From Nitrospirota bacterium (GTDB taxonomy: Bacteria; Nitrospirota; Thermodesulfovibrionia; Thermodesulfovibrionales; UBA9159): 64,000 nt of DNA. The notes below the pieces were generated by a model. The model was given only the letters and a program-made list of their open reading frames with translations, was not told the DNA's origin and did not search any database. The position numbers and the translations under genes were made by a program. The stretch's first letter is position 1. Every line of letters begins with the position of its first letter. This document shows positions 1-64,000 of the stretch, piece after piece. The stretch spans positions 1 to 64,000 of the forward strand of contig JAJYIF010000012.1 of assembly GCA_021790195.1 (NCBI GenBank), given 5' to 3'.

Positions 1-2
1 CG

Positions 3-3000
3 ACCCATACATGGAAGGACAAAAACAGGATACATGAGTCCGTCAAGGGGTGGAAGACCGCAAACAGCACAATACAACACCAGTACGTCTGCTCGAAGTG
101 CCACACGGTCCATAATTCTCGCCTGCCAAGGTTGATGGTCACAAACTGTCTCAACTCAGCCCACAAAGGCCGCATGGGTAATAACGGCTCACCTGTAGTG
201 TCGGGAAGCGGCAGTGGTGTGGCAACCTGGCCGACTTGGTATAACCCGGGACTGATTTGCTCGGGTATGGCGCTGGGATGTTATCAGGACTACGGCGAGA
301 GCGCCGGAGGCAGCGGGAGCGGACGGCTGCCGGGCAGCTTCACTTCAGGCGGCTACCACTCCTATGGTTCCAATATCGTCTCATGCCATGAAAACGACAC
401 TGGAAACAACGCCGACCAGAGCTGGAACGTAAAGACACCATGGGCTGACAACACGCCGCATATTATTTCCGGTCCTTCTGCGGGTTCGTTTACAGGGTCC
501 GGCGTAAACTTCCAGGCGACAATTACGTGGACAACGGACAATCTGAGCACATCGTGCATCGATTACGGCATTACAACAGGTTATGGATCCACAATTTGCG
601 ATTCATCATCCGTAACAGGCCATAGCATGACGCTTCAGAATCTTACGAACCATACGACTTATCATTACAGGATAACATCGACGGGACCGACCGGCATAAT
701 ATCAGTTTCAGGAGACTACACCTTCTATATCTCTGTGCCGCCCACGGTCCCTTCATTGACGGCCCGTGCGGATACGCTATGCTCGGGCAGCTGTTCCATT
801 CCATTCAACTGGAGCGCCTCGACCGACCCCGACGGAGGGCCTATACAGTATTATGTTCAGGTGAGCACGGACTCCACGTTCACCTCGGTGACTTATAATT
901 CCGGCTGGATCTCGGGGACGAGCTGGACGCAGACGCTTGCTACAAACAATGTCTGGTATTGGAGGGTTCAGGCGAGGGACGCCAACCATACTACAGCCCA
1001 GGACCCTTCTTCGGTATCTTCTTCAAGCAGCTTCAGGATGTCGAACAGGATCACGTCCGGACCTTCCGCTGGAGGGTTTACTGTCTCCGGTACAAATGTT
1101 CAGGCCACCGTAACATGGGGCACCGATATCTCAAGCTCATCCTGTGTAGATTACGGATTGACGGCAGGTTACGGATATACGGTTTGCAACGCCGGTTTAG
1201 TGATAAGCCACAGCATACTCTTGCAGAATCTGACGAACCACTCGACATATCATTACAGGGTGAGGTTTGCGGACAGTTACGGCAATGCAATAACCTCGGG
1301 AGACTACACATTCTATATCTCTTTGCCGCCGACAGTGCCGGCCCTTATTCATGAAGCAAATAGCGTCTGTTCTTCAAACTGCGCGATTACCTTGCAGTGG
1401 AATGCCTCAACCGACCCTGACGGAGGACCGATCCAGTATTATGTTCAGGCAAGCACCGATTCCACGTTCACCTCGGTGACTTATAATTCCGGCTGGATCT
1501 CGGGGACGAGCTGGACGCAGACGCTCACAACGGACAATATCTGGTACTGGCGGGTGCAGGCCAGGGACGGCAACCATACGGAGGCGGTCTCGAGCTATTC
1601 TTCAAGCGATTCGTTCGCGCTGTCCAGCGTATCCCTGCCGGCAGCGCCGGCCATCATATTGCACGGTAATTACGACAGCGGCTGTTACAATACCGTTGTA
1701 ACCGTGACATGGAATCCCGTTGCAAGCACGGACGGCGGCCCCATGGATTACTACGTCTCCACCGACAGCTACGGTGATTCGGGCTGGCTGCCTTCGGGAC
1801 AGACAAGCTGGAACTTCACTAACAATGCAGGCTGGGGCGTAACATGGAAGGTGATGGCGAGGGACCACAATCACCCCTCCGCGGTGTCGGCCTGGTCGAG
1901 CTCGGAGTATTTCTATGATGTCGGCTCCACATGTTACAGCGGAAGTTGTCCCATGCTTTACACATGGGACGGCACTCAATTCATGTTTGAGGCGGACCAG
2001 TATCCGAATGGAAAGATGGGACTGTTGACCTCAAAAGGGTATGTCAAGCCTAACCCTGATGATATATATCTGATCGCAAACCGGTTTGTCCCCGGATCCG
2101 ACGGAAATTACGAGTTCCGGATGGTCGAGGAGCGGTCCGAGGTCGATTATCTGGACAAGGTCAAGTTGTATACGGTGGATATGCCATACGACAGGGATGT
2201 TTATGCTGAAATCATACCTTTTGCGGGCAGTAACGCCGACAATCCGGCATCGGTTCTTCACACAACGAGCAAGAATCTTCAGCGGCCCGTTTCAATAGTC
2301 CACGTGAATACGGGAGAGGACGTCTCGGACCTGCTTTCGGCCTCAGACGGCGAACAGCTCCTCCTGAACGACGACAAGAACAACTTTAGCTGGCAAACCC
2401 TCGAGATCGACTTCGGAGATCTTTCGCAGGCGCCCATGATAAAGCTGATAATCGACGCCACGTCTGTTTTCCCTACAACGCCTGACGGGTTTGCTCTCGC
2501 CTCGCAGCTGTCTTCGTCACCAGACCGGACAATGCTTCAGGTTCTGGACGAAAACGGCAATTGGGTCCTCGTGCCGAGGTCCACGGTGATCCTCTCCAAG
2601 CCCATGGAATTCCACAGGCCGTATGTCGTCAATCTGTCGAATATATTTCTGACGAACAAATACAAGATAAGATTGAGTTTCCTCTATAAGACCTACATTG
2701 ACTCTATCCTCTTCGATACGACGGCTGACGAAGCGTTGAGCATCAATGAAGTCCCCCTCGTTTCGGGGACGCTCGGCTATTACGGGGCAAGCACCATGAC
2801 AACGACGAGTCAGGGAGATGTAAACGGATTCATTTACGGGGCCCGGACGTCCAGAGAGTATCAGTACATGCCCGGCAATTATACGGCGTACGGAGACATA
2901 ACCCCGCTTTTGACCGGCACGGACGACAAGTTTGCGATTTTCGGAGGCGGAGACGAGGTGCGGCTGAAATTCAGTCCTGCCGCGGAAAGGCCGCCCCTTA

Positions 3001-3197
3001 CAAGGAGGAGATTCCTCCTCTATTCTCACGGATATTACAAAGATTTCAAAAAGAATACCGTCATCCCGAAGACAGTCGATCCCCTGCCGTTCAATGCGAT
3101 GAGCAACTTCCCGTATGATCCCGCCGTGGAGAATTATCCCTCGGATGACGACCATAACAGTTATCGCGAGGATTATAACACCCGCTCTTTGCCGTAG
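3..3197 (+). CDS. Partial secreted-type protein with a c-haem motif and Ig/FN3-like repeats
   Basis: The reading frame is open from the left edge of the window, so the gene is truncated 5' and its true start is not visible; the first internal ATG is at 132. Upstream of that ATG the frame encodes a haem-binding CSKCH motif (bases 90-104), so at least one c-type haem, and probably more in the missing part, is attached. The rest alternates two kinds of Ig/FN3-like module (two of each, then one more of the second kind, roughly bases 440-1920), and then a C-terminal region beginning CPMLYTWDG that I do not recognise as a named domain. Many Ser/Thr/Gly residues suggest an exported, surface or periplasmic protein. 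No enzymatic motif was seen. A role in extracellular electron transfer or adhesion is only inference. Confidence 0.85.
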   Translation, partial: THTWKDKNRIHESVKGWKTANSTIQHQYVCSKCHTVHNSRLPRLMVTNCLNSAHKGRMGNNGSPVVSGSGSGVATWPTWYNPGLICSGMALGCYQDYGESAGGSGSGRLPGSFTSGGYHSYGSNIVSCHENDTGNNADQSWNVKTPWADNTPHIISGPSAGSFTGSGVNFQATITWTTDNLSTSCIDYGITTGYGSTICDSSSVTGHSMTLQNLTNHTTYHYRITSTGPTGIISVSGDYTFYISVPPTVPSLTARADTLCSGSCSIPFNWSASTDPDGGPIQYYVQVSTDSTFTSVTYNSGWISGTSWTQTLATNNVWYWRVQARDANHTTAQDPSSVSSSSSFRMSNRITSGPSAGGFTVSGTNVQATVTWGTDISSSSCVDYGLTAGYGYTVCNAGLVISHSILLQNLTNHSTYHYRVRFADSYGNAITSGDYTFYISLPPTVPALIHEANSVCSSNCAITLQWNASTDPDGGPIQYYVQASTDSTFTSVTYNSGWISGTSWTQTLTTDNIWYWRVQARDGNHTEAVSSYSSSDSFALSSVSLPAAPAIILHGNYDSGCYNTVVTVTWNPVASTDGGPMDYYVSTDSYGDSGWLPSGQTSWNFTNNAGWGVTWKVMARDHNHPSAVSAWSSSEYFYDVGSTCYSGSCPMLYTWDGTQFMFEADQYPNGKMGLLTSKGYVKPNPDDIYLIANRFVPGSDGNYEFRMVEERSEVDYLDKVKLYTVDMPYDRDVYAEIIPFAGSNADNPASVLHTTSKNLQRPVSIVHVNTGEDVSDLLSASDGEQLLLNDDKNNFSWQTLEIDFGDLSQAPMIKLIIDATSVFPTTPDGFALASQLSSSPDRTMLQVLDENGNWVLVPRSTVILSKPMEFHRPYVVNLSNIFLTNKYKIRLSFLYKTYIDSILFDTTADEALSINEVPLVSGTLGYYGASTMTTTSQGDVNGFIYGARTSREYQYMPGNYTAYGDITPLLTGTDDKFAIFGGGDEVRLKFSPAAERPPLTRRRFLLYSHGYYKDFKKNTVIPKTVDPLPFNAMSNFPYDPAVENYPSDDDHNSYREDYNTRSLP
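873..937 (+). repeat. 65-bp intragenic repeat, copy 1
   Basis: This 65-nt stretch inside an Ig/FN3-like module is identical at the DNA level to bases 1461-1525 in the second module of the same type. Flanking sequence in the two modules differs at many positions. The identity over third codon positions points to recent gene conversion or duplication between modules. Confidence 0.9.
1461..1525 (+). repeat. 65-bp intragenic repeat, copy 2
   Basis: Identical copy of bases 873-937, lying in the second B-type Ig/FN3-like module of the same large secreted-type gene. The pair would allow module deletion or amplification by recombination. Confidence 0.9.
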
Positions 3198-3234
3198 GTA
3201 TGTATTGCAGGATTATGATGGAAGGAGGTGAAGG

Positions 3235-3297
3235 ATGAAGAAGCTTTCCTATGTGAAGCCGAAAGTGGTCGGCACGGCAAGCGTGCATCCTTGCTAA
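3235..3297 (+). CDS. 20-residue ORF, candidate RiPP-like peptide
   Basis: A 20-codon ORF begins at ATG 3235 behind a near-perfect Shine-Dalgarno (aaggaggtgaagg) and ends at TAA 3295-3297, only 37 nt after the large secreted-type gene, so it is probably co-transcribed with it. The peptide starts MKKLSYVKPKVVG and ends in HPC. The Tyr-x-x-Pro-x-Val-x-Gly pattern resembles leader motifs bound by RRE/PqqD-type proteins (for lasso peptides YxxPxL then Gly), and a C-terminal Cys is a common modification target. No maturase is visible in the window. The start signal is strong; the peptide identity is a guess. Confidence 0.55.
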   Translation: MKKLSYVKPKVVGTASVHPC

Positions 3298-3306
3298 AAG
3301 AGAGAA

Positions 3307-3326
3307 CGGGGGACCTTTGTCCCCCG
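3307..3326 (+). terminator. Strong hairpin after the small peptide ORF
   Basis: A perfect 8-bp GC-rich stem (CGGGGGAC pairing with GTCCCCCG) with a CTTT tetraloop lies ten nt after the stop codon of the 20-residue ORF. There is no clear U-tract, so it may be a transcript-stabilising hairpin or a weak intrinsic terminator. Confidence 0.45.
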
Positions 3327-3382
3327 CTTCCATCCCGCGCTTGAGTTCTCAAACAGAATCCGTTCATTTTGAGGATTGCCTG

Positions 3383-3412
3383 TTGACAATCCTTGAGCGG
3401 AGTAATTATATT
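3383..3412 (+). promoter_or_regulatory. Sigma-70 promoter for the c-di-AMP riboswitch transcript
   Basis: TTGACA at 3383-3388 and TATATT at 3407-3412 are separated by 18 nt, placing transcription start near 3419, just ahead of the riboswitch aptamer. Confidence 0.6.
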
Positions 3413-3436
3413 TTATTTATAATGTGAGAAGCAGCC

Positions 3437-3586
3437 GAGATCCATTCGCATCAGTTTGGTGAGGGATGGATGCGGGGGAACCAAAAGAGGGGCGTATTTC
3501 CCGGCACGGCCGGGGATAGGGCACTTCCAGGCCCGAGCCCGTCAGCTAACCTCGTAGGCATTTGGAAGGGCGATGGACGGAACTGG
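3437..3586 (+). promoter_or_regulatory. c-di-AMP (ydaO/yuaA) riboswitch aptamer
   Basis: The segment carries the conserved sequence hallmarks of the ydaO class: a GGGGGAACC-type block near 3473-3482 followed by a purine-rich GGGGCG stretch, and the diagnostic CCGTCAGCTAACCTCGTAGGC near 3539-3560. It is followed directly by an intrinsic terminator and then by a KimA-like potassium importer, the classic target of this riboswitch. Known biology: c-di-AMP binding to ydaO RNAs favours termination, switching potassium import off when c-di-AMP is high. Exact aptamer ends are approximate. Confidence 0.92.
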
Positions 3587-3612
3587 AGACCGCTGCCCTG
3601 CGGTCTTTTTAT
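3587..3612 (+). terminator. Riboswitch expression-platform terminator
   Basis: A 7-bp stem (agaccgc pairing with gcggtct, 3587-3593 and 3600-3606) with a 6-nt loop runs into a T-rich tract (tttttattt). It lies between the c-di-AMP aptamer and the importer start codon, as expected for transcriptional OFF control. Confidence 0.85.
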
Positions 3613-3644
3613 TTCCTCCTTTGGTCCCTTAAGTAGGAGGAGTT

Positions 3645-5459
3645 GTGTCGCTAAAGAGTTTCCTCATAGGCAGTCCAATCGAAACCATCAAAGAGAAGCA
3701 TGAGCGGCTTTCCAAGACAATGGGGCTTGCGGTATTTTCGTCGGATGCGCTGTCTTCCGTTGCTTACGGCCCTGAGGAGATACTACTCGCGCTCCTTGCC
3801 GGAGGGACCGCGCTACTTTCTTATTCCATCCCTATTGCGATCGCGATAGTCGCACTCATCGCGATAGTGGCCACATCTTATTTTCAGACGATTCATGCCT
3901 ATCCTTCGGGTGGCGGGGCATACATTGTGGCCAAAGACAATCTCGGAGATTATCCGGGCCTGGTGGCAGGGGCGGCGTTGCTCATCGATTATGTCCTGAC
4001 TGTTACGGTCAGTATCGCCGCGGGAATAGCTGCGATCACCTCCGCCTTTCCCGGCCTTCGGGACCACACGGTTGTCATGTGCCTGCTGGCCATAGTCTTC
4101 ATAATGATAATCAATTTGAGGGGCGTGAGAGAGTCGGGGAAGATATTTTCATTCCCGGTATATCTGTTTATAGGAAGCATTGTTCTTCTTATAGCGATCA
4201 GTTTCATGCATTCCTTCTCTCCAACGCACCCTACCTTGAATGAGCAGAGAGGAGCGACCGCAAGCTTGCTGCCTATATTTATCATACTCAGGGCGTTCGC
4301 CTCGGGTTGCGCGACCCTAACCGGGATAGAGGCCGTTTCAAACGGGGTCCGGGCGTTCAAGGCGCCGGAGGCGAGGAATGCGGGGATTACGCTTATCTGG
4401 ATGGCGATAATACTGGGTGTGCTGACCATAGGAATAGCCGTCTTTGCAGACCATTTCGGGATATTGCCGAATGAAAATGAGACGGTCCTCTCCCAGCTTG
4501 CGAGGACGGTATTTTCAAGGGGCCTGATTTACTATATAATCCAGTTTTCGACGGCGCTCATCCTTGTCCTCGCCGCAAACACCTCTTTCGCCGATTTCCC
4601 GAGGCTTTCTTCAATCATGGCTGCAGACCGTTATCTCCCGAGGCAGTTGAGCAACCGGGGCGACAAGCTCGTTTTTTCAAACGGCATCCTCATCCTCGGC
4701 TTTCTTTCGGCCCTGTTGATCGTTCTCTTCAGGGGAGACACCCATGCCCTCATCCCGCTTTATGCGGTCGGCGTTTTCACCGCCTTTACCCTCTCACAGG
4801 CCGGGATGGTGAAACACTGGCTCAAGAACAAGGGCGATGGATGGCTCAAGGGCATTGCTATAAACGGCGTGGGCACTGTCACCACAGGCATCGTGCTCAT
4901 AATAATCGCGAGTGAAAAGTTCGCTCACGGAGCTTGGATTGTCCTGGTGGCCATACCCAGCCTCGTTATCCTGACCAAGAAGATACACGAGCACTACCTC
5001 TCGGTCGCGCAGCAACTTTCTGTCGAACACTGCATAGCCGAAGAAAAAGAATATAAACACCACTCGGTAATTGTCCCGATCTCCGGGATACAGCAGGCTG
5101 TGGTCAATGCGATAAAATACGCAAAGGCGCTTTCGGACGATGTCACTGCGGTATATGTATACATAGATCCTACAGAGACGAAAAGGATGAAAGAGAAATG
5201 GGATGCCAACTGCATGGGAGTAAAGCTCGAGATCCTGCACTCCCCTTACAGGTCGGTGACGGAACCTCTGATGGATTACATCGACGCTATAAAAGAAAGA
5301 TATCCGGACGGCATTATCACAGTAGTCCTGCCGGAGTTCGTGCCTTCGAAGTGGTGGCACCACCTTCTGCATAACCAGACGGCGTTGTTTATTAAAGGGG
5401 TCGTGCTGTTCAAGAAGGGCGTGGTCTCCACAAGCGTCCCCTTTCACCTGAAAGGATAA
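3645..5459 (+). CDS. kimA: KimA-like potassium importer (APC superfamily permease)
   Basis: 604 residues. About twelve hydrophobic membrane segments occupy residues 20-430. They begin with the APC-type N-terminal signature (SDALSSVAYGPEEILLAL near residue 33), followed by a soluble C-terminal domain of about 170 residues resembling the USP-like tail of KimA. KimA (formerly YdaO) is a high-affinity proton-coupled K+ importer in Bacillus; the length and layout fit. The start is GTG 3645, eight nt or so after aggagg at 3635-3640. Control by the upstream c-di-AMP riboswitch strongly supports the potassium assignment over an amino-acid permease. Downstream genes for a stress protein and a Na+/K+-like ATPase suggest a cation-homeostasis block. 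Confidence 0.88.
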   Translation: MSLKSFLIGSPIETIKEKHERLSKTMGLAVFSSDALSSVAYGPEEILLALLAGGTALLSYSIPIAIAIVALIAIVATSYFQTIHAYPSGGGAYIVAKDNLGDYPGLVAGAALLIDYVLTVTVSIAAGIAAITSAFPGLRDHTVVMCLLAIVFIMIINLRGVRESGKIFSFPVYLFIGSIVLLIAISFMHSFSPTHPTLNEQRGATASLLPIFIILRAFASGCATLTGIEAVSNGVRAFKAPEARNAGITLIWMAIILGVLTIGIAVFADHFGILPNENETVLSQLARTVFSRGLIYYIIQFSTALILVLAANTSFADFPRLSSIMAADRYLPRQLSNRGDKLVFSNGILILGFLSALLIVLFRGDTHALIPLYAVGVFTAFTLSQAGMVKHWLKNKGDGWLKGIAINGVGTVTTGIVLIIIASEKFAHGAWIVLVAIPSLVILTKKIHEHYLSVAQQLSVEHCIAEEKEYKHHSVIVPISGIQQAVVNAIKYAKALSDDVTAVYVYIDPTETKRMKEKWDANCMGVKLEILHSPYRSVTEPLMDYIDAIKERYPDGIITVVLPEFVPSKWWHHLLHNQTALFIKGVVLFKKGVVSTSVPFHLKG

Positions 5460-5499
5460 AGCTAATCTGTCTGTCAGATTCTCAATTACCGCCCCTCAG

Positions 5500-5560
5500 C
5501 CCCTCCTAAAATAGGAGGGGATCTTTTGGTGTCCGATTCCCCTCCTTGGTTAAGGAGGGG
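5500..5560 (+). repeat. Two tandem hairpins with shared arms
   Basis: Two perfect hairpins with nearly the same arms stand side by side: cccctcct/aggagggg (5500-5507 and 5513-5520) followed by atctttt, and cccctcctt/aaggagggg (5539-5547 and 5552-5560). The first could terminate the potassium importer transcript. The repeated arms resemble a REP-type intergenic repeat. The right arms contain perfect Shine-Dalgarno sequences, but no start codon follows at suitable distance. Confidence 0.6.
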
Positions 5561-5576
5561 CCGGGGTAGTTTGTGA

Positions 5577-5599
5577 TTTGGCAGGTTAACGGCTATAAT
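5577..5599 (+). promoter_or_regulatory. Predicted leaderless promoter of the universal stress gene
   Basis: TATAAT at 5594-5599 lies exactly six nt before ATG 5606, with TTGTGA (5571-5576) 17 nt upstream as a possible -35. Initiation about seven nt after the -10 would put the transcript start on the start codon. Confidence 0.5.
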
Positions 5600-5605
5600 T
5601 TGGCT

Positions 5606-6445
5606 ATGTACAGGAGGGTCCTCGCCGCGGTAAACGAGTTTACGAATTCAGAGTCGGCGGCCCATTATGCAATAGCCCTTTCAGAGTCCTCTCAGGCAAA
5701 ACTTCTCCTCGTCTTTGTCGCCCGCGAAGGTATTGACAAGGAAACATTCAAGCAGGCTGAGTCCGCGCTTGAGAGACTCTTCATGGAAGCCGAGGCCCGC
5801 GGGGTTGAAGTCGAGAGCGTCACAGAGAAGGGCGATCCCCTCAAGAAAATATGTGACATAGCCAGGAAAGACGACATAGACATCGCCTTTACGGCCACGA
5901 GGAGAGAAGACGTATCAAAGCGGTTTTTTGTGAGGACGCTTGCGAGAGACCTCATGCTGAGGCTGCCGTGCTCCGTTGCGATGGTGAGGGTTGTCCGCAT
6001 GGGGAAGACCCATCCCAGGAATGTCCTCGTTCCCTTGAGGGGCCATATGATCCGAATTGAAGAAAGGGCCTGTTTTGTTGCGAGTCTTGCCAGGGCCTTC
6101 GGCGCGCATGTCACTCTCTTTCATCTGCATAACCCGATAACGAGTTTTTTCGGCGGAGAAATACACCTGAAACCGGCCGAAAGAGCAGAACGCATACCAA
6201 AGGACATCGAAGACTTTACGAGATGTTTAAGAGAATACGGCATCGGGCACGAAAATAAGTCGGGCTACGGCGCCGTCTCGAGGGCGATAACCATAGAAGC
6301 GGCGCACAGACGCAACGACCTTATAGTGATGGGGGCAAGTGAAAGGAGTCTTTTCAGGAGCATCACAAGGGGTAATCCCGTCGAGGAGGTCCTCAGGGAA
6401 ACGCCATGCAATCTTATAATCCTGAGGCCTGAGCATGAGGCCTGA
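5606..6445 (+). CDS. Tandem universal stress protein
   Basis: 279 residues from ATG 5606 (MYRRVLAAVN); a GTG at 5573 would add eleven residues, but the -10 element TATAAT lies between them and the shorter start matches the family. Two UspA folds are seen: residues about 2-135, and about 140-279, the latter ending with the nucleotide-binding signature (LIVMGASERSLFRS, then G-N-P and a final hydrophobic strand NLIIL). Such proteins bind ATP or other nucleotides in the cytoplasm and modulate stress or transport partners. Its stop overlaps the ATG of the P-type ATPase by one base, so the two are translationally coupled, suggesting a regulatory or energetic link to cation transport. Confidence 0.88.
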   Translation: MYRRVLAAVNEFTNSESAAHYAIALSESSQAKLLLVFVAREGIDKETFKQAESALERLFMEAEARGVEVESVTEKGDPLKKICDIARKDDIDIAFTATRREDVSKRFFVRTLARDLMLRLPCSVAMVRVVRMGKTHPRNVLVPLRGHMIRIEERACFVASLARAFGAHVTLFHLHNPITSFFGGEIHLKPAERAERIPKDIEDFTRCLREYGIGHENKSGYGAVSRAITIEAAHRRNDLIVMGASERSLFRSITRGNPVEEVLRETPCNLIILRPEHEA

Positions 6446-9078
6446 TGAGGATCCACAATCTCTCAAAAGAGGAGGTCCTCCGGAGTCTCGTGACCTCCGA
6501 AAGGGGTCTTTCCGAAGCAGACGCTCAAAGACGGCTGCATGAATATGGTTCGAACGAGATAAGGTCCGCAAGAAAGAAGCCTCTCGTTCTGAGATTCATC
6601 TCCCAGTTCACCCATTTCCTGGCCATACTCTTGTGGATCTCTGCCTTCCTCGCCTTCTTGTCCGAGTATCTCAGACCCGGAGAGGGAATGCTTTCGCTCG
6701 GTATGGCGATCGTCGGGGTTATAGTCATCAACGCCATCTTCACCTTCATACAGGAGTTCCGCGCTGAAAAAGCGGTGGCTGCCCTAAAGAAGCTTCTCCC
6801 GTTCAACGTCAAGGTTGTGCGTGATGGTGCGACAAAGGAGATCCCTGCAAGCGGGGTCGTTCCCGGCGATGTGATTCTCCTGAGCGAGGGGGACAAAGTC
6901 CCTGCAGACGCGAGGCTTATAGAGGAAACCCGTCTGATGGTAAACAATGCCCCGCTGACCGGCGAGTCGGACGCGAAGCCGAGAAGTCCCGCGCCTTTTG
7001 AGGGGGAATATCTCGAAAGTCCCAATATAATCTTCGCCGGCACTCTCGTTTTGAGCGGCTCCGGCAAGGCCGCTGTGTTTGCAACCGGCATGTCCACCGA
7101 GTTCGGCAGGATCGCACATCTGACGAGCGCAGTCGAGCCGGGCCTGAGTCCCCTTCAAAAAGAGATAATAAAGGTGACGAGGATAATAGCGTTGATCGCC
7201 GTGATCACCGGCACGTTTTTCCTGGCGGTGGGAACCTTGATAGGGAGAAGCTTCTGGCACAATCTCCTCTTCGCCATCGGAATAACGATCGCGAACGTGC
7301 CTGAAGGACTTCTGCCGACCGTCACCCTTTCTCTTGCGATGGGGAGTCAAAGAATGGCCAGAAAGAAGGCGCTCATTAAGAATCTCACCTCTGTAGAGAC
7401 CCTGGGGTGCGTCACGGTGATCTGCACCGACAAGACAGGCACGCTGACACAAAACAGGATGGAGGTCGAGAAGCTCTGGACCTTCGACGGGCTTGAGTCC
7501 ACCTCCAGTGGTCTGATGAAGATCGCTTATCTTTGTAACAACGCTGTTTATGAGGAGGGCAAATACAGGGGTGACCCGACCGAGGCAGCACTTTTGAGAA
7601 GGGCCAGAAAGACATGCGGCGACCTTAAGTCGGAAAGATTATTTGAGATGCCTTTTGATTCCGAAAGAAAGAGAATGACGACAATAAATATGCTCGACGG
7701 CAAAATTATAGTCTTTACAAAGGGCGCCCTCGAAACGGTTTTGCCGCTTTGCGATACGGTACTGGATGACGGGATCAGGCCATTGAACGACGAGAAAGAG
7801 AGATTGCTTACGGAGGCATATCATTCGATGATGGACAAGGGGCTGAGGGTGATGGCCTTTGCTTTTTCCGAGAGGAAGGAAATTGACGCGAGCCGGGGCA
7901 TTGATGATTTGTCTGTCGAGTCTGAGCTGACGCTGGCCGGCCTCGTGGGGCTAGAAGATCCTCCGAGGCCCGAGGTGTCGGACGCCATAAAGAAATGTCA
8001 TGACTCAGGCATCAAAGTGATAATGATCACAGGCGATGCAAGCAGAACGGCCGTCGCCATTGCAAGAGAGATAGGACTCGTCAAAGGAACCCCCGTCATC
8101 GTCGAGGGATATGCGATGGATGGAATGATGGACAGCGCCCTGCGAGAGGCCCTCTCGTCAAAGGAAATAATCTTTGCGAGGATGGCGCCGAGACATAAGA
8201 TGAGGGTCGTGTCTACCCTTAAGGATGAAGGGGAAAGGGTGGCAGTGACGGGCGATGGTGTCAATGACGCGCCGGCTCTTAAGAAGGCAGACATCGGGAT
8301 CGCGATGGGAAAAAGCGGGACGGACGTTGCGAAGGAAGCTGCGGATGTGGTCCTACTCGATGACAATTTTGCCACAATCGTAAACGCTGTGGAAGAAGGC
8401 AGGACGATATTCGAGAACATCAGAAAATTTATCACCTACATCTTTGCTCACGGCACGCCGGAGGCTATCCCGTATGTACTGTTTGCCCTTATAAAAATAC
8501 CCCTGCCTCTCACAGTAATGCAGATCCTCGCCATAGACCTCGGGACCGAGACCGTCCCTGCCCTTGCCCTGGGAACGGAAACACCCGAGGCCGGAATCAT
8601 GAAGAACCCTCCGAGACCGCCCGAAAAGGGACTTATCGACCGGAGAGTCCTTTTCAGGGGATATATCTTCATCGGGCTCATAAGCACAATCGGCGTCCTT
8701 TTCGCATATTTCTATGTGCTCTGTGGCGGCGGCTGGAAATGGGGGATGGAATTGCCGGCGGACAGTCTGCTCGGCCGCCAGGCAACAACCGCTACGTTCC
8801 TTGGGATCGTTCTGCTGCAGGTAGGGACAGTGTTTGCCTGCCGTTCTTTTAAGGACTCGGTCTTCAGCCTCGGCTTCCTGTCGAATAAGTTGCTCGTTAC
8901 GGGAGTAGTCTTTGAGCTATTGCTCTCGGCCTTTATCATTTATAGTCCGGTCGGCAACAGGATCTTCGGGACAGCGCCTTTAAGCGCAGGTGTATGGCTG
9001 ATCCTGATACCCTTCAGCGCGGGATTATTGTTGGCGGAGGAATTGAGGAAGGCTTATGTGAGGAGACACAGGGGTTAA
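6445..9078 (+). CDS. P2-type cation-transporting ATPase (Na+/K+-ATPase-like)
   Basis: 877 residues, full length for bacterial P2 ATPases. Visible in order: N-terminal cation-ATPase domain, M1-M2, the TGES actuator loop (LTGES near 172), M4 with NVPEGLLPTVTLSLA, the phosphorylation motif DKTGTLT with Asp329, nucleotide-binding domain, the GDGVNDAPALKKADIG hinge, and six C-terminal membrane segments. The M4 sequence NVPEGLLPTVT, and IDLGTETVPALALG in M6, resemble the eukaryotic P2C (Na+/K+) group more than the Ca2+ SERCA group, whose M4 is typically IPEGLPAV. Direct proof of the ion is lacking, but the adjacent potassium importer supports K+/Na+. The start codon overlaps the upstream stop by one base. 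Confidence 0.87.
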   Translation: MRIHNLSKEEVLRSLVTSERGLSEADAQRRLHEYGSNEIRSARKKPLVLRFISQFTHFLAILLWISAFLAFLSEYLRPGEGMLSLGMAIVGVIVINAIFTFIQEFRAEKAVAALKKLLPFNVKVVRDGATKEIPASGVVPGDVILLSEGDKVPADARLIEETRLMVNNAPLTGESDAKPRSPAPFEGEYLESPNIIFAGTLVLSGSGKAAVFATGMSTEFGRIAHLTSAVEPGLSPLQKEIIKVTRIIALIAVITGTFFLAVGTLIGRSFWHNLLFAIGITIANVPEGLLPTVTLSLAMGSQRMARKKALIKNLTSVETLGCVTVICTDKTGTLTQNRMEVEKLWTFDGLESTSSGLMKIAYLCNNAVYEEGKYRGDPTEAALLRRARKTCGDLKSERLFEMPFDSERKRMTTINMLDGKIIVFTKGALETVLPLCDTVLDDGIRPLNDEKERLLTEAYHSMMDKGLRVMAFAFSERKEIDASRGIDDLSVESELTLAGLVGLEDPPRPEVSDAIKKCHDSGIKVIMITGDASRTAVAIAREIGLVKGTPVIVEGYAMDGMMDSALREALSSKEIIFARMAPRHKMRVVSTLKDEGERVAVTGDGVNDAPALKKADIGIAMGKSGTDVAKEAADVVLLDDNFATIVNAVEEGRTIFENIRKFITYIFAHGTPEAIPYVLFALIKIPLPLTVMQILAIDLGTETVPALALGTETPEAGIMKNPPRPPEKGLIDRRVLFRGYIFIGLISTIGVLFAYFYVLCGGGWKWGMELPADSLLGRQATTATFLGIVLLQVGTVFACRSFKDSVFSLGFLSNKLLVTGVVFELLLSAFIIYSPVGNRIFGTAPLSAGVWLILIPFSAGLLLAEELRKAYVRRHRG

Positions 9079-9090
9079 AAAACGAGAATA

Positions 9091-9858
9091 TCATTTCAGA
9101 ATCCGTTTTCTCATCAGTCTGAAGGGATAAGGAGAGAGGATAAGGGCCACGGCAACAATCCATGCAACGTCTTCAAGGCTTACATACAACTTTCCAGCCG
9201 CAAAGGACCGGCATATGTTCACCAGGTGATAAAGAGGGGTGAAGAAGGCGATCTTTGCAACGACCGGCGGCAGGTTAGTGAGAGGAAAGAATATTCCGGA
9301 AAAGAGAAACATCGGCGTCATCAGGAGCGTATAGAAATAGTTGAAGGAATCGATGCCCGGCACAACCGCCACGAATATCACCGAGATCTCGGCGAAGATC
9401 AGGCCGCTCACGAAAAGCAGTGGAACGGCTGCTATCAGAAGAGAGGAGTCGACCAGCCCGAAGGCAGAAATGACTATCATAATGATCGTGCCGTAAAGCG
9501 CGCTCTTTGTCGCGCCCCACATAAGCTCTCCGGCTATGAGATCATAGACGTTTACCGGGGTGGCGAGTATCGCGTCAAAGGTCTTTTGATAGGTCATCCT
9601 CACATATGTCCCGTAGGTGCATTCGTAGATCGCAGCGAACATTGAGGAAGAGGCGATTATCCCGGGTGCGATGAATTTGATATATGGGACGCCGTTTATC
9701 TCCTTCACAAAGGCGCCGAGGCCGAGACCGAGCGCGGCGAGATAGAGCACAGGCTCGACAAAGTTCAGCGCCAGACTCGAAAGATAGAGCTTGGTGTAGA
9801 CCGTAAAATTCCTCTGCCACACCCTGAAGGCCCTCTTAAAGTCGACCGGAATCATCAT
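9091..9858 (-). CDS. ABC-2 type exporter, membrane permease
   Basis: 255 residues with six hydrophobic segments, of the NodJ/DrrB-like ABC-2 family; the FSGIFFPLTNLPPVV stretch near residue 195 is the characteristic ABC-2 signature region. It forms the membrane part of an exporter with the overlapping ATPase gene just upstream (four-base overlap at 9855-9858). Substrate unknown. It converges on the P-type ATPase with a gap of only 12 nt. Confidence 0.88.
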   Translation of the reverse strand: MMIPVDFKRAFRVWQRNFTVYTKLYLSSLALNFVEPVLYLAALGLGLGAFVKEINGVPYIKFIAPGIIASSSMFAAIYECTYGTYVRMTYQKTFDAILATPVNVYDLIAGELMWGATKSALYGTIIMIVISAFGLVDSSLLIAAVPLLFVSGLIFAEISVIFVAVVPGIDSFNYFYTLLMTPMFLFSGIFFPLTNLPPVVAKIAFFTPLYHLVNICRSFAAGKLYVSLEDVAWIVAVALILSPYPFRLMRKRILK

Positions 9859-10589
9859 GGCAGTATGAGATCTTTCCCTGTCAGTTTGAGATAGACGTCT
9901 TCAAGGTTGCCTCCGTGAAGGCGCATCAGAGCTGAAGGCGAATTGATAGTAACAATCTTGCCGGCATCCATTATAGCCACCCTGTCGCAGAGTCTTTCCG
10001 CCTCTTCCATATAATGCGTGGTCAGTATAAGAGTGGTCTCCTTTTCCTTAAGCTGTTTCAGTTTGTCCCAGACTGAATGTCTGCTGTGAGGATCGAGGCC
10101 CGTTGTCGGCTCATCGAGGATCAGCAGCTCCGGATTGTTTATCACCGAACGCGCAAGCGTCAGCCTGCGCTTCATCCCCCCTGAGAGATCGCCTATCTTT
10201 GTCTTTGCCTTGCCTTCGAGCTCCACGAATTTGAGGAGCTCCGACGCGGAGGAAAGCGCTTCCTTTTTCGGTATGTCGAAATAACGAGCGTAGACGAGCA
10301 GGTTTTGGAGGACAGTGAGGTCCGGATCTAGATTATCCTCCTGCGGCATCACCCCTATCCTCGCCTTTATTCTGCTTGGGTCCTTTGTCACATCCATGTC
10401 AAAGACCTTCACTTCTCCGGACGAAGGCGGCATGAAACAATAGATAATGCGCATAACGGTAGTCTTTCCCGCGCCGTTAGGGCCGAGAAAGCCGAAACAT
10501 TCTCCGCGCCCGATTTCAAAATCTATCCCATCAACTGCCCTGAGCGGTCCGTAGTCCTTGATAAGATTTCTTGCGGTGACGATATTCAT
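9855..10589 (-). CDS. ABC exporter ATP-binding protein (NodI/DrrA-like)
   Basis: 244 residues from ATG 10589. The longer open frame reaches 10751, but the family N-terminus (MNIVTARNLIKDYGPLRAVDG) begins at 10589. Motifs: Walker A GPNGAGKTT, Q-loop, signature LSGGMKRRLTLARS, Walker B LLILDEPTTGLDP, and the switch His in LTTHYMEEAE. It energises the overlapping ABC-2 permease. TATAAT (10596-10601, minus strand) sits six nt before the ATG and no Shine-Dalgarno is present, so a leaderless transcript is likely. A decayed copy of its 5' end lies at about 11195-11312. Confidence 0.9.
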   Translation of the reverse strand: MNIVTARNLIKDYGPLRAVDGIDFEIGRGECFGFLGPNGAGKTTVMRIIYCFMPPSSGEVKVFDMDVTKDPSRIKARIGVMPQEDNLDPDLTVLQNLLVYARYFDIPKKEALSSASELLKFVELEGKAKTKIGDLSGGMKRRLTLARSVINNPELLILDEPTTGLDPHSRHSVWDKLKQLKEKETTLILTTHYMEEAERLCDRVAIMDAGKIVTINSPSALMRLHGGNLEDVYLKLTGKDLILP

Positions 10590-10595
10590 GAAGAG

Positions 10596-10601
10596 ATTAT
10601 A
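10596..10601 (-). promoter_or_regulatory. Extended -10 of a predicted leaderless promoter
   Basis: On the minus strand TG-T-TATAAT (extended -10) ends six nt before the ATG of the ABC ATPase gene. No convincing -35 and no Shine-Dalgarno were seen. Confidence 0.5.
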
Positions 10602-10718
10602 ACATCCAATACAAACCGGGGCATGGCGAAAGAGGTTAATGCGCATCGCAATTTTCAATTCGAAGGATTGTGTATCAGGTGCTAAAGGAATATAATAAGG
10701 AGTAATTGGAGGTGCAAT

Positions 10719-10907
10719 ATGGCCAGGGCTAAAGGGATGACCGTGGACCAAATAGAACAGCTAGTCGAGCAGAAGATGCTTGAAATCATCGGTGATCCTG
10801 ATTCGGGGCTTCATTTAAAGAAGAGCTTCAAGACAAAGCTGGAAAAGAGACTGAAGAAACCGTCCAGAAGAATTTCCCATGAAGAGGTATTGAAAAGGTT
10901 TGCCTAA
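10719..10907 (+). CDS. Small antitoxin-type protein of a RelE module
   Basis: 62 residues, charged and Lys-rich at the C-terminus, starting at ATG 10719 behind ggaggtg. It overlaps the following RelE-like toxin by eight nt, the typical antitoxin-first order. The N-terminal part (MTVDQIEQLVEQKMLEIIGDPDSG) is helical and could dimerise; the sequence does not show a clear DNA-binding motif. Assigned mainly by position and size. Confidence 0.7.
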   Translation: MARAKGMTVDQIEQLVEQKMLEIIGDPDSGLHLKKSFKTKLEKRLKKPSRRISHEEVLKRFA

Positions 10908-11154
10908 GGTTGAGTGGGAAGAAGAAGCCTTAGACGACCTCGCCAAGATTGACAGACCGATAGCAAAACGCATCCTGAACAAAATCTCCTGGTTTTCCCA
11001 ATATTTCGATGCAATCACTCCCGAACCTCTATCTGCCGACATGGCCGGTTTGTTTAAGCTGCGTGTCGGAGACTGGCGAATAGTTTATGAGATCAGACGG
11101 GATGTAATAGTCATCAAAGCTGTTGGACATAGAAGCGAGATTTACAGACTATGA
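10900..11154 (+). CDS. RelE/ParE-family toxin
   Basis: 84 residues with the RelE/ParE fold pattern: N-terminal VEWEEEALDDLAKID helix, a basic helix (RPIAKRILNKI), then strands GLFKLRVGDWRIVYEI and VIVIKAVGHRSEIYRL, which is the diagnostic C-terminal end of RelE-type mRNA interferases. The start is TTG 10900, overlapping the antitoxin stop. RelE members cleave mRNA on the ribosome and ParE members poison gyrase; the conserved GHRSEIYRL end favours the RelE branch. The module is inserted between the ABC ATPase gene and a decayed duplicate of its 5' end. Confidence 0.85.
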   Translation: MPKVEWEEEALDDLAKIDRPIAKRILNKISWFSQYFDAITPEPLSADMAGLFKLRVGDWRIVYEIRRDVIVIKAVGHRSEIYRL

Positions 11155-11194
11155 AGAATCCGAGCTCTCTGAAAAATCGCGCCGTTCGAACCTA

Positions 11195-11312
11195 TGAACC
11201 CAAGACACGCCCCGCGTTCGATCTGAAAAACTATCCCATTTATGGCCCCTGAGAGTTCCACAGTCCTTTGAGGGACCCCTTGCGGTTGCGGTGTTCATGA
11301 AGAGATTATACC
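11195..11312 (-). pseudogene. Decayed 5' fragment of an ABC ATPase gene
   Basis: Read on the minus strand, this stretch is an obvious diverged copy of the upstream region and first 30-odd codons of the ABC ATPase gene at 9855-10589. Both carry ggatg-type upstream sequence, TATAATCTCTTCATGAA or a close variant, then YNLFMN, TAR, KD and G-LR at matching spacing. It is broken before the Walker A motif, so it cannot encode a functional ATPase. It lies immediately after the RelE module, suggesting that recombination at this sequence accompanied the acquisition of the module. Confidence 0.7.
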
Positions 11313-11401
11313 ATCCCGTAGAAAGGCCGAAAGTTGAAAGGAATTCCCCCAAGCAAGTCTGTCTCGAATAGAGAAAAGTCGGGGCGACAAGCGTGATCTG
11401 G

Positions 11402-12112
11402 TTATGCGGACCTTTTCATTCTAACCCAAAGGTGATGAATCGTTATTTTATCGAGCTTTTCCCGACTATGAGCGGACAAATATCTCGCAACGCCTTTTGA
11501 TTGGTTCTCGTCTGTAGAGCTAAGCGTTTCATCGGCACTCCAGATGCAGACATCCTTCATGGAGCTGTCACCGAGTTCAACGATCCATTTGTTGACTTCT
11601 CCATACCAGTCTGACGGAGATTTCTCCTGTATGAAAGCAATCATTGTCGCAAGAACCATATTAGCGCCGTGCAGACCCAGCTTAAAACGCTGAATACCAC
11701 CTGTTCTCTCCTCAAGACCTGTTACATACTCTCTCTCACGAGCAGACGAAGGGGCTGGAAGACGCTTGCCTTCAAGAACGAGGAATGGATCATAGATCGT
11801 ATGCGTTCTCGCACCGATTTTTGTAGTCTTAGCAGGAGAGGCAGCCAGATCAACCCGACGACGACAAGTCTGGGGCTCTTCTCGGTCAAAGCGAACCATC
11901 GGAAAATCAAACCGCGCTCTTGTATCGAGATACTTACATAACTGCAAGTTCAATTTGTCTTCGGCTATTTCATCAGGCCGGTCAGGGTCGTCGCGCCAAC
12001 TCGGCAATTGCTCATACACAAAGCTTATTGTGCTCAGCGCAAGCGTGTCTACTCTTGCAATCCCTGACGTAATCTTTCCGCTGCTCTGCCCCGTTGCTCT
12101 GTCATTATCCAT
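11402..12112 (-). CDS. Putative PD-(D/E)XK nuclease paired with the DNA methyltransferase
   Basis: 236 residues, no family name recalled. It shows the spacing of a PD-(D/E)XK nuclease: Glu51 in an N-terminal helix (EIAEDKLNLQLCKYL), Asp88 in RRRVDLAA, and Glu114-x-Lys116 in FLVLEGKRL. It begins three nt after the stop of the large methyltransferase gene, so the two are co-expressed, consistent with the cleavage or auxiliary subunit of a restriction-modification or phage-defence system. The nuclease reading is inferred from the motif and the neighbour only. Confidence 0.6.
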   Translation of the reverse strand: MDNDRATGQSSGKITSGIARVDTLALSTISFVYEQLPSWRDDPDRPDEIAEDKLNLQLCKYLDTRARFDFPMVRFDREEPQTCRRRVDLAASPAKTTKIGARTHTIYDPFLVLEGKRLPAPSSAREREYVTGLEERTGGIQRFKLGLHGANMVLATMIAFIQEKSPSDWYGEVNKWIVELGDSSMKDVCIWSADETLSSTDENQSKGVARYLSAHSREKLDKITIHHLWVRMKRSA

Positions 12113-12115
12113 ACC

Positions 12116-14983
12116 TCAGTAGCCTTGCCGGTGTAAATCCGTAAGTGTCTCGTCGGCGTCGCGAACAGCCGTTGAACGAATCCAATAACGCAAGCGATCA
12201 GGCTTAACTATGAATACAACATTATCTGAGTAGAGGCGCAATACCCGGACCGTCCGAAGATACTTGTGCCTCTTTTCATCATAGATAAGCTTCTTAAGCT
12301 CACTCTCTGCTTCTCCTTCCATCCATGAGAGGTTAGGCTGCGAGCCGAAATAAAATGGCTGACAAATTAGTCCACCAAGGAAAACTGGATCGGCCACCCT
12401 CAAATTGTGGTACACACTGCCAAGCATGCGAACAAACAGGCTTGCGTATTCGCGAAGATTATCGGTAGTCGCTGCCTTTGTCAGCAGCTCTGAATTCTGC
12501 CCTAACCGCACGTATTCAGATATATATCTCAATACATCTTCACACAATGCTTCTTCCCAAAAAGAAAAAGAAAGGTTATTCATATTCTCAGGATAAGGCA
12601 ATATATCAATGTCTTGCTTAAGAATTGATGTCGCCTTACCGACCAGTGACTGAGTCCCATTAAGTGCACAAGCGAACATGTAAATATTACGATTCTTAGA
12701 GAAAACCTGATAAATCTTGCGGAGTTCAGCCTCTTCAGATTTGGGTGCATGGATCCCCACAATTTTGTCGCGGTATGCAAGAAAACCCTTGTCCAAAAAT
12801 ACGGCAGGAAGGGATTGTGAAGACTTTATCAGGAGCAGAGGGGCGCTATAGCGGTCCTTCGTATATGCTGATCGGAAGAGTGTTTCCTGAACGGTTGTAA
12901 TCTTGCTCACATCAATGCCGTAATCGGTGAAAGCGTCGGTCGGCACGAGGGGTTTACTCGTAAGAAAAGGAGCCGGTGTCCGTCGCCCCGTTTTAGCCGC
13001 TATGTAGCCTTCGCCATAATCCCATCCCTCCTGTTGAGACACAAATTCTGCAAGTGTACGCATATCCCTGAGTCGCCGTGAAACTTCAAACAATCTCCCG
13101 CCACCAAGAAGGTTCGACCGCCAGACATAGGGATCACTTTCAGCATCCTCCTGCGACACACGGTGATAATCATAATGATCAAGTTCAAAATGAAGACGTT
13201 CGTGCACACTCACTGTGCGCCGGAAGGTCAAATGATCAACCATATGGTCTTCCGAGGGCCGGACAGCGCGTGATAGTATTGCAACCGTTTTGGGATCGGC
13301 TTCGTAAAGCTTGCGAATCGACGTAAAGTCAAAGATTGTTTCAACCTTATGTTTTCTAAGTATCGTTGTCCTGAATGCGTGCGCATTGCTATTGTAAAGA
13401 AGTCCCGACGGCTGAATCAGGCATACACTTCCGCCGGGACGAAGTATGTTCAGCGCTTGCTCCAAGAACAAATAAGCCATTTGCTTGTCGGGGAGGGCAC
13501 CGCGACTCTTGTCTCTCTTTTGTGCGGCTTTGTTGACCTCTGCGGCTGCGTCGGAAAGTGTCGATTCAAAGGGCGGGTTTCCGACAACTATGTCAAACTT
13601 CTCGGTGATAATGTTAGGCTTGTCTTCTTGGGAATCGAGAAGGAGACGGAAAAAATCAGCTTCAAACAGGTTTGATTTGTGGAGCTGATCGAATCTTAGA
13701 TCTCGCCAGATGACCTCAGGCTGCAATGCGTCACAAATGGCCAGCGCCAAACTGAATGCTGTTAAATGAGCAGCACCTGGGTCTAATTCAATGCCGCAAA
13801 TGCATTTCCTGAGAATACCCTTCAGGGCAGTGACATCAGGCCGTCGCCAGTCTTTACGGCTGCGCCAGACGTTTATTAAGCGTCGGAATGCGCCTACAAG
13901 AAAAACTCCTGATCCGCAGGCAGGGTCCAGAACACGCTCCTCACCGGTCAGTTTTCCATACGGCATGACATTATCCAACAGTAAAGATGCCAAAAAAGGA
14001 GGCGTGTAAACAGTGCCGTGGCCGCCTTGGACAAATCTCTGATAAAGGTGGCTGATAATTTCGACAGGAAGATGCCTGAAAGAAAACTGCTCCCATAGAT
14101 ATCTCTGTCTGTTCAATGTTCTTGCTTCAACGAGATCAGCAAAGTGACAGAGATTCTTCTTCGTTAGCTTTTGCCGCCCCTCACGTGGAAGAGCAAAGAC
14201 CTCGCCATTGAATTTGCGTTCAAGCACATCCAGCAGCCGGTATACCCCTTCCGGGTCGCCGCCTCCCAAAACTCCCAAGAAGTTTTTTGCGCCTTTATGA
14301 AATCCACCGAACCAGCCGTTGGGAAACACTCCTCGATCTTCAAGATATTTTATAAGCACCATCAAGAGAAGCAGTCGCCGCAGGACAGGGTTATTCTTTC
14401 CATCGAGATCATTGTCGGCCTCAACGACGGCTTGGATAAGGGCCTGATGAGCGACCTTGTCGTGATCCGCTAATTCTCTGTTGCCCGGTTCTTCCCAAAA
14501 AGTACCGTCTGCAAGACGCAAGGCTGAGAAGTTACGTATTTCTTCAGTGATAGCTGTCGCCGTTATCAGCGTGTTCAGGTCAAGCGTCTTTACTGGACTA
14601 TACTGACAGACCTCCTCGCCGACGTTCCAGAAATCTGGCCCCCGGGCACATGTCAATATATCGATCCGGCTGGACCAAGTAATGTAGAGTAACGGGGTTT
14701 TCCCTTGAAGCCAAACCTGTCGGTGAAGCTCAGCCAATGTTTTTTCATCTAATCGCCCGTCAGAATTATCAACGACGTAGGCTGAAATCTGCGATGAGCG
14801 TTCGTCAGCGAAACGGCGAAAGAATATGTAATCAACACGGTCAAATGCCGCAGTGTCTAGCACAGCCGCCTGTTCGCTGATACGAAGAGGTCTCGCGTGC
14901 GCGCCTCGAACCGGGACGAGGCCTGATGTAGGCTTGCCTTCTGCACTAATAAAATCAATGATTCGGAGCGCACCGTTAGTCAC
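12116..14983 (-). CDS. Large N6-adenine DNA methyltransferase (Eco57I/type IIG-like)
   Basis: 955 residues from GTG 14983; a TTG at 14998 adds five residues but lacks a ribosome binding site, whereas gagg sits about nine nt before the GTG. Motif I VLDPACGSGVFLVGAF and motif IV DIVVGNPPFES define a gamma-type N6-adenine methyltransferase of the Eco57I superfamily. A long N-terminal region and a C-terminal TaqI-like target-recognition segment (residues about 640-860) flank the catalytic core. Such proteins modify host DNA in type IIG restriction or BREX-like defence. A putative PD-(D/E)XK partner follows directly, and an HTH protein with a consensus promoter precedes it. No PglZ, BrxL or other BREX gene is present. 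Confidence 0.85.
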   Translation of the reverse strand: MTNGALRIIDFISAEGKPTSGLVPVRGAHARPLRISEQAAVLDTAAFDRVDYIFFRRFADERSSQISAYVVDNSDGRLDEKTLAELHRQVWLQGKTPLLYITWSSRIDILTCARGPDFWNVGEEVCQYSPVKTLDLNTLITATAITEEIRNFSALRLADGTFWEEPGNRELADHDKVAHQALIQAVVEADNDLDGKNNPVLRRLLLLMVLIKYLEDRGVFPNGWFGGFHKGAKNFLGVLGGGDPEGVYRLLDVLERKFNGEVFALPREGRQKLTKKNLCHFADLVEARTLNRQRYLWEQFSFRHLPVEIISHLYQRFVQGGHGTVYTPPFLASLLLDNVMPYGKLTGEERVLDPACGSGVFLVGAFRRLINVWRSRKDWRRPDVTALKGILRKCICGIELDPGAAHLTAFSLALAICDALQPEVIWRDLRFDQLHKSNLFEADFFRLLLDSQEDKPNIITEKFDIVVGNPPFESTLSDAAAEVNKAAQKRDKSRGALPDKQMAYLFLEQALNILRPGGSVCLIQPSGLLYNSNAHAFRTTILRKHKVETIFDFTSIRKLYEADPKTVAILSRAVRPSEDHMVDHLTFRRTVSVHERLHFELDHYDYHRVSQEDAESDPYVWRSNLLGGGRLFEVSRRLRDMRTLAEFVSQQEGWDYGEGYIAAKTGRRTPAPFLTSKPLVPTDAFTDYGIDVSKITTVQETLFRSAYTKDRYSAPLLLIKSSQSLPAVFLDKGFLAYRDKIVGIHAPKSEEAELRKIYQVFSKNRNIYMFACALNGTQSLVGKATSILKQDIDILPYPENMNNLSFSFWEEALCEDVLRYISEYVRLGQNSELLTKAATTDNLREYASLFVRMLGSVYHNLRVADPVFLGGLICQPFYFGSQPNLSWMEGEAESELKKLIYDEKRHKYLRTVRVLRLYSDNVVFIVKPDRLRYWIRSTAVRDADETLTDLHRQGY

Positions 14984-15040
14984 TGTGGAGAACCTCAACT
15001 ATATTATTCTTCAGATTGAGTTCAACGATTGAGCCAGACC

Positions 15041-15226
15041 TCATGGTTGGACCCTCTTTATCTTCTGTCTCTCAACAAATCGTTTTAGGTCTATCGGATC
15101 AAGTAGAGTGCGCTTCCCGATTTTTACGGTTCGGATTTTCCCCTCGTTAATGAGAGAATAGAACTTTGTTCTGCCGATCTTAAGATGTTCGAGTGCTTCC
15201 TTGACTGTCAGTAAGCCGTCGCTCAT
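15041..15226 (-). CDS. Excisionase-type HTH regulator of the methyltransferase cassette
   Basis: 61 residues with the HTH_17/excisionase pattern: LTVKEALEHLKIGRTKFYSLINEGKI then IGKRTLLDPIDLKRFVE, a winged-helix MerR-like fold. It is the first gene of the cassette and lies 57 nt before the methyltransferase start. A perfect sigma-70 promoter with an inverted repeat over its -35 precedes it, so autoregulation and timing of methylase and nuclease, as in C-protein restriction systems, is a reasonable inference. The -10 ends seven nt before the ATG with no ribosome binding site. Confidence 0.8.
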   Translation of the reverse strand: MSDGLLTVKEALEHLKIGRTKFYSLINEGKIRTVKIGKRTLLDPIDLKRFVERQKIKRVQP

Positions 15227-15233
15227 TGTGAGA

Positions 15234-15274
15234 ATTATAGGTTGTTCTTAACCGTTTGTCAATATTCGTGACAA
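15234..15274 (-). promoter_or_regulatory. Consensus promoter with operator-like inverted repeat
   Basis: On the minus strand TTGACA (15257-15262) and TATAAT (15234-15239) are separated by exactly 17 nt, a perfect sigma-70 consensus. An inverted repeat TTGTCA-7 nt-TGACAA (plus strand 15256-15261 and 15269-15274) overlaps the -35 and could be the operator of the HTH protein encoded immediately downstream. Confidence 0.75.
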
Positions 15275-15487
15275 TTCGTTTTTATTCGCTGTTGTTCTCA
15301 AGGAGTAGATGTTTCTTGCGCCGTTGTGAGATACAAATAGTTCGGAAAGGGACATTGGTGTTCAAATGGTCACAATTGAGATCATTAATGAGTAAGCTTT
15401 CAGAAGGAGGAAGGGTTGGTTCTATCAACAGGCAAACCTATTGTCTTGAAAGCGGGCAAATGTCAGAATAGGAGTAAGGAGCAAGCC

Positions 15488-15682
15488 GTGACGAAGGAAG
15501 GAATAAGGAGAGCACAGCAAAGTCTGGAAAAGTGGCGAAAAAGTCACGGGGATATAAGCGCGCTGAGGAAGGCGTATCGGTCAAAGATTCCGGACTGGGT
15601 GGTAAAGTCTATGGAATTCGAGAGGGAGCCGGTGAGTATGACTCGCCTGAAGAAGCGGCTCTCAAAAGCTTTAAGGGAGTAA
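15488..15682 (+). CDS. Small basic hypothetical protein
   Basis: 64 residues from GTG 15488, preceded by aaggag six nt upstream; the frame is open from 15416 but the earlier ATG lacks a ribosome binding site. The sequence is rich in Arg and Lys (RRAQQSLEKWRKSHGD, KKRLSKALRE) with no recognised domain. It ends four nt before the DUF3024 gene, so the two, and perhaps the following HTH gene, form an operon. Confidence 0.55.
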   Translation: MTKEGIRRAQQSLEKWRKSHGDISALRKAYRSKIPDWVVKSMEFEREPVSMTRLKKRLSKALRE

Positions 15683-15685
15683 CAT

Positions 15686-16033
15686 ATGCCACTTCCGCCG
15701 TTAGTCAAGACGCTTGTTGAAAAGAAGCTCTCTGCCTATTGCGAGAAGCATTCGCCGCAGGAGCATGCTAACGAGCTTCGGGTCACCTACGAAATACGCG
15801 GCAATAGCATTACGATATTCGAAAATCGTGCGCCGTGGAGGCCCGAGTTTACTGAATGGACTTCAATGCCGATTGCGCAGATGCGCTATGAACCGAAAAC
15901 CGGCAAGTGGACTCTCTATTGCGCAGACAGAAATGAGAGGTGGCACAAGTACACAGGAGTGACGCCGGCGAAAGAGATCGACAAAATTCTGGCCGAGATC
16001 GACCGCGATCCCACCGGCATTTTCTGGGGCTGA
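15686..16033 (+). CDS. DUF3024-like protein
   Basis: 115 residues resembling the DUF3024 family: RVTYEIRGNSITIFENRAPWRPEFTEW, then PIAQMRYEPKTGKWTLYCADRNERWHKYTG. Function of the family is not known to me; members often lie in accessory or mobile regions. It sits between a small basic protein and an XRE-like gene, in the same orientation with gaps of 3 and 12 nt. Confidence 0.7.
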   Translation: MPLPPLVKTLVEKKLSAYCEKHSPQEHANELRVTYEIRGNSITIFENRAPWRPEFTEWTSMPIAQMRYEPKTGKWTLYCADRNERWHKYTGVTPAKEIDKILAEIDRDPTGIFWG

Positions 16034-16045
16034 GAGTAGCACGCT

Positions 16046-16462
16046 ATGTCTGCAAGAGAGGAAAGCAAGACTTTGACAAAGAAAGTTGACTCCCTTCGCA
16101 GGCATATTCTCAAAGATGGTGAAATCAAGGTATTAGCCGCCCATGTGAGAAAATCCTTGGGTCCGGCCTTTTCTAAGGTGGTCGATAAGTTTGGACTCGA
16201 CATAGAGGACGCGCTTCGTTTTCAGTCTCTGGCCTGCCGCCTTACCGAAGCGCGTCTGTCCAAGGGCATCACTCCAAAAGATGCTGCCACTGCCTTAAAG
16301 GTTGCGAAATACAAGCTGGATTATATCGAAAAAGCAAGTCTGAGCAATATCAACCCTGAGATAACATTGCGATACATAGAGTTTCTCGGTCTCTCGAATT
16401 GGTTTGGACGGTTGAAGAAGGCCAATGCCGAACTCGCGGGCCGTCTAGGCTTAGTTCCATAG
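16046..16462 (+). CDS. Putative XRE-type helix-turn-helix protein
   Basis: 138 residues. The central and C-terminal part (residues about 65-115: LACRLTEARLSKGITPKDAATALKV, then KLDYIEKASLSNINPEITLRYIEFLGL) fits an XRE/Cro HTH. The N-terminal 60 residues are charged and helical. It could regulate the preceding two small genes or be the antitoxin half of an unrecognised pair. Confidence 0.55.
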   Translation: MSAREESKTLTKKVDSLRRHILKDGEIKVLAAHVRKSLGPAFSKVVDKFGLDIEDALRFQSLACRLTEARLSKGITPKDAATALKVAKYKLDYIEKASLSNINPEITLRYIEFLGLSNWFGRLKKANAELAGRLGLVP

Positions 16463-16551
16463 CAAAAAGGACAGCCTCTTTAGGTTTTCCCCGCGAACGC
16501 TTCCGCCTGCGCGGGAAGGATGAATACCTCCGGGCAGGACTGGAAGCACCT

Positions 16552-17457
16552 TTAGAATTTATCCCTTACCGTTGAGTTCTTCATATCGATCTCGGCTCTT
16601 CCGATAATAATTGAGCAGAATTTGGCATTGACTGAAGGGGTCAGGAGCATAATCGTTTTCTCCTTTGAGTCTATTCCCTTTATAATCCCGAGGGCAATGT
16701 CTTTGTTCTTCCTGTCCCTCAATGAGACGATCCTGTTTCTGAGCGAAGCGGCGCTGAGCCGGACCGTCTCCCTGACAAACCTTAAACCTACATCCCCAAG
16801 CGGGACCTCTATTGTCTCAGCGTCCGAAAAATAATCTCTTATCTTTTCAAACCGGTAAAGACTCCTCTTTGTGACGGTCTTTGTTTTCACTTCGGAGGAC
16901 ACCTCTATTCTGAAAATCTTCGGAGACTGACAATGCCTGAAGGCGCCGAGTATATGCTCCAGCTCTCCGGAATGTTCCAGCGCAAGGACAACATGCGGAG
17001 AGAGCATATCTATCTTGTTCTGCTTCAGGATGCGACCCATGGGTTCCGCTACGAGACCCGTCGTGTCAACAACCACCCTGTCCGTGACAGCGAGCGCCCT
17101 GTCTGTCATCAATCTTGCGCCGACCATTGCAGGGAGGAGGTTTCCGACCGGCGAAACAGAGCCGGTAAAATAGAAATCCTCGACCTCTATTTTTCCCCAG
17201 CCTTTGAAGCCACGTGAAACCTTTCCCCAGGCGATCGTAGTCGGCGGCCCGATATGGGATTGGCCCATATCCAGGTCCACGAGACCGACCCTGAATTTTC
17301 GGGAGAGGAAATCGACAAGGCACTCGATAAGTGTTGTCTTGCCTGTGTCCGAGGCCCCCATGACCATTATGAGCCTGTTAGCAGGATTGGCGAGCGCCTC
17401 GATAATGAAAGGCTCTCTTATGAAATCCTCTATCCGGTATTTCATACGTTCAGTCAC
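16552..17457 (-). CDS. Clp1/Grc3-type P-loop polynucleotide kinase-like protein
   Basis: 301 residues. The N-terminal part has Walker A GASDTGKTT (residues about 34-42) and Walker B/lid-like VGLVDLDMGQSHIGPPTT, the signature of the Clp1/Grc3/Nol9 5'-hydroxyl polynucleotide kinase family. Known members phosphorylate 5'-OH ends of RNA. The C-terminal 100 residues are less conserved and may bind the substrate. GTG 17457 follows caggag closely; an ATG at 17445 is the alternative. The role in bacteria is poorly known, so the exact substrate here is open. Confidence 0.75.
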   Translation of the reverse strand: MTERMKYRIEDFIREPFIIEALANPANRLIMVMGASDTGKTTLIECLVDFLSRKFRVGLVDLDMGQSHIGPPTTIAWGKVSRGFKGWGKIEVEDFYFTGSVSPVGNLLPAMVGARLMTDRALAVTDRVVVDTTGLVAEPMGRILKQNKIDMLSPHVVLALEHSGELEHILGAFRHCQSPKIFRIEVSSEVKTKTVTKRSLYRFEKIRDYFSDAETIEVPLGDVGLRFVRETVRLSAASLRNRIVSLRDRKNKDIALGIIKGIDSKEKTIMLLTPSVNAKFCSIIIGRAEIDMKNSTVRDKF

Positions 17458-17607
17458 GATCTCCTGCCGGAAATGTCTATCAAGTTCAGTTTATCGACTG
17501 GTTCGGTTACTGTCAACGCAAAGAGTTCTCCCATTATCCTTCTCTGTAAATACAGACGATGGACAAGCCCCGGGAAGCCGCTATAATTTTAGCTATAAGG
17601 AGGAGCT

Positions 17608-17868
17608 ATGGGTTACACGAATGTTGATTTGAAGGGTAAGATCATGGAGATGTACCCCGAAATCGGGAAGCACGGCATATCCGTGGGCCTCGATTTCAGC
17701 AAAGAGAAGAACGCCTATATCGTGAAATTCGCCAAGGACAAACACGAGCTTACAACGCATCTCGAAAAAAAGGATGCGGACGAGTGCATGGACGGCATCA
17801 AATGCGTGTATCTCGGGGTGCAGATCGGCCAGTTCATAAAGAATTTTGAGATCATAGAAAACGAATAA
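17608..17868 (+). CDS. Conserved-type small hypothetical protein upstream of nor
   Basis: 86 residues from ATG 17608, with aaggaggagct directly upstream and TATAAT at 17582-17587. Mixed alpha/beta character with Met-Gly-Tyr start, two Cys (DADECMDGIKCVYLG) and no known domain. It lies in the same direction as, and 164 nt before, norC. It may belong to the nor transcript; the function is unknown. Confidence 0.7.
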   Translation: MGYTNVDLKGKIMEMYPEIGKHGISVGLDFSKEKNAYIVKFAKDKHELTTHLEKKDADECMDGIKCVYLGVQIGQFIKNFEIIENE

Positions 17869-17885
17869 TTCGAAGACTTGACTAT

Positions 17886-17981
17886 ATGCACTGGTATGGC
17901 TGGGCTCCCGTGAAGGAGACCCTGCAGGATATAAAGGACGAGGCGGAGAAGCTGAGGACTGAAAAGGTCTCGCTAGAGTAA
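17886..17981 (+). CDS. 31-codon ORF directly upstream of norC
   Basis: ATG 17886 to TAA 17981 encodes 31 residues starting MHWYGWAPVKETLQ and ending in a charged helix. There is no good ribosome binding site, so expression would depend on coupling to the 86-residue gene 17 nt upstream. A Trp/Tyr-rich N-terminus plus amphipathic helix is compatible with a small membrane-associated subunit, but chance cannot be excluded. Confidence 0.3.
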   Translation: MHWYGWAPVKETLQDIKDEAEKLRTEKVSLE

Positions 17982-17990
17982 TTGAAGACA

Positions 17991-18018
17991 GTTAAGGGGG
18001 ATACAGTCCCCCCTTAAC
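17991..18018 (+). promoter_or_regulatory. Hairpin abutting the norC ribosome binding site
   Basis: A perfect 10-bp stem (GTTAAGGGGG/CCCCCTTAAC) with an 8-nt loop ends two nt before the ggaggagg ribosome binding site of norC. No T-tract follows, so it is more likely to influence RNA stability or translation, or to separate upstream and nor transcripts, than to be a simple terminator. Confidence 0.5.
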
Positions 18019-18032
18019 CGGGAGGAGGCGCC

Positions 18033-18704
18033 ATGAAACTATCTCACGCAAAGGCGATATTCATATGGGGCACTGTACTTTCTTCTGTGATATTTCTTGC
18101 GCTCACATATGATTCGCAGAGGAGCTTTTCGAAGAGGACCCACGAGGAGAAACTGGACGAGCATGTGGCTGCCGGCAAGTGGGTCTGGCAGAAGTATAAC
18201 TGCAACGACTGCCACACGATTCTCGGTATAGGCGGCTACTATGCACCGGACGTGACGAAGGTGATGAGTTACAGGGACGCGGACTGGGTGAGGAGGTTCC
18301 TCAAGGACCCGCCTGCGGTGTGGCCTGCCGAGAGGAAGATGCCGGTCCTGAATCTCAAGGACCAGGAGATCGAGGACGTCATAGCCTTTCTCACGTGGGT
18401 GAACGGGATAGATACTAATAACTGGCCTCCGAAGCCGCTGGCGGTCGCGTCCGCTGCCGCCCCCAACCCCGGAGAAGAGATTTTCAAGACACAGGGATGT
18501 TCCGCCTGTCATACAGTCGGAGGAATCGGCGGCAAGATAGGACCGGACCTTACGCACGTAGGGAGCAGGCGCAGCAAAGAGTGGATAGAGGAGCAATTGA
18601 TTAACCCTAAGTCCCACGATCCGAACTCCATTATGCCGAGCTTTGCGAAGCTGCCGGAAAAAGACCGTGAAGAGCTTGCGGATTATCTTTCCGGGCTGAA
18701 ATGA
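18033..18704 (+). CDS. norC: Di-haem nitric oxide reductase subunit C
   Basis: 223 residues; classical NorC has about 150 residues and one haem. An N-terminal membrane anchor (residues 8-25) leads to a periplasmic NorC domain with haem site CNDCH (57-61) and Met103 as probable axial ligand. A second c-type domain has haem site CSACH (156-160) and Met201 in a MPSF motif. The protein passes electrons to the NorB catalytic subunit, which begins 7 nt downstream. The extra domain may replace a soluble donor cytochrome. ATG 18033 follows ggaggagg at suitable distance. Confidence 0.9.
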   Translation: MKLSHAKAIFIWGTVLSSVIFLALTYDSQRSFSKRTHEEKLDEHVAAGKWVWQKYNCNDCHTILGIGGYYAPDVTKVMSYRDADWVRRFLKDPPAVWPAERKMPVLNLKDQEIEDVIAFLTWVNGIDTNNWPPKPLAVASAAAPNPGEEIFKTQGCSACHTVGGIGGKIGPDLTHVGSRRSKEWIEEQLINPKSHDPNSIMPSFAKLPEKDREELADYLSGLK

Positions 18705-18711
18705 GGAGGTC

Positions 18712-20052
18712 TTGAAAATGAAATACGAAACCCAAAAGATAGCGTATAATTATTTTCTGATCGCGACCCTGCTTTTCGGTCTTCAGGTCGTCTTCGGACT
18801 GATTACCGGAGCAAAATACGTCTGGGACCACGATCCTCTTATCAATATCCTTCCCTTCAACGTCTCCCGGGAGATCCACATAAATCTCCTTGTTGTCTGG
18901 CTCCTCTTCGGCTTCATGGGCGGTACTTATTACCTCGTTCCCGAGGAATCAGAGACCGAGATATACAGTCCGGGGCTCGCCAATTTCCAGCTTGTCCTGT
19001 TCGCGCTCATCGGAGTGACGGCGATTGTCGGATACATTTTCCGCTGGTCGTGGGGGATGCCCTTTCTCGAACAGCCGACGATTCTAAAGATCGGTATCGT
19101 CATCGTGGCCCTGATATTCCTGTTCAATATCCTCATGACGATGCTGAAGACAAGAAAATGGACCGTGATACAGGGCGTTCTCCTTGGCGGCCTTGTAATG
19201 CTCGCCCTCCTGTTTCTCTTCGGTATCTTCTTCATGAAGAACCTGACCGAGCAGTACTATTACTGGTGGTGGGTCATACACCTCTGGGTCGAGGGGGCGT
19301 GGGAACTTGTGACCGGCGCCATAATGGCGTTTGTCCTTCTTAAGCTCACCGGGGTCGAGAGGGAGCTCGTCGAGAAATGGCTATATGTGGAAACCGGCCT
19401 TGTCCTATTCACCGGCATCGTGGGCACAGGGCATCACTATTACTGGATCGGAACGCCCCACTATTGGCTATGGGTCGGCGGCATATTCAGCGCCCTTGAG
19501 CCTCTCCCCATCCTGTTCATGGTGATCGACACGCTCAGGGACGTGAGGGAAAAGAAGATCGAGATAGAGAATAAGACAGCTGTTTACTGGGCGATTGGCT
19601 GCGCTGTCATGCACTTCTTCGGAGCGGGTGTCTGGGGCTTTGCCCACACCCTTCCCCAGATAAACAAGTGGACCCACGGAACCCAGATCACGGCCTCGCA
19701 CGGTCATTTCGCATTCTTCGGGGCGTATGCCATGCTGAACCTGACCGTTATATATTTCGCGGTTCCCAGGATAAAGGGAGTGAAGCTCGTCCGAAACGGA
19801 CTGAGCCTGATGGCCCTGAGGACCATGACCTTTTCGATGATCCTCATCGCGCTATCTCTTGCCGTGGCCGGCATAGTTCAGGTCTATCTTCAGAGGGTCC
19901 TCGGGATGGACTATCTGACTGTCCAGGGCTTCATGAAACTTTGGTACGCGGTGTTCTGGGCGTCAGCCTGGGGCTTTGCGATAGGCGCCTTTATGTATAT
20001 CGTGGATTTCTTCCGGCTTTCCTCTACCACCAGCGCCAGAGCGCAACAATGA
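18712..20052 (+). CDS. norB: Nitric oxide reductase catalytic subunit B (cNOR)
   Basis: 446 residues with twelve membrane segments. NO is reduced to N2O at a haem b3/FeB centre in the membrane. Conserved residues visible: HLWVEGAWE (FeB His and the nearby Glu), GTGHHYYWIG (two FeB His ligands), and HGHFAFFGAYAM (haem b ligands). The absence of an N-terminal cytochrome extension and the partner NorC make it a cNOR rather than a quinol qNOR. No norD, norQ or norE is nearby. The last 29 nt of the gene lie in a 39-bp repeat shared with the 3' end of the cytochrome gene at 25527, which may have altered its C-terminus (TTSARAQQ). Confidence 0.93.
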   Translation: MKMKYETQKIAYNYFLIATLLFGLQVVFGLITGAKYVWDHDPLINILPFNVSREIHINLLVVWLLFGFMGGTYYLVPEESETEIYSPGLANFQLVLFALIGVTAIVGYIFRWSWGMPFLEQPTILKIGIVIVALIFLFNILMTMLKTRKWTVIQGVLLGGLVMLALLFLFGIFFMKNLTEQYYYWWWVIHLWVEGAWELVTGAIMAFVLLKLTGVERELVEKWLYVETGLVLFTGIVGTGHHYYWIGTPHYWLWVGGIFSALEPLPILFMVIDTLRDVREKKIEIENKTAVYWAIGCAVMHFFGAGVWGFAHTLPQINKWTHGTQITASHGHFAFFGAYAMLNLTVIYFAVPRIKGVKLVRNGLSLMALRTMTFSMILIALSLAVAGIVQVYLQRVLGMDYLTVQGFMKLWYAVFWASAWGFAIGAFMYIVDFFRLSSTTSARAQQ

Positions 20053-20265
20053 AGGTGATGAGAAGGGGGGGCGGTTCCCGCCTCCCTTATTCCCTCTCAG
20101 ATGATTCAGAATACCGTCGAGAAGCCAATAGCCCTTGTATTGTGCCGCAGGCAGACAATTTCTAAATGCTCGTTTAACAAGTTTACCGACTAGCCAACCG
20201 GAGTTTGCAAGAATTATTAACTGAGGATGTACGGTATCCATTGTATAATATTCGTATAAAAACAT
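19963..20265 (-). CDS. Doubtful antisense ORF between norB and the efflux operon
   Basis: From ATG 20265 (with gaggaggt just upstream on the minus strand) a frame of 100 residues runs leftwards and overlaps the 3' end of norB by 90 nt. The first 60 residues (MFLYEYYTMDTVHPQ..., GYWLLDGILNHL) look protein-like; the rest, which covers the 39-bp repeat and norB, is likely fortuitous. It could be a small gene carried by the inserted cassette, cut at its 3' end. No homology recognised. Confidence 0.25.
   Translation of the reverse strand: MFLYEYYTMDTVHPQLIILANSGWLVGKLVKRAFRNCLPAAQYKGYWLLDGILNHLRGNKGGGNRPPFSSPSLLRSGAGGRGKPEEIHDIHKGAYRKAPG
20024..20062 (+). repeat. 39-bp direct repeat, left copy
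   Basis: Matches 25527-25565 at 38 of 39 positions in the same orientation. This copy covers the last codons and stop of norB. The two copies bracket the HlyD/ABC efflux operon. Confidence 0.92.
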
Positions 20266-20344
20266 AGAACCTCCTCTGCGAAAGGATAATATGTCTGCCT
20301 TCGGGGGAGAGTTTTCAACGGCAGCACATCCGGATAAGGAGGTC

Positions 20345-21385
20345 ATGAAGAAGGCAAGACTTCTCGCAGTCGTACTGGTGGTTGTCCTGATAGCGGTCGG
20401 CGGGTTCCTTCTCATCCGCTCCCTTGTCCACAAGGCTCCGGCCAATGAACTGGTTCTTTACGGCAATGTCGATATCCGTCAAGTAGAACTTGCGTTCAAC
20501 GGGAACGAGAGGATCGCCGTCATGGCGGCGAAGGAGGGAGACAGGATAAAGAAAGGAGAGCTTCTGGCAACCCTCGATACGCTCCGGCTCTCCCATGCGG
20601 TATCACAGGCGGAGGCACAAGTGAAGGCCCAGAAGGAAGTCCTCGCCGCGCTTGTGGCGGGGACGCGACCGGAGGACATCCTGAAGGCCCGGGCCGATGT
20701 GGCAGCGGCAGCGGCAGTGCAGGAAAACGCTGCAACCCTCTTCCAACGCAAGAGCATGCTTGCGGAGAAAGAACTTATTTCAAAACAGGAAAGGGACGAT
20801 GCGAAGGCGGCGGCCGACTCCTCGGAGGCGCAGTTGAAGGCGGCAAAAGAGGCCCTTGCCCTGGCCGTCGCCGGTCCGCGCAAAGAGGATATCGCCGCAG
20901 CGCGCGAGACTTTAAAGGCGTACGAAGCCGCATTTCAGATTGCAAAGCGGAACCTCGAATATGCCTATCTCTATGCGCCTTCCGACGGGGTGATACAGAC
21001 ACGCATCGTGGAGCCGGGCAGCATGGCGTCGCCCCAGTCGCCTGTATACACGCTTGCCCTTACCGATCCTGTCTGGGTGAGGGCCTACGTTTCCGAGCCG
21101 GACATGGGAAAGATCCGCCCGGGTCTGTCCGCAGAAGTCACCACGGACAGCTATCCGGGGAAACGCTACAGGGCATGGATAGGTTTCATTTCTCCCACCG
21201 CGGAGTTTACGCCGAAATCGGTCGAGACCCGTGAAGTGCGGACAAGCCTCGTCTACCAGGTGAGGGTATACGCCTGCAACCCGCGCAACGAGCTGAGACT
21301 GGGCATGCCCGCGACCGTCATCATTCCCCTCAATCAGCCCGATACCGGTAAGACCACGGAAGAAGATCGCTGCAAGGAAAAATGA
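20345..21385 (+). CDS. HlyD/YbhG-type membrane fusion protein
   Basis: 346 residues from ATG 20345, just after aaggaggt; the frame extends to 20291 but without a ribosome binding site. A single N-terminal membrane anchor (residues 5-22) is followed by a lipoyl-like half (VMAAKEGDRIKKGELLATLD), a long coiled-coil hairpin (residues about 85-190) rich in Ala and Lys, the second lipoyl half (LYAPSDGVIQTRIVEPGS) and a beta-barrel domain. It bridges the inner-membrane ABC pump to an outer-membrane channel. It is the first gene of a four-gene operon resembling E. coli ybhGFSR. Confidence 0.9.
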   Translation: MKKARLLAVVLVVVLIAVGGFLLIRSLVHKAPANELVLYGNVDIRQVELAFNGNERIAVMAAKEGDRIKKGELLATLDTLRLSHAVSQAEAQVKAQKEVLAALVAGTRPEDILKARADVAAAAAVQENAATLFQRKSMLAEKELISKQERDDAKAAADSSEAQLKAAKEALALAVAGPRKEDIAAARETLKAYEAAFQIAKRNLEYAYLYAPSDGVIQTRIVEPGSMASPQSPVYTLALTDPVWVRAYVSEPDMGKIRPGLSAEVTTDSYPGKRYRAWIGFISPTAEFTPKSVETREVRTSLVYQVRVYACNPRNELRLGMPATVIIPLNQPDTGKTTEEDRCKEK

Positions 21386-23181
21386 CGGCTCCTGCATCAA
21401 CGAAGGGGGCTCCCGCTGCCGGAGAGGAACGCGTCATTTCCGTGAGGGAAGTGAGCAAGATCTTCCGGCCGGGCGGCCGTCCTGTTTCGGCGCTTGCACG
21501 GGTCAGTATGGAGATACGCCGAGGGATCATCACGGGTCTTGTCGGGCCTGACGGCGCAGGAAAGACCACGCTGATGAGAATCCTGGCCGGGCTGATGATC
21601 CCCGACTCCGGAGAAGTAAACGTTCTGGGAATGAGCGCGATTAGTCAGTCTCTCAAGGTGCAGGCATCGATAGGATATATGCCGCAGAGGTTCGGCCTTT
21701 ACGAGGATCTTACCATGCGCGAGAATATGGACCTCTATGCCGACCTCCAGGGAGTGCCGGAGGAGTCGCGGCCGGAGCGGTTTCAGGAGCTGCTGCGCAT
21801 GACCGGTCTGAGCGCCTTCACGTCACGCCTGGCGCGCCGTCTTTCCGGAGGCATGAAGCAGAAACTCGGTCTCGCCTGCACCCTGATACGTCCTCCTCAA
21901 CTCCTGCTTCTCGACGAACCGACGGTGGGAGTCGACCCCGTGTCCCGCAGGGAACTCTGGACGATCGTGGCGCGCCTTGTACGGGAAGGGGGGATGACGG
22001 TACTTCTCAGCACCGCCTATCTCGACGAGGCGGAACACTGCGGCGAGGTCATTATCCTCCACGAAGGGCAGGTCCTCGGCTCTGGACCTCCCAACGACTT
22101 CAAGAGACAGGTAAAGGACCGCACCTTTGCGGTCAGGGCCGGGGGCATTAAAAAGCGCGACGTGCAGGAGAGTCTCGCCGTGACGCAGGGTGTTCTTGAT
22201 GCTGTGATACAGGGGGACAGCGTCCGCGTGGTGACCGAGACTGCAGCGCTTCCGGACGCCGCGACATTGTTGCCCGGCATAGAGAATGTTTCGATCCAGC
22301 CGGTGCCGCCCCGTTTTGAGGACGGCTTTATCGCCATACTCCGGGAACTCAGAAAGGGTGAAGGGACAAAAGGTTCCGCCGCAGCCGTAGCTCCGGCCCT
22401 TGCAAAAAACAAGGCAAACGGGGATCACATAATAGAGGTTAGGGACGTGGAGCGACGCTTCGGGGATTTCTACGCGGTGAAAGGCATCACCTTCGATGTG
22501 AAAAGAGGGGAAGTTTTCGGACTGCTCGGGGCAAACGGTGCGGGGAAATCGACCACCTTCAGGATGCTCTGCGGTCTTCTTCCCGCCAGCGGCGGGAGGT
22601 TGCTTGTTGACAACACGGACCTGAGGCACGCGGCCGCGGCGGCGCGATCCCGCATCGGCTACATGTCCCAGAAATTCTCTCTCTATGGAAACCTCAGCGT
22701 GCGCCAGAACCTCCATTTCTTCAGCAGCGCATACGGACTGAGCGGACAGCGCCGGACAGAGAGGATATCGTCAGTCCTTGAGCAGTTCGAACTCTCGGGC
22801 TATGCAGACACGAGGAGCCTGGACCTCTCACTAGGCCATAAGCAGAGGCTTGCGATGGCCTGTGCCCTCATGCATGAACCCGATGTCCTCTTCCTCGACG
22901 AGCCAACATCCGGGGTCGACCCTCTCGCGAGGCGCGAATTCTGGCACCGCATCAACGAGCTCTCCGGACGCGGTGTCACGGTACTGGTGACGACGCATTT
23001 TATGGAGGAGTCCGAGTATTGCGACAGGCTGGCGATCATGTCCGCCGGCAGGATCCTTGCGCTCGGCCAGCCCGGGGACATCAAAGCCATGGCCGCCACC
23101 CCTGAAACCCCCGAGCCCTCGATGGAGGACGCCTTCATCAGCCTCATCATGGCGGATGAACAGGCGGGAGACAGCAGGTGA
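21382..23181 (+). CDS. Tandem ABC ATPase of a multidrug-type exporter (YbhF-like)
   Basis: 599 residues containing two complete nucleotide-binding domains. First: Walker A GPDGAGKTT (near residue 55), signature LSGGMKQKLGLA, Walker B LLLLDEPTVGVDP. Second: Walker A GANGAGKST (near 388), signature-like LSLGHKQRLAMA (Gly-Gly of LSGG replaced by LG), Walker B VLFLDEPTSGVDP. The arrangement equals E. coli YbhF. It energises the two permeases encoded next. The start ATG overlaps the HlyD stop by four nt, indicating tight coupling. Confidence 0.92.
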   Translation: MTAPASTKGAPAAGEERVISVREVSKIFRPGGRPVSALARVSMEIRRGIITGLVGPDGAGKTTLMRILAGLMIPDSGEVNVLGMSAISQSLKVQASIGYMPQRFGLYEDLTMRENMDLYADLQGVPEESRPERFQELLRMTGLSAFTSRLARRLSGGMKQKLGLACTLIRPPQLLLLDEPTVGVDPVSRRELWTIVARLVREGGMTVLLSTAYLDEAEHCGEVIILHEGQVLGSGPPNDFKRQVKDRTFAVRAGGIKKRDVQESLAVTQGVLDAVIQGDSVRVVTETAALPDAATLLPGIENVSIQPVPPRFEDGFIAILRELRKGEGTKGSAAAVAPALAKNKANGDHIIEVRDVERRFGDFYAVKGITFDVKRGEVFGLLGANGAGKSTTFRMLCGLLPASGGRLLVDNTDLRHAAAAARSRIGYMSQKFSLYGNLSVRQNLHFFSSAYGLSGQRRTERISSVLEQFELSGYADTRSLDLSLGHKQRLAMACALMHEPDVLFLDEPTSGVDPLARREFWHRINELSGRGVTVLVTTHFMEESEYCDRLAIMSAGRILALGQPGDIKAMAATPETPEPSMEDAFISLIMADEQAGDSR

Positions 23182-23213
23182 GGCCGGAGGGACCACCCAG
23201 GGGAGGCGCTCTC

Positions 23214-24317
23214 ATGAGAATGCGCGGTCTCGTGCGGAAGGAGCTACTGCAGGTTATCCGCGACCCGAGCAGCATCGCCATAGCCTTTCTGATGCCGGTG
23301 GTCCTCCTGATCCTCTTCGGGTACGGAGTATCCCTCGATGCGGAACACGTCCCGATCGCGCTGGTCGTGGAGCATCCTGACGCGGAAACCGCGGGGTTCA
23401 CATCGGTATTCCGCCAGTCGCGCTATTTCAGTCCTGTCGGTTTCCGTGAAATGAAAGGGGCTGAAGACGCCATGAGGAAGGGCCTCGTAGACGGCATTAT
23501 CCATTTAAGGGAGGACTTCAGCCGCCGGACAAGGGACGCCGGAGGCGCGCCTGTCCAGGTGATCGTCAACGGCATCGACGCAAACAATGCCAGGCTTATC
23601 TCCGGCTATGTCGAAGGAGCGTGGTCGACATGGCTTCAGCAGAAGGCTATCGCCGACGGGGTTGCCGGTGTCCCGGTGCAGGTCGAACAGCGTGTCTGGT
23701 TCAACAGTGAGATGAGGAGCCGCAATTTCCTCGTACCCGGTCTGATCGCAGTGATCATGACGCTCATCGGCGCCCTCCTCACCGCCCTGGTGGTGGCGCG
23801 TGAATGGGAACGAGGGACAATGGAGGCCCTCATGGTCACGCCGGTCACCATGAAGGAGATTCTCCTGGGTAAACTGGTCCCTTATTTCTTCCTGGGGATG
23901 GGCGGCATGGCCCTCTCGGTGACCATGGCGGTCTGGCAATTCGGCGTGCCCCTGAGGGGTTCTCTGGCGGTCCTTTTTGCCTCGTCGTCGCTGTTTCTCC
24001 TCGTTGCCCTCGGCATGGGGCTGCTCATTTCGACGCTCGCGAAAAACCAGTTTGTGGCGGGGCAGGTTGCGATCATAGTCACCTTTCTGCCGGCCTTTAT
24101 CCTCTCAGGTTTTATCTTCGACATCGGCAGCATGCCGGCGCCGATCCGGTTGTTTACTCACGTGATCGCGGCCCGTTATTTCGTCGAGATCCTCCAGACG
24201 GTATTTCTCGCGGGAAATGTGTGGCCTGTGATCCTGCCCAACGCGCTGGCACTGCTCCTCATGGCGGCAGTTTTTTTCGGCATTATCAGGCGGAAATCCC
24301 GCAAACGGCTGGACTGA
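23214..24317 (+). CDS. ABC-2 permease (YbhS-like), first subunit
   Basis: 367 residues from ATG 23214 (ggagg eight nt upstream); the frame opens at GTG 23178. N-terminal MRMRGLVRKELLQVIRDPSS and a membrane helix, a large periplasmic domain (residues about 45-170), then five membrane segments including the ABC-2 motif LSGFIFDIGSMP. With the following permease it forms the heterodimeric membrane part of the exporter. Substrate cannot be read from sequence. Confidence 0.9.
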   Translation: MRMRGLVRKELLQVIRDPSSIAIAFLMPVVLLILFGYGVSLDAEHVPIALVVEHPDAETAGFTSVFRQSRYFSPVGFREMKGAEDAMRKGLVDGIIHLREDFSRRTRDAGGAPVQVIVNGIDANNARLISGYVEGAWSTWLQQKAIADGVAGVPVQVEQRVWFNSEMRSRNFLVPGLIAVIMTLIGALLTALVVAREWERGTMEALMVTPVTMKEILLGKLVPYFFLGMGGMALSVTMAVWQFGVPLRGSLAVLFASSSLFLLVALGMGLLISTLAKNQFVAGQVAIIVTFLPAFILSGFIFDIGSMPAPIRLFTHVIAARYFVEILQTVFLAGNVWPVILPNALALLLMAAVFFGIIRRKSRKRLD

Positions 24318-24325
24318 GGGGGAGA

Positions 24326-25435
24326 GTGGGAGCGAGAATAGTTGCCCTCATGATCAAGGAATTTCTGAGCCTCCTCAAGGACAAGAAGAGCCGTGTCGTG
24401 GTCGTGGTTCCCCCCATTCTTCAGTTGATCGTTTTCGGCTACGCTGCGACCTTCGACCTTTCGCACGTGCCATACGCGGTGTACAACGAGGACGGAGGGG
24501 CCCCTGCGCAGGACCTGCTCGCGGGCTTCCGGGGCTCGCAGAACTTTCTCGAGTCTGCGTTCATCACCCATGAAGAGCAGATAAGGCCTCTAATCGACAA
24601 CAAAAAGGTGCTGATGGTGGTGCATTTGGGTCCCACCTTCAGCCGAGACCTTCTCAGCGGCGCGCCTGCATCCCTTCAGGTTATCATAGACGGCAGGAAT
24701 TCAAATACCGCGATGCTCGCCCTCAATTACGCAAACAGCATAGTCGGCAGTTTCAATGAAGAATGGACAAAGGAGCATGGACTTTCAGGCCCTCCAGCGC
24801 GCCTGGTGGCGCGCGCCTGGTTCAACCCGAACCTCGAGAGTCGCTGGTTCATCGTGCCAGGCATAGTCGGCCTTCTCACGCTCGTCGTCACCATGCTCGT
24901 CACCGCCCTGTCGGTGGCGCGGGAGCGGGAGCAGGGCACCTTCGACCAATTGCTCGTAACACCCTTCAGGCCCGTGGAGATACTCATAGGCAAGGCCCTT
25001 CCCGGCTTCATTATAGGAACCTTCGAGGCTACGGTCATCACGCTTATGGCGGTCTTCTGGTTCAAAGTGCCGCTCCTGGGAAGTGTCATCACCCTTTATG
25101 CGGGCATAGCCCTGTTCCTGCTTTCCGCCATAGGGGTCGGACTCATGATCTCTTCCCTGGCCGTGACGCAGCAGCAGGGTCTGCTCGGGGCCTTTCTCTT
25201 CCTCGTCCCTGCCATAATACTTTCGGGCTTTACAACACCGATCGCCAACATGCCTCAGGTAATACAGGATATTACGCTCCTCAACCCCATGCGTTATTTC
25301 ATGGTGGTCCTTCGCGGAATATTCCTGGAGGGCGCTCCCTTTCATATCCTAATAAGCCAATTGTGGCCCATGGCCGTGATAGGCGTCGTGAACCTCGCCC
25401 TGGCCGGATGGCTCTTCCGGCATCGTATGTATTGA
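24326..25435 (+). CDS. ABC-2 permease (YbhR-like), second subunit
   Basis: 369 residues from GTG 24326, eight nt after the previous stop and close to gaggggga; ATG 24350 is an alternative. Same layout as the preceding permease: N-terminal KEFLSLLKDKKSR and helix, periplasmic domain, then membrane segments with LSGFTTPIANMPQ as ABC-2 signature. Last gene of the HlyD-ATPase-permease-permease operon. It ends 91 nt before the right copy of the 39-bp repeat. Confidence 0.9.
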   Translation: MGARIVALMIKEFLSLLKDKKSRVVVVVPPILQLIVFGYAATFDLSHVPYAVYNEDGGAPAQDLLAGFRGSQNFLESAFITHEEQIRPLIDNKKVLMVVHLGPTFSRDLLSGAPASLQVIIDGRNSNTAMLALNYANSIVGSFNEEWTKEHGLSGPPARLVARAWFNPNLESRWFIVPGIVGLLTLVVTMLVTALSVAREREQGTFDQLLVTPFRPVEILIGKALPGFIIGTFEATVITLMAVFWFKVPLLGSVITLYAGIALFLLSAIGVGLMISSLAVTQQQGLLGAFLFLVPAIILSGFTTPIANMPQVIQDITLLNPMRYFMVVLRGIFLEGAPFHILISQLWPMAVIGVVNLALAGWLFRHRMY

Positions 25436-25526
25436 GCAAGGGCGCAATAGTTCTTCGTGAAATCGTTTTGCCGGAAATGAGCGTAGAATATAGAAAGCGA
25501 CTAACGCTTCTTGAGTTGTGAGTAAG

Positions 25527-25565
25527 CTACCACCAGCGCCAGAGCGCAATAATGAAGGTGATGAG
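25527..25565 (+). repeat. 39-bp direct repeat, right copy
   Basis: Matches 20024-20062 with one mismatch (position 24 of the repeat, C versus T). On the minus strand this copy encodes the last 12 codons and the stop of the cytochrome b5/c gene (ITFIIALWRWW). Confidence 0.92.
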
Positions 25566-26453
25566 GAAGACAAAACCGAGGTTAATGTAGGCGAGGACAT
25601 AAAATGCCCTTTCAGGCATAGGTCTGGGTATTTTTTGTCCCGCCTCTATCAGTCTCCCGACTTCGGGCATGGCCGTTACCTTGTCTTCAGCGTGAGGGGC
25701 TGTTTTAAGCGCGTCCGTGAGGTCGTGGCCGGCGAGGTGTTTTCTGACGTGAGAGCCGTCCTTCCAGAGCTTTGAATGCGAGACGTCGTAGACCTTGCCT
25801 TTGTAAGCAACAAACGCCGGCCTTCCCTCTTTTCCGTCAAAACTATGGATCTCTTCAATCGTCAGGTCCTGTTTTCCCCTGCTGATGTCTGTCTCCCACC
25901 TCGTCTTCAACTTGCGTTTGAGCCTTGGCCCGATAAAGAATGTCACCACAAACGCCGTGGACGCCATGATCAGGAAGAGGATGATCTTTATGCCCAGGAG
26001 TATTCCGAACCTCGTTGTATAAAAGACTTTCCACGCCGGTATCCTGGCTATAGTAAGAAGTGTTCCGGTAATGGCGAGGACTATGATAGAAAGCCAGCCT
26101 AAAATGAGTTCTCCTTTCGGGAGCCCCCGTGCGGCGTAGGCCGGCTTAAGAAGTATATGGACATAAAGTATAGTGCCGAACCAGGCGATCGCCGTCAGAA
26201 GATGGATGTATCCTATAAGGAGGCGGACAATCTTCTGCGTTTCTGATAGCGGCCTGTAGAGACCTTTTACCTTCATATCCTCAAGGAACTGTTTTCCTTT
26301 TTCCGTTAAAGGTCCTCCGCCCATCGCCTCGATATGACAGTCCCTGCACTGCAGGCCTGTCTGCCTTGCATACTCCGGCGTCGCAAAGGCGATGCTGGCG
26401 GGGCCGAGAAGCTGTATGGCAAGAATAAACAAGCTGAGAAGAAGTTTTCTCAT
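25527..26453 (-). CDS. Membrane protein with c-haem, CopD-like and cytochrome b5-like parts
   Basis: 308 residues. A signal peptide (residues 1-24) precedes a haem c site CRDCH (36-40). Then come four hydrophobic segments (about 72-180) with CopD-like features, including conserved His in IGYIHLLTAIAWFG. A cytochrome b5/steroid-binding-like domain follows (about 205-275, YKGKVYDVSHSKLWKDGSH and KHLAGHDLT), and a last membrane helix ends in WRWW. An electron-transfer role at the membrane is inferred. Its 3' end is repeated at the end of norB, suggesting the two were once direct convergent neighbours. Confidence 0.8.
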   Translation of the reverse strand: MRKLLLSLFILAIQLLGPASIAFATPEYARQTGLQCRDCHIEAMGGGPLTEKGKQFLEDMKVKGLYRPLSETQKIVRLLIGYIHLLTAIAWFGTILYVHILLKPAYAARGLPKGELILGWLSIIVLAITGTLLTIARIPAWKVFYTTRFGILLGIKIILFLIMASTAFVVTFFIGPRLKRKLKTRWETDISRGKQDLTIEEIHSFDGKEGRPAFVAYKGKVYDVSHSKLWKDGSHVRKHLAGHDLTDALKTAPHAEDKVTAMPEVGRLIEAGQKIPRPMPERAFYVLAYINLGFVFLITFIIALWRWW

Positions 26454-26560
26454 GACGCGTTAATTATATTCCTTTCCTGGGATAATTTCACAAGACTTAT
26501 GTACCGCTTCCCGGTGGTTTTGCCTGGTTCTATTATTGAAAAAAGAGTCGAGGGTCATCT

Positions 26561-27145
26561 ATGATTTATGTCATGCAAGAGAGCCATCCTGAAAAGTATG
26601 AGGTGATCGGCAGAGAGACCGCATGGGAAGGCCGCTATCTCCGCTGCGTCAAACTGATTTACGAAGGTCCTGGGGGAATTCAAAGACAGTGGGAGACCGT
26701 GGAAAGGGTGAACTGTAACGGTATCGTCGTCATCGTCCCGATCACGGACGAGGGCGATGCAGTGCTGATCAGGCAGTTCAGGCCGCCTGTGAATGCTTAT
26801 GTCATAGAATTTCCCGCGGGGCTTAACGACAGGGGAGAAAAGATCGAGGAAGCCGCCGCAAGGGAGCTTCTTGAAGAGACAGGTTATAGGGCAAGTGAGA
26901 TGTTTTTTCTCACGAAGGGCCCTCTGTCGAGCGGTTCATCATCGGAGGTCCTTACTGCTTTCCTTGCGGAGGGGTTGAATTATGCGGGCATCGGGCAGAG
27001 GGATGAAACTGAAGATATAGAAGTTTTGAAGATACCCGTTGCTGCCCTTTATGATCGGCTTGAAAGATTGAGAGATGAAGGAAACCTCATCGATCTCAAG
27101 ATTTACGGATTGATAGAATTGGCAAAGAGACGCATCCGGGCATGA
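26561..27145 (+). CDS. Nudix hydrolase, ADP-ribose pyrophosphatase type
   Basis: 194 residues with a perfect Nudix box (Gly-x5-Glu-x7-Arg-Glu-Leu-x-Glu-Glu-x-Gly; GLNDRGE then AAARELLEETGY near residue 90-112). The upstream strand pattern (WETVERVNCNGIVVIVP, LIRQFRPPVNAYVIEFPAG) fits ADP-ribose pyrophosphatases (NudF/YqkG), which cleave ADP-ribose to AMP and ribose phosphate. Start ATG 26561; an internal ATG at 26573 is possible. Cytoplasmic housekeeping enzyme. Confidence 0.88.
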   Translation: MIYVMQESHPEKYEVIGRETAWEGRYLRCVKLIYEGPGGIQRQWETVERVNCNGIVVIVPITDEGDAVLIRQFRPPVNAYVIEFPAGLNDRGEKIEEAAARELLEETGYRASEMFFLTKGPLSSGSSSEVLTAFLAEGLNYAGIGQRDETEDIEVLKIPVAALYDRLERLRDEGNLIDLKIYGLIELAKRRIRA

Positions 27146-27192
27146 CTTGTTTTCGTTTTGCAAAGAGAAGGCATATTTCTTAGTTGAAGCGA

Positions 27193-28575
27193 ATGGGAAT
27201 TTCCGAAGACAACAGACATCTTGAAGAACTGGACAAGAAATACATCTGGCATCCCTTCACGCAGATGAAAGAGTGGCTGGATGATAAGCCTGTTATAATC
27301 TCCGAAGGTAGAGACTGTTTCCTGAAGGACGTCCACGGTAACTGGTACCTCGACGGGGTGTCCTCTCTGTGGGTCAACATCCACGGTCACGGGAAGATAG
27401 AGATAGATGATGCTGTAAAGGACCAAATCGACAAGATCGCCCACTCAACAATGCTAGGACTGAGCAATGTCCCGGCGATCAGACTGGCGGAAAGACTTGT
27501 CAGGATAGTAGATCAGTCGCTCGTCGGCGGTCGACAGTCTGCGCTGAACAAGGTCTTTTATTCCGACAACGGCTCGACGGCGGTTGAGGTTGCGCTGAAA
27601 ATGGCATTTCAATACTGGGTCCATAAAGGAGAAAAGGAAAGAGTATCTTTTCTCTCTCTGAAGAACGGCTATCACGGCGATACGCTCGGCGCCGTAAGCG
27701 TTGGGGGGGTCGATATATTCCACAGCGTCTTCGGACCGCTCCTCTTCAAGACGTACAAGGCCCCGTCCCCTTACTGTTACAGGTGCGAATGCGGCGAGGC
27801 GCATCCCGGCTGCGACATGGAATGCCTCAAGAGAATGGAGGAGACGCTTATAGAAAATTCTCGTGAGATAGCAGCGGTGATCATGGAGCCCCTTGTGCAG
27901 GCTGCGGGCGGGATGATCGTTTCTCCGCCCGGTTATCTCAAAGGAGTGAGGGATTTGTGCACAAAATACGGTGTGCTGCTGATCGCCGATGAGGTGGCAA
28001 CAGGCTTCGGACGCACAGGAAGAATGTTTGCGTGCGAACATGAGGAGGTCGTCCCCGACATCATTTGCCTTTCAAAGGGGATCACCGGGGGATATCTTCC
28101 CCTTGCCGCAACTGTTGCGAAGGAAGAGGTTTATAATGCCTTCCTTGGTGAATTCAAAGACCTGAAGACCTTTTTTCACGGTCATTCATATACAGGCAAC
28201 CCTCTTGGCTGCGCAGCCGCACTGGCCTGTCTCGATATCTTCGAAAGAGAAAAGACCCTTGAGGTACTCAAGCCCAAGATCGAGATGCTCGAATCATTCC
28301 TTCGCGATATCTCCTCCCTCGACCACGTGGGAGATGTAAGGAACAGAGGTATGATGGCGGGTATAGAGCTTGTGAGAGATAAGGAGACGAAAGGGCCGTA
28401 TCCCTGGGAAGAGAAAATAGGATGGCGCGTCTGCTATTACGCAAGAGAGAAGGGCGTAATTATCAGACCTCTTGGGAATGTCATTGTGATCATGCCTCCG
28501 CTTTCAATAAGTCTCGATAACCTCGAAAGGCTCCTTTGGATAATCAGGGAAGGTATAATAAAGGTTGCCGGATGA
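27193..28575 (+). CDS. bioA: Adenosylmethionine-8-amino-7-oxononanoate aminotransferase
   Basis: 460 residues from ATG 27193; TTG 27184 would add three. PLP enzyme of biotin synthesis that transfers the amino group of S-adenosylmethionine to KAPA giving DAPA. Diagnostic features: KYIWHPFTQMKEW at the N-terminus, SLWVNIHGHGK, YSDNGSTAVEVALKMAFQYW, LLIADEVATGFGRTG and the PLP lysine in LSKGITGGYLPLAAT. The WHPFTQ motif distinguishes BioA from other class III aminotransferases. No other bio gene is in the window. The ribosome binding site is weak. Confidence 0.93.
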   Translation: MGISEDNRHLEELDKKYIWHPFTQMKEWLDDKPVIISEGRDCFLKDVHGNWYLDGVSSLWVNIHGHGKIEIDDAVKDQIDKIAHSTMLGLSNVPAIRLAERLVRIVDQSLVGGRQSALNKVFYSDNGSTAVEVALKMAFQYWVHKGEKERVSFLSLKNGYHGDTLGAVSVGGVDIFHSVFGPLLFKTYKAPSPYCYRCECGEAHPGCDMECLKRMEETLIENSREIAAVIMEPLVQAAGGMIVSPPGYLKGVRDLCTKYGVLLIADEVATGFGRTGRMFACEHEEVVPDIICLSKGITGGYLPLAATVAKEEVYNAFLGEFKDLKTFFHGHSYTGNPLGCAAALACLDIFEREKTLEVLKPKIEMLESFLRDISSLDHVGDVRNRGMMAGIELVRDKETKGPYPWEEKIGWRVCYYAREKGVIIRPLGNVIVIMPPLSISLDNLERLLWIIREGIIKVAG

Positions 28576-28740
28576 GGAAAAGAATCCCGCCTGATAACTT
28601 ACTGGAGGTCCGCAGTCAGAACTCTTTTGGAGCCATATCCGGCGCGATATCCTATGCGGTATTAGGCCATGTCTGATCCCTTGGAAAGAGCTGTTTCTTC
28701 TTCAACCTGACCGCCATCCGGCGGCGCCGGAGGTTGCTGC

Positions 28741-29502
28741 TTGACAAGTTCAGCTTCTTCGTCCTATGCGCCTTCCGGCTTAGACGACATCGTGCAGGCA
28801 ATCCGAAGCAAATATGCCGAGGTGTCAGTTTCGGCCGCTGGAAAGTTCCAATACCTTGTAGGCAAAGAAGGAGCTAAGGCATTGGGGTACGATACCGCTG
28901 TTATAGAAGCGGCCCCGGAGCAGTTTTTTGAATCGTCCTGCGGCATCGGAAATCCGTTTTCGTTAGGGATGATAAAGCCGGGAAGCGCGCTGCTTGATTT
29001 CGGCTGCGGGGCGGGCTTTGATCTGTTTGTGGCCGGCAGGCTGGTCGGAGAGAAGGGCCGCGTTTTCGGAATAGACTTGACGGAAGAGATGGTGCAGAAG
29101 GCAAGAGAGAATTTAACACTCGCAGGTGTCGTAAATTTCGAGGTCAGGAAGGTTGATTCGGACATTATACCCTATGACGGCATTTCCTTTGACGTGGTTA
29201 TTTCAAACGGTGTGATCAATCTTTCTCCTGACAAAGGTATTGCGTTTAAAGAAATATACCGGGTTCTCAAACCAAAAGGGAAGCTCTGCTTCGCTGACGT
29301 CGTGTTGGAAGGCGAACTGCCTGCAGATCTGGCGGGTAGTGCTGAAGCATGGTCGCAGTGAATCGGCGGCGCAATCCTGGTCGGGGATCAAATAAGATTG
29401 CTTCGGGATGCGGGCTTTAGCGACGTTGAATACGTCGGCACAACGGGTTTTCGAACATCACGGTACACAATCGGCGCCTTATTCCGCGCTAACAAATCTT
29501 AA
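28741..29502 (+). CDS. Arsenite-methyltransferase-like protein with in-frame TGA (candidate selenoprotein)
   Basis: From TTG 28741 (ggagg seven nt upstream) a methyltransferase frame runs to TGA 29359-29361 (codon 207) and, read through, continues to TAA 29502, giving 253 residues. SAM motif I is LLDFGCGAGFD (residues about 84-94) with the SSCGIGNP Cys at 67, as in ArsM/AS3MT. The TGA lies in AWSQ-TGA-IGGA, the position of the catalytic Cys of that family (human AS3MT has LWGECLGGA), and 46 well-conserved residues follow (LLRDAGFSDVEYVG, RYTIGALFRA). Either TGA encodes selenocysteine or the gene is a nonsense-mutated pseudogene; the intact downstream sequence favours the first. Confidence 0.7.
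29362..29401 (+). promoter_or_regulatory. Possible bacterial SECIS element after the TGA
   Basis: Directly after the TGA a small stem ATCC/GGAT (29374-29377 and 29385-29388) presents the loop TGGTCGG, with the loop GG 17 nt from the TGA, within the spacing expected for bacterial SECIS. An alternative outer stem GCAATC/GATTGC (29371-29376 and 29396-29401) also exists. The short stem makes this a weak structural call. Confidence 0.35.
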
Positions 29503-29600
29503 AAAGGCAAAGTGGCGGAAACTTCAGCAGCCACTCTTCCGGCGGAAGTACAGTAAAGGTGCTCGCGGGCATCAATCACCGAAACGGCATCGTGCAAAAT

Positions 29601-31427
29601 CTACTTGAGTTTCTTCTTGCTTAGGATTTGAACGCCTTCCATAGCTCTCTTGTTGGAGGGAGCGAGCTCAGTGGCCCTGCTGAGGAACTTCTTGGCTCTC
29701 AACGGAAAATTGAGCCTTAAGTAGGCGTGCCCGATCTCAGCAAGTATATCGGCATCCAGAGGCTGCAGTTCGTCGGCCTTGCTAAGGGCCTCAACCGCTT
29801 TCTTGGGGTTGCCGAGTGATAAGAGAGCGCAGCCATAAAAATAATGATAATTAGAGACAGAGGGATCAAAGTATATGGCAGTAGCAAACAACCGGGCCGC
29901 TTCTTCAAAATTCTTGTCCCAAAAAGCCGTCTTCCCATCTTTAAAGTGTTGCTGGGCTATATGCGTGTTCCTGGATTGTGAGTGATCAGGCCGGGGTCCC
30001 ATGCTATATTCGGCCGGTTGAACATCCTCCTGCTTGTCCGAGGGCTCACTCTTTTGGGACGCCGCGCTCTTCCTCAGGAAAGACGAGTCATAGTCCTTTC
30101 TTCGTTGCTGATTTGTGAGCGTCAAATAAGCATTTGTAATATATGTGAATATCTCTGTCATTTTACTAGCTGCTTCCTCTCTAAGCTTCGGATGTTTGTC
30201 AGGGTGATATTCTTTCGCTGCGTTGTAATAGGCCTCCTTAATTTCCTCCACGGATGCACTATAACCGACGCCGAGGATACTGTAATAATCAAGGTCCTTG
30301 TGTTTCCGGTATAATTGATCAATTTCATCGCTTAATGTATTGTCTTTTTCTTGCCTTTCGCCCGCAAAACTCTTTTTGGAGCCCACTTCAGCCGGAGATT
30401 CATGCTTTTCCATTATCTTCAAAAAGCGCGCTTCAAGAAGCGCAAAGACGACCTTCAACGGATTCGTGCGGCCGGGTGATGCAGAGAGACGTACAATATC
30501 TCCGATGCTCCTCTTCCCATCAACATAGGAAATCACTGTCCTATCAAATGCAGTGAAGCGGATTTCCTGAAAGAGATTCAACGGATTGGAAGAGAAGTAT
30601 ACGACCCTGTCGAGGAGATAGCTTTCGAGAAGTTTCACATCCGCATTCCTCTTGATTTCTCTATAAACGATATCTGCAATGGATAGTTTCAGGGTCATTA
30701 CGTCCTTTACCAGGAAAGGTCCTTTCATGAATTCGAATTCGGCGTCTTTCATCAGGAAAAGACGTTTTAGCATCCTCTTTACCTGAAGCTCTGTAGCGTA
30801 TTTGACATCCTGAGATTTGACATATCCCATATGTAAAAGAATCGCAGCATAAGGGCTGCCGGTCTTTCTCTTCATCTCGTCAGCCTTATCGTACTGTCTC
30901 CTGTTTATCTTGCGGCTCTTGAGCAATACATCACCGAGTCTGTCTTTTTTATAATTCGACTCAGCGAAGATGATATCTCCGTCTCTTATAAAGATGTTTT
31001 CTTCTAAGGAGCGGTAGCGCACTTCCAGGATGCCTGTTGCCGAGGTCCTCTGCAGCCCGATAAGGATATCAGGGATGGGATAGATATTGAACCGCCCTTT
31101 GAGAGGCTCGATCCTGTGAATGCCCACCCTAAGACCTGAGGGAATCTCGTCGACCCATGCCGCTCTTGCTTGTTCACACAGATGGAGTTCACTGATATCG
31201 AGGTCTATCAGGTCTCCTTTTTTCATGGGCGCATCGGGATCATTTATAATGATCCCAACACCAATGGCAGAATAATCAACTGTCTTGGCCTCAAATATCC
31301 GATCTTTAATCTTGAGGCTGAAAGGAATTTCCTTCGGATATCTTCGAAAGAATCTTATGTCCCAATCAATGTCAGTTTCTGAACTCTTTCCGTAGCTTGG
31401 CGAGCGTCCCGCGACGGGATCAAGCAT
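29601..31427 (-). CDS. PilZ-DUF4388-like-DnaJ-TPR fusion protein
   Basis: 608 residues from ATG 31427, eight nt inside the upstream DinB gene; a TTG at 31502 would add 25 residues, and neither start has a clear ribosome binding site. Order: PilZ-like domain (RRYPKEIPFSLKI, near residues 25-120), a DUF4388-like region (GILEVRY...NIFIRDGDIIFAE, about 130-350), a J domain with YYSILGVGYSASVEEIKEAYY and the HPD motif (about 390-460), a low-complexity linker, and three TPR units (about 510-608). It suggests a c-di-GMP-responsive chaperone adaptor; c-di-GMP binding itself is not shown, since the canonical RxxxR/DxSxxG set is only partly present (DYSAIGVG). Confidence 0.82.
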   Translation of the reverse strand: MLDPVAGRSPSYGKSSETDIDWDIRFFRRYPKEIPFSLKIKDRIFEAKTVDYSAIGVGIIINDPDAPMKKGDLIDLDISELHLCEQARAAWVDEIPSGLRVGIHRIEPLKGRFNIYPIPDILIGLQRTSATGILEVRYRSLEENIFIRDGDIIFAESNYKKDRLGDVLLKSRKINRRQYDKADEMKRKTGSPYAAILLHMGYVKSQDVKYATELQVKRMLKRLFLMKDAEFEFMKGPFLVKDVMTLKLSIADIVYREIKRNADVKLLESYLLDRVVYFSSNPLNLFQEIRFTAFDRTVISYVDGKRSIGDIVRLSASPGRTNPLKVVFALLEARFLKIMEKHESPAEVGSKKSFAGERQEKDNTLSDEIDQLYRKHKDLDYYSILGVGYSASVEEIKEAYYNAAKEYHPDKHPKLREEAASKMTEIFTYITNAYLTLTNQQRRKDYDSSFLRKSAASQKSEPSDKQEDVQPAEYSMGPRPDHSQSRNTHIAQQHFKDGKTAFWDKNFEEAARLFATAIYFDPSVSNYHYFYGCALLSLGNPKKAVEALSKADELQPLDADILAEIGHAYLRLNFPLRAKKFLSRATELAPSNKRAMEGVQILSKKKLK

Positions 31428-32028
31428 CGGGTCGTTCCGTGCTGGGTTTGTCTCCGGGACCGGGCAAGGCCCTTTTGGAGCCGCCCCTTGATTCGCCTTC
31501 AATCAGGGAGTCTATATCCGGATAGGCGTAAATTGTCAGGGCTTTATTGTCCGGCAGCCCGCCGGTATCGACGGAAGGCCCATATACACTATGGACCTGA
31601 TGCCCCAGCAGTCTCAGCAATGTCGTCATCTCCGCCCGGTGATGGGCCGTATGGGCTATTCTTCTCACCATAATCCAGGTCCTCGTTTTCTTAACATCAA
31701 AAAAGAAGACCTTCTGCTCCCACCAGACTTTTTCCTTTGTCCTGAGAAGGACCAGCCGCTTTCCGGAATCCTCAGCATACCGTTTTATGAATTCGAGACG
31801 CACCTCTCGCCCGGGCAAGGGAGGCGCACCGACATCAATGTCGAACATATTGCAAAACCATTTGTTTTCACTCAAACACTGATGTACCATCTGCTCAAGA
31901 GGGTTCCTGTCCCGTCCAAGCAACGGATGGGGACGGATGGTGAGATCCTCATCCCTGAACATGCTCCAGACGTTCAGAGTCTTGAGCCGTTCGCTGTCGT
32001 AGGTATCAACAAGGAAATCGTACTCCAT
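31420..32028 (-). CDS. DinB-family protein
   Basis: 202 residues. The DinB/YfiT four-helix pattern is visible with probable metal ligands His49, His126 and His130 (MVHQCL and RIAHTAHHRAEM). Family members are metal-dependent thiol transferases or hydrolases of mostly unknown substrate. The final 45 residues (GGSKRALPGPGDKPSTERPDA) are a polar tail overlapping the next gene. Probably co-transcribed with the PilZ-DnaJ gene. Confidence 0.83.
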   Translation of the reverse strand: MEYDFLVDTYDSERLKTLNVWSMFRDEDLTIRPHPLLGRDRNPLEQMVHQCLSENKWFCNMFDIDVGAPPLPGREVRLEFIKRYAEDSGKRLVLLRTKEKVWWEQKVFFFDVKKTRTWIMVRRIAHTAHHRAEMTTLLRLLGHQVHSVYGPSVDTGGLPDNKALTIYAYPDIDSLIEGESRGGSKRALPGPGDKPSTERPDA

Positions 32029-32105
32029 ACCACTTATTATCCTTTTTAATTACCCATTGTAAATAGAAAGGCAGTATCTGTCAATTTGGTCTGCCGTCGG
32101 TCGCG

Positions 32106-32111
32106 TATAAT
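32106..32111 (+). promoter_or_regulatory. -10 of a predicted leaderless mnmE promoter
   Basis: TATAAT at 32106-32111 is six nt before ATG 32118; the intervening bases are ATATAT and no Shine-Dalgarno can be placed. No good -35 was found. Confidence 0.45.
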
Positions 32112-32117
32112 ATATAT

Positions 32118-33521
32118 ATGCTTGAAGACACTATAGCGGCCATATCCACCCCCCTCGGCGAGGGAGGGATAGGAATTGTAAGGCTGAGCGGGAAGGAGGC
32201 CTTATCGATCACCGCTAATCTCTTTTTGTCTCCGAAGGGTGCGAGACTGGAAGATGTGGAGTCGCACAAACTCGTGTACGGTTTTGTCAGAGATCCTGAA
32301 AGCGGCACAAATATCGACGAGGTCCTCATCGCGGTGATGAGGGCGCCTCACACGTATACACGGGAAGACGTTGTTGAGATAAACTGCCACGGCGGCATTC
32401 TTCCTCTGAGAAAGATCCTTGAGCTTGTTTTAAGAAACGGTGCGAGACTTGCGGAGCCGGGAGAGTTCACAAGGAGGGCTTTTCTCGGAGGCAGGATAGA
32501 CCTTTCTCAGGCCGAGGCTGTTATTGACCTTATAAGGGCAAAGACGGGAGAATCGGGACGGATTGCGCTTGAGCAGCTTTCCGGCGGCCTTTCGGGAAGG
32601 ATAACAAGGCTGCGGGACCGGATCGCGTCTTCCTGTGCCCACATAGAGACATACATAGATTTTCCCGAAGATGAGATAGAGCCTGCCCCGCCTGGAAGTA
32701 TATTAGAGGAGATTCGGAATATCGGGAAAGACCTCTCGGACCTGTCGGATACGTTTGAAGAGGGACGCTTTTTCAGGGATGGGCTGAAGGTCGCGATCGT
32801 GGGAAGACCCAATGTGGGAAAGTCTTCTCTCCTCAACGCCCTTCTTAACAGGGACAGGGCCATTGTTACCGATGCTCCCGGAACTACGCGCGACGTCCTT
32901 GAAGAATACCTGAACATCAAGGGCCTTCCGGTGAGGATAATGGATACTGCCGGCATAAGAGAGACCCATGAGATGGCCGAAAGAGAAGGGGTAGCCAGGA
33001 GTCTCAGGGCCATCGCTGATGCTGATGTCGTGATAGGCATTGTTGACGGAACGAGTGCCCTCAACAGTGAGGATATCACGGTCCTCGATAGAATCAAGAA
33101 CAAGAAATCTATCATCGCAATCAACAAGTCGGACCTGCCTTTTGCCGATGACAGTCTCGAAAGGCGAATGGGCGTTTACTCTGACAACGTCCTAAGGATC
33201 TCTGCGAAGACGGGGGACGGTCTCGGAGAGCTGAAGGAGAGAATAATAGATTCTGTAGTCAGGAATCGGGGGTCGGGAGTGAGGGGTTCCTGCGGCGAAG
33301 GCGGCGGGGCCGTGGTCACAAACGTCCGCCACAAGATCGCTATCGACAATGCCGTCGGCGCACTCGATAAGGCAATAGATGGTTTAAAATCGGCCTTGCC
33401 GCTCGAGATCGTCGCTGTGGAGATGCGCGATGCATTGGACCGACTCGGAGGAATCGTCGGGACAGTCACAACGGATGATATTCTGAACCGGATATTCAGT
33501 GAGTTCTGTATTGGTAAATAA
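32118..33521 (+). CDS. mnmE: tRNA uridine-5-carboxymethylaminomethyl modification GTPase MnmE
   Basis: 467 residues. N-terminal folate-binding domain (DTIAAISTPLGEGGIGIVRLSG), helical domain, G domain with G1 GRPNVGKSS (near 236), G3 DTAGIRETHE and G4 NKSD, and the invariant C-terminal CIGK. With MnmG it modifies U34 of certain tRNAs. The N-terminal TPLGEGGIGIVRLSG motif is diagnostic of the family. mnmE next to parA/parB and near rsmG/mnmG is the common origin-proximal arrangement. The -10 is close to the ATG and a leaderless mRNA is likely. Confidence 0.96.
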   Translation: MLEDTIAAISTPLGEGGIGIVRLSGKEALSITANLFLSPKGARLEDVESHKLVYGFVRDPESGTNIDEVLIAVMRAPHTYTREDVVEINCHGGILPLRKILELVLRNGARLAEPGEFTRRAFLGGRIDLSQAEAVIDLIRAKTGESGRIALEQLSGGLSGRITRLRDRIASSCAHIETYIDFPEDEIEPAPPGSILEEIRNIGKDLSDLSDTFEEGRFFRDGLKVAIVGRPNVGKSSLLNALLNRDRAIVTDAPGTTRDVLEEYLNIKGLPVRIMDTAGIRETHEMAEREGVARSLRAIADADVVIGIVDGTSALNSEDITVLDRIKNKKSIIAINKSDLPFADDSLERRMGVYSDNVLRISAKTGDGLGELKERIIDSVVRNRGSGVRGSCGEGGGAVVTNVRHKIAIDNAVGALDKAIDGLKSALPLEIVAVEMRDALDRLGGIVGTVTTDDILNRIFSEFCIGK

Positions 33522-33597
33522 GGTTTAGTCTGAGGCTGATATTTCAAGGATTTTCGAGAAACGGCCCGATTTCCGGAGAGTTCCCGGCATCGAGGGG

Positions 33598-34431
33598 TCA
33601 TCCGCCCTGGGTGAATATGTCCAGCAGCCTGTCGAGCTCGTCAAGCGAGTAGTATTCGATTTCTATCTTCCCTCTTTTACCTTTGTGATAAATGCTGACC
33701 TTCGTGCCGAGGCTGCGGATGAGTCTGTCTTCGAGCGCGGCGATCTGAGCGTCTTTTTTCTTTTGACGGGTCCTCTTTTTCGGCTCTGCGGACATCTTCC
33801 TTGCAAGGCCCTCGGTCTCCCGGACGCTCAGGCCCTTGTGGATTATCCTGCGGGCCATCTCCAGCTGTCCTGCCCTTCCTTCGACGGAAAGGATCGCCCT
33901 GGCGTGGCCCATGCTTAATGTGCCGTCATTAACGAAGGCCCTTATCTCATCGGGAAGCTTCAGCAATCTGAGATAGTTCGCGACGGTCGCCCTTTCCTTT
34001 CCGACCTTGGCGGAAAGCTCCTCCTGCGTGAGATTGAAATCCTTGATCAGTCTCTGAAAAGCCAGGGCCGTCTCGACCGGGTTGAGATCTTCCCTCTGGA
34101 TATTCTCGATCAGGGCGATTTCGAGGGAATCCGCGGAGGAGACGTCCTTGACGATCGCAGGCATCTTCTTAAGTCCGGCGAGTGTTGAGGCCCTCCATCT
34201 CCTCTCCCCTGCGATGAGCCTGAATGTGCCGTCGCCGGTCCTCGAGACGATTATGGGCTGCAGTACCCCCTTTTCCTTTATAGACGCGGCCAGCTCCTTT
34301 AGGGCGTCGTCTTTGAATACCTTTCTTGGCTGTTGTTCGCCGGGTATGATACGGTCGATATCGATATTAATGATGTCGTCGGTCTTGTCCGGAAGAAGAG
34401 AGCCGAGACCTTTACCCAACGCCGTTTTCAT
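33598..34431 (-). CDS. parB: Chromosome partitioning protein ParB
   Basis: 277 residues. N-terminal ParB/Spo0J CTPase domain with DRIIPGEQQPRKVF and the GERRWRAS box (near residue 76), HTH domain (LTQEELSAKVGKERATVANYLRLLKLP near 133), and C-terminal dimerisation domain. It binds parS and spreads as a CTP clamp. Start ATG 34431 overlaps the parA 3' end by 20 nt. Two perfect parS palindromes are present 1 to 2 kb away. Confidence 0.95.
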   Translation of the reverse strand: MKTALGKGLGSLLPDKTDDIINIDIDRIIPGEQQPRKVFKDDALKELAASIKEKGVLQPIIVSRTGDGTFRLIAGERRWRASTLAGLKKMPAIVKDVSSADSLEIALIENIQREDLNPVETALAFQRLIKDFNLTQEELSAKVGKERATVANYLRLLKLPDEIRAFVNDGTLSMGHARAILSVEGRAGQLEMARRIIHKGLSVRETEGLARKMSAEPKKRTRQKKKDAQIAALEDRLIRSLGTKVSIYHKGKRGKIEIEYYSLDELDRLLDIFTQGG

Positions 34432-35182
34432 TGAGGATCTCCTTTGCCAGGGAAAGATAACTCTGCGCCCCCGGAGAGCGCACGTCGTAAAGCATTATGG
34501 GCTTGCCGTGGCTCGGCGCCTCCGCAAGGGTCACGTTTCTTGGTATTACAGTCTTAAACACCCTCTCCCCGAAGTGATTCCTCACCTCCTCAACGACCTG
34601 ATGAGAAAGGCTGTTCCTTGTGTCGAACATCGTGAGCAGTATGCCCCTTATTTCGAGAGACGGGTTAAACGAGTTTCTGATGCGATGAAGCGTCCTCGTA
34701 AGAAGGCTGAGGCCTTCGAGCGCATAGTATTCGCACTGGACAGGAACGATCACGGAGCGCGCAGCCACAAGCGCGTTCAGAGATAGAAGCCCCAGGGAGG
34801 GGGGACAATCTATCAATATGTATTTGTATTCCTTCTTAATATCCCGCACGATCCCTGCAAGGAGACCTTCCCTGCCCTCCTTGCCGACAAGCTCGATCTC
34901 GACTCCGAGGAGGTCCATAGTGGAAGGCATGATATCCAGATGCTGGATCGCGGTCGGCACCACAGCTTCTTCCGGTGCGCACCTGCCGGCATAAGCGTCA
35001 TAAAGACTCTTTCCGATCCCCTCGCGGTCAATGCCAAGGCCGCTCGTGGAATTCCCTTGGGGGTCTGTGTCTATTATGAGGATGTCCTTTTCCGCAAGGG
35101 CGAGCGAGGCCCCGAGATTGATCGCGGTCGTTGTCTTTCCCACCCCGCCCTTTTGATTTACGATAGCTATGGTATTGGCCAT
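34412..35182 (-). CDS. parA: Chromosome partitioning ATPase ParA (Soj)
   Basis: 256 residues from ATG 35182 (MANTIAIVNQKGGVGKTTTAINLG), the family start; the frame is open to 35227. Deviant Walker A KGGVGKTT with the second Lys at the start, Walker A' IDTDPQGNST and Walker B YILIDCPPSLG are present. It drives ParB-parS segregation. TAGAAT (35190-35195, minus strand) seven nt upstream, with TTGTCC 18 nt further, predicts a leaderless transcript. Operon with parB. Confidence 0.95.
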   Translation of the reverse strand: MANTIAIVNQKGGVGKTTTAINLGASLALAEKDILIIDTDPQGNSTSGLGIDREGIGKSLYDAYAGRCAPEEAVVPTAIQHLDIMPSTMDLLGVEIELVGKEGREGLLAGIVRDIKKEYKYILIDCPPSLGLLSLNALVAARSVIVPVQCEYYALEGLSLLTRTLHRIRNSFNPSLEIRGILLTMFDTRNSLSHQVVEEVRNHFGERVFKTVIPRNVTLAEAPSHGKPIMLYDVRSPGAQSYLSLAKEILNENGVG

Positions 35183-35301
35183 CCGCATAATTCTAGCAGA
35201 GAGCCCTATGGAAGGACAAGGCAACAAAAAAGAAAGTTAGGCAGAGGTTAAGGCAAAGGTAATCCCGGGAGCGGGTTGCAAACATGCCCGGTAACCACGG
35301 G

Positions 35302-35326
35302 ACCGAGTTGCAAACTCGCTCCCGCA
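35302..35326. repeat. REP-like palindromic repeat, type A copy 1
   Basis: 25 nt (ACCGAGTTGCAAACTCGCTC then CCGCA) identical to 37399-37423. The core GAGTTTGCAACTC-type sequence is self-complementary (CGAGTTGCAAACTCG). Found only between genes. Confidence 0.8.
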
Positions 35327-35398
35327 ATGGGGGACGTTTCCGGATCAGAGACTTCTCTTTGCGGCTTTGCGCGACCGAGGCTCTCTTTAGGTCCATAA

Positions 35399-35414
35399 TG
35401 TTCCACGTGGAACA
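35399..35414. promoter_or_regulatory. parS site 1
   Basis: TGTTCCACGTGGAACA, a perfect 16-bp palindrome one base from the Bacillus parS consensus (TGTTYCACGTGRAACA class). It lies 217 nt upstream of parA. ParB encoded next door is the expected binding protein. Confidence 0.9.
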
Positions 35415-35755
35415 CTAAGACCTTTCTTCTCATTTCAGTTGTTGCCGTATGGGCCGCTGTGCGGGCAGGGCTTGCTCTTGGCTATCACAGGACATTGGAT
35501 CCCCGAAAGGGACGGAAGGGGGAAATGGCAGACCCAAAGGACCAGGTCAGGCCTTTTATCGGTAAGAACTCCCTTGCTTATCCTCTCGACCACCCTCTTC
35601 TCAAGGTGAAGGCAGAATGTTTCGCCGGCCAAGAATTCGACGCTCATAGATTAGTCTAACAGACCGGCATCGGACAGGACAAGACAATCTGATGGAGATG
35701 AAGGGAGCCGGTCGCAGACCCGCTCCCGCGGGTTCAATGTTGAGCAATTCAACTC

Positions 35756-35944
35756 TCAAAACTTTGGTCTTAGTCCCGCCTGCTTACATAACTCGTTTGC
35801 CGTGATTCTGTCCAGTGTCCGATGTCTCTTGACAGGCAGGGTCTTTTCATTGTTTGTGTAAATGGAATGATTACCGCCTTCACGGAGCAAAAAGAAACCA
35901 TTGCCTTCAAGATATCTGATCAGATCGCTTCGTTTGACGGACAA
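35756..35944 (-). CDS. hicA: HicA-type mRNA interferase toxin
   Basis: 62 residues. HicA double-stranded-RNA-binding-like fold: VKRSDLIRYLEGNGFFLLREGGNHSIYTN with the catalytic His in GGNHSIY, then KTLPVKRHRTLDRITANELCKQAG. The start TTG 35944 adjoins the hicB stop. It cleaves mRNA and is neutralised by HicB. Located between two parS-bearing intergenic regions. Confidence 0.88.
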   Translation of the reverse strand: MSVKRSDLIRYLEGNGFFLLREGGNHSIYTNNEKTLPVKRHRTLDRITANELCKQAGLRPKF

Positions 35945-36172
35945 CTATACCTCGACCGGTATCTGCTCGATGAGCGCCCTTCCCGACGGGATTTCTTTCT
36001 TTTGCTTGCGATAAGCCTTAACCATCTGGCTGAGGGCGTCTCTGAGCATCTTGCGGCAATCTTCAAGTGTCTTGCCCTCAGTTATCACCTCTGGCCATTC
36101 TATGAGCTGCCCCATATATCCCGACCGTATCTTAGTGTATTTGGCGGTATATGTATTCAGCAATATATCCAC
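35945..36172 (-). CDS. hicB: HicB-type antitoxin
   Basis: 75 residues with the partially degraded RNase H-like HicB fold: GYMGQLIEWPEVITEGKTLEDCRKMLRDALSQMV. It lacks an obvious C-terminal HTH or RHH DNA-binding part, so it may be the short form. It is encoded directly upstream of hicA; antitoxin-first order. Confidence 0.85.
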   Translation of the reverse strand: MDILLNTYTAKYTKIRSGYMGQLIEWPEVITEGKTLEDCRKMLRDALSQMVKAYRKQKKEIPSGRALIEQIPVEV

Positions 36173-36292
36173 CTCCCTCTGTTGAGTTACATTCGTATTA
36201 TATCACTTCTTTACGGGAGCGCGGGAGCTGCCGCATCTTCGACCAGCTCCCGCAATAATTAACCTCAACCTCTTTCTTACATTTATCCTCGA

Positions 36293-36308
36293 TGTTCCAC
36301 GTGGAACA
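36293..36308. promoter_or_regulatory. parS site 2
   Basis: Second copy of TGTTCCACGTGGAACA, identical to 35399-35414, 894 nt away, between hicB and a small zinc-ribbon-like gene. Two sites near parAB mark a ParB-loading centromere. Confidence 0.9.
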
Positions 36309-36313
36309 ATTGC

Positions 36314-36338
36314 GGGTTCAGGTTTGCAACCTGAACCC
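36314..36338. repeat. REP-like palindrome, type B copy 1
   Basis: Perfect inverted repeat of 11-bp arms (GGGTTCAGGTT/AACCTGAACCC) around TGC, six nt after parS site 2. A copy with one mismatch lies at 37331-37355. Confidence 0.8.
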
Positions 36339-36368
36339 TGCTCCTTTAAACGCCGGCCCAATAAATGA

Positions 36369-36374
36369 TAAAAT
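36369..36374 (+). promoter_or_regulatory. -10 of a predicted leaderless promoter
   Basis: TAAAAT at 36369-36374 lies five nt before ATG 36380; TTAAAC about 17 nt upstream is a possible -35. No ribosome binding site is present. Confidence 0.4.
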
Positions 36375-36379
36375 GAATT

Positions 36380-36577
36380 ATGTTTTATGACGATTCGACG
36401 GTCCACTTCGACAGCGCTCACGGGCTGGGCGAGTCCTACTACATCATCTGTCCTATCTGCTGGAATTCGAGCATCAGGATGACCCAGTGGGAAGACGGTA
36501 GCAGCGATTGTGAAGAATGCGTTACGTGCAGGCGGATGGAAGAGGTAATGGAACTGGAAGGTCTCATCAAGTCATGA
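36380..36577 (+). CDS. Small cysteine-rich hypothetical protein
   Basis: 65 residues with five Cys: C24-x2-C27 (CPICWN) and C44-x2-C47-x2-C50 (CEECVTC), a likely zinc-binding pair of knuckles. No family recognised. The transcript appears to be leaderless. The 3' end overlaps the convergent uracil-DNA glycosylase gene by six nt. Confidence 0.6.
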   Translation: MFYDDSTVHFDSAHGLGESYYIICPICWNSSIRMTQWEDGSSDCEECVTCRRMEEVMELEGLIKS

Positions 36578-37306
36578 TCCGGATTCTTTTTTCGGAGTAC
36601 CCCTCTTCCATCCGCCAATTCTTTTTCTTATGATTTCGGTGATTTGATCCCTAAACAGCTTTGCGCCGGCATTTGCCGGATGCCTTACCCCGTAACATTC
36701 CATTCCCATCGACCTCAGTTTCTCATACGATGTCCTCCCCAACGCAATTATGGTTCTCCCCGGAAAGAGGTCGAGGAACTTCCCGATTGAAGGAGTCGCA
36801 TGTTCCAGTTCAATTCCAGAGGGTCTTCGGTTGCTCAATATTCCCTTCTTCTGATCAAAGGGATGCCAGGGGAAGATATTCCACAGGACGAACTCCTCCG
36901 GGCTAAGACCGAGTTTCAAGAGCGTTCCCCAGACAATCGTGGCAGTCGGCTCAGAAAACCCTTCCGGCATTACTGCGGGTTTGCTCGTCCTTTGAGGATC
37001 AAGGCCCATCAGCACATGCCCGGGATCAATTCCCTGTTGCGCTTTGTATCCGAGCAGGATACGCTCAGAGGTCATAGCCAGGCCGCTGAAATGGCCGCCC
37101 TGATACCCGATTGCCTCGCCTACCAGTAGATATCGAGCTGTTCTTAGGCGTAATTCGAGATAGTGCCTGAGATGCCTTAAGCGGACCTCTGGCGCGGCCG
37201 GGCCAATGTCGTTTTCTTTGTCCACATCCTGCCAGGGGTTGAAGACATTCTTCATGGGTGGCGGGTCTTTCAGAAGTACAAGTAGTTCCTCGATTTTATT
37301 ATTCAT
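36572..37306 (-). CDS. Uracil-DNA glycosylase superfamily protein
   Basis: 244 residues. The motif LLVGEAIGYQGGHFSGLAM (near residue 60) equals motif A of uracil-DNA glycosylase-like enzymes, WNIFPWHPF follows, and HPANAGAKLFRDQI (near 208) is motif B with the His. Belongs to a UDG-like family often annotated only as 'uracil-DNA glycosylase'; base-excision repair of deaminated DNA is expected. Confidence 0.78.
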   Translation of the reverse strand: MNNKIEELLVLLKDPPPMKNVFNPWQDVDKENDIGPAAPEVRLRHLRHYLELRLRTARYLLVGEAIGYQGGHFSGLAMTSERILLGYKAQQGIDPGHVLMGLDPQRTSKPAVMPEGFSEPTATIVWGTLLKLGLSPEEFVLWNIFPWHPFDQKKGILSNRRPSGIELEHATPSIGKFLDLFPGRTIIALGRTSYEKLRSMGMECYGVRHPANAGAKLFRDQITEIIRKRIGGWKRGTPKKESGS

Positions 37307-37330
37307 ATCTCATCTCTAAGCTTCTGATGC

Positions 37331-37355
37331 GGGTTCAGGTTTGCAACCTGGACCC
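37331..37355. repeat. REP-like palindrome, type B copy 2
   Basis: Copy of 36314-36338 with one difference (GGACCC for GAACCC), located just upstream of the uracil-DNA glycosylase gene. Confidence 0.75.
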
Positions 37356-37398
37356 TTTACTTTGAACAGGTCTCAAACCTGCTACCATAAGTCTCGGT

Positions 37399-37423
37399 AC
37401 CGAGTTGCAAACTCGCTCCCGCA
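37399..37423. repeat. REP-like palindromic repeat, type A copy 2
   Basis: 25-nt copy identical to 35302-35326, followed by a CTCTTTGCGGCCTTTGCGTC repeat at 37450-37469 resembling that at 35356. Confidence 0.8.
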
Positions 37424-37508
37424 CAGGTGTCTTATAAGTATTTGTATCTCTTTGCGGCCTTTGCGTCTTTGCGCGCATAAGTGTTGTTGTCAGACATCCA
37501 TTCAACCG

Positions 37509-38285
37509 CTAACTCCTCGCCTTGTATCCCGGACATCCCTCAAACCCCCGACACCCCGCTTTTCTCAAACGGCACTCACTGTTTACACAGATATTCGGAG
37601 CGGCGGCGCCGTGCATCAAACCGCGATTGTCTTGCACGGCAGTTTCGCTTGAAGATTCTCTTCTTATTATGATAATAAACCTTTTTATATTCAAAACCGG
37701 CAGTTTCACAGGCAATATCTCGTAACTTGAGTCCCGCAGCTTGTTAAGCTCCTCGACGACCTTCGGTCCCTTGTTCAGGACCATCCTTCCACCTTTGCGT
37801 AGGAGAGGAAGCGCCTTCTTATAAAATTCGGCAGCATCAAAAAGCGCCCTTGTAACGGCCGCGTCCACGGTCAAGGACTTCACCTCTTCAATTCTTTTCT
37901 CGACCACCTCGATCTTATCGAGACCGAGCATCTTTATTACATGAATAAGAAAGTTTGCTTTTTTTCTCGTCGGCTCGAGAAGGTATACCATGACTTCAGG
38001 TCTCATTATCTTCAGGGGTATTCCCGGAAAACCCGCGCCGCTTCCAACATCCATGATGCTTACGGGGCCGGCAGGCAATCCTTCGAGATATAAAAGAGAG
38101 TCGAGGAAGTGCTTTACGATGATCTCCTCGTCAGACCTCAATCCGGTAAGGTTATATGCCTTGCTCCATTTCTTCAGCTCATTAAGATAGGTTATAAAGG
38201 CCTTGACCTGGTCGTCGGAAGCCGGGAGGGAGAGCTCTTTCAGGCCTTTCCTTAGAATTGATTCAGCAGAAGCTGCCTGGTCCAT
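37509..38285 (-). CDS. rsmG: 16S rRNA m7G527 methyltransferase RsmG with C-terminal extension
   Basis: 258 residues, against about 210 for the family. SAM motif MDVGSGAGFPGIPLKIMRP (near 78) and the RALFDAAEFYKKALPLLRKGGRMVL stretch define RsmG (GidB), which methylates G527 of 16S rRNA. The catalytic core ends near residue 215; the tail, after RFIIIIRRESS, is Cys-rich and unlike the family. It is probably generated by drift through the REP-like downstream region. It starts six nt after the mnmG stop, the usual gidA-gidB order. Confidence 0.9.
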   Translation of the reverse strand: MDQAASAESILRKGLKELSLPASDDQVKAFITYLNELKKWSKAYNLTGLRSDEEIIVKHFLDSLLYLEGLPAGPVSIMDVGSGAGFPGIPLKIMRPEVMVYLLEPTRKKANFLIHVIKMLGLDKIEVVEKRIEEVKSLTVDAAVTRALFDAAEFYKKALPLLRKGGRMVLNKGPKVVEELNKLRDSSYEILPVKLPVLNIKRFIIIIRRESSSETAVQDNRGLMHGAAAPNICVNSECRLRKAGCRGFEGCPGYKARS

Positions 38286-38291
38286 GTGGAT

Positions 38292-40175
38292 CTAATTCTC
38301 CGTTTTCCGCCGCCTCTTTTCGACAGCGATCAGGATAAGGGAAATCGCAGCGGGCGTGACCCCCGGTATTCTTCCCGCCTGGCCGATGTTTGCCGGCCTC
38401 ACCTCTTCGAGCTTCGAGAGGATCTCCCTTGACAGTCCGCTGATGGATGAATAATCGATCCCTTCCGGTATCCGTTTCTCTTCCATTCTCCTCAGCTTTT
38501 CCGCCATCTCCATCTGCCTGACGATGTAGCCTTCGTATTTTGTCCTGATCTCCACTTCTCTGCCGATCTCCTCACGCAGTGGTCTTTCAGGCGGAGAAAA
38601 CCTTTCTATGAACTCATAATGTATTTCCGGTCTCTTAAGGAGCTGCTCCAGGGTCGCATCCTCTTTGATAGAAGACGTATTCAGTCCTGCCAGGTACTCG
38701 TTTATCACCGATGGTTTAAGCCTTACCTTCCCGAGCCTCGCCATCTCGCTCTCCATGAGCTTTTTCTTCTCCTGAAATCTTTCGTGCGCGCATCTATCGA
38801 CGAGTCCGATACCGTATCCCTTATCCATCAGCCGCGAATCCGCGTTGTCGTGTCTAAGGAGAAGCCGGTATTCCGCACGTGAAGTGAACATCCTGTACGG
38901 CTCGTTCGTACCTCTTGTCACAAGATCGTCGATGAGAACGCCCGTGTACGCCTCGTGCCTTCCGAGGACGAGCGGCTCCCTCCCCTGGATCTTAAGCGAG
39001 GCATTGATGCCCGCCATCAATCCCTGCGCAGCCGCCTCTTCATATCCGGAAGTGCCGTTGATCTGCCCTGCAAGGAATAGACCTTCGACGGCTTTAGTTT
39101 CGAGACTGTGTCTCAGCTCCGTCGGATAGACATAGTCGTATTCTATGGCGTAGCCCGGCCTCATGATCTCGGCTTCCTCAAGACCGGGGATGGTCCTTAC
39201 GAGCCGGACCTGCACATCGTAGGGGAGACTGGTGGATATGCCGTTTGCATAATACTCCTTCGTGTCGATGCCCTCGGGCTCGAGAAAGACCTGATGTCTC
39301 TCGCGCTCCGAAAACCTGACGACCTTGTCTTCTACGGAAGGACAATAGCGCGGTCCGATCCCTTTTATCCTGCCGCTGTAAAGCGGGGAACGATCAAGGT
39401 TGTCGAGGATGATCCTGTGGGTCTCTGCGTTCGTATAAGTCACAAAGCACGGAAGCTGAGGATTCCTGATCCGGTCCGTGGAGTAGGAAAATGGAAGCGG
39501 AGGCTCATCTCCGTGCTGAGGCGAGGTCCTCGAGAAATCTATGGTACCGGCATGCAATCTCGGTGGGGTACCCGTCTTGAGCCGGCCCATCTTCAAGCCG
39601 AGTTCTCTAAGCGAATCAGAGAGACCCACGGACGGAAACTCGGCGGCCCTTCCGGAAGGGAAATTATCGAGGCCGATATGTATCAGCCCCTTCAGGAAAG
39701 TGCCCGTTGTTACAATGACTGCCTTCGATTCGTAGAACGTTCCGAGGGCCGTGAGAACTCCCTTTACTTTTCCATCCTCCACAACGAGCTTCTCGACAAC
39801 TCCCTGCTTTATAGAAAGGTCCTTCTGCGACTCCAGGACCCTTCTCATGGAGAGCCTGTAAAGTACCCTGTCCGCCTGGGCCCTCAGAGACCAAACCGCA
39901 GGCCCTTTCGACCTGTTGAGCATCCTGAATTGTATGCCCGCCCGGTCGGTGTTCTTCGCCATCTCTCCGCCCAGGGCGTCTATCTCCCGGACAAGGTGGC
40001 CTTTTGCAAGGCCTCCTATGGCGGGATTGCATGACATCTGCGCAATAGTGTCGAGGTTCATCGTGAAGATGCAGGTGGAAATGCCCAGACGGGCAGACGC
40101 GAGGGCGGCCTCGCAGCCCGCATGACCGGCGCCTATCACTATGATGTCGTAACGGGAATCTCTAAACATGCCCAT
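38292..40175 (-). CDS. mnmG: tRNA uridine-5-carboxymethylaminomethyl modification enzyme MnmG
   Basis: 627 residues, full length. FAD-binding [20 protein letters not shown] at the N-terminus, [24 protein letters not shown], second motif [21 protein letters not shown] and the C-terminal MnmE-binding helices. It works with MnmE on wobble uridine. ATG 40175 or ATG 40169 could both start; no strong ribosome binding site. Operon: ispD-ispF-mnmG-rsmG on the minus strand. Confidence 0.97.
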
Positions 40176-40199
40176 GAGGAAAACCGTACAGAAGAATTA

Positions 40200-40673
40200 T
40201 CAGCGTATCCTGGCCAGAAGACAGACCGAGTGCGCGGCTATTCCCTCTCCTCGTCCCACAAATCCCATGCCCTCCTCGGTCTTGGCCTTGATGTTTATTA
40301 CCGCCGCAGGAATGGTCGACATAGACAAGGCCTCTTTCATCGATGCTATGTAAGGGGCCAGTTTCGGGCGCTCCGCCACAACTACGGAATCAATCCATTG
40401 GACTTCATAACAATTGACCCTGACAAGTTCGGCGATATACTTCAGCATCTCAACGCTCACGGCGTCCTTCCATCTCGGGTCCGTGTCAGGGAAGAACTTT
40501 CCGATGTCGCCCAGCCCGAGCGCGCCGATGACCGAGTCGATTATGGAGTGGCAAAGCACATCGCCGTCTGAGTGGCCTGCAAGGCCCCTTTCGAAAGGTA
40601 TGACGACTCCGCCCACAATGAGCTTCCGGCCCGCTACAAGCCTGTGGGAATCATAGCCTATCCCGACCCTCAT
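40200..40673 (-). CDS. ispF: 2-C-methyl-D-erythritol 2,4-cyclodiphosphate synthase
   Basis: 157 residues. Metal ligands in GIGYDSHRL, the AHSDGDVLCHSIIDSVIGA box and IGKFFPDTDPRWK are diagnostic. Catalyses formation of MEcPP in the non-mevalonate isoprenoid pathway. It overlaps ispD by four nt (ATGA). Separate proteins rather than the IspDF fusion. Confidence 0.96.
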   Translation of the reverse strand: MRVGIGYDSHRLVAGRKLIVGGVVIPFERGLAGHSDGDVLCHSIIDSVIGALGLGDIGKFFPDTDPRWKDAVSVEMLKYIAELVRVNCYEVQWIDSVVVAERPKLAPYIASMKEALSMSTIPAAVINIKAKTEEGMGFVGRGEGIAAHSVCLLARIR

Positions 40674-41371
40674 CCCCTGGCGCTCGTCCTTTCCTTCAGT
40701 AGAAAAGCCGCTATGGTTATATCCTCCGGAGTGGTAATCTTCAGGTTGGAATAAGATCCCACCACCATCTTCACCTTTCCGCCGCCCCGTTCGATCAGGG
40801 CAGAATCATCGGTCGAATAGAATCCCTCTTCCATGGCCTTCTGATACGCCTTCATAATGGAAGAATAAAAGAATATCTGCGGTGTCTGGACCGCCCATAT
40901 CGCCTCCCTCTTCAGGGTCTTTCTTACGACACCGTCCTTCACTTCCTTTATCGTGTCCTTGACCGGGACACCCACGACAACCCCGTCGAATCCCGGGATG
41001 CAGCTCAAGGCGTCTCTCACAGTGCCCTGGTCTATGAGAGGCCGCGCCCCGTCATGAATGAGCACGATATCGGCCTTTCCTTTTGCGGCCTTAAGTCCGT
41101 TGTAAACCGAGTCCTGCCTTTCCCTCCCTCCGGGAACGATCCTCCTGATCTTCGACAGGTTGTACTGCTCGAATATCTCGACCCCCGCCTCCATGTCGGC
41201 CTCCTTGAGAACAGGGACCACCTCTACGATCTCGCCCATCTTTTCGAAGACCTCAAGCGCCCAAACTATGAGCGGCTTGTCCAGGAGCGGATAAAAAGGC
41301 TTATTGGTGCCGGGACCAAATCTCTTCCCAAGCCCGGCAGAGGGCACAATCGCTACGACGTTTTCCTTCAT
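40670..41371 (-). CDS. ispD: 2-C-methyl-D-erythritol 4-phosphate cytidylyltransferase
   Basis: 233 residues. IVPSAGLGKRFGPGTNKPF is the nucleotide-binding N-terminus, ILIHDGARPLID (with the V/I-L-I-HDGARP box) and EAIWAVQTPQIF complete the family pattern. Produces CDP-ME from MEP and CTP. The genes for the steps before and after are not here. Lies 12 nt after the PIN-TRAM gene. Confidence 0.95.
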   Translation of the reverse strand: MKENVVAIVPSAGLGKRFGPGTNKPFYPLLDKPLIVWALEVFEKMGEIVEVVPVLKEADMEAGVEIFEQYNLSKIRRIVPGGRERQDSVYNGLKAAKGKADIVLIHDGARPLIDQGTVRDALSCIPGFDGVVVGVPVKDTIKEVKDGVVRKTLKREAIWAVQTPQIFFYSSIMKAYQKAMEEGFYSTDDSALIERGGGKVKMVVGSYSNLKITTPEDITIAAFLLKERTSARG

Positions 41372-41383
41372 TACAGAGGGCCT

Positions 41384-42385
41384 CTATTTCATCGCCCTGA
41401 ATTCTTCCCTTTCGTACTCTTCCTTGGGCTTGGAGAAGATCATCCTGCCCGCCGTTGTCTGCAGAACGCTCGTCACGGAGACCTCCGCGTTCTTCCCGAT
41501 CAGCTTGCGGCCGTTCTCAACGACCACCATGGTCCCGTCATCCAGATATGCGACTCCCTGGTTGTACTCCTTGCCTTCCTTGATCACAAAGACCTTGAGG
41601 GCCTCGCCCGGCAGGACAACCGGCTTCAAGGCGTTGGCCAGCTCGTTTATGTTCAATACCACGACTCCCTGCAACTCGGCAACCTTGTTGAGATTGAAAT
41701 CATTTGTGATCACCTTTGCATCGTGCGTCCTGGCAAGCGCCACGAGCTTTGCGTCCACCTCTCTTATCTTCGGAAAATCCTCATCGGTTATCCGCACCGA
41801 AATATGCGCCATCTTCTGTATCCTGTGCAGTATATCCAGTCCGCGCCTTCCCCTCGCCCTCTTGAGCGAATCCGGGGAGTCCGCGATATGCTGGAGCTCC
41901 TGCAATATGAACTGCGGGACCAGAAACACTCCGTCCAGAAATCCGGCTTCGCAAACGTCCGCTATCCTGCCGTCGATGATGACGCTTGTATCGAGTATCT
42001 TAACGTGCTCCTCCGACTCCTGCCCCCTTACCATCTTGAAGATACTGGCGAGGGTGAGACCTTCGCCCCTCCTGATGCCAAGGAGGAGCCCCACATATCC
42101 CAACAACGCATACAAAGCAAACGATACAACAGAAATATCAGGGACCGCCCTTCTCAGGGGCAGCACAAGAAGACTCGCGAAAACAACGCCGAGGACAAGT
42201 CCGGCAAGTCCGCCCATTATCCGGCCCAGAGACACTCTCCCAAATGACCTTTCCAGAAGCAGGGCGAGCGCCCCGCATACTACTCCAAAGGAAGCCCCTT
42301 CGATAGATGCATTATATCTCAAACCAAGAAAATAGCCTGAAACGACAAAAACCAATAGTACGACTATCCTCACAACAAATAACAT
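41384..42385 (-). CDS. PIN/TRAM-domain membrane protein (YacL-like)
   Basis: 333 residues. N-terminal four-helix membrane region (1-110), a PIN-like nuclease domain ([24 protein letters not shown] and [11 protein letters not shown], residues about 128-250) with Asp residues Asp130, Asp137, and a C-terminal TRAM-like domain ([36 protein letters not shown]). The layout matches Bacillus YacL, whose function is not settled; an RNase role is inferred. ATG 42385 follows aaaggaggtg. Confidence 0.9.
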
Positions 42386-42483
42386 CGTTCTTCACCTCCT
42401 TTCTTTACCCTGAATGGGTCATACTTGATGAGTATGATTCTCTTGCCCATCCTGTTACGCTTCAACCTTAACGCGTTGCGATC

Positions 42484-43950
42484 TTATGATCCCTTTACCG
42501 TAATATAAAATCTTCTCCCTCCCCTGTTGACGAAGAGGAGGGACGTATCACCCGGCTTTACTGCCGCAGAAATCTTATTGAAATCTGAGGTCCCGGCGAC
42601 CTTCTTCCTGTCTATTTCCTGAATGACGTCGCCTTTCTTCAGACCCGAATCATCCGCGGAGCTTCCCGGCTCAACCTTGACCACCACGGCCCCCTTTTCG
42701 CCCGCGCCGAGACCGAGCTGCCTGGAGACCTCCTTCGTCAGGTCCATGACAGTAATATCCGACAGGGAGTTTCTCTGAATGTCTTCCGGCGAAGGCTCGG
42801 ACGGGACCCCTGCCGCCTCCCTTGGAAGTTCGGCGATAACCGCTGTGATCTCGCGTTCTTTTCCATTTCTGAGGATCTTCAGCCTGGCTTGAGATCCCAC
42901 CTTGCTCTGGGCTACCATGTTCCGCAGGCTCCCAACACTCTTTATGTCTTTATCATTAAACTCGATAATCACGTCCCCCCTCGCGATGCCCGCTTTTTCA
43001 GCCGGACTGCCCTTTGCTATATCACCCACAAGGGCGCCCTTTGAATCCTTGAGCCCGAATTTCTGAGAAAGCTCAGGGGTCATATCCTGGATGGTCACTC
43101 CGAGCCAGCCCCTGACGATCTTGCCTTGCTTGAGCAGTTGATCCATCACGAGTCTCGCCATATTGCTGGGTACGGCAAAACCGATGCCCTGATACCCGCC
43201 GCTCCGGGAAAAGATGGCCGTGTTAATGCCGATCAATTCGCCTTTTGTGTTGACGAGAGGTCCTCCGGAATTACCCGGGTTGATGGCCGCATCGGTCTGG
43301 ATAAAATCTTCATAGTCTGCGATGCCCACGTTTGCCCTGCCCACTGCGCTGATAATCCCCATGGTCACGGTATGGCTCAGACCAAAAGGATTGCCTATGG
43401 CGAGAACGAACTCCCCGACCTGCAGGGCATCCGAATCCCCCCACGGGACCGTCGGAAGGTCGTCAGTCGAAATCTTTATAACTGCTATGTCGGTCTTTGG
43501 ATCGGCGCCGACGACTTTGCCCCGGAAACTCCTCTTGTCGAGCAGCGTGACCCTTATGTCTTCGGACTGCTCAACCACATGGTTGTTCGTGATAATGTAG
43601 CCGTCTTTGGACACGATTACGCCCGATCCGAGGCTTTGCTCCTTCCATTTCTTGGGCATGCCGAAGTCATGGAAGGGCTTAAACAAATCGGAAAAAGGGT
43701 CCTCCGAAAAGGGGGCCGTTTCTCTCCTGACAATCTTCGTAGTCGATATGTTCACAACTGCCGGCGAGACCGCGCTCGCTATCTCGGTAAAGGCCTTGCC
43801 GGTCTCCAATAATTTGCCCGGCACTCTCGGGGCAAAAGGGTAGCGCATCGAAGGAGGATAGACGATCTTGCCGATCATGTAATAGGAAATCCCGCCGAGA
43901 AGGAAGCCTATAAGGAGTATCGCTATTCCAAAAAAAACCTTTTTCTTCAT
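42484..43950 (-). CDS. degQ: HtrA/DegQ periplasmic serine protease
   Basis: 488 residues. Signal or anchor helix (5-27), trypsin-like domain with catalytic His124 (TNNHVVEQ), Asp154 (DPKTDIAVIKI) and Ser228 (GNSGG), then two PDZ domains (about 290-365 and 400-480). Periplasmic quality-control protease and chaperone. TATAAT six nt before ATG 43950 and TTTACA 18 nt further upstream make a strong leaderless promoter. It is the first of a minus-strand set with the PIN-TRAM gene 98 nt downstream. Confidence 0.94.
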   Translation of the reverse strand: MKKKVFFGIAILLIGFLLGGISYYMIGKIVYPPSMRYPFAPRVPGKLLETGKAFTEIASAVSPAVVNISTTKIVRRETAPFSEDPFSDLFKPFHDFGMPKKWKEQSLGSGVIVSKDGYIITNNHVVEQSEDIRVTLLDKRSFRGKVVGADPKTDIAVIKISTDDLPTVPWGDSDALQVGEFVLAIGNPFGLSHTVTMGIISAVGRANVGIADYEDFIQTDAAINPGNSGGPLVNTKGELIGINTAIFSRSGGYQGIGFAVPSNMARLVMDQLLKQGKIVRGWLGVTIQDMTPELSQKFGLKDSKGALVGDIAKGSPAEKAGIARGDVIIEFNDKDIKSVGSLRNMVAQSKVGSQARLKILRNGKEREITAVIAELPREAAGVPSEPSPEDIQRNSLSDITVMDLTKEVSRQLGLGAGEKGAVVVKVEPGSSADDSGLKKGDVIQEIDRKKVAGTSDFNKISAAVKPGDTSLLFVNRGGRRFYITVKGS

Positions 43951-43956
43951 CTATTA

Positions 43957-43986
43957 ATTATACTAATCAATACATAAGGTTGTAAA
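43957..43986 (-). promoter_or_regulatory. Leaderless promoter of the htrA-type gene
   Basis: Minus strand: TTTACA (43981-43986), 18-nt spacer, TATAAT (43957-43962), six nt to ATG 43950. It stands back to back with the aminotransferase promoter at 43993-44021. Confidence 0.7.
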
Positions 43987-43992
43987 GCAAAC

Positions 43993-44021
43993 TTGACCAA
44001 TGAATATTTATCGGATATGAT
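43993..44021 (+). promoter_or_regulatory. Promoter of the aminotransferase-serA-purA operon
   Basis: TTGACC (43993-43998), 17-nt spacer, TATGAT (44016-44021). Transcription would begin near 44028, giving a 75-nt leader with a strong gaggagg before ATG 44104. Confidence 0.65.
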
Positions 44022-44103
44022 AGAAGGTCTCAAAGCGCGAGGCAAAGAACAACTGTTACGCAGATCTCGTGAGCTCCGCTTCATTATCTAAGAGGAGGTT
44101 TTC

Positions 44104-45243
44104 ATGTTAAAACGCTACCTGCTGGCTCCTGGCCCGACACCAGTGCCTTCCGAGGCCCTGCTTGCCATGGCCATGCCTATAATACATCATAGGTCGCCCG
44201 ACTTTCTTCCCGTCCTCGATGCCGCGAAGAAGGGCCTCCAGTGGCTATGTCAGACTAAGAGCGACGTGCTTATTCTCTGCTCCTCCGGCACGGGCGGAAT
44301 GGTGGGGTCGGTCAACAACTTTTTCAGTCCGGGAGACAAGGCCCTTGTCATAAACGCCGGGAACTTCGGCGAGAGATGGACGAAAATCTGCAACGCTTAC
44401 GGACTCGAAGTCAGCGAGCTGAAGCTCGATTGGGGAAGCGCTGTGAGACCGGAAGACGTGGAGAAGGCCCTCAGGAAAGACCCAAACATAAAAGGGGTTT
44501 TTGTCCAGGCATCTGAGACTTCGACCGGTGTTTATCATGACATACAGGCGATCGCTTCAATAGTGAAGAAGGCTGACAACACTATCCTGCTTGTCGATGC
44601 CATCTCGGCCCTGGTCGCTCATGACCTGAGGATGGATGAGTGGGGCATAGACGTACTGATAGGAGGCTCCCAAAAAGGTCTGATGCTTCCTCCGGGACTG
44701 GCGTTTGTGGGGATAAGCGACAAGGCCTGGAAGTTTGCGGATACGGCCAAATGTCCGAGGTTTTATTTCAACTTTAAGAAAGAACGGGAAACCCTTGCGA
44801 AGAACCAGACGAACTTTACTTCTCCCGTAACGCTTATTATCGGTCTTAACGAATGTCTCAAACTTCTTCAAAAAGAAGGGCTGGACAACGCCTTTGCGCG
44901 CCACGCAAGGCTTGCCGGAGCGACAAGGGAGGCCGTGAAGGCAATAGGACTTGAGTTGTTTTCACGGGAATCCCACAGCAATGCGGTAACAGCGATCAAA
45001 TCTCCCGAGGGCCTGGACGGCCAGGAGATATATAAGAACCTCAGGGTCAAATATGGGATAACCGCTGCAGGAGGACAGGGACAGGCGAGGGGCAAGATAT
45101 TCAGGATCGCACATCTGGGTTATGCCGATACATTCGATATCATAACAGCGATTGCCGGCGTGGAGATGGTCCTCAAGTCCATGAATCATCCCGTCAAGCT
45201 CGGGACCGGGGTCGCAGTCGCCCAGGAACTACTGATGAAATGA
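44104..45243 (+). CDS. Class V aminotransferase (serine-pyruvate/alanine-glyoxylate type)
   Basis: 379 residues with PLP-fold type I, class V features: LLAPGPTPVPSEALLAM and IIHHRS at the N-terminus, SGTGGMVGSVNNFF, and the PLP lysine in GGSQKGLMLPPGLAFVG (near 197). Because serA follows immediately and no serC is present, it probably works as a phosphoserine or serine aminotransferase in serine synthesis. Known relatives act on alanine/glyoxylate. Start ATG 44104 after gaggagg. Confidence 0.88.
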   Translation: MLKRYLLAPGPTPVPSEALLAMAMPIIHHRSPDFLPVLDAAKKGLQWLCQTKSDVLILCSSGTGGMVGSVNNFFSPGDKALVINAGNFGERWTKICNAYGLEVSELKLDWGSAVRPEDVEKALRKDPNIKGVFVQASETSTGVYHDIQAIASIVKKADNTILLVDAISALVAHDLRMDEWGIDVLIGGSQKGLMLPPGLAFVGISDKAWKFADTAKCPRFYFNFKKERETLAKNQTNFTSPVTLIIGLNECLKLLQKEGLDNAFARHARLAGATREAVKAIGLELFSRESHSNAVTAIKSPEGLDGQEIYKNLRVKYGITAAGGQGQARGKIFRIAHLGYADTFDIITAIAGVEMVLKSMNHPVKLGTGVAVAQELLMK

Positions 45244-45331
45244 GACTGCGGGGCGGTTTGACCACGGAGCGCACAACTTCGTGACGCGCCACACGTAGTG
45301 CATTACGGATTACGTAAAAATCGGAGGATTG

Positions 45332-48195
<2,864 letters not shown>

Positions 48196-48708
48196 GTGCG
48201 CAAGAGACAGTGCCATAGATTTACAAAGCGGCTCGAAGTGACCTTCACCTCCGAGGGCTCGAGGTTCAGGGGGATATCCAGCGACCTGTCCGCGGGCGGT
48301 CTTTTCATCAGGACCCAGCACGGTCTTACGCCCGGCAGTCTGGTGGACATCGACGTTTATCTTCCGGACGACAAGATAGGCCATCTCAAAGGCATCGTAA
48401 AAAGAACGATTAAGACCGCGCTCTCCGTGATTAAGAACGGGATGGGCGTTGAATTGATCGAGAGGGACCAAAACTATCTTGAATTCCTTAGGCAGTTCGA
48501 CTTGGAGTCTCAGGAGGCGAGCGTCGAAAACAGGGGTACTGCGACGGCAGCCCCGAACCGCGATCAGGCCGGCGCCGATGCCATGGAGACCATAATTATT
48601 GCCTGTCCGAAATGCAATGTCAAAAACAGGGTCTCGGTCCTGAAGCTTTCCCTTGGGGCGAAGTGTGGAAAGTGCGGCGCGGTATTAAAGATCACCGACA
48701 TAAGTTAG
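48196..48708 (+). CDS. PilZ-domain protein with C-terminal zinc ribbon
   Basis: 170 residues from GTG 48196, right after the purA stop. PilZ domain (residues 1-100): RKRQCHRFTKRLEVTF, then ISSDLSAGGLFIRT and MGVELIERD; the (D/N)xSxxG motif (DLSAGG) is intact and Arg/Lys residues precede the first strand, so c-di-GMP binding is plausible. The tail (about 130-165) has IIACPKCNVKNRV and CGKCGAVLKI, a four-Cys zinc ribbon of the MJ0042 type. Signalling adaptor of unknown partner. Confidence 0.85.
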   Translation: MRKRQCHRFTKRLEVTFTSEGSRFRGISSDLSAGGLFIRTQHGLTPGSLVDIDVYLPDDKIGHLKGIVKRTIKTALSVIKNGMGVELIERDQNYLEFLRQFDLESQEASVENRGTATAAPNRDQAGADAMETIIIACPKCNVKNRVSVLKLSLGAKCGKCGAVLKITDIS

Positions 48709-49397
48709 TCTCTTCGCTTCTCTCATTGATTTATCCGTCGACATGTCCTGTGTGCAAAAGCGTATCCGATTCTTTTCACTATGCCCCTATCTGCGCCGGC
48801 TGCTGGAGAACCATAAAGAGATACACGGGCCCCTCGTGCAGGCTATGCGCGGCCCCCCTTGTGTCCGAATATTCGGGAGTGTGCGGGGAGTGTCTTAGTC
48901 ATCCGCCCCCTTTTTCGGTTGTCCTTAATTACGGTCTCTATTCAGGCGCCCTGTCGGAGGCGATACACCTGCTTAAATTCTCACGGCTGAAGAGAATAGC
49001 AAGGCCGCTCGGGAGACTATTGCAGGAGCTCCCGATCCCTCTTGCCGACGGCATCGTTCCGGTTCCTGTGACTGTCAGGACGTTGAGAGAGCGCGGCTTC
49101 AACCAGACCGTTCTCTTATCAAAAATACTTTCGAAAGAGCTCAGGGTCCCGCTGAGGATGAACATGCTCTATAAGAAAAGGGAGACCCGCCCTCAGATCG
49201 GCCTCGGCGCAAAGGAAAGGACGAGGAATTTGAGGAACGCCTTTGAGGTCCGGGAGAAGGCCGGGGACCTGAGACTTATTCTCCTGGATGACGTTATGAC
49301 TACAGGGGCCACGGTGAGAGAGTGCTCGAAGGTCCTCAAGAAAGCCGGGGCAGAAGAAGTCGTGGTAGTCACCCTCGCGCGGTCGTCCCTGACTTAG
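48672..49397 (+). CDS. ComF-family phosphoribosyltransferase-like protein
   Basis: About 241 residues if GTG 48672 is the start; the frame is open from 48612 and the exact start is uncertain, since it overlaps the PilZ gene. Zinc-finger N-terminus CPVCKS, CAGC, CRLC and CGEC, and the PRPP-binding loop LILLDDVMTTGATV near the C-terminus. ComF of competence DNA uptake, or the related GntX/YhgH, is the reference. The last gene of the aminotransferase-serA-purA run. Confidence 0.85.
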   Translation: MRRGIKDHRHKLVSSLLSLIYPSTCPVCKSVSDSFHYAPICAGCWRTIKRYTGPSCRLCAAPLVSEYSGVCGECLSHPPPFSVVLNYGLYSGALSEAIHLLKFSRLKRIARPLGRLLQELPIPLADGIVPVPVTVRTLRERGFNQTVLLSKILSKELRVPLRMNMLYKKRETRPQIGLGAKERTRNLRNAFEVREKAGDLRLILLDDVMTTGATVRECSKVLKKAGAEEVVVVTLARSSLT

Positions 49398-49423
49398 ACA
49401 GCATATCCGCCTATGTCTATACT
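49395..49423 (+). promoter_or_regulatory. Leaderless promoter of the phosphoesterase gene
   Basis: TAGACA (49395-49400), 17-nt spacer, TATACT (49418-49423), seven nt to ATG 49431; no ribosome binding site. It overlaps the last codon of the comF-type gene. Confidence 0.6.
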
Positions 49424-49430
49424 ATAGTTT

Positions 49431-50570
49431 ATGAGACTCTTCCTGCTCTTATTCTTTCTTGTCTATGGCTGGGTCAATCTTTATGTCTTCCTGAAGGCAA
49501 AGGCTGCACTCGTCTTCGGTACGGCAATCGCGCTTCCGCTTGCGCTCTTCATGCTCATAATGGTCCTCGCGCCTATTATAGTCCATTATTCGGAGCGGCT
49601 CGGCCGCGATCTTCTTTCGCGGATTATGGCCTATATCGCGTTCGCCTGGGGCGGCGTCCTCTTTCTCTTCTTCTCGGCCTCAATCGTCATCGATCTTTAC
49701 AATCTTCTTGTATATACAGCCCGCCTTGTCTTTCCGGCCCGTTTTTCTTCCCTTGCAGTTTCTGCGACAGCGGCCTTCTATGCGCCCCTCCTGCTTTCCC
49801 TGTTGATCTTTGTCTATGGATATTTCGAGGCCCGCAGCATCCGCACCGAGCGGCTGACCATAAGAAGCCGAAAGATCCCGGCGGCATTTTCTCCGCTGAG
49901 GATAGTCCAGGTCTCGGATGTTCATCTGGGTCTGATTGTGAGAGAAGAAAGACTCAGGGGGATACTGAGAAGAGTTGAACTCGAGAAACCGGACATCCTG
50001 GTATCGACCGGCGACCTTATAGATGGTCAGGTCTGCAATTTGAACGGACTCGAAAACCTCTTAAAAGAGATCCGGCCAAAGTTCGGGAAATATGCGGTCA
50101 CGGGAAACCACGAATTCTATGCGGGCATCGACAACTCGGAATGCTTCGCGGAAAGAGCGGGCTTCAAGCTCCTGAGGGGGACCGCGGTCTCCGTAGCGGG
50201 CATTGCGATGGCAGGAATAGATGATCCTGCCGGAAGTTTCTACGGCATAAAGACTGCCACCGAAATGGAACTGCTTTCGTCCCTGCCGAAGGACAAGTTC
50301 GTCCTCTTTCTGAAGCACAGGCCGCTTGTGGACAGGAAGTCGGACGGGCTATTCGACCTCCAGCTTTCCGGGCATATACATAAAGGACAGATATTCCCCT
50401 TCACCCTCCTGACATCTCTATACTATCCCATAACCTCCGGAAGGCTGGACCTGCCGAATAATTCTATCATGTATGTGAGCAGGGGCTCAGGGACCTGGGG
50501 CCCTCCCATCCGCTTTCTGGCGCCACCGGAGGTGACGCTAATCGAATTGGTTCACGACGAAGACGTTTAG
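49431..50570 (+). CDS. Membrane-anchored calcineurin-like metallophosphoesterase (YkuE-like)
   Basis: 379 residues. Four to five N-terminal membrane segments (1-140) are followed by a calcineurin-type domain (about 155-375): IVQVSDVHLGLI, STGDLIDG, VTGNHEFYAG and LSGHIHKGQ are the four metal-binding motifs. Related YkuE and LpxH-like enzymes hydrolyse phosphodiesters; a lipid or nucleotide substrate is possible. Predicted leaderless. Confidence 0.87.
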   Translation: MRLFLLLFFLVYGWVNLYVFLKAKAALVFGTAIALPLALFMLIMVLAPIIVHYSERLGRDLLSRIMAYIAFAWGGVLFLFFSASIVIDLYNLLVYTARLVFPARFSSLAVSATAAFYAPLLLSLLIFVYGYFEARSIRTERLTIRSRKIPAAFSPLRIVQVSDVHLGLIVREERLRGILRRVELEKPDILVSTGDLIDGQVCNLNGLENLLKEIRPKFGKYAVTGNHEFYAGIDNSECFAERAGFKLLRGTAVSVAGIAMAGIDDPAGSFYGIKTATEMELLSSLPKDKFVLFLKHRPLVDRKSDGLFDLQLSGHIHKGQIFPFTLLTSLYYPITSGRLDLPNNSIMYVSRGSGTWGPPIRFLAPPEVTLIELVHDEDV

Positions 50571-50591
50571 CCCACATTATTCACAAAATAT

Positions 50592-50747
50592 GGGCAGGTG
50601 CGGCCCAAAACTTTTTTGTTTCGACACCTTAATGTAGATTTCTAATAAGCACTTTGCCCCATCTTGCCACAGTCGGTTTTCATTAATCACGGCTTCCCGA
50701 TTATGATATCCCGTCGATTTCAAAAAAGTTTTGAGTCGTGTCTGCCC
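50592..50747. mobile_element. MITE-like element, 156 bp
   Basis: The ends are 27-bp imperfect inverted repeats: GGGCAG-8 nt-CAAAACTTTTTTG at 50592-50618 and its inverse at 50721-50747, 13 and 6 outer/inner bases identical and about 22 of 27 overall. Outside these, ATTATTCA at 50577-50584 is inverted as TGAATAAT at 50765-50772, so the element may extend to those bases. It encodes no transposase. It lies 21 nt after the phosphoesterase stop. Confidence 0.65.
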
Positions 50748-50806
50748 GTCATGCAACAAAGCTCATGAATAATCCGGTTTAGTCCGCTATTTGCCGGGAG
50801 ACGGTA

Positions 50807-50835
50807 TTGACCCTGCGCGTTTTGGGTCATATAAT
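50807..50835 (+). promoter_or_regulatory. Promoter of the heavy-metal-associated domain gene
   Basis: TTGACC (50807-50812), 17-nt spacer, TATAAT (50830-50835). It is located outside the MITE-like element, followed by a 19-nt region with gaggaggt before ATG 50855. Confidence 0.75.
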
Positions 50836-50854
50836 GTTTTTTGAGGAGGTAACC

Positions 50855-51070
50855 ATGAAGAAAGTATCCTTACATGTGCAGAAGGAATTCTGTGAAGAAT
50901 GTTCGCTGGCGCTCAGAAGGTTTATCGGGAAGATGGACGGCGTCGATTCCATAGATGTCGAAAGCGGGAAGATCGTCATAAACTTCGACGACTCAAAAAT
51001 CATGGAAGAAGATATAGTGAAAATCTCGAGGGAGAGCATCGAGAAACTGGGTTACAAGATAGGTGAATGA
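50855..51070 (+). CDS. Small heavy-metal-associated-type protein
   Basis: 71 residues from ATG 50855, behind gaggaggtaacc. The beta-alpha-beta-beta-alpha-beta HMA fold is suggested by VSLHVQKEFCEECSLALRRFIGKMDGVDSIDVESGKIVINFDD; the metal site Cys13-Glu-Glu-Cys16 keeps the CxxC pattern. Probable copper or other soft-metal chaperone. Confidence 0.85.
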   Translation: MKKVSLHVQKEFCEECSLALRRFIGKMDGVDSIDVESGKIVINFDDSKIMEEDIVKISRESIEKLGYKIGE

Positions 51071-51107
51071 ACCCTGGGTCACGGGTGCTGAGTTTAGTCG
51101 CCGGGGA

Positions 51108-51344
51108 CTAAAGCACGATGAACCATTCCAAAGCCGTCTCATCATAGAAGATCTTATGGACAAACCCGTCGCTCCCTCTGACCTTGAAGAATCTCTTCCT
51201 CGACCCCGCCTCAGACCCTTCCCCGATCCACATATCGAGGATCTGAGCAACCTCTATCCGTTCGCTACGCAGCACAAAGGACCTCGGAAGTTCCTCGCTG
51301 CGGGAGCCGCAATAGGCGGTCACTATGATCTTTTCTTCAGGCAT
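51108..51344 (-). CDS. Small conserved-type protein downstream of the radical SAM gene
   Basis: 78 residues from ATG 51344 (MPEEKIIVTAYCG); the frame extends to 51419, overlapping the radical SAM gene. The pattern ERPRSF-like (ELPRSFVLRSERIEVAQILDMWIG), then KRFFKVRGSDGFVHKIFYDETALEWFI, matches a widespread small-protein family with no assigned function. Expressed with the upstream gene, which it overlaps if the longer start is used. Confidence 0.6.
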   Translation of the reverse strand: MPEEKIIVTAYCGSRSEELPRSFVLRSERIEVAQILDMWIGEGSEAGSRKRFFKVRGSDGFVHKIFYDETALEWFIVL

Positions 51345-51366
51345 ACGGAAACAGGACGAGCCGATA

Positions 51367-52290
51367 TCAATGCCTGCAGGTGAGGCATTTCGAGCCCTGA
51401 ACAGCGTCTCTTTCGACAAACCTGTCGTTTATGTCCTTGATGATCTCCTGTCTCGTCTTTCCCCACTGCGGAGCGACAAGGATATTGTCCGGCGACAAAG
51501 CGAAAAGTCTCTGCAAGACGATATGAGGAGAAAGCCTCTCGATAAAGTCCACCAGGAAATCAAGGTATTCGTTATACCCGAAGGTGGAAAAGGGGTTCAA
51601 GGCGTAAAGCTCCGCGAGGCGGGTATCTTTCACTATCTGGAGCTGATGGATCTTCAAGAAGCCTATGGGGAGGTTCGAGATCTCGTCCGCCATGGAAAGC
51701 ATTTCCTCCCTCGTCTCGGTAGGGAGTCCGACTATGATATGGGAGCCGATGTGGATGCCCCGCTGCTTTGTCATATTTACCGCAGAGATAAATGTCCTGT
51801 AATCATGCCCCCGTAGTATGAAGTCGAGCGATTTGTCATAGATCGATTGAAGCCCGTACTCTACAAGTATGAAATGCTCCCTGGCGAGTTCGCTGAGTAA
51901 ATCTATCTTCTCTCCATCCACGCAATCCGGTCTGGTCCCTATGGCAAGCCCGATCACGGACGGCACGGCGAGAGCCTCCCTGTAGAGGCGCTCCAGCTCC
52001 GAAACAGGCGCATAAGTGTTTGTGAAAGGCTGAAAGTACACGAGAAACTTCCCGGCCTTGTAACGCACGGAAAGGTATTTGATGCCGTTCTCTATCTGCT
52101 GAGAGATCGGCATCTCATTTCTGCACTCGGAGGGCCTGAAGCTGTCATTGTTGCAATATATGCAGCCCGTCACCCCAAGCGTACCGTCCCTGTTTGGGCA
52201 GGTAAAGCCCGCATCCACGTTCACTTTATACACTATCGTCCCGAATTTCTTCTTAAGATACGGTCCGAACGCGTTGTATCTGGCAAGCAT
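51367..52290 (-). CDS. TIGR01212-family radical SAM protein (YhcC-like)
   Basis: 307 residues. Fe-S cluster cysteines Cys31, Cys43 and Cys46 in TCPNRDGTLGVTGCIYCNN, the CX11CX2C spacing of this family rather than CX3CX2C. YFQPFTNTYAPVSEL and IGTRPDCVDGEKI are family signatures. E. coli YhcC-type proteins are radical SAM enzymes of unsettled substrate. ATG 52290. Confidence 0.93.
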   Translation of the reverse strand: MLARYNAFGPYLKKKFGTIVYKVNVDAGFTCPNRDGTLGVTGCIYCNNDSFRPSECRNEMPISQQIENGIKYLSVRYKAGKFLVYFQPFTNTYAPVSELERLYREALAVPSVIGLAIGTRPDCVDGEKIDLLSELAREHFILVEYGLQSIYDKSLDFILRGHDYRTFISAVNMTKQRGIHIGSHIIVGLPTETREEMLSMADEISNLPIGFLKIHQLQIVKDTRLAELYALNPFSTFGYNEYLDFLVDFIERLSPHIVLQRLFALSPDNILVAPQWGKTRQEIIKDINDRFVERDAVQGSKCLTCRH

Positions 52291-52502
52291 ACTTAATTAT
52301 TTCCCTTTGCCGCATATGATGTCAATCGGGATTCGTCCGCCGGGAAGGACGGAGGCATCCGGCTTCCCTTAAGTCGTGCATCTGCGGTACAATAGCTCCG
52401 TCGTAAGCATGGACATAAATTAGCGGAGTGTATCGGACACGCTCGGACGGTCATTGCGTATTTCTAATTATTTTGTACAAGTCTGAATCGACATGTTTTT
52501 TC

Positions 52503-53948
52503 ATGAAGAAAGGAGCTTTCAGCCTGTTCTCAAACAAAGGATATCGCCTGACCCTTGCTTCTGAAATGACTTCATATCAGGAGAAGTGGCTCTTATTCTT
52601 TATTTTCTCCCTTTTTGTAATAACGACAAGAAATGTTTATACCGGAGACACCGGGGATTACTTTAAGGTACTTTATCCGCTGGTCACTGAGGATTTTGAA
52701 ACCATCAGAAATAACTCATTCGCAGGATTGCATTACTTCCACTTCAGAGATTCATTTTTGTCAATAAAGGAAGCTTTTCGGAATTATCCTAACAGTTATA
52801 CACTCATAACATATCTGACAGCAAAGATAGTAAGACTATTCAGCAATGTATTTGATGTGCGTTTGGTTGCGATAGGTTGGAAAGCCGTCTTTTTTGTCAG
52901 TGTAGTTTCGCTGTACAAGAGAATCACGGGCTCGCAGCGGCTCTCATTGTTAAGCGCATTTATCTTCCTGTTTGCTTTCGTACTTCTCGTTTCTTCTTCA
53001 AATATCGCATTCCTGACTTCCTTTTATCCTGAACAGATCGCTCTTATAGCGGTCATCTGGATTATTAATTATTTTGTGGACTCTAGAGAAAACAAGGCGG
53101 CTGGGTACGGACTGCTTCTTTCATGTTTGATTCTCTCTACTGCAAAAGTCCAGTATTTCTATATCCCCGGCTTAATAATGGCGCTGGTTCTTTTCAGACG
53201 CGAAATACGGCCTTTCTCTAAAACCAGCTTAATATTGTCTCTTTGCTTCATACAGCTTGTGGCGATTGCTTGTATGGCAGCCTCACCATCGACCGGATTA
53301 AATGAATACGATGCCACTTATTTCGGGAGTTACCTTTGGCTCAAGAACCATGGCAGGAATTTGAATGGCATACCGAATAAGGATTGCATCGGGGTTGATG
53401 CATGGGGGAACCGTTTTGACATGAATGAGGGTGCTATCCTTACTTCGAATACTAACTGCTATGAAATTAATAAGCATGTGTCTTTCCGGGATTCACTCTC
53501 AGTGATTAAGAGAAATCCCGATCTAATTTACAGACTGATTACTGATAAGGCTATTTATGAGCTGATGGATTATGACTATTTCCACGTATACAAAACCACG
53601 AGAATTCTGAGAGACGCGGAGCAGCGACAGAGTTTCTATTCCAAACTCACATATCTTAAGGATTTTGCTTTCAGAAGAATTAGACTGCCGATGATGTTTT
53701 TCTTATTATTGATGGGTGGGATACTTTTAAGAGTCGACAGAAAATGGTCACTGGTTCTGTTGGCACTTGCAGGGATATCGGTGTCTCAGTTCTATGTATC
53801 ATTTATGGGCGAGGGCTACCGCGACTTCGGCAAACATGTCTTTCTCTTAAATTATTCTTTCGATTTGTTCCTTTTTTGTTTTGTTGCCCTTATTGGCAGA
53901 AAAGGCATATCATATTTGTCTTTCCGGCCCGATTCTTATCAACAATAG
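52503..53948 (+). CDS. AT-rich multi-pass membrane protein of unknown function
   Basis: 481 residues from ATG 52503; the open frame begins at 52428 but nothing supports the earlier start. About ten hydrophobic segments with an extramembrane loop after each pair (DTGDYFKVLYPLV near residue 45, and residues about 265-370). The layout recalls GT-C-type glycosyltransferase or Wzy-like envelope proteins, but no catalytic motif was recognised. Base composition is visibly AT-richer than its neighbours, a sign of transfer. Confidence 0.65.
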   Translation: MKKGAFSLFSNKGYRLTLASEMTSYQEKWLLFFIFSLFVITTRNVYTGDTGDYFKVLYPLVTEDFETIRNNSFAGLHYFHFRDSFLSIKEAFRNYPNSYTLITYLTAKIVRLFSNVFDVRLVAIGWKAVFFVSVVSLYKRITGSQRLSLLSAFIFLFAFVLLVSSSNIAFLTSFYPEQIALIAVIWIINYFVDSRENKAAGYGLLLSCLILSTAKVQYFYIPGLIMALVLFRREIRPFSKTSLILSLCFIQLVAIACMAASPSTGLNEYDATYFGSYLWLKNHGRNLNGIPNKDCIGVDAWGNRFDMNEGAILTSNTNCYEINKHVSFRDSLSVIKRNPDLIYRLITDKAIYELMDYDYFHVYKTTRILRDAEQRQSFYSKLTYLKDFAFRRIRLPMMFFLLLMGGILLRVDRKWSLVLLALAGISVSQFYVSFMGEGYRDFGKHVFLLNYSFDLFLFCFVALIGRKGISYLSFRPDSYQQ

Positions 53949-54100
53949 GTATCTGACAATGGGCTGGTAACAGATTTGGCAGATGAGAGTCACCCCTGGC
54001 GACGTTATTTGTAGATTGGCGTTGAAGACTGACCCACCATCGGCGTCTAATTCTAACCATTGACACCATCACATTGTAACTCCATTTTTGCAAGGTTCAA
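53949..54100. other. Intergenic relic region, possibly insertion-sequence debris
   Basis: No gene. The stretch around 54017-54035 (GATTGGCGTTGAAGACTGAC) reads like the end of an IS21-type element, which commonly carries GTCAGTCTTCAACGCC-like termini; this is a resemblance from memory only. The sequence is atypical for the window. Confidence 0.3.
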
Positions 54101-54322
54101 ATGAGAGAGAGACTTCAAGTGCCCTTGAACGGCCGAATCACGCAATACGCAGACGGAGCATCGCTGATAAAGCGATTGACCTTGCGCTCTTAACCGATTT
54201 ACGAGGACGACGAGCTTTACTATAAATTCGATTTCGAGGATACTGCTTTCCGCAGATTACCCAGAAGATCGACAAAAGCTTTCTCATTATTCAGAAAATT
54301 AGGGACTTCCGGCAGAAAATGA
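54101..54322 (+). pseudogene. Relic ORF broken by one in-frame TAA
   Basis: From ATG 54101 a frame of 73 codons to TGA 54320-54322 is protein-like (MRERLQVPLNGRITQ, then YEDDELYYKFDFEDTAFRRL) but contains one in-frame TAA, after codon 30. The 3' end runs into the first arm of the 41-bp palindrome. Origin not recognised; possibly a transposase fragment. Confidence 0.35.
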
Positions 54323-54341
54323 TTTTCTGCCGGAAGTCCCT
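54301..54341. repeat. Perfect 41-bp palindrome
   Basis: AGGGACTTCCGGCAGAAAAT (54301-54320) is followed by one base (G) and then by its exact reverse complement (54322-54341). No mismatch in 20 bp. It could be a terminator of the convergent genes, a recombination site or the end of a decayed mobile element; no T-tract clearly favours the first. Confidence 0.85.
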
Positions 54342-54390
54342 CTGTGGCATATTTCTATCGTTTATCCCCCACATTAAGAAAAACGTCAAG

Positions 54391-55500
54391 TCAAAAAAAA
54401 GCAGGTGGCGTATTAGAAGTGCCCGCACAATTATTATTTGACCATAGGTTATTTCCATCTACCCACTGGCCGGGCACGAAGTCGTCTGCGCAACCAATGA
54501 CAGAGCCATATACATTATTCCCTGTGATAGTATTGAATCTTGGAACTTCGTAAGGTTGAACCTCATCGGCACCAATTAAGAGAATCCCTATGTAGCCTTG
54601 AGAAGAATTATTCCTAACCGTATTATACGCAGCACAGTCATAATAATCCTGGTCACAGCATAATAATATTCCAACGGTCTTGCCAGTATTATCGCCGCCC
54701 CATTCACAAGCGGGGTGACCATAGTATTTATTACCACCGCTGTTATTTATGAGGTTATTCTCTATTGTCCAGCCATGGCTCTCATATATAACAACGCCAC
54801 CGAGTCCACCGTTGTCCCATATGGAATTATTCCCGAGGTATCCGTTATTGACTTGTGCAATATCAAGACCAGTCCCCGCGTTGTAATAAATATTATTCCC
54901 ATAAATCTGTGGGGCTAAGTCATATTGTGAATATACGACGGTATATATAGCTGAACCGTACCAACCATACTGGGGATAACATTGCCCACCATTGTTTGTC
55001 AGAACACTATACCGAAGGATGGTTTGTATCCCCTGTATCGTCACTCCGTCACATCTTACGCCGTCAACTTGCATGCTATCTATGACTACGCCCGTCGTTG
55101 CCGCGCCCGATTGCGATGGCACCACAGCGATACCCAAATCAGCCGCCTTGTTTCCTATGCCGTTTAGCTCTCCGGTAAGTCGAAAATTGCTAAGAGTTAC
55201 ATTTGAAGACGCTATCGCAATCACTGATAAATTGCCAATATCTTGGGAAGGCGCCAGAGTTGAAACTGTGCTACCCTTGCCGGTGAGTGTCCTGCCCGCA
55301 GGTATATAAATTTGCTGCTCAATAGTGTGGATACCTTGATCAATTTGAACACATGCATTATTGTCCAGAGCCGCTTTCAAAGATGCGTAGCCGTTTCCGC
55401 TCCACAAATAGCAGGTTGCCGAGGAAATGCTCGGCATGCCGACAGTAACCGCCATGCCGACTATCAGCATAATACATAATCTAAATCCTTTCACTTTCAC
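54391..55500 (-). CDS. Secreted right-handed beta-helix protein
   Basis: 369 residues from GTG 55500, five nt after aaggaggt; the frame starts at 55527. Signal peptide (residues 1-27, ending SISSA). The rest is a parallel beta-helix with repeated N-x-x-x-N-G and NN-x-x-x-NN turns (IYGNNIYYNAGTGLDI, IENNLINNSGG, NTITGNNVYG), as in pectate lyase-like and NosD/CASH proteins. Several Cys pairs suggest disulfides. Carbohydrate binding or cleavage, or surface attachment, is possible; no catalytic residues were identified. Confidence 0.78.
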   Translation of the reverse strand: MKVKGFRLCIMLIVGMAVTVGMPSISSATCYLWSGNGYASLKAALDNNACVQIDQGIHTIEQQIYIPAGRTLTGKGSTVSTLAPSQDIGNLSVIAIASSNVTLSNFRLTGELNGIGNKAADLGIAVVPSQSGAATTGVVIDSMQVDGVRCDGVTIQGIQTILRYSVLTNNGGQCYPQYGWYGSAIYTVVYSQYDLAPQIYGNNIYYNAGTGLDIAQVNNGYLGNNSIWDNGGLGGVVIYESHGWTIENNLINNSGGNKYYGHPACEWGGDNTGKTVGILLCCDQDYYDCAAYNTVRNNSSQGYIGILLIGADEVQPYEVPRFNTITGNNVYGSVIGCADDFVPGQWVDGNNLWSNNNCAGTSNTPPAFF

Positions 55501-55762
55501 GATAGACCTCCTTGATTCTTTTTTCACCGCAGACCGGCCTATAAGATCTAACCTCGCCTCCTTTCCTGAAAATATCTATCCGCCGGGAAAAGCGGTTTCT
55601 AATAAATGACTACCGACAGAGTCGATCGTCACTCACTTTCATACAACCTTAACCTCTTTTTAGAAACCCTGTAAATCACCCTATATGGGTATTTTTGGGG
55701 TACAAAAGGAAAACGGAAAGAACGGATAGTATTTTTCGCGGCCGCCTGCTAAAATATAAATA

Positions 55763-55850
55763 TCCCTGGGGGAGGCCGGAAGGCCTGAGAGTTTCCTTGA
55801 AGAGGAAGACCCCTTGAACCTGATACGGGCAATGCCGGCGTAGGGAACGG
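55763..55850 (+). promoter_or_regulatory. TPP riboswitch (thi-box)
   Basis: P1 TCCCT (55763-55767) pairs with AGGGA (55842-55846). Conserved blocks are GCCTGAGAG (55783-55791, the CUGAGA of the thi-box), ACCC-TTGAACCTGAT (55809-55823) and AATGCCGGCGTAGGGAA (55831-55847). The layout is unmistakably that of the TPP class. It lies upstream of thiS and an intrinsic terminator. Confidence 0.96.
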
Positions 55851-55867
55851 GAACTGGAAGAAAGCGA

Positions 55868-55907
55868 ATCCTCTATTCCCACGCTGCAGGGATAGAGGAT
55901 TTTTTAT
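55868..55907 (+). terminator. Expression-platform terminator of the TPP riboswitch
   Basis: ATCCTCTA-T-TCCC (55868-55880) pairs with GGGA-TAGAGGAT (55889-55900) followed by TTTTTT. The thiS start codon is only two nt after the T-run, and the agagg in the right arm could be the ribosome binding site, so both termination and translation may be controlled. Confidence 0.88.
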
Positions 55908-55908
55908 T

Positions 55909-56124
55909 ATGAAGATCAAAGTCAACGGCGAAGAATACCTGACGGACAGAGATACCGTGGCGCAGCTCCTGAAAGAGATGGACATTCTCCCCGAGAGGGT
56001 CGCCGTGGAAGTGAATCTTAGTATTGTCAGGAGAAGCTCTTTTGGAGACTTCCGCCTGAAGGAAGGAGACTGCGTCGAGATAGTCTATTTTGTCGGAGGA
56101 GGAAGATTATGGAAGATAAATTAG
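55909..56124 (+). CDS. thiS: Sulfur carrier protein ThiS with C-terminal extension
   Basis: 71 residues with ThiS beta-grasp sequence ([59 protein letters not shown]). The conserved di-Gly that must be C-terminal for adenylation is followed by six extra residues (RLWKIN). These arise because the frame overlaps the thiG ribosome binding site and start by 16 nt. Either a peptidase trims the tail, as for HcyS-type carriers, or the carrier is inactive. Controlled by the TPP riboswitch. Confidence 0.88.
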
Positions 56125-56879
56125 TTATCAGAGGGATCGAGTTCAGCTCCAGGCTATGGATTGGCACAGGGAAATACAAGGACTTTGACGAGACTGCCCG
56201 GGCTGTTGAGGCGTCAGGCACCGACGTTGTCACTGTCTCGGTCAGGAGGGTGAACATCACCGACAGGAAGTCCGAAAACCTTCTCGATTATATAGACCCA
56301 AGGAAATATAAGATACTCCCCAACACCGCGGGTTGCTATAATGTCGAGGATGCCCTGAGATACTCACGCCTTGCAAGAGAGGCGGGTGTCTCGGATATGG
56401 TAAAGCTCGAAGTAATAGGAGACGAAAAAACATTGTTTCCCGATACACTAGGCTTGTTGAAGGCGACCGAGACACTCGCAAAAGAGGGCTTCATCGTATT
56501 CCCCTATACGAATGACGATCCCATAATGGCAAAAAGGCTTGAGAGCGCAGGCGCGGCCGCGGTCATGCCGCTCGGCGCGCCGATCGGATCGGGTTTGGGG
56601 ATAAGGAACCCGTACAATATCCGGATAATCATGGAGGCGTCTAAGGTCCCGGTTATTGTGGATGCAGGCGTCGGGACTGCCTCGGATGCTACGATAGCGA
56701 TGGAGCTCGGGTGCGATGCGGTCCTGATAAATACCGCTATCGCCGGGGCCAGGGACCCTATAGCTATGGCAGCCGCCATGAAGCATGCCGTCATCGCAGG
56801 CAGACTTGCATACAGGGCCGGAAGGATAGGAAAGAAACTTTATGCGACGGCGAGCAGCCCGCTTGAGGGGATGTTGTAA
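56109..56879 (+). CDS. thiG: Thiazole synthase
   Basis: 256 residues. [59 protein letters not shown] and [35 protein letters not shown] are the family blocks; the Schiff-base lysine lies in VKLEV. Forms the thiazole ring with ThiS-thiocarboxylate. Starts in the overlap with thiS (SD GGAGGAGGA). Confidence 0.96.
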
Positions 56880-56989
56880 CAGTCGCATGAATGGGAAGCG
56901 GATACGTCTCAAAACCTTTTATCCGCACACAGACGGATTCGCCGGGGCGAAATGCGATTTGATAGGGTGAAGACATCAAAGAGTAACAA

Positions 56990-57670
56990 GTGACAATAGA
57001 TTTTAGGCTCTACCTCATAACAGACAGAAAGATATTGACAGGTTCGCGTCAGTTGTCAGATGCCGTTGAGGATGCACTCAAGGCTGGAGTAAGAGCAGTT
57101 CAGTTGAGGGAAAAGGACCTGCCGACGAGACCTCTTATTGATATGGCATACAGGATGAGAGAACTGACAAAAAGATATGATGCCTTGTTCTTCATAAACG
57201 ACAGGACTGACATTGCCCTGAGCGTCAGGGCGGATGGGGTCCAGCTCGCCCGGACGAGCATCCCGGTCCATGCGGTCAGAAAGATTGCGGGCGACAAGTT
57301 TCTTATCGGCGCCTCCGCTCATTCAGTTGCCGAGGCCGTCGAGGCTGAAAAGGAAGGAGCCGATTTTATCACGTTCGGACCTATTTATCATACGCCGTCA
57401 AAACTCAGATACGGAGAGCCTGTTGGAACAGAGACGCTAAGGAGCGCTCGAAGCAAGATCTCGAAGCCCATTTTCGGAATAGGTGGAATAAAGACAGAGA
57501 ATATCGCTGACGTGATCGACTCAGGGGCCGACGGCATCGCGGCAATAAGCGGGATTCTGGGTGAAAGTGATATTGGGAGAGCGGTAGGAGAGTATTTGAA
57601 GGAACTGGAGGAAAGAAGAACCACAGAGACACGGAGACACAGAGAAGGATTAATAATGAAACGTCTTTAA
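56990..57670 (+). CDS. thiE: Thiamine-phosphate synthase
   Basis: 226 residues from GTG 56990. VQLREKDLPTRPLIDMA, FINDRTDIALSVRADGVQL, FLIGASAHSVAEAVEAEKEGADFITFGPIYHTPSK and GIGGIKTENI are ThiE signatures. Joins HMP-PP and thiazole phosphate. The last 20 residues (RRTTETRRHREG) come from a repetitive sequence (ccacagagacacggagacac) and are atypical. 110 nt separate it from thiG. Confidence 0.94.
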   Translation: MTIDFRLYLITDRKILTGSRQLSDAVEDALKAGVRAVQLREKDLPTRPLIDMAYRMRELTKRYDALFFINDRTDIALSVRADGVQLARTSIPVHAVRKIAGDKFLIGASAHSVAEAVEAEKEGADFITFGPIYHTPSKLRYGEPVGTETLRSARSKISKPIFGIGGIKTENIADVIDSGADGIAAISGILGESDIGRAVGEYLKELEERRTTETRRHREGLIMKRL

Positions 57671-57679
57671 CTGGTCGGC

Positions 57680-57790
57680 GCTGGCCGTTATACCGGCGAA
57701 AGCCGGTATCCAGTGATGTTGTCTTTTTGTCTGCGCGAATCTGTCTGAGCGCGAAAGAAGTCGCTGGATGCCGGATCAAGTCCGGCATGA
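57680..57790. repeat. REP-like intergenic repeat cluster before thiC
   Basis: Contains two palindromic units, TTATACCGGCGAAAGCCGGTAT (57694-57711) and ATGCCGGATCAAGTCCGGCATGAC (57768-57791), both with CCGG-rich self-complementary arms. Such sequences are common dispersed repeats in environmental proteobacteria-like genomes. They are followed directly by the thiC ribosome binding site. Confidence 0.75.
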
Positions 57791-57804
57791 CAAGGAGAAT
57801 GATT

Positions 57805-59088
57805 ATGACGAGAATAGAACTTGCAAAGAAAGGCATCGTGACGGAGGAGATGGCGGCGGTCGCCGCCAACGAGGGGATATCCCGGGAAAAGCTCGCGGCT
57901 GACATTGCTGAGGGAGCCACTGTTATCACACGCAATAAGATTCATGACATTACGCCCCTCGGCATCGGCAAAGGGCTGCGGACGAAGATCAATGCCAACA
58001 TAGGCACGTCCAAGGACAGGATCTCCTATGACGACGAGATAAAGAAACTTGAGGTCCTGGTGAGGTACGGGGCGGATGCGGTCATGGACCTTTCGACCGG
58101 CGGCGCGATAAGGGACCTGAGAAATACGCTGATGAAGAAGTCTTCTGTTTCGGTTGGGACGGTCCCTATTTATGAGGCGGTAGTTAAGACAGCCGAAAGG
58201 CATGGACAGATCGCCAGGATGTCGCCGGACGACCTTTTCGAAGTCATCGAGGACCATGCTAAGGACGGCGTGGATTTCGTGACCGTCCACTGCGGGGTCA
58301 CAAGAAAGGCGATAGAGCGTCTGAGAGAGGACAGCAGGATCCTCGACGTTGTTAGCAGGGGCGGCGCATTCCTCCTCGAATGGATGATATACAACGACAG
58401 CGAAAACCCTCTTTACGAGCATTACGACAGACTTCTCGGGCTGGCAAAGAAATACGATCTGACGCTCAGTCTCGGAGACGGGTTCAGGCCGGGCTGTATC
58501 GCGGACGCCACAGACAGAAGCCAGCTTGAGGAGCTGGTGACCCTCGGCGAGCTGAGAGACGCCGCTGTGGCAGAGGGCGTTCAGGTCATAATCGAAGGTC
58601 CAGGGCACGTCCCTCTGAACCAGGTGGAGCTGAACATAAAGATGCAGAAGGAGATATGCAAGGGCGCGCCGTTCTATGTGCTCGGCCCTCTTGTCACGGA
58701 TATCGCAATGGGATACGACCATATCGCTGCGGCCATAGGCGGCGCGATCGCTGGCGCGGCCGGGGCAGACTTCTTGTGCTACGTCACACCTTCCGAACAC
58801 ATAAGATTGCCCAATATAGAGGATGTCCGGGAAGGGGTGATCGCCTCAAGGATAGCGGCCCACGCCGCCGATATCGCGAAAGGAATTCCCGGCGCCATTG
58901 AACAAGACAAGAAGATGGCGCACTGCAGAAAGAAGCTTGACTGGGAAGGACAGATATCGTTGAGCTTCGATCCGGACCGGGTGCGGGAGAGGAGGGGAGA
59001 GACGCCTCCCACCGTAAACGAGGTTTGCAGCATGTGCGGAGAGTTCTGCGCGATAAAGACGGTCGAGAGGGCGCTCCAGAAGAAGTGA
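57805..59088 (+). CDS. thiC: Phosphomethylpyrimidine synthase
   Basis: 427 residues from ATG 57805, eight nt after aaggag; ATG 57799 lies too close to it. Radical SAM enzyme converting AIR to HMP phosphate. Features: NANIGTSKDR, AVMDLSTGGAIRDLRN, FVTVHCGV, GDGFRPGC, EGPGHVPLNQ and the C-terminal cluster motif CSMCGEFCAIK (CX2CX4C). The length fits the short form of the family, lacking the N-terminal extension of plant and many bacterial enzymes. Confidence 0.96.
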   Translation: MTRIELAKKGIVTEEMAAVAANEGISREKLAADIAEGATVITRNKIHDITPLGIGKGLRTKINANIGTSKDRISYDDEIKKLEVLVRYGADAVMDLSTGGAIRDLRNTLMKKSSVSVGTVPIYEAVVKTAERHGQIARMSPDDLFEVIEDHAKDGVDFVTVHCGVTRKAIERLREDSRILDVVSRGGAFLLEWMIYNDSENPLYEHYDRLLGLAKKYDLTLSLGDGFRPGCIADATDRSQLEELVTLGELRDAAVAEGVQVIIEGPGHVPLNQVELNIKMQKEICKGAPFYVLGPLVTDIAMGYDHIAAAIGGAIAGAAGADFLCYVTPSEHIRLPNIEDVREGVIASRIAAHAADIAKGIPGAIEQDKKMAHCRKKLDWEGQISLSFDPDRVRERRGETPPTVNEVCSMCGEFCAIKTVERALQKK

Positions 59089-59148
59089 ACTTTCTGTTGG
59101 TTTCGTGTAAAATAGCTACTTTGACTAAGGATCAAAGAGGAGGAGTAC

Positions 59149-60210
59149 ATGCCCAAGACATATAAGATCGCGGTTATCGGCGGCGACGGCACAGGACCTG
59201 AGGTCATTGCCGAAGGGATAAAGGTCCTGAAATCGGCGTCGATGAAGTACGGCTTTAAGATCGATTTTGCATATTTTGATTTCGGAGGCGAGCGCTATTT
59301 GAAGACCGGCGAAGTGCTGCCGGACAGCGCTGTCGACGACCTCACGAAATTTGACGCGATATATCTCGGCGCGATCGGTCACCCCGACGTCAAACCCGGC
59401 ATACTCGAAAAAGGCATACTCCTCAGGCTCAGATTTGAGCTGGACCAATACATAAATCTCCGCCCTGTGAGACTTTATCCGGGAGTCGATTGTCCCCTGA
59501 AGAATAAGAAACCCGAGGACATCGACTTCGTGGTCATAAGAGAGAACACGGAAGGGCTCTATGCTGGAGTCGGCGGCTTCTTTAAGAAGGGGACCCCCGA
59601 CGAGGTGGCAACTCAGGTCTCGATCAACACGAGGAAGGGCGTCGAGAGATGCATCCGGTATGCCTTTGAATACGCAAAGAAGAGAAACAAGTCCAACAAG
59701 CTCACGCTTTGCGGGAAGACCAACGTCCTCACTTACGCCTTCGGCCTGTGGGAGCGGACGTTTCACGAGGTCGCAAAAGAGTACCCCGAGATCAAGACGG
59801 ATTACGCCCATGTGGACGCAATCACCATGTGGTTTGTGAAGAACCCCGAGTGGTTCGATGTTATAGTCACCGATAATCTCTTCGGGGATATCATCACCGA
59901 CCTCGGGGCCATGATCCAGGGCGGACTCGGTATCGCCGCGGGAGGGAATATCAATCCCGAAGGCGTCTCTATGTTCGAGCCCATAGGAGGCTCGGCCCCC
60001 AAATACAAAGGCCAGAATATGATCAACCCGCTCGCTGCGATCTGCGCGGGGGCCGTGATGCTCGACAACCTCGGGGAGAAGAGCGCTGCCGATGCCATAG
60101 AGAGGGCTGTGATGGACCTGACGGCGACAAAGATAAAAGACCTTTCAGCCGGAAAGATGGGTTTCTCGACGACCCAGGTCGGTGACATGGTCGCCAAAAT
60201 AGTCGGCTGA
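59149..60210 (+). CDS. leuB: 3-isopropylmalate dehydrogenase-type NAD decarboxylating dehydrogenase
   Basis: 353 residues; IAVIGGDGTGPEVIAEG, VIRENTEGLYAGVGG, DAITMWFVKNPEWFDVIVTDNLFGDIITDLGAMIQGGLG and FEPIGGSAPKYKG. Isopropylmalate, isocitrate, homoisocitrate and tartrate dehydrogenases share these. LeuB is most likely from the length and the substrate loop LLRLRFELDQYINLRP, but leucine synthesis neighbours are absent, so other acids remain possible. ATG 59149 follows agaggagga. Confidence 0.87.
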   Translation: MPKTYKIAVIGGDGTGPEVIAEGIKVLKSASMKYGFKIDFAYFDFGGERYLKTGEVLPDSAVDDLTKFDAIYLGAIGHPDVKPGILEKGILLRLRFELDQYINLRPVRLYPGVDCPLKNKKPEDIDFVVIRENTEGLYAGVGGFFKKGTPDEVATQVSINTRKGVERCIRYAFEYAKKRNKSNKLTLCGKTNVLTYAFGLWERTFHEVAKEYPEIKTDYAHVDAITMWFVKNPEWFDVIVTDNLFGDIITDLGAMIQGGLGIAAGGNINPEGVSMFEPIGGSAPKYKGQNMINPLAAICAGAVMLDNLGEKSAADAIERAVMDLTATKIKDLSAGKMGFSTTQVGDMVAKIVG

Positions 60211-60437
60211 CAGGTTTCACAATCTGATAAACCTATAAGAAACCGTCCCGCGCAAAGAACGCAAAGTCTGATGAACTTCGATGTGTTGACCTGGCCCGTA
60301 TCCTCCCTGCCGGTATTTCGTCCGGTCTTCACATTGCTTCGAATGTCTCACTTGCTCCTTGCTGTTTGAACATGCCGTGATATACTTTGATTGAACAGTC
60401 CCGTCATCTTAATAATTGCGTTTGAGGGGTGAACGCC

Positions 60438-62090
60438 ATGAGAAGTCATGTCACGAATCTGATCTGTCTTTTGTCTCTCCTTGTATTGGCAGCCTGTTCC
60501 GGAAACGACAGTTGGTCAAACCTCAAGACTTACAGCATCGACGCCAATGCCTCGGGCGTTAGTGAGACCGTCAACAACATCTTCAATCTGACCGTTGTAT
60601 CAAAAGACGACAATGATCTGAAGGCGGAGTACCGGGCTGGATTTGTCCAGGGCAAGCTGCAGGGCAAGACCATCATATCGGCCAGGGACAACTCCTGGGA
60701 AAATGCCTACCTTACCAACCCCTCCCATACCTTTCCAAAACAACACGGCCCCACCCAGATTGAGTTGAATGATGCAGACGGTATTCTGATCGCCAATTAC
60801 GCGGCCTTCCTGCAGTACCTCAACAATCCGGCCACCGACCCCGTTGTCTCTTACCGCCTGAAGCGGCTCTTGTTCAGGATGCTGGGCATATATCATGGGG
60901 TTGTCCTCGACCATCCGGCCAGCCTCGATTTTTCGGGCAACTGGCTGCCCGACAGCAACTATTTTACTCCCTCAGAGCTTGCCCTGGGCTATGAGACCGC
61001 CGGCCTCACCTTCATGGATGTCTATTTTTTAAACGCCTTCAACGACCTCATGGATGTCATCTCATTTTCACCCGAAATTGCCCCCGGCGGGACAAGGCCC
61101 GGCGATTATCCGGACAAATGCTCGGCCTTCCTGAAACGGACCGGCAGTGAGATAATCCTGACCCACAATTCCTGGATGGGATTTCTTTCCCAGACCATAA
61201 CCCAGACATTGGCCGTGAACGGCGACCTGCTGACCATGAATGCCGCGTCCCCCGGTCTGATCGGCTCGGCCACTGATTTCGGCTACAACAACAAGGGGAT
61301 CATGTTCAACGAGACCACCCACCGGGTGTCCACTGACAAGGTAACGCCTCTTGGTATCTGGATCTTCTGGCGCGCGGCATTGGCCGAACAGTTTTCAGGC
61401 TCCATTACGGATTTCTTCGACGCAATCTCGCTTGACAATACCGGCACCTACCTGAACGGCTATATGCTGGTGGATGCCAACACCAATGAAACCGGTCTGG
61501 TGGAGATGTCCTATCGCTGCTTTATCTACTACCGCTCAACCGGCGGCCCTTACACCGTGACCAGCAAGTCGATGGACGGCGACCCCTGTTCAACCGATTA
61601 CGACAGCGAAATGGTAACTCCCGACTACCTGATGGGGATCAACTATCCTGCCTCGTATCAGGTTGCAAGTGATCTGGGATCAACCGATAACCGTCCCGCC
61701 AGGCGGCAACAGTTCAAACAGCTCCTTCCCGGAGTGAACGATGTTGAGACCGCCAAGGCCGTCATCACCTATACCGATCCTGCAAATCCCCTGTCCATAT
61801 TCGGCCGCTGGGACCTCGGGTATGGGGAGACTTCTTATCCCAAGCAGATCCCGGATGGTTCGGTCGATTCCAAGGTCGGTTCCACAAGCATGGTCCGCTC
61901 TTTTATGGCGCTGTCGGGCGTCTTGGACACCTCTTCTTCCAACACCGGGTTCTGGATGCTGTACGGCACTCCAATCGTCAACGGCGAGCCGTTCATCTGG
62001 AGCCAGTCATCATGGAAGTGGCAAACGCTGAGGGATGTACCTGACCGGCTGGACGGCAAATTTACACTCATGAGGCTGTATCTGAAGTAG
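60438..62090 (+). CDS. Lipoprotein of the phospholipase B-like Ntn-hydrolase family
   Basis: 550 residues from ATG 60438 (gagggg eight nt upstream; GTG 60429 would add three). Lipobox LAAC with Cys20 marks a lipoprotein. The region around Cys228 (KCSAFLKRTGSEIILTHNSWMG) matches the phospholipase B-like/PLBD family, in which Cys becomes the N-terminal nucleophile after autoproteolysis and the HNTW-like motif (here HNSW) follows. YGTPIVNGEPFIW and PYTVTSKSMDGDPCS occur downstream. An amidase or deacylase acting in the periplasm is inferred. Confidence 0.75.
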   Translation: MRSHVTNLICLLSLLVLAACSGNDSWSNLKTYSIDANASGVSETVNNIFNLTVVSKDDNDLKAEYRAGFVQGKLQGKTIISARDNSWENAYLTNPSHTFPKQHGPTQIELNDADGILIANYAAFLQYLNNPATDPVVSYRLKRLLFRMLGIYHGVVLDHPASLDFSGNWLPDSNYFTPSELALGYETAGLTFMDVYFLNAFNDLMDVISFSPEIAPGGTRPGDYPDKCSAFLKRTGSEIILTHNSWMGFLSQTITQTLAVNGDLLTMNAASPGLIGSATDFGYNNKGIMFNETTHRVSTDKVTPLGIWIFWRAALAEQFSGSITDFFDAISLDNTGTYLNGYMLVDANTNETGLVEMSYRCFIYYRSTGGPYTVTSKSMDGDPCSTDYDSEMVTPDYLMGINYPASYQVASDLGSTDNRPARRQQFKQLLPGVNDVETAKAVITYTDPANPLSIFGRWDLGYGETSYPKQIPDGSVDSKVGSTSMVRSFMALSGVLDTSSSNTGFWMLYGTPIVNGEPFIWSQSSWKWQTLRDVPDRLDGKFTLMRLYLK

Positions 62091-62325
62091 CTCGGCAGAT
62101 GTTCTTGGCGATCCGGTTACGCCGGCCACTTACGACCGGCAAGTATTGAGCGCCGCAAAGGCGACCGGCCTCGTTGCATGGCCAAAGACGCTCAAATAAG
62201 CTTTTTGCTCTTTATTCACACCCCGCTTCAAGACCGTATAATTAGCCACGTCGCCGGTCGAAGAAAAGACTGATATGCTAAACTATCCGTCAAAATCGTC
62301 CTGACTGTCAAGGAGGAAGTTATCA

Positions 62326-62670
62326 ATGAAGAACGTTGCTGTTATCGGTTGCCGTTCCTATATGGACAGTGGGTATGGTTGTCCCGGGGAATGGAGATGT
62401 CTGAAGGCTGCTGCCCTTGGGGAAGGTAACTATGAGGAAAAATCCAATGTAGTGGCTTTCTTCACCTGTGAATGTCCAGGCAGGACCGTTATCCCTAACA
62501 TCGGGATGTCCATGAAATTATCGGAGATAAAGCCAGATGTTATTCACCTGAGCACCTGTATGGCAAAGTCTAAGCCAGGTTGTCCTTATACCAGCCCTGA
62601 GGACCTTGCCAAAATGATAACGGACAAGACAGGGATCAAGGTTGTGCTGGGAACACACGACTACCACTAA
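62326..62670 (+). CDS. CGGC-domain protein
   Basis: 114 residues; a metal or Fe-S-binding pattern with eleven Cys positions such as VIGCRSYMDSGYGCPGEWRC, FFTCECPGRT, LSTCMAKSKPGCPY and the ending LGTHDYH, as in the CGGC family. Function not known; often found in anaerobes with metal-related genes. Strong ribosome binding site (aaggaggaag) precedes ATG 62326. Confidence 0.8.
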   Translation: MKNVAVIGCRSYMDSGYGCPGEWRCLKAAALGEGNYEEKSNVVAFFTCECPGRTVIPNIGMSMKLSEIKPDVIHLSTCMAKSKPGCPYTSPEDLAKMITDKTGIKVVLGTHDYH

Positions 62671-62957
62671 AATCTACTTATGTGGGCCCTTGTTATCCCC
62701 GGACCGGACCGCCGTGTATACCCTCCGTGGCGGGTCCGCCATCAGGGAAAAACCTGGGGACATTTCCCGTATTATTAAGTAGGGTGGGTGTTAGCGTGCA
62801 TGACAGAATATAGATAGAAGAGGAAGTAAGATTTTTATCCGACGCCGGTATGGGTTGTCGGGACATACGATAAGGAAGGGAAACCGAACGTTATGACTAT
62901 CGCGTGGGGAGGCCTTCTCTGTCGGGAAGAGCATCCGAAGGTGATTGGAGGGTCCGT

Positions 62958-63461
62958 ATGGAAGGCAAAAGGGTAAAGGACAGCAGTGTGACAATAGCCC
63001 AGGTGATGATCCCCCAGGATGCGAACGCCGCCGGCAACGTCCACGGCGGCGTCATCATGAAGCTTATCGATACCGCCGCCGCTGTTGTGGCGAGCCGCCA
63101 TGCCCGCAGCAATGTCGTCACGGTATCTATCGACAGACTGGATTTCCTCCACCCGGTCTTCATTGGGGATCTTCTTTTTTTCAAGAGCTGCCTGAACATG
63201 GTCGGAAGGACCTCGATGGAGATAGGCGTAAGAGTGGAGGCGGAGAATCTCACGACGGGGGAAGTCAGGCGCACCGCATCAGCGTATCTCACATATGTGG
63301 CCCTTGACAAGGACGGCAGACCCCGTGAGGTGCCGCCTCTAATCCTCGAAACAGAAGAGGAGGTCAGGCGCAACCAGGAGGCCAGGACGAGAAGGGAGCT
63401 GAGACTTGCCGAGAGAAGGCGTGAAGAGAAACGTCAGCTCGATGCGGACAGCTGCGGGTAA
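62958..63461 (+). CDS. Hotdog-fold acyl-CoA thioesterase
   Basis: 167 residues from ATG 62958 (ggaggg five nt upstream). Hotdog fold of the YciA/BACH type: [35 protein letters not shown] with the catalytic Asp in LIDTAAA, and [25 protein letters not shown] highly charged 35-residue tail follows. Hydrolyses acyl-CoA in the cytoplasm. Confidence 0.88.
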
Positions 63462-63487
63462 TTAAACCACCAAAGCTATCTGCGCCC

Positions 63488-63769
63488 TCAGACCTTCTCG
63501 ACAGTGTTTTGCGGCGCTGTCTTATTATTCGCCGCCACTGTATCCCCTGAAGCGTTTCCCTTGTTAATTTCTATAGTGTCCGGCTGCGCAATTTCTTTCT
63601 TTGCCTCCGTGGCGGGTCTTTCCTCCTCACCGGACATCGCTTTCTTAAATTCCCTGATACTCTTTCCGAGTCCCTTGCCGAGTTCCGGAAGCTTACCGGG
63701 CCCGAATATTATCAGCGCTATCACAAGAATCAGAATCAGGTGCAGCGGTTGAAAAAGTCCTTCAAACAT
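63488..63769 (-). CDS. tatA: Twin-arginine translocase subunit TatA/TatE family
   Basis: 93 residues from ATG 63769, behind aaaggaggtag. One N-terminal membrane helix ([20 protein letters not shown]) with the conserved [24 protein letters not shown] amphipathic helix and a polar tail. Forms the protein-conducting part of the Tat pathway. tatB and tatC are not in the window. A -10 element TATAAT (63789-63794, minus strand) lies 20 nt upstream. Confidence 0.92.
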
Positions 63770-63799
63770 GTTTCTACCTCCTTTTCTATTATAAGGCAC

Positions 63800-64000
63800 T
63801 GCCGCAGAGTAATAACAGGGGGCGGTTTCTCTGTTAATGACACCCGCTAACCGGCATCCCGCGGATTTCGGTGGAAAAGTTCGTGTCTCGCGTCCTCTGA
63901 AATAAGATTACAGGATATCCGACGCCTTTTCAACGGACGAAGGATGTGAGATTCTCATTGTTCTGTTCACTCGCCCTCTATGTTAGCGGTATCCGCGCAG
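63800..64000. other. Right-edge region without a recognised feature
   Basis: No ORF, RNA or repeat was recognised in the last 200 nt apart from the probable tatA promoter at the left end. Confidence 0.5.

Follow-up and report, generated by a model that had tools for sequence, protein, structure and literature searches.

A probable two-selenocysteine protein of Nitrospirota built on an ArsM-type methyltransferase fold

The 64,000-nucleotide stretch of Nitrospirota DNA analysed here (the window) holds a methyltransferase frame in which TGA stands where arsenite methyltransferases (ArsM, AS3MT) have their catalytic Cys. Does this TGA encode selenocysteine (Sec), and what kind of enzyme does the gene specify? 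A preliminary description, which read the frame as 28741-29502, noted that a single TGA (codon 207) interrupts it and that 46 family-like codons follow. Both points are confirmed, and the frame ends in TAA. The start is wrong. The nearest relative, L017 from a Nitrospirota MAG (82% identical), carries TTA where TTG 28741 had been taken as the initiation codon, so we discarded that start; similarity to L017 also extends upstream of it. With TGA read through, the frame reaches back to an ATG at 28669 (MSDPLERAVSSST-U-PPSGGAGGCC...). The 24 codons thus added include a second in-frame TGA, which had been overlooked since the true start lies further upstream than had been supposed. The two TGAs are the sole interruptions of the full frame (Table 1). 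Most probably, the product is a selenoprotein of 277 residues, two of them Sec: an ArsM-type methyltransferase with Sec231 in the catalytic position and Sec14 on a flexible N-terminal arm. Throughout, codons, conservation, machinery and covariation are taken as observed, and actual Sec insertion as deduced from them.

Table 1. Position of the gene and its features in the window
Feature	Position	Strand	Remarks
Probable double-selenoprotein gene	28669..29502	+	277 residues, ArsM-like methyltransferase domain; ATG 28669-28671, TAA 29500-29502
First TGA, Sec14 (very likely)	28708..28710	+	N-terminal motif SST-U-PPSGGAGGCC
SECIS-like hairpin, first TGA	28721..28740	+	GGA loop 18 nt after TGA; 3' strand has a single bulged U
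ArsM-like class I SAM-dependent methyltransferase core up to second Sec	28771..29358	+	Pfam Methyltransf_31, 9.2e-31
Cys91, invariant	28939-28941	+	FESSCGIGNP; two residues off the Cys72 position
Gly at the As-binding Cys174 position	29209-29211	+	ISNGVINL; ArsM has ISNC
Second TGA, Sec231 (nearly certain)	29359..29361	+	ArsM catalytic Cys224 position, AWSQ-U-IGGA
46 codons after second TGA	29362..29499	+	The fold's C-terminal helix plus two strands; pLDDT mostly >90
SECIS-like hairpin, second TGA	29373..29389	+	Loop GGUCG starts 17 nt after TGA

Bacterial selenoproteins depend on SelA, SelB, SelD and a tRNA-Sec with the UCA anticodon. The genome to which the window belongs (G000; 3.3 Mb, 96% complete) encodes all four: selC with UCA (72.9 bits), selA (614 bits) adjoining selB (377 bits), and selD (349 bits). 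The selD gene (L073, G000:C40:63237-64154) itself contains an in-frame TGA, making it probable that this host's SelD is a selenoprotein, of a known kind. The preliminary description had named two findings that would overturn a Sec reading, namely a genome lacking this machinery, and orthologues lacking Cys or Sec at the site or otherwise inactivated; neither was encountered. The genome also carries a second tRNA-Sec-shaped tRNA, with a GCA anticodon and called tRNA-Cys by ARAGORN (L002:1501-1595 = G000:C36:66663-66753), just upstream of a gene resembling the D component of 2-hydroxyglutaryl-CoA dehydratase (L002:1709-2986). Such selC*-type tRNA-Cys species have been described from Nitrospirae (PMC7609411). 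Their existence raises the idea that TGA is decoded here as something other than Sec, either by general reassignment or as Cys by a tRNA-Sec-like tRNA-Cys, a form of which has the UCA anticodon in some bacteria (PMC7609411). However, the anticodon of the tRNA in question is GCA and not UCA, the gene immediately upstream ends at an ordinary TGA (28573-28575), and a proper tRNA-Sec(UCA) is present together with SelA, SelB and SelD. We therefore hold non-Sec decoding to be highly improbable.

At the second TGA, a phmmer alignment places the codon opposite the catalytic Cys of CrArsM (5evj, GECLAGA) and CmArsM (4kw7, GECLGGA), as the preliminary description had claimed. L017 shares this TGA. When 396 genomes of the phylum were searched, 20 more close orthologues came up, giving a final set of 22 with the window included. 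All 22, from several families of the phylum, carry TGA at this codon, and the more distant, classical ArsMs have Cys. An in-frame TGA that aligns with a conserved Cys of homologues and is kept among TGA-bearing homologues is a feature of bacterial selenoproteins, and Sec231 has it. Damage, whether a nonsense mutation or a pseudogene, would also leave in-frame stops, and the relatives' genomes are largely metagenome assemblies. Yet the same TGAs recur in 22 orthologues (second TGA) and 17 (first TGA), further disruptions are absent, and purifying selection persists past the stop: relative to L017, dN/dS is 0.204 before the second TGA and 0.158 after it, and the tail must therefore be translated and under selection. 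On TGA conservation and dN/dS we rejected the pseudogene reading, which retains a vanishingly small probability; the earlier argument that a chance nonsense mutation is implausible here holds on the same grounds. With the machinery and the covarying hairpin described below, we regard it as nearly certain that this TGA encodes Sec, as first proposed.

A short stem with a GG-containing loop 17 nt downstream had been offered in support of that proposal. Its position stands, but its strength in the window alone does not. In the conserved register the window's hairpin has 5 bp with a U.G closing pair and an outer A.C mismatch (–3.8 kcal/mol); an alternative fold that includes an outer stem reaches –6.8 kcal/mol. 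Folding 29362-29410 as a single sequence, a check suggested at the outset, gave a result no better than shuffles (z –0.55). Because the window's own hairpin is weak, the single-sequence argument is insufficient. Across the 22 orthologues, a 6-bp helix is paired in 97.7% of cells, with compensatory changes in 4 of the 6 pairs; its covariation score was equalled in none of 500 shuffles (0/500), sliding by one column destroys it, and RNAalifold recovers it unprompted. Judged by alignment, the putative hairpin becomes convincing, and does so only through orthologue comparison. A published SECIS model sets an energy threshold of ≤ –7.5 kcal/mol. The window shows SECIS geometry at both TGAs (+18 at the first, +17 at the second); the first hairpin passes in energy (–8.3 kcal/mol) and the second falls short in either form. 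Most orthologues reach the threshold, with covariation.

Termination and Sec insertion compete at UGA as a general property. Together with the weak hairpin of the window, this could mean that TGA 29359 acts mostly as a stop, with the short form functional when selenium is poor and Sec read-through occurring only when selenium is available. The last 46 residues, however, make up one helix and two strands in the predicted fold and are under strong purifying selection, so that we see little prospect of the short form being the main product. The full-length reading with Sec231 is retained below.

The first TGA lies in an N-terminal extension found in 17 of the 22 orthologues (L077/L078 and L092/L093 being near copies), and the Sec14 codon is TGA in 17/17. 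Neither Cys nor any other residue was seen at this position among the 17; with no Cys form of the motif, the usual Cys/Sec pair test is inapplicable to Sec14. The conserved motif reads U-[PAK]-P-x-G-G-x-G-x-C, with a looser form over the orthologues (U-[PAK]-[PS]-x-x-G-x-x-x-C/x), and is retained down to 48% overall identity; the Cys nine residues after Sec14 is present in 13/17. Translation of the 17 would start at ATG (TTG in one) 9-19 codons before the first TGA, mostly exactly 13; the ATG stands 9, 10 or 13 codons ahead in nearly all and is often preceded by a Shine-Dalgarno-like stretch.

This spacing is also leader-like, and one could suppose that only Sec231 is real, the upstream TGA closing a 13-codon leader, the enzyme starting downstream, and N-terminal conservation reflecting translational control. 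The dN/dS of the N-terminal 24 codons relative to L017 (1.45, from very few sites) is not low and is uninformative in this respect, some members lack the region, and the support from the first-TGA hairpin is modest. That hairpin is paired in 89% of cells and is lost on sliding, with 3 of 6 pairs changed on both sides (in one sequence each); its inner two pairs fail in 5/17, and its energy is barely better than that of synonymous recodings (–14.2 versus –12.7). Against a leader, in 17/17 the frame continues into the core without interruption and in register, the PPSGGAGGC motif after the TGA is conserved at the amino-acid level with varying third positions, and Sec machinery is present. Substitution rates over the four codons that precede the hairpin (0.54/0.39/0.19 at codon positions 3/1/2) are heavy at third and light at second positions, a coding-like pattern. 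Moreover, five orthologues (L077, L078, L081, L089 and L092) lack any ATG, GTG or TTG in the interval from the first TGA to the enzyme's first helix. Their proteins are therefore either made via this TGA or begun inside the fold; from these sequences, read-through looks obligatory in the five. We consider the leader explanation unlikely, and the first TGA very likely to encode Sec14. Five of the 22 orthologues have no arm at all, and the arm is thus dispensable for some members. On the tree, the N-terminal Sec needs two changes, and it may have a single origin.

What does the enzyme act on? We ran AlphaFold2 on the 22-row alignment with Cys substituted for Sec (mean pLDDT 85.7). The class I methyltransferase core is mostly above 90, and residues 1-32 are disordered (pLDDT <50). 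The closest solved folds to this predicted structure are all ArsM/AS3MT (5evj, 4fr0, 6cx6), with TM scores against classical ArsM/AS3MT structures of 0.56-0.66 over the query, so the class I SAM methyltransferase fold is nearest ArsM. The metalloid-binding residues differ. At the equivalents of Cys72, Cys174 and Cys224 the protein has, respectively, a Cys shifted by two residues (FCGVGNP versus LGCGNP in ArsM), Gly (in 22/22 orthologues) and Sec. The CmArsM variants C174A and C224A are inactive on As(III) as well as on MAs(III), and C72A has lost its activity on As(III) (PMC3877260); all three Cys are required for As(III), and 174 and 224 for MAs(III) (PMC3877260, PMC5552862). Since two of the three As-binding positions are not Cys, the name arsenite methyltransferase is doubtful: of the original annotation as arsenite methyltransferase-like, the ArsM fold, as predicted, stands and the arsenite label is in doubt. 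By its residues, the protein is predicted to be a non-canonical rather than a canonical arsenite methyltransferase. A two-ligand soft-metal site could be made up of Sec231 and the invariant Cys91, so an ArsM-like mode of action is still plausible. Elsewhere G000 encodes an Acr3 arsenite exporter; no other ArsM-like gene was found in this genome at 1e-15.

Genomic context gave no lead. In the window the gene is flanked by a class-III aminotransferase gene (27184-28575) and, on the other strand, a DnaJ/TPR protein gene. Among 20 orthologue neighbourhoods no shared partner was found apart from generic ABC ATPases and antisense frames; we accordingly rejected a conserved operon, and without conserved neighbours the context yields no function. 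Elsewhere in the window lie a c-di-AMP (ydaO/yuaA) riboswitch (3423-3575) and a TPP riboswitch (55758-55863), both above Rfam gathering scores, and, at 25527-26453 (–), a gene for a membrane protein that combines CopD and cytochrome b5-like domains with a CRDCH haem-binding-like motif at its N-terminus.

We propose the following mechanism. SelB with Sec-tRNA(UCA) would decode both UGAs, each aided by a short hairpin with a G-rich loop 17-18 nt downstream. Residues 35-277 would adopt the ArsM-type SAM-dependent methyltransferase fold, in which Sec231 would replace the metalloid-binding catalytic Cys; a metalloid could be held by Sec231 and Cys91 and receive a methyl group from SAM. The N-terminal ~32 residues would form a flexible arm supplying a second selenol, Sec14. 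Since Gly replaces the second of the usual As-binding Cys residues, Sec14 might be an extra soft ligand that completes metalloid capture. Alternatively, it might be a reductant that resolves an oxidised Sec231/Cys91 pair after methyl transfer. In either case the arm's Cys nine residues further on might act alongside it. The enzyme would methylate a trivalent metalloid, or some related soft element, under anoxia, and a substrate of this kind seems likely. Given that arm-less members exist, the arm would be an accessory, perhaps replaced in those members by a partner protein. More tentatively, and with somewhat less than even confidence, we suggest that in the Nitrospirota clade with Gly for Cys174 the N-terminal Sec arm and the catalytic Sec together form a two-selenol site that captures or reduces a metalloid, either one other than arsenite or in a different manner from arsenite.

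These features bear on annotation. A standard gene caller would report the gene as a 206-residue fragment. Selenoprotein finders rely on Cys/Sec pairs, and an N-terminal Sec that has no Cys counterpart and precedes an automatically chosen downstream start escapes them. If both Sec residues are real, an N-terminal double-Sec layout joins the ArsM-type selenoproteins, and the clade is set apart as one whose arsenite methyltransferase label needs an assay, a point that touches arsM-based surveys of arsenic methylation in sediments.

How does the protein compare with known systems? Sec at the catalytic site of ArsM-type enzymes is already known. In the review PMC13188914, arsenite methyltransferase (UxxG) is among the listed selenoproteins, ahead of the 'predicted' entries, with a citation of Fomenko et al. 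2007; PMC9312934 also lists it, citing the same study. A classical ArsM clade that also has Sec (SG-U-ITG), distinct from the present one, was observed in many genomes of the same order. Two distant ArsM-like loci, L062 and L063 (G031, G058), carry TGA in the catalytic position (NWFA-U-I[SA]GA), with F[TA]GVSN and ANGIFNL replacing the As-binding Cys; going by these motifs, they may represent a further Sec methyltransferase clade that lacks the other two As-binding Cys. Three relatives from the phylum (L096, L098, L101) share TSNG and have no recognisable Sec or Cys motif at the catalytic site; such sequences perhaps act on non-metalloid substrates.

The N-terminal Sec arm is apparently undescribed. 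Multi-Sec families have reportedly been described by Haft and Gwadz in 2023 and by Haft and Tolstoy in 2025. For these families the analysis drew on the NCBIfam models and the review PMC13188914. The papers searched make no mention of an N-terminal Sec in the ArsM-type family, a silence that proves no absence. NCBIfam models do not cover the segment, matches beginning at residue 36-41. A search for the double-Sec form in 379 genomes of the phylum of L027 (1e-50) returned only a single relative with one TGA, plus another that has none, so that among 396 + 379 genomes the arm is confined to its own phylum.

The classical ArsM/AS3MT enzymes (CmArsM, CrArsM, human AS3MT) share the fold, and their position 224 aligns with Sec231; in contrast to them, our protein has Sec for Cys, no Cys174, no exact Cys72 equivalent and no C-terminal domain. 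MduS (PF13649; PMC13188914) is likewise a methyltransferase with two Sec residues, but its motif is CxxU, and the MduS model was not among the profile matches at 1e-15. Sec-ArsM (PRK11873/NF008823) has the same catalytic Sec position, UxxG and SAM-dependent ArsM-type fold. Our protein differs in having Gly for the second As-binding Cys, the first displaced by two, and an extra N-terminal Sec; it scores 200 bits against NF008823, below the cut-off of 263. The best library matches are NCBIfam NF041537 ArsM_AhpD_UU, NF041536 ArsM_DUF2284_UU and NF047649 MTase_UXPK_star (2.6e–80 to 9e–78), in which, as here, a methyltransferase with Sec at UxxG is accompanied by at least one further Sec. The scores of 262-270 bits lie far below the cut-offs of 460-575 and the match ends near profile position 248, which leaves the protein outside these families. 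Judged by names and profile lengths, their extra Sec lies past profile position ~248, in a partner domain or tail at the C-terminus; our protein has no such C-terminal partner and carries its extra Sec near the N-terminus. In the NCBIfam models and PMC13188914, ArsM-type methyltransferases are paired with a Sec-bearing AhpD, DUF2284 or UXPK tail. These pairings fit the view that enzymes of this kind gain their second selenol in various ways, in the present case at the front.
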